Assembly: GCA_902787595.1 (NCBI GenBank)
Contig: CADAHD010000166.1
Coordinates: forward strand, 1-5,499
DNA length: 5,499 nucleotides
Direction of reading: 5' to 3'
DNA from: an uncultured Lachnospiraceae bacterium
Lineage (GTDB): Bacteria > Bacillota_A > Clostridia > Lachnospirales > Lachnospiraceae
Part shown: positions 1-5,499 of the stretch, one piece after another
How positions within the stretch are numbered: position 1 is the stretch's first letter
Layout of the letters: every line of letters begins with the position of its first letter
Position numbers and translations under genes: made by a program
Notes under the pieces: generated by a model
Databases searched by the model: none
What the model was told of the DNA's origin: nothing
The model's input: only the letters and a program-made list of their open reading frames with translations

Positions 1-1
1 C

Positions 2-1252
2 CTTACAAACTGGAAATATCACGGCGTAGCTTATGAGACCCATTATGACTCCATACTCTACGCTCCCGATGTGGTCAAGAAGGGCGATACATATTATATG
101 TACGCTGCAGAGCGCTGCGGAAGCCTTGTGGTGGTCGCCTCTTCAAAAACGCCCTGGGGGCCTTTTGAAAACCCTGTAGAGACAAAGCTGGGCTTCGACC
201 CCGGCGTACTGGTAGATGACGACGGCAAAGTATATGCTTACTGGGGCGGCTGCGCTGCTCCCTGCTATATCGTAGAGCTCGAAGACGACATGGCCACCTT
301 TAAGGAAGAAACCCTGGTTTCCAATCCCATGGGTCATTCCACCTGCCCCTGGGATCCTAAGGATGACGGCCACATCTCTCTCATCGATGCTTTCTTTGAG
401 GCTTCCAGCCCCAGAAAGGTAATGGGCAAATACGTCTACATCTTCTCAAGACGTTATGAAAAACCCATACCTGAACTGGGTATAGATTTTGACTGCAACG
501 GTTTCCTCTCCTACCGCTTCAGCGACAGCCCCTTCGGGCCTTTTATCGAAGGCGGTGACTTCAGCTTTAACGGCGGTGAGATCTTAAAAGACAGCGAAGG
601 CGTCGGCACCATGACCTATCAGTGGGGTAACAATCACGGTTCCATAATGGAAGTAAACGGCATGTGGTATGTCTTCTATCACCGCCAGACCGGCGTTAAC
701 GAATACTCCCGCCAGGCCATGCTCGAACCTATCGATGTAGCTCTCGGAAGAGACGGCCGTCTTTATATCGGTGATATCAAATACTTATGCGGTGAGCCCG
801 TATCAGCAAAGCCGGTTGAAATGACCTCACAGGGCGCCCATATAAACGGCCTGGATGCCTTCAAATGGATCTCTGCAGGCTATGCCTGCCACATATACGG
901 CAGCAAGACCCGCGCCTATGTACAGCCCGTATATGAGCAGCGTGACGACGTATCCTCGCCTGTTGTGGGCATCAGCAGCGGTACCACAGTCGGCTTCCGC
1001 TATCTGCAGTTCGGAAACAATACTCCCGCTAAAGTAAGCGTTGTTCTGGGCGAACATAAGGATATGCTCGTAAAAGTACGCATTGATTCCTACAGAGGCC
1101 GTGTGATCGCCTGTTTCACCGCAGAAAGCAGCGTAAATGAGATCACCGCTGCATTAAACTGCGGCGTGATAGGCAAACATGCTGTTTACTTTGAATTCAT
1201 TTCTGATGAAGAGGGCGTTATAGCCGAATTTGACAGATTTACCTTTGATTAA
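2..1252 (+). CDS. Glycoside hydrolase family 43 enzyme with CBM6-like C-terminal module (5' truncated by window edge)
   Basis: The frame is open from base 2, so the start and N-terminus lie upstream. The GTG at 71 sits inside the conserved YAPDVVKKGDTYYMY block and is not the start. GH43 enzymes are five-bladed beta-propellers that hydrolyse beta-xylosidic or alpha-arabinofuranosidic bonds of plant hemicellulose. Numbering from the first visible codon, FDPGVLVDDDG holds the probable pKa-tuning Asp66, FFEASSPRK holds the probable general-acid Glu133, and WGNNHGS (His212) followed by WYVFYHR is the usual late-propeller block. The general-base Asp should be in the missing N-terminus. Residues about 275-416 form a separate beta-rich module, with FRYLQFG and a final HAVYFEF...FDRFTF pattern, as in family 6 carbohydrate-binding modules. 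Substrate and subfamily cannot be assigned, and secretion cannot be judged without the N-terminus. The gene ends at a shared terminator and converges on the next gene. Confidence 0.9.
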   Translation, partial: LTNWKYHGVAYETHYDSILYAPDVVKKGDTYYMYAAERCGSLVVVASSKTPWGPFENPVETKLGFDPGVLVDDDGKVYAYWGGCAAPCYIVELEDDMATFKEETLVSNPMGHSTCPWDPKDDGHISLIDAFFEASSPRKVMGKYVYIFSRRYEKPIPELGIDFDCNGFLSYRFSDSPFGPFIEGGDFSFNGGEILKDSEGVGTMTYQWGNNHGSIMEVNGMWYVFYHRQTGVNEYSRQAMLEPIDVALGRDGRLYIGDIKYLCGEPVSAKPVEMTSQGAHINGLDAFKWISAGYACHIYGSKTRAYVQPVYEQRDDVSSPVVGISSGTTVGFRYLQFGNNTPAKVSVVLGEHKDMLVKVRIDSYRGRVIACFTAESSVNEITAALNCGVIGKHAVYFEFISDEEGVIAEFDRFTFD

Positions 1253-1269
1253 AAAACTAATATCAATGA

Positions 1270-1298
1270 AAAAGGGGCGCTATCCATACGCCCCTTTT
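1270..1298. terminator. Bidirectional intrinsic terminator between convergent genes
   Basis: AAAAGGGGCG (1270-1279) pairs perfectly with CGCCCCTTTT (1289-1298) around a 9-base loop. The stem carries A and T tracts at its ends, so it gives a G/C-rich hairpin followed by T residues on either strand. It lies 17 bases after the stop of the plus-strand glycosidase and 2 bases after the stop of the minus-strand TerD-domain gene, so it probably ends both transcripts. Confidence 0.85.
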
Positions 1299-1300
1299 CT

Positions 1301-3358
1301 CTATTCGATCCTTCCTTCCATCAATGTGATAAGCTTTTCGTGATCATAACTGCGGATCACTTTCCGTTTATCCCCTTCTGCAAGCTTTATTCTATCCGAT
1401 ACTATCAGCTCTGCCTGCTCAGGATCCTCAACAAGTTCCTGCGCCATAAGCTCAAAGAATCTATATACATTCATAGTGTCAGTTATCTTAAAATAATCCA
1501 GCAAAAAGCTCATGGAAGTATCTCCCGCCACGATGGTCCTTCTGCTGCTGCTTAAGTTAAGCCACATAAATTCCCGCTCTTTTAGATCGATACCAAAAAG
1601 ATACGCAAATATGCTCTTGCCATTTACCAGAAAAGACGTCTGAACCGTCTTGGGTTCATATATCTCTCCGCTGTCAAACAGATCACGCAGCATATACCCC
1701 GCCTTACACATGCACCTGTCAAAAGTCACATTAGAATAAACATTATCGCAGAATATCAGATATCTGATATCCGGATATTCTATCCTGAACATTTCAACAT
1801 CAATATCAAAATACTCCGAGCCACCTGCATATCCGCTGGTTTCATCCCCTGAAAATACTATAGCATCCGATTGTTTGGAAGCCATGGTCCTCCATGAGAA
1901 TTCCATCGCGCTGCCATCCTCTTTCAGTCCGATCACAGAAAGATCTATATCATCAACCTTTTCCCAATAAGTAAAAGCTCTTATCTTTTTTCCATCTTCT
2001 ATCTTAAGGCGGCTGCCTTTTGCCAGCACTCCGTAGCCCGATTGGCCGCTGCTCTCCTGAAGCGGCAATGCATAGTTTTTCATGGGCGTGTCAACATAAA
2101 CCCTGCCCAGCCTGCCCCTCAGCAGCTTATCAAGTTTCTCATCCACATAAGCCTTGACAGTTTTTGCCTGCCCTTCGCTTATCACAGAACGGCGTTTTTT
2201 AATCTCCCTGTCGCTCTCCTTATGCGTCCTTATCAGATTGTTGCGCACAAAAGTGAATTCCCTGCTCACACCCGGTCTTTTAGCCGCAGCATATTTCTGT
2301 TGGAGCTGCAGCAGTATTATAGTATTGTCGGTAGCAGATTCGTTTAAGAGATATGTCAGGTCCGAAGGATCTTCTATTCGGCTGATAATATACTCAAGAT
2401 TCCTGAGCAGCGCTCCGCTGCCTTTGCCTTCCTTCAGCATATCTATTGCCCGGCGTATATCTCCGGCAGCCATTGCCGCTTCAAAGACGGAATAAACCGA
2501 TCTGTTCTCATCTCCGCGCATGGACTCCACAAACAGTTTTCCGTTTTCACTTTTGGCTTTATAGTGGATATGATGCAGAAGCCCGCTCCACAATGCCTTT
2601 TTTTCAAAGCAGTCACGCCATCTGCAATGCTTGTCCGAAAGCTTATTATCAAGTATCTTTTCTATAAACTTTCTGTCTTTATTTCTGAGATTAAGCTTGC
2701 GTGTATCATTAAAATAGTAATCCGAAACAAGCAGTTCATCTACCAGTTTGATAACATCCGAAAGCGATATGAAACGCGCAATATCAACGTCCCGCAACGC
2801 GATCAGCAGCCTTATCGCCGTATTCTTTGAAGCGCAGCGATCTATCTTATGATCATATTCCCTGCGCATTTCGACCAGAAATTCCAGCTGCATCTCATTA
2901 AGCGGTCTGCTCCCCATGAGCATATCATCCGCAGCTTGCTTAAGAAGCTTCACCGCTTCAGCCTCATCGACTATCTCAAACTCTTTTATCTCACAGTTTT
3001 CTTTAAAAGCTGCCCTTTCAAATTTTTCCTCAAAAACAGAGTATCCGGCCTCCGTAAAATTGCCGCTGCCGTATGTTCTGAAATAATGGAGCATCTGATC
3101 GTAAATAAGCTGATCTCTGCTCAACTGTCTTACGCTTGAAGGAAAGCCCCTGTAGAAAGGCTCCGGAACATCAACGCCCAGCATTTCGGAAGCAAAATGG
3201 ATCATATAACGCTCTGCCAGCTCCTGCCCCCTTGTAATGCGTATATTAAAAAAATTAGCCAGCGCAAAGGCTGTCTCAAAACTGTTTTCTTTTCCATAAT
3301 TCACATAGTGGACAAGTATGTGTTTATTAAACAAAAACCGTTTAAAAATATCCTTCAT
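1301..3358 (-). CDS. Large helical protein with a divergent TerD-type domain; possible RNA partner protein
   Basis: The 685-residue protein starts at the ATG at 3358, seven bases after a strong AGGAG. The same frame stays open upstream to a TTG at 3457, but that stretch runs through RNA hairpins and the TTG lacks a ribosome site. Residues 1 to about 400 look wholly helical and repeat-like, including GALLRNLEY near 315-323, and are followed by a basic stretch with KKRR. Residues about 415-600 resemble the TerD beta-sandwich of tellurite/stress-response proteins: GRVYVD at 418, DIDLSVIGL from 470, a SGDETSG turn at 503-509, FDIDV at 517-521 and a late MWLNLS strand. The acidic calcium-binding cluster of classical TerD (GDGDDE-like) is largely lost, so metal binding is doubtful. 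A short helical tail follows. No signal peptide or membrane segment is seen, so it is probably cytoplasmic. From memory it recalls long TerD-containing proteins of actinobacteria and myxobacteria (MXAN_6230/SCO0854 type), which is unverified. It shares a promoter with the Y-like RNA upstream. The function is unknown, and an RNA-binding solenoid is an inference. Confidence 0.75.
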   Translation of the reverse strand: MKDIFKRFLFNKHILVHYVNYGKENSFETAFALANFFNIRITRGQELAERYMIHFASEMLGVDVPEPFYRGFPSSVRQLSRDQLIYDQMLHYFRTYGSGNFTEAGYSVFEEKFERAAFKENCEIKEFEIVDEAEAVKLLKQAADDMLMGSRPLNEMQLEFLVEMRREYDHKIDRCASKNTAIRLLIALRDVDIARFISLSDVIKLVDELLVSDYYFNDTRKLNLRNKDRKFIEKILDNKLSDKHCRWRDCFEKKALWSGLLHHIHYKAKSENGKLFVESMRGDENRSVYSVFEAAMAAGDIRRAIDMLKEGKGSGALLRNLEYIISRIEDPSDLTYLLNESATDNTIILLQLQQKYAAAKRPGVSREFTFVRNNLIRTHKESDREIKKRRSVISEGQAKTVKAYVDEKLDKLLRGRLGRVYVDTPMKNYALPLQESSGQSGYGVLAKGSRLKIEDGKKIRAFTYWEKVDDIDLSVIGLKEDGSAMEFSWRTMASKQSDAIVFSGDETSGYAGGSEYFDIDVEMFRIEYPDIRYLIFCDNVYSNVTFDRCMCKAGYMLRDLFDSGEIYEPKTVQTSFLVNGKSIFAYLFGIDLKEREFMWLNLSSSRRTIVAGDTSMSFLLDYFKITDTMNVYRFFELMAQELVEDPEQAELIVSDRIKLAEGDKRKVIRSYDHEKLITLMEGRIE

Positions 3359-3363
3359 ATTGT

Positions 3364-3371
3364 CTCTCCTT
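3364..3371 (-). promoter_or_regulatory. Ribosome binding site that fixes the start of the TerD-domain gene
   Basis: The minus strand reads AAGGAGAG, a near-perfect anti-16S match, with 7 bases between AGGAG and the ATG at 3358. It lies only about 8 bases after the end of the hairpin at 3379-3438 and overlaps the end of its T-rich tail. Folding of that hairpin, or protein bound to it, could therefore affect ribosome access. Confidence 0.85.
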
Positions 3372-3378
3372 AAATAAA

Positions 3379-3438
3379 GCCGGCGATATCGACGGATTAG
3401 ATTGGCCACCTGTGAAGTAAACCCGTCTAGCTGCCGGC
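3379..3438 (-). promoter_or_regulatory. Leader hairpin copying the basal stem of the Y-like RNA; possible attenuator or autoregulatory site
   Basis: On the minus strand, GCCGGC (3438-3433) pairs with GCCGGC (3384-3379). AGCTA (3432-3428) faces GATATC (3390-3385) as an internal loop. GACGGGTT (3427-3420) then pairs with AATCCGTC (3398-3391), leaving a 21-base apical region. The same layout, with the same internal loop, forms the basal stem of the RNA directly upstream, but here the tRNA-like domain is absent. The stem is followed by TTTATTT (3378-3372), a weak terminator-like tail, and then by the ribosome site. It could be a second short Y-like RNA, an attenuator, or a binding site through which the encoded protein controls its own expression. 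The structure is clear; the role is inferred. Confidence 0.7.
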
Positions 3439-3571
3439 TTTTTTCCGGCGATATCAACAGATTAAGGTGTCATTGAAGCTCTGCCGTTGAGCTACACGGC
3501 CGAAGCCATGGCGGGAGTCGAACCCGCATCTTCAACGCCAATGGCTTGAAGTAAACCTGCTTAGCTGCCGG
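3379..3571 (-). repeat. Two diverged copies of a basal-stem element flanking the tRNA-like domain and the leader hairpin
   Basis: The 5' halves (3571-3547 and 3437-3413) match at 22 of 25 positions. The 3' halves (3465-3445 and 3400-3380) match at 18 of 21. Two stem pairs change from A-U to G-C on both strands and one changes from G-U to A-U, so pairing is kept throughout. The remaining change lies outside the stem. This is duplication with compensatory change, which supports selection on the fold. Copy 1 encloses the tRNA mimic and copy 2 has only a short loop. Confidence 0.85.
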
Positions 3572-3574
3572 AAC
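3445..3574 (-). ncRNA. Y RNA-like (YrlA-type) RNA with a circularly permuted tRNA mimic
   Basis: The promoter places the 5' end near 3574. The ends form a basal stem: CCGGC (3571-3567) pairs with GCCGG (3449-3445), AGCTA faces GATATC as an internal loop, and AGCAGGTT (3561-3554) pairs with AATCTGTT (3463-3456). Inside lies a tRNA-like module in permuted order. CGTTGAA (3537-3531) pairs with TTCAATG (3477-3471) in place of the anticodon stem. The T-arm is GCGGG-TTCGACT-CCCGC (3527-3511). The acceptor stem CATGGC/GCCGTG (3510-3505 with 3500-3495) is closed by a UUCG tetraloop, so there is no free CCA end. TA and the D-arm GCTC-AACGGCA-GAGC (3492-3478) follow, with the loop GG that would contact the T-loop. 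This matches the published plan of bacterial YrlA RNAs, which bind Ro60/Rsr and mimic tRNA. No Ro60 is visible here. The 3' end is uncertain: only six A residues separate it from the next hairpin, so it may be processed from a longer leader transcript. Confidence 0.8.
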
Positions 3575-3580
3575 ATTATC

Positions 3581-3609
3581 ATTATACAATCAGGCGCCTG
3601 CTGCGTCAA
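3581..3609 (-). promoter_or_regulatory. Consensus sigma-A promoter for the Y-like RNA and TerD-domain gene
   Basis: TTGACG (3609-3604), a 17-base spacer and a perfect TATAAT (3586-3581) predict a start near 3574, three bases before the first paired base of the RNA. The spacer contains the perfect 10-base palindrome CAGGCGCCTG (3600-3591), which could be an operator or chance. The strength suggests abundant constitutive transcription unless it is repressed. The promoter lies downstream of the GTPase gene's terminator, which makes this a separate transcription unit. Confidence 0.9.
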
Positions 3610-3636
3610 TTATGCTTAACCTTACATTTTTACAAT

Positions 3637-3695
3637 AAAAAAATCCCCCTTTTACCGTGATCGTTGTTACCACAACGCTGCCATAAAAGAGGGAT
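3637..3695 (-). terminator. Strong compound intrinsic terminator after the dynamin-like gene
   Basis: On the minus strand, ATCCCTCTTTTA (3695-3684) pairs with TAAAAGGGGGAT (3654-3643) over 12 pairs with one G-U. It encloses a second hairpin, CGTTGT/ACAACG (3677-3672 with 3667-3662), closed by a GGTA loop of the GNRA type. Seven T residues (3643-3637) follow. It begins about 10 bases after the stop at 3706 and separates the GTPase gene from the promoter at 3609. Confidence 0.9.
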
Positions 3696-3705
3696 GAGCT
3701 GTTTA

Positions 3706-5499
3706 TTATTCTTCAGACCATATCCTTTTATTCAGTGCCTCGTCCTGAGCCCCTATCATATCAAGAACTTCCTTGGCCTTCTTCTGCTCTTCGATCGCTC
3801 TGCTCTCATCCTTGATCAAAAGCTCCAGACTTCCGGAGATCGTATCGATATTGTTTCTGAACTCTTCAACCATCTGAGCCGTACGCTGCTGCGCCACCTT
3901 GATGACCTCTTCCTTATATGCTACAAACTGCTCAACCGTCTGTGCATTGAAAGCGCGCTCCAGGTCTCTCTTATACGCTTTCTTATCCATGGTATTAAAG
4001 ATCAGGATCGCTTTCTGCTCATTGATGTAATCATTCATCTTCAGTGCATTCAGCTCCGAAGGCGGTATCTCGGTATCAGAGATGTTGGCAATCCTTCTTA
4101 TCAGCCCTTCATCTATACCCTTATATTCCTTGATCTTCTTAACAATGATATCCTTAAGTTCGCTGACCTGCGACGCCAGGATGTCGCCACGGATCTTCTT
4201 ATAATAATCATCGATCTCCTGCAGATATCTGTTAAGCTCGCTGATGATGATGGTATTCTTCTTTTCGAAGATCTCGGGCTTAAGGGCTATCCACTGCATC
4301 TTATCGGCCTGCCTGCTTGCCAGTTCCTGACGCTGTTCTATCTGGCGCACCAGTTCCTTGATCTCTTCAACCTGAGTCTCAAGAGAATCATCCGTAATGC
4401 GTGCTACAAATTCCTCATGCGCAGCTTCGATATCCTGCACCATGCTGGTCTTCATTATCTCGATATTCTTTTCGATATGCTCCTTTGAAAGACGGGCCTG
4501 GTTTTCTATCGCCTCGTAATCCGTACGTATGAAATCGATAAGTCCTTCTATGCCGTCATAAAGCCCCTTCGCTTTAACAGCCAGCGCATACTTCTGGGCA
4601 TATTTTATGATCTCCTGCTCGATGGCATACATGCCGGAGTTGATATATATCCTGTGGATAACACCCTCAAGGGAATTATCGCAGGCATCCGCTGCTTTCT
4701 CGCAGTCGATGAGCAGCTGCTTGGTCTCAAAATCAGCATCGGAGAGCTTATCATATCTGTAGAAAATACCGCTGTCCGAAGATATATCCGTAGGATTTTC
4801 GGTAAAGGGATCGCGTGTAGGCTCATTATTTATCTCACTCTTATGATTTGCCAGCCAGGTACGCTCATCTTCAAGATCCACATTGGACTCGATAGCCTTA
4901 CTGATATATGCAGCCTTTGAAGAGACAAAGAAGAGTCTTGCGTTGGCAAGATCGATCTCCATATCCTCTTCATCATAGATCTTATCTTCTTCCTTAAGCG
5001 ATACCACAACTTTCTTATTACGCAGAAGCTTAAGATCCTTGCTGCCTTTGGTATCCGCCTGATTTATAACATGGAAAGAACGGTCCAGATCTATGGACAC
5101 GCCTGCTTCATTCTTCTTACCGTCTTTAAAGCCGCCGATGAGCTTGTAGAGCACCGAATTACCGGTACCTTCCATCTTCGTAGGCTCATAAATGACAATA
5201 AGGATGGAATTGGTCTGATGCTGCAGGGCTTCTTTTAAAATGAGCAGATGCTCACTGGAATTGGAATCCGTTCCCGGAGTGTCAAAGAATGTAAAGTTGA
5301 TATTCTTGCACAGGGGGATAGGGAAGCCCACCTCTATTATGCCTCCGATGAAGCCCGAACCATCCTTCTGCTCGTGATTGGGCACATCGTTAAGTTTTTT
5401 AAGAATACGGCAAAGCTGCTCGTGCTGGCGAAGACCAAGCTCCGCTACAGCGCTGCATTCAAGTTCGAGCATGCGCCTGATATGTTCCTCAATATTTCC
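3706..5499 (-). CDS. Dynamin-like large GTPase (5' truncated by window edge)
   Basis: The frame is open to the window edge: nine further codons precede the Met at 5472, and that Met lies inside the GTPase domain, so it is not the start. At least 597 residues are visible. Numbered from the edge, FFDTPGTDSNSSEH carries the G3 switch (DTPG 73-76). VIYEPTK is the following core strand, NQAD (146-149) is a probable G4 base-recognition motif in place of NKxD, and VSSKAAY (193-195) fits G5. The G1 P-loop should lie just upstream. After the GTPase domain comes an almost wholly helical region (about 250-597) rich in Glu, Lys and Gln, like the stalk or coiled-coil part of bacterial dynamin-like proteins. 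These are GTP-driven assemblies that often act on membranes. No transmembrane segment is evident, so the membrane role is unproven. A partner dynamin-like gene often lies next to such genes and could be outside the window. It has its own terminator and lies co-directionally upstream of the Y-like RNA unit. Confidence 0.8.
   Translation of the reverse strand, partial: GNIEEHIRRMLELECSAVAELGLRQHEQLCRILKKLNDVPNHEQKDGSGFIGGIIEVGFPIPLCKNINFTFFDTPGTDSNSSEHLLILKEALQHQTNSILIVIYEPTKMEGTGNSVLYKLIGGFKDGKKNEAGVSIDLDRSFHVINQADTKGSKDLKLLRNKKVVVSLKEEDKIYDEEDMEIDLANARLFFVSSKAAYISKAIESNVDLEDERTWLANHKSEINNEPTRDPFTENPTDISSDSGIFYRYDKLSDADFETKQLLIDCEKAADACDNSLEGVIHRIYINSGMYAIEQEIIKYAQKYALAVKAKGLYDGIEGLIDFIRTDYEAIENQARLSKEHIEKNIEIMKTSMVQDIEAAHEEFVARITDDSLETQVEEIKELVRQIEQRQELASRQADKMQWIALKPEIFEKKNTIIISELNRYLQEIDDYYKKIRGDILASQVSELKDIIVKKIKEYKGIDEGLIRRIANISDTEIPPSELNALKMNDYINEQKAILIFNTMDKKAYKRDLERAFNAQTVEQFVAYKEEVIKVAQQRTAQMVEEFRNNIDTISGSLELLIKDESRAIEEQKKAKEVLDMIGAQDEALNKRIWSEE

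Follow-up and report, generated by a model that had tools for sequence, protein, structure and literature searches.

The DNA analysed here, a stretch of 5,499 nucleotides from an uncultured Lachnospiraceae bacterium (referred to throughout, at its full length, as the window), carries on its minus strand two Y-type RNAs in tandem, the first with a circularly permuted tRNA mimic and the second without one, followed by a gene for a 685-residue protein. Both RNAs have conserved folds, both recur as repeated copies, and both are closely linked to genes of one protein family in bacteria and on viral contigs. The locus probably encodes a variant Ro/Y-RNA ribonucleoprotein.

Ro60 and its Y RNAs have been studied mainly as one protein-RNA pair, and their role in bacteria is known from few species. 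Y-type RNAs that keep the stem and the mimic beside another protein offer a natural way to tell features owed to the RNA from those owed to Ro60, and mixed arrays of mimic-bearing and mimic-free copies in one locus make the job of the mimic separable from that of the stem. Moreover, the copies on viral contigs tie the particle to conflicts in which tRNAs are targeted, and the uncharacterised TerD/MXAN_6230 family gains its first testable partner. Among the titles listed in literature searches, none reports a link between Y RNAs and a TerD gene; earlier publication is possible.

Results

Layout of the locus

The order on the minus strand is a promoter-like site, the full-length RNA, the minimal RNA, a ribosome-binding site and the 685-residue gene. 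The promoter-like site (TTGACG-17-TATAAT, 3581-3609) is of the sigma-70 type, with 11 of 12 consensus positions matched. It stands directly before the full-length RNA, as a sequence-only reading of this DNA had noted, in a region of 601 bases in which a mean of 1.0 such site is expected by chance. The gene (1301-3358) was taken to start at the ATG at 3358 on account of the ribosome-binding site AAGGAG (3366-3371), which was read off the sequence; a longer open reading frame starts at a TTG at 3457. Upstream of the promoter, also on the minus strand, lies a dynamin-like GTPase gene (3706-5499; PF00350, E 3e-5, below the cut-off), which falls outside the shared neighbour clusters described below.

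The full-length RNA

The full-length RNA occupies 3444-3574 of the minus strand. From its 5' end it runs through an outer stem (3572-3567 with 3449-3444), an internal loop with AGCUA on the 5' side (3562-3566) and GAUAUC on the 3' side (3450-3455), an inner stem of 7 bp (3561-3555 with 3462-3456), the strand UUACUUC 3' of that stem (3548-3554), a T-arm mimic (GCGGGUUCGACUCCCGC, 3511-3527), an acceptor-stem mimic (3495-3510) capped by UUCG at 3504-3501, a D-arm mimic (3478-3492), and then the return strands. The sequence-only reading had proposed this order of T-arm, acceptor, UUCG and D-arm on a stem formed by the RNA ends, and the match to Rfam YrlA and the covariation given below bear it out. 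The match, to RF02553 at 3552-3448, scores 41.4 bits (E 8.3e-7), i.e. 28 bits short of the gathering score of 69. The RNA has the basal stem formed by its ends and the permuted T, acceptor and D arms that mark YrlA, and it scores below the 69 bits or more that Rfam asks of the family; related loci gave 42.1-47.0 bits in four of the five scanned.

That the region is instead a degenerate fragment of a tRNA or tmRNA gene has next to no chance of being right. The arms are tRNA-like, and the Rfam tmRNA model matches in part, but it covers only the 17-nt T-arm at 16.6 bits (gathering 47), ARAGORN called neither a tRNA nor a tmRNA, and the outer, inner and acceptor stems carry compensatory changes. 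The fragment was rejected on these grounds. The folding energy of the full-length RNA is weak (z -1.82; 8 of 200 shuffles were equally stable or more so). In another locus (L060:3830-3978), the mimic seems by eye to have a long variable arm like that of leucine or serine tRNAs.

The minimal RNA

The sequence-only reading had described a single Y RNA with a mimic. The mimic stood, and the singleness did not: that reading overlooked a second, mimic-free RNA at 3373-3444 (minus strand) and the gene at 1301-3358 after it. The minimal RNA shares the stem and motifs of the full-length RNA and has a short loop instead of the mimic; both stem halves recur in it as repeats D1 and D2 (88% and 90% identity), and an inverted repeat, I1, is present as well. 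Its fold is stable (3372-3446: z -3.69; 0 of 200 shuffles as stable), and no Rfam family matched it with E up to 5.

Covariation

The full-copy alignment holds 30 of 38 full-length copies, including that of the window, eight copies from L060, L068, L069 and L075 having been omitted beforehand; the minimal-copy alignment holds 54 of 56 copies. Covariance models R1 and R2 were built from the 30 and the 54 copies, respectively, and score the window's own RNAs, which belong to the training sets, at 111.9 bits (R1, full-length) and 67.8 bits (R2, minimal).

Covariation across homologues, on which the sequence-only reading had staked its proposal, is strong. The full copies show double-sided change in 24 of their 33 pairs, 91.1% of cells are paired versus 73.8% in shuffles and 35-46% in slid structures, and the covariation score is 0.569 versus 0.214 in shuffles. 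Paired cells make up 91.7% of the outer stem, 99.0% of the inner stem, 98.3% of the acceptor stem (six of six pairs vary on both sides) and 100% of the T-arm and D-arm, three of the four D-arm pairs being invariant. A helix at the position of the anticodon stem is unconfirmed, since only 51.4% of its cells pair. The minimal copies have double-sided change in 14 of 14 pairs (12.3 in shuffles), a score of 0.864 versus 0.302 in shuffles, and 86.6% versus 56.7% of cells paired. As judged from the aligned sequences, covariation settles the reality of the RNA fold, folding energy alone being weak for the full-length RNA.

The loop and strand motifs are also conserved in both alignments. AGCUA is invariant in the full copies (columns 10-14), and in the minimal copies its first four letters are invariant and the fifth nearly so. 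The strand UUACUUC is conserved, while GAUAUC is the majority sequence without being invariant.

Linkage of the RNAs to the gene in bacteria

A scan of contigs with the protein family yielded 183 stretches that encode a relative; the best 80 of these loci were kept, most of them labelled Lachnospiraceae or other Clostridia, and a few Erysipelothrix or Chloroflexi. Use of a simple pattern brought 133 copies to light in 68 of 81 sources (the 80 loci plus the window). Because that pattern demanded inner-stem pairing, the search was repeated on the 80 loci with the 5' motif alone, and 66 of them yielded 133 copies no more than 1.7 kb ahead of the gene. In 129 of these 133 motif-found copies, the inner stem pairs at six or seven of its seven positions; when stems were exchanged between copies (50 shuffles), a mean of 56.0 and a maximum of 68 copies did so. 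With E up to 1, R1 gave 129 and R2 gave 98 matches in the 81 sources. Of the 129 R1 matches, 116 fall in the 1.7 kb preceding the gene and 13 elsewhere; the 116 come from 67 sources, namely the window and 66 loci, at one to eight copies per source. R1 matched nothing in ten loci, of which four have 4 kb of upstream sequence; the link is therefore strong and not universal. In one locus (L069:2492-3929), eight successive copies precede the gene.

Two hundred Lachnospiraceae genomes were searched with R2 under strict filters, which may miss weak copies, and with the protein profile. The RNA was found in six and the gene in seven, all six among the seven (Fisher p 8.5e-11); no fewer than four of these six genomes belong to loci of the 80-locus set. 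In each of the six, the gene follows the RNA immediately, except that in genome G098 it is the first fragment of the gene that does so. In this last locus (L123, contig G098:C278), the TerD-family gene is interrupted and both upstream RNAs are retained. In the seventh genome, G200, a YrlA-like RNA (Rfam E 1.2e-5; R1 66.7 bits) follows closely downstream of a distant homologue of the MXAN_6230 type. This RNA (L118:6708-6839) has an internal loop unlike AGCUA; a second, minimal copy is seen there by eye.

A conserved operon was considered and rejected, since flanking clusters, the gene itself apart, occur in at most 6 of the 81 sources. The neighbour ORFs number 126 upstream and 134 downstream; a Pfam scan covering 98 of the upstream ones gave Metallophos most often (five times) and RtcB three times. 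RtcB occurs within 4 kb in 4 of the 81 sources (L003, at 2515-3759, L009, L010 and L058), which is too few for an operon partner. A single open frame of 885 residues in L001 (2-2660) seems to run from a gene that by eye is IspG-like into the TerD-family gene, through a fusion or an assembly error. The gene immediately downstream of the RNAs codes for a conserved protein, their usual neighbour.

Another reading is that the stems act chiefly in cis, in the leader of the downstream gene, as attenuators or autoregulatory binding sites, and that the mimic brings the protein, or enzymes acting on tRNA, to the mRNA of which it is part. The distance from AGCUA of the last copy to the start codon is short (median 103 nt; at most 150 nt in 49 of 66 loci), and -10/-35 pairs (with at most one and three mismatches) are few at later copies (14 of 67), but they are present at 40 of 64 first copies. 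T-runs of five or more follow 18 of 65 last copies and 8 of 64 others, a difference in the direction of an attenuator; being uncommon even at last copies, they led us to reject that form of the reading. Moreover, arrays reach eight copies (L069), or six in the viral locus L130, copies lie downstream of the gene in L068, L078 and L118, and attenuation has no need of a complete mimic. We regard a mainly cis-acting role as unlikely and the variant ribonucleoprotein as the better account.

Viral contigs

Nine further loci (L124-L132), on contigs assigned as viral by IMG/VR, were found by protein alone at 38-50% identity, and all carry tandem RNAs upstream. By match coordinates seven are distinct, two pairs looking identical. 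Two to six copies lie directly upstream of the TerD-family gene, six being reached in L130. When viral contigs were searched with a DNA pattern, 15 loci were obtained; R2 matches two of them at E 0.001 or better, L136 (which shares its contig with L130) and L141. The match in L141 (6643-6709, minus strand) is a strong minimal RNA (E 4.2e-10).

The viral-copy alignment places the minimal copy of the window above 22 viral matches, L141 among them; the viral copies were outside model training, yet were selected by the models. They score 0.958 versus 0.267 in shuffles, with 85.7% versus 50.7% of cells paired and 97.5% in the inner stem, while double-sided change, at 13 of 14 pairs, is no better than in shuffles.

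In L129, L130 and L131 the protein is encoded by two overlapping ORFs, the first corresponding to residues 1 to 334-339 of the window's protein and the second to residues 345 to 680-681; for that reason, the two halves of the protein appear to be separable. The split lies at about residue 340, and L132 looks identical. The TerD half of the L129 protein matches phrog_33734 (E 1.8e-22; function unassigned), and a PHROGs scan of ten proteins of the viral contigs found no structural phage gene. Upstream of the RNA array of L129 lies a reverse transcriptase gene (1208-2353; PF00078, E 3.3e-17).

The partner protein

The partner consists of an N-terminal region, helical repeats at about residues 120-415 and a TerD fold at about 442-619, which places it in the TerD superfamily. 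NF041916, the model of the MXAN_6230/SCO0854 TerD family, matches residues 283-606 (E 3.7e-31); at 108.1 bits versus a cut-off of 600 the protein is not an equivalog. All 37 members of the partner-family alignment match NF041916, and the family profile matches the Paenibacillus branch of the MXAN_6230/SCO0854 family with E 1.7e-36.

The sequence-only reading had described a locus without a recognisable Ro60. By sequence this holds: a Pfam scan of the partner found no TROVE (PF05731), vWA or RING domain, no solved structure matches the partner by sequence, and the genome searches given below agree. On the other hand, the downstream gene may itself encode a diverged ring of the Ro60 type. Among the matches listed in two structural comparisons, all alignments of at least 200 residues are to TROVE proteins (9 of 50 and 5 of 50 rows). 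A domain-only model did not raise Foldseek significance and put the first TROVE row at rank 32. In hhalign, the partner and TROVE profiles score 35.7 (E 0.0026) with a probability of 11%, or 1.4% with another TROVE set; the score exceeds all 120 column shuffles (maximum 26.2) and the reversed profile (20.8). The alignment sets LHHIHYKAK..LFVESMRG against AHPKP..LFRYLRG of TROVE, and ALLRNL against ALLRHL. Where Ro60 has its vWA domain, the partner has a TerD-like fold. Taken together, the structural and profile evidence suggests, short of proof, a partner that is a diverged ring of the Ro60 type and carries TerD in the place of vWA.

The Y-type RNAs could also belong to a partner unrelated to Ro60, in which another solenoid fused to TerD acquired the ability to bind Y stems. 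We consider this a real possibility, short of an even chance; the long structural alignments, all to TROVE, and the profile score above every shuffle, with motifs aligned to TROVE, speak against it. The diverged ring remains the preferred reading of the partner.

Searches for TROVE and comparison with TROVE-linked RNAs

TROVE was found in none of the six genomes that carry the system and in none of the 200 Lachnospiraceae relatives; Deinobacterium, one of 14 control genomes, gave matches in both TROVE searches. Among 398 Bacillota, nine have TROVE and five the partner family, and in three of the four distant carriers among those five a TROVE gene is present as well, at another place in the genome, so the exclusion holds only for the tested Lachnospiraceae.

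YrlA matches close to the gene were present in six of the nine scanned TROVE loci, each of them under the Rfam gathering score (31.6-49.6 bits). The gathering score thus separates little, since these six TROVE-linked RNAs fail it as well. UACUUC is found in five of the six, by eye right 3' of the inner stem, and the sixth has UUCCUUC; their internal loops are, by eye, unlike AGCUA/RAUAUC. R2 (E up to 10) had no match in 16 TROVE-linked or distant-homologue loci, including L093 and that of G200. As the UACUUC strand is common to both groups while the internal loops differ, the loop appears to be partner-specific, in keeping with co-evolution alongside a different protein.

The RNA could also be an ordinary YrlA RNA that works with a standard Ro60/Rsr whose gene lies at another place in the genome. 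This would account for the Rfam match, for the common UACUUC and for a gathering-score miss that is in no way distinctive. It would not account for the different internal loop or for genomes without TROVE (0 of 6 and 0 of 200). An ordinary Ro60 partner was rejected on these last counts, and we hold the reading to be very improbable.

Discussion

We propose that the promoter at 3609-3581 would yield one transcript with two Y-type RNAs and then the partner mRNA. The helical-repeat ring of the partner, probably of the Ro60 type, may bind the Y stem through the AGCUA/RAUAUC loop and the UUACUUC strand, with TerD standing where Ro60 has its vWA domain. The permuted tRNA core of the full-length RNA could then draw tRNA-binding factors to the ring or, alternatively, serve as a decoy that diverts tRNA-cutting or tRNA-modifying enzymes. 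The minimal RNA might fill the ring without an effector, or might sense free protein from the leader. PNPase, one candidate factor, is present in all seven genomes examined, which is weak support, since most bacteria are expected to have it. Work on Deinococcus and Salmonella describes a basal stem by which the RNA is attached to the ring and a tRNA-like domain to which PNPase binds; the genes for Rsr and Y RNA can adjoin that of the RtcB ligase (PMC8394870, PMC7790460).

The copies on viral contigs suggest a use against tRNA-directed attack. A jumbo-phage survey presents a TROVE protein of some phages as an RNA-repair platform (PMC7824862). A broader proposal, whose chances we judge to be even, is that the locus represents a second lineage of Ro ribonucleoproteins, in which arrays of Y RNAs, from full mimics to bare stems, sit on a Ro60-like ring with TerD replacing vWA. 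This lineage would replace Ro60 in gut Lachnospiraceae and be carried by phages, and its mimics might protect tRNAs, or direct RNA repair and decay, while tRNAs are under attack.

Among known systems, the minimal copies resemble vertebrate Y RNAs, which have the stem without a tRNA mimic, and no vertebrate Y RNA is among the Rfam hits to the window with E up to 5. YrlA of Rsr-RtcB operons and Deinococcus shares with the full-length RNA the end-formed stem with an internal loop and the D-, T- and acceptor arms (PMC8394870). The RNAs described here differ in the AGCUA/RAUAUC loop, in the tandem arrays with mimic-free minimal copies and in a partner gene that is by sequence non-TROVE. Ro60/Rsr (TROVE plus vWA, PF05731) is likewise encoded beside Y-type RNAs, and the long structural matches listed for the helical-repeat model of the protein described here are all to TROVE; this protein, without a significant sequence match to Ro60/Rsr, carries a TerD fold instead of the vWA domain.
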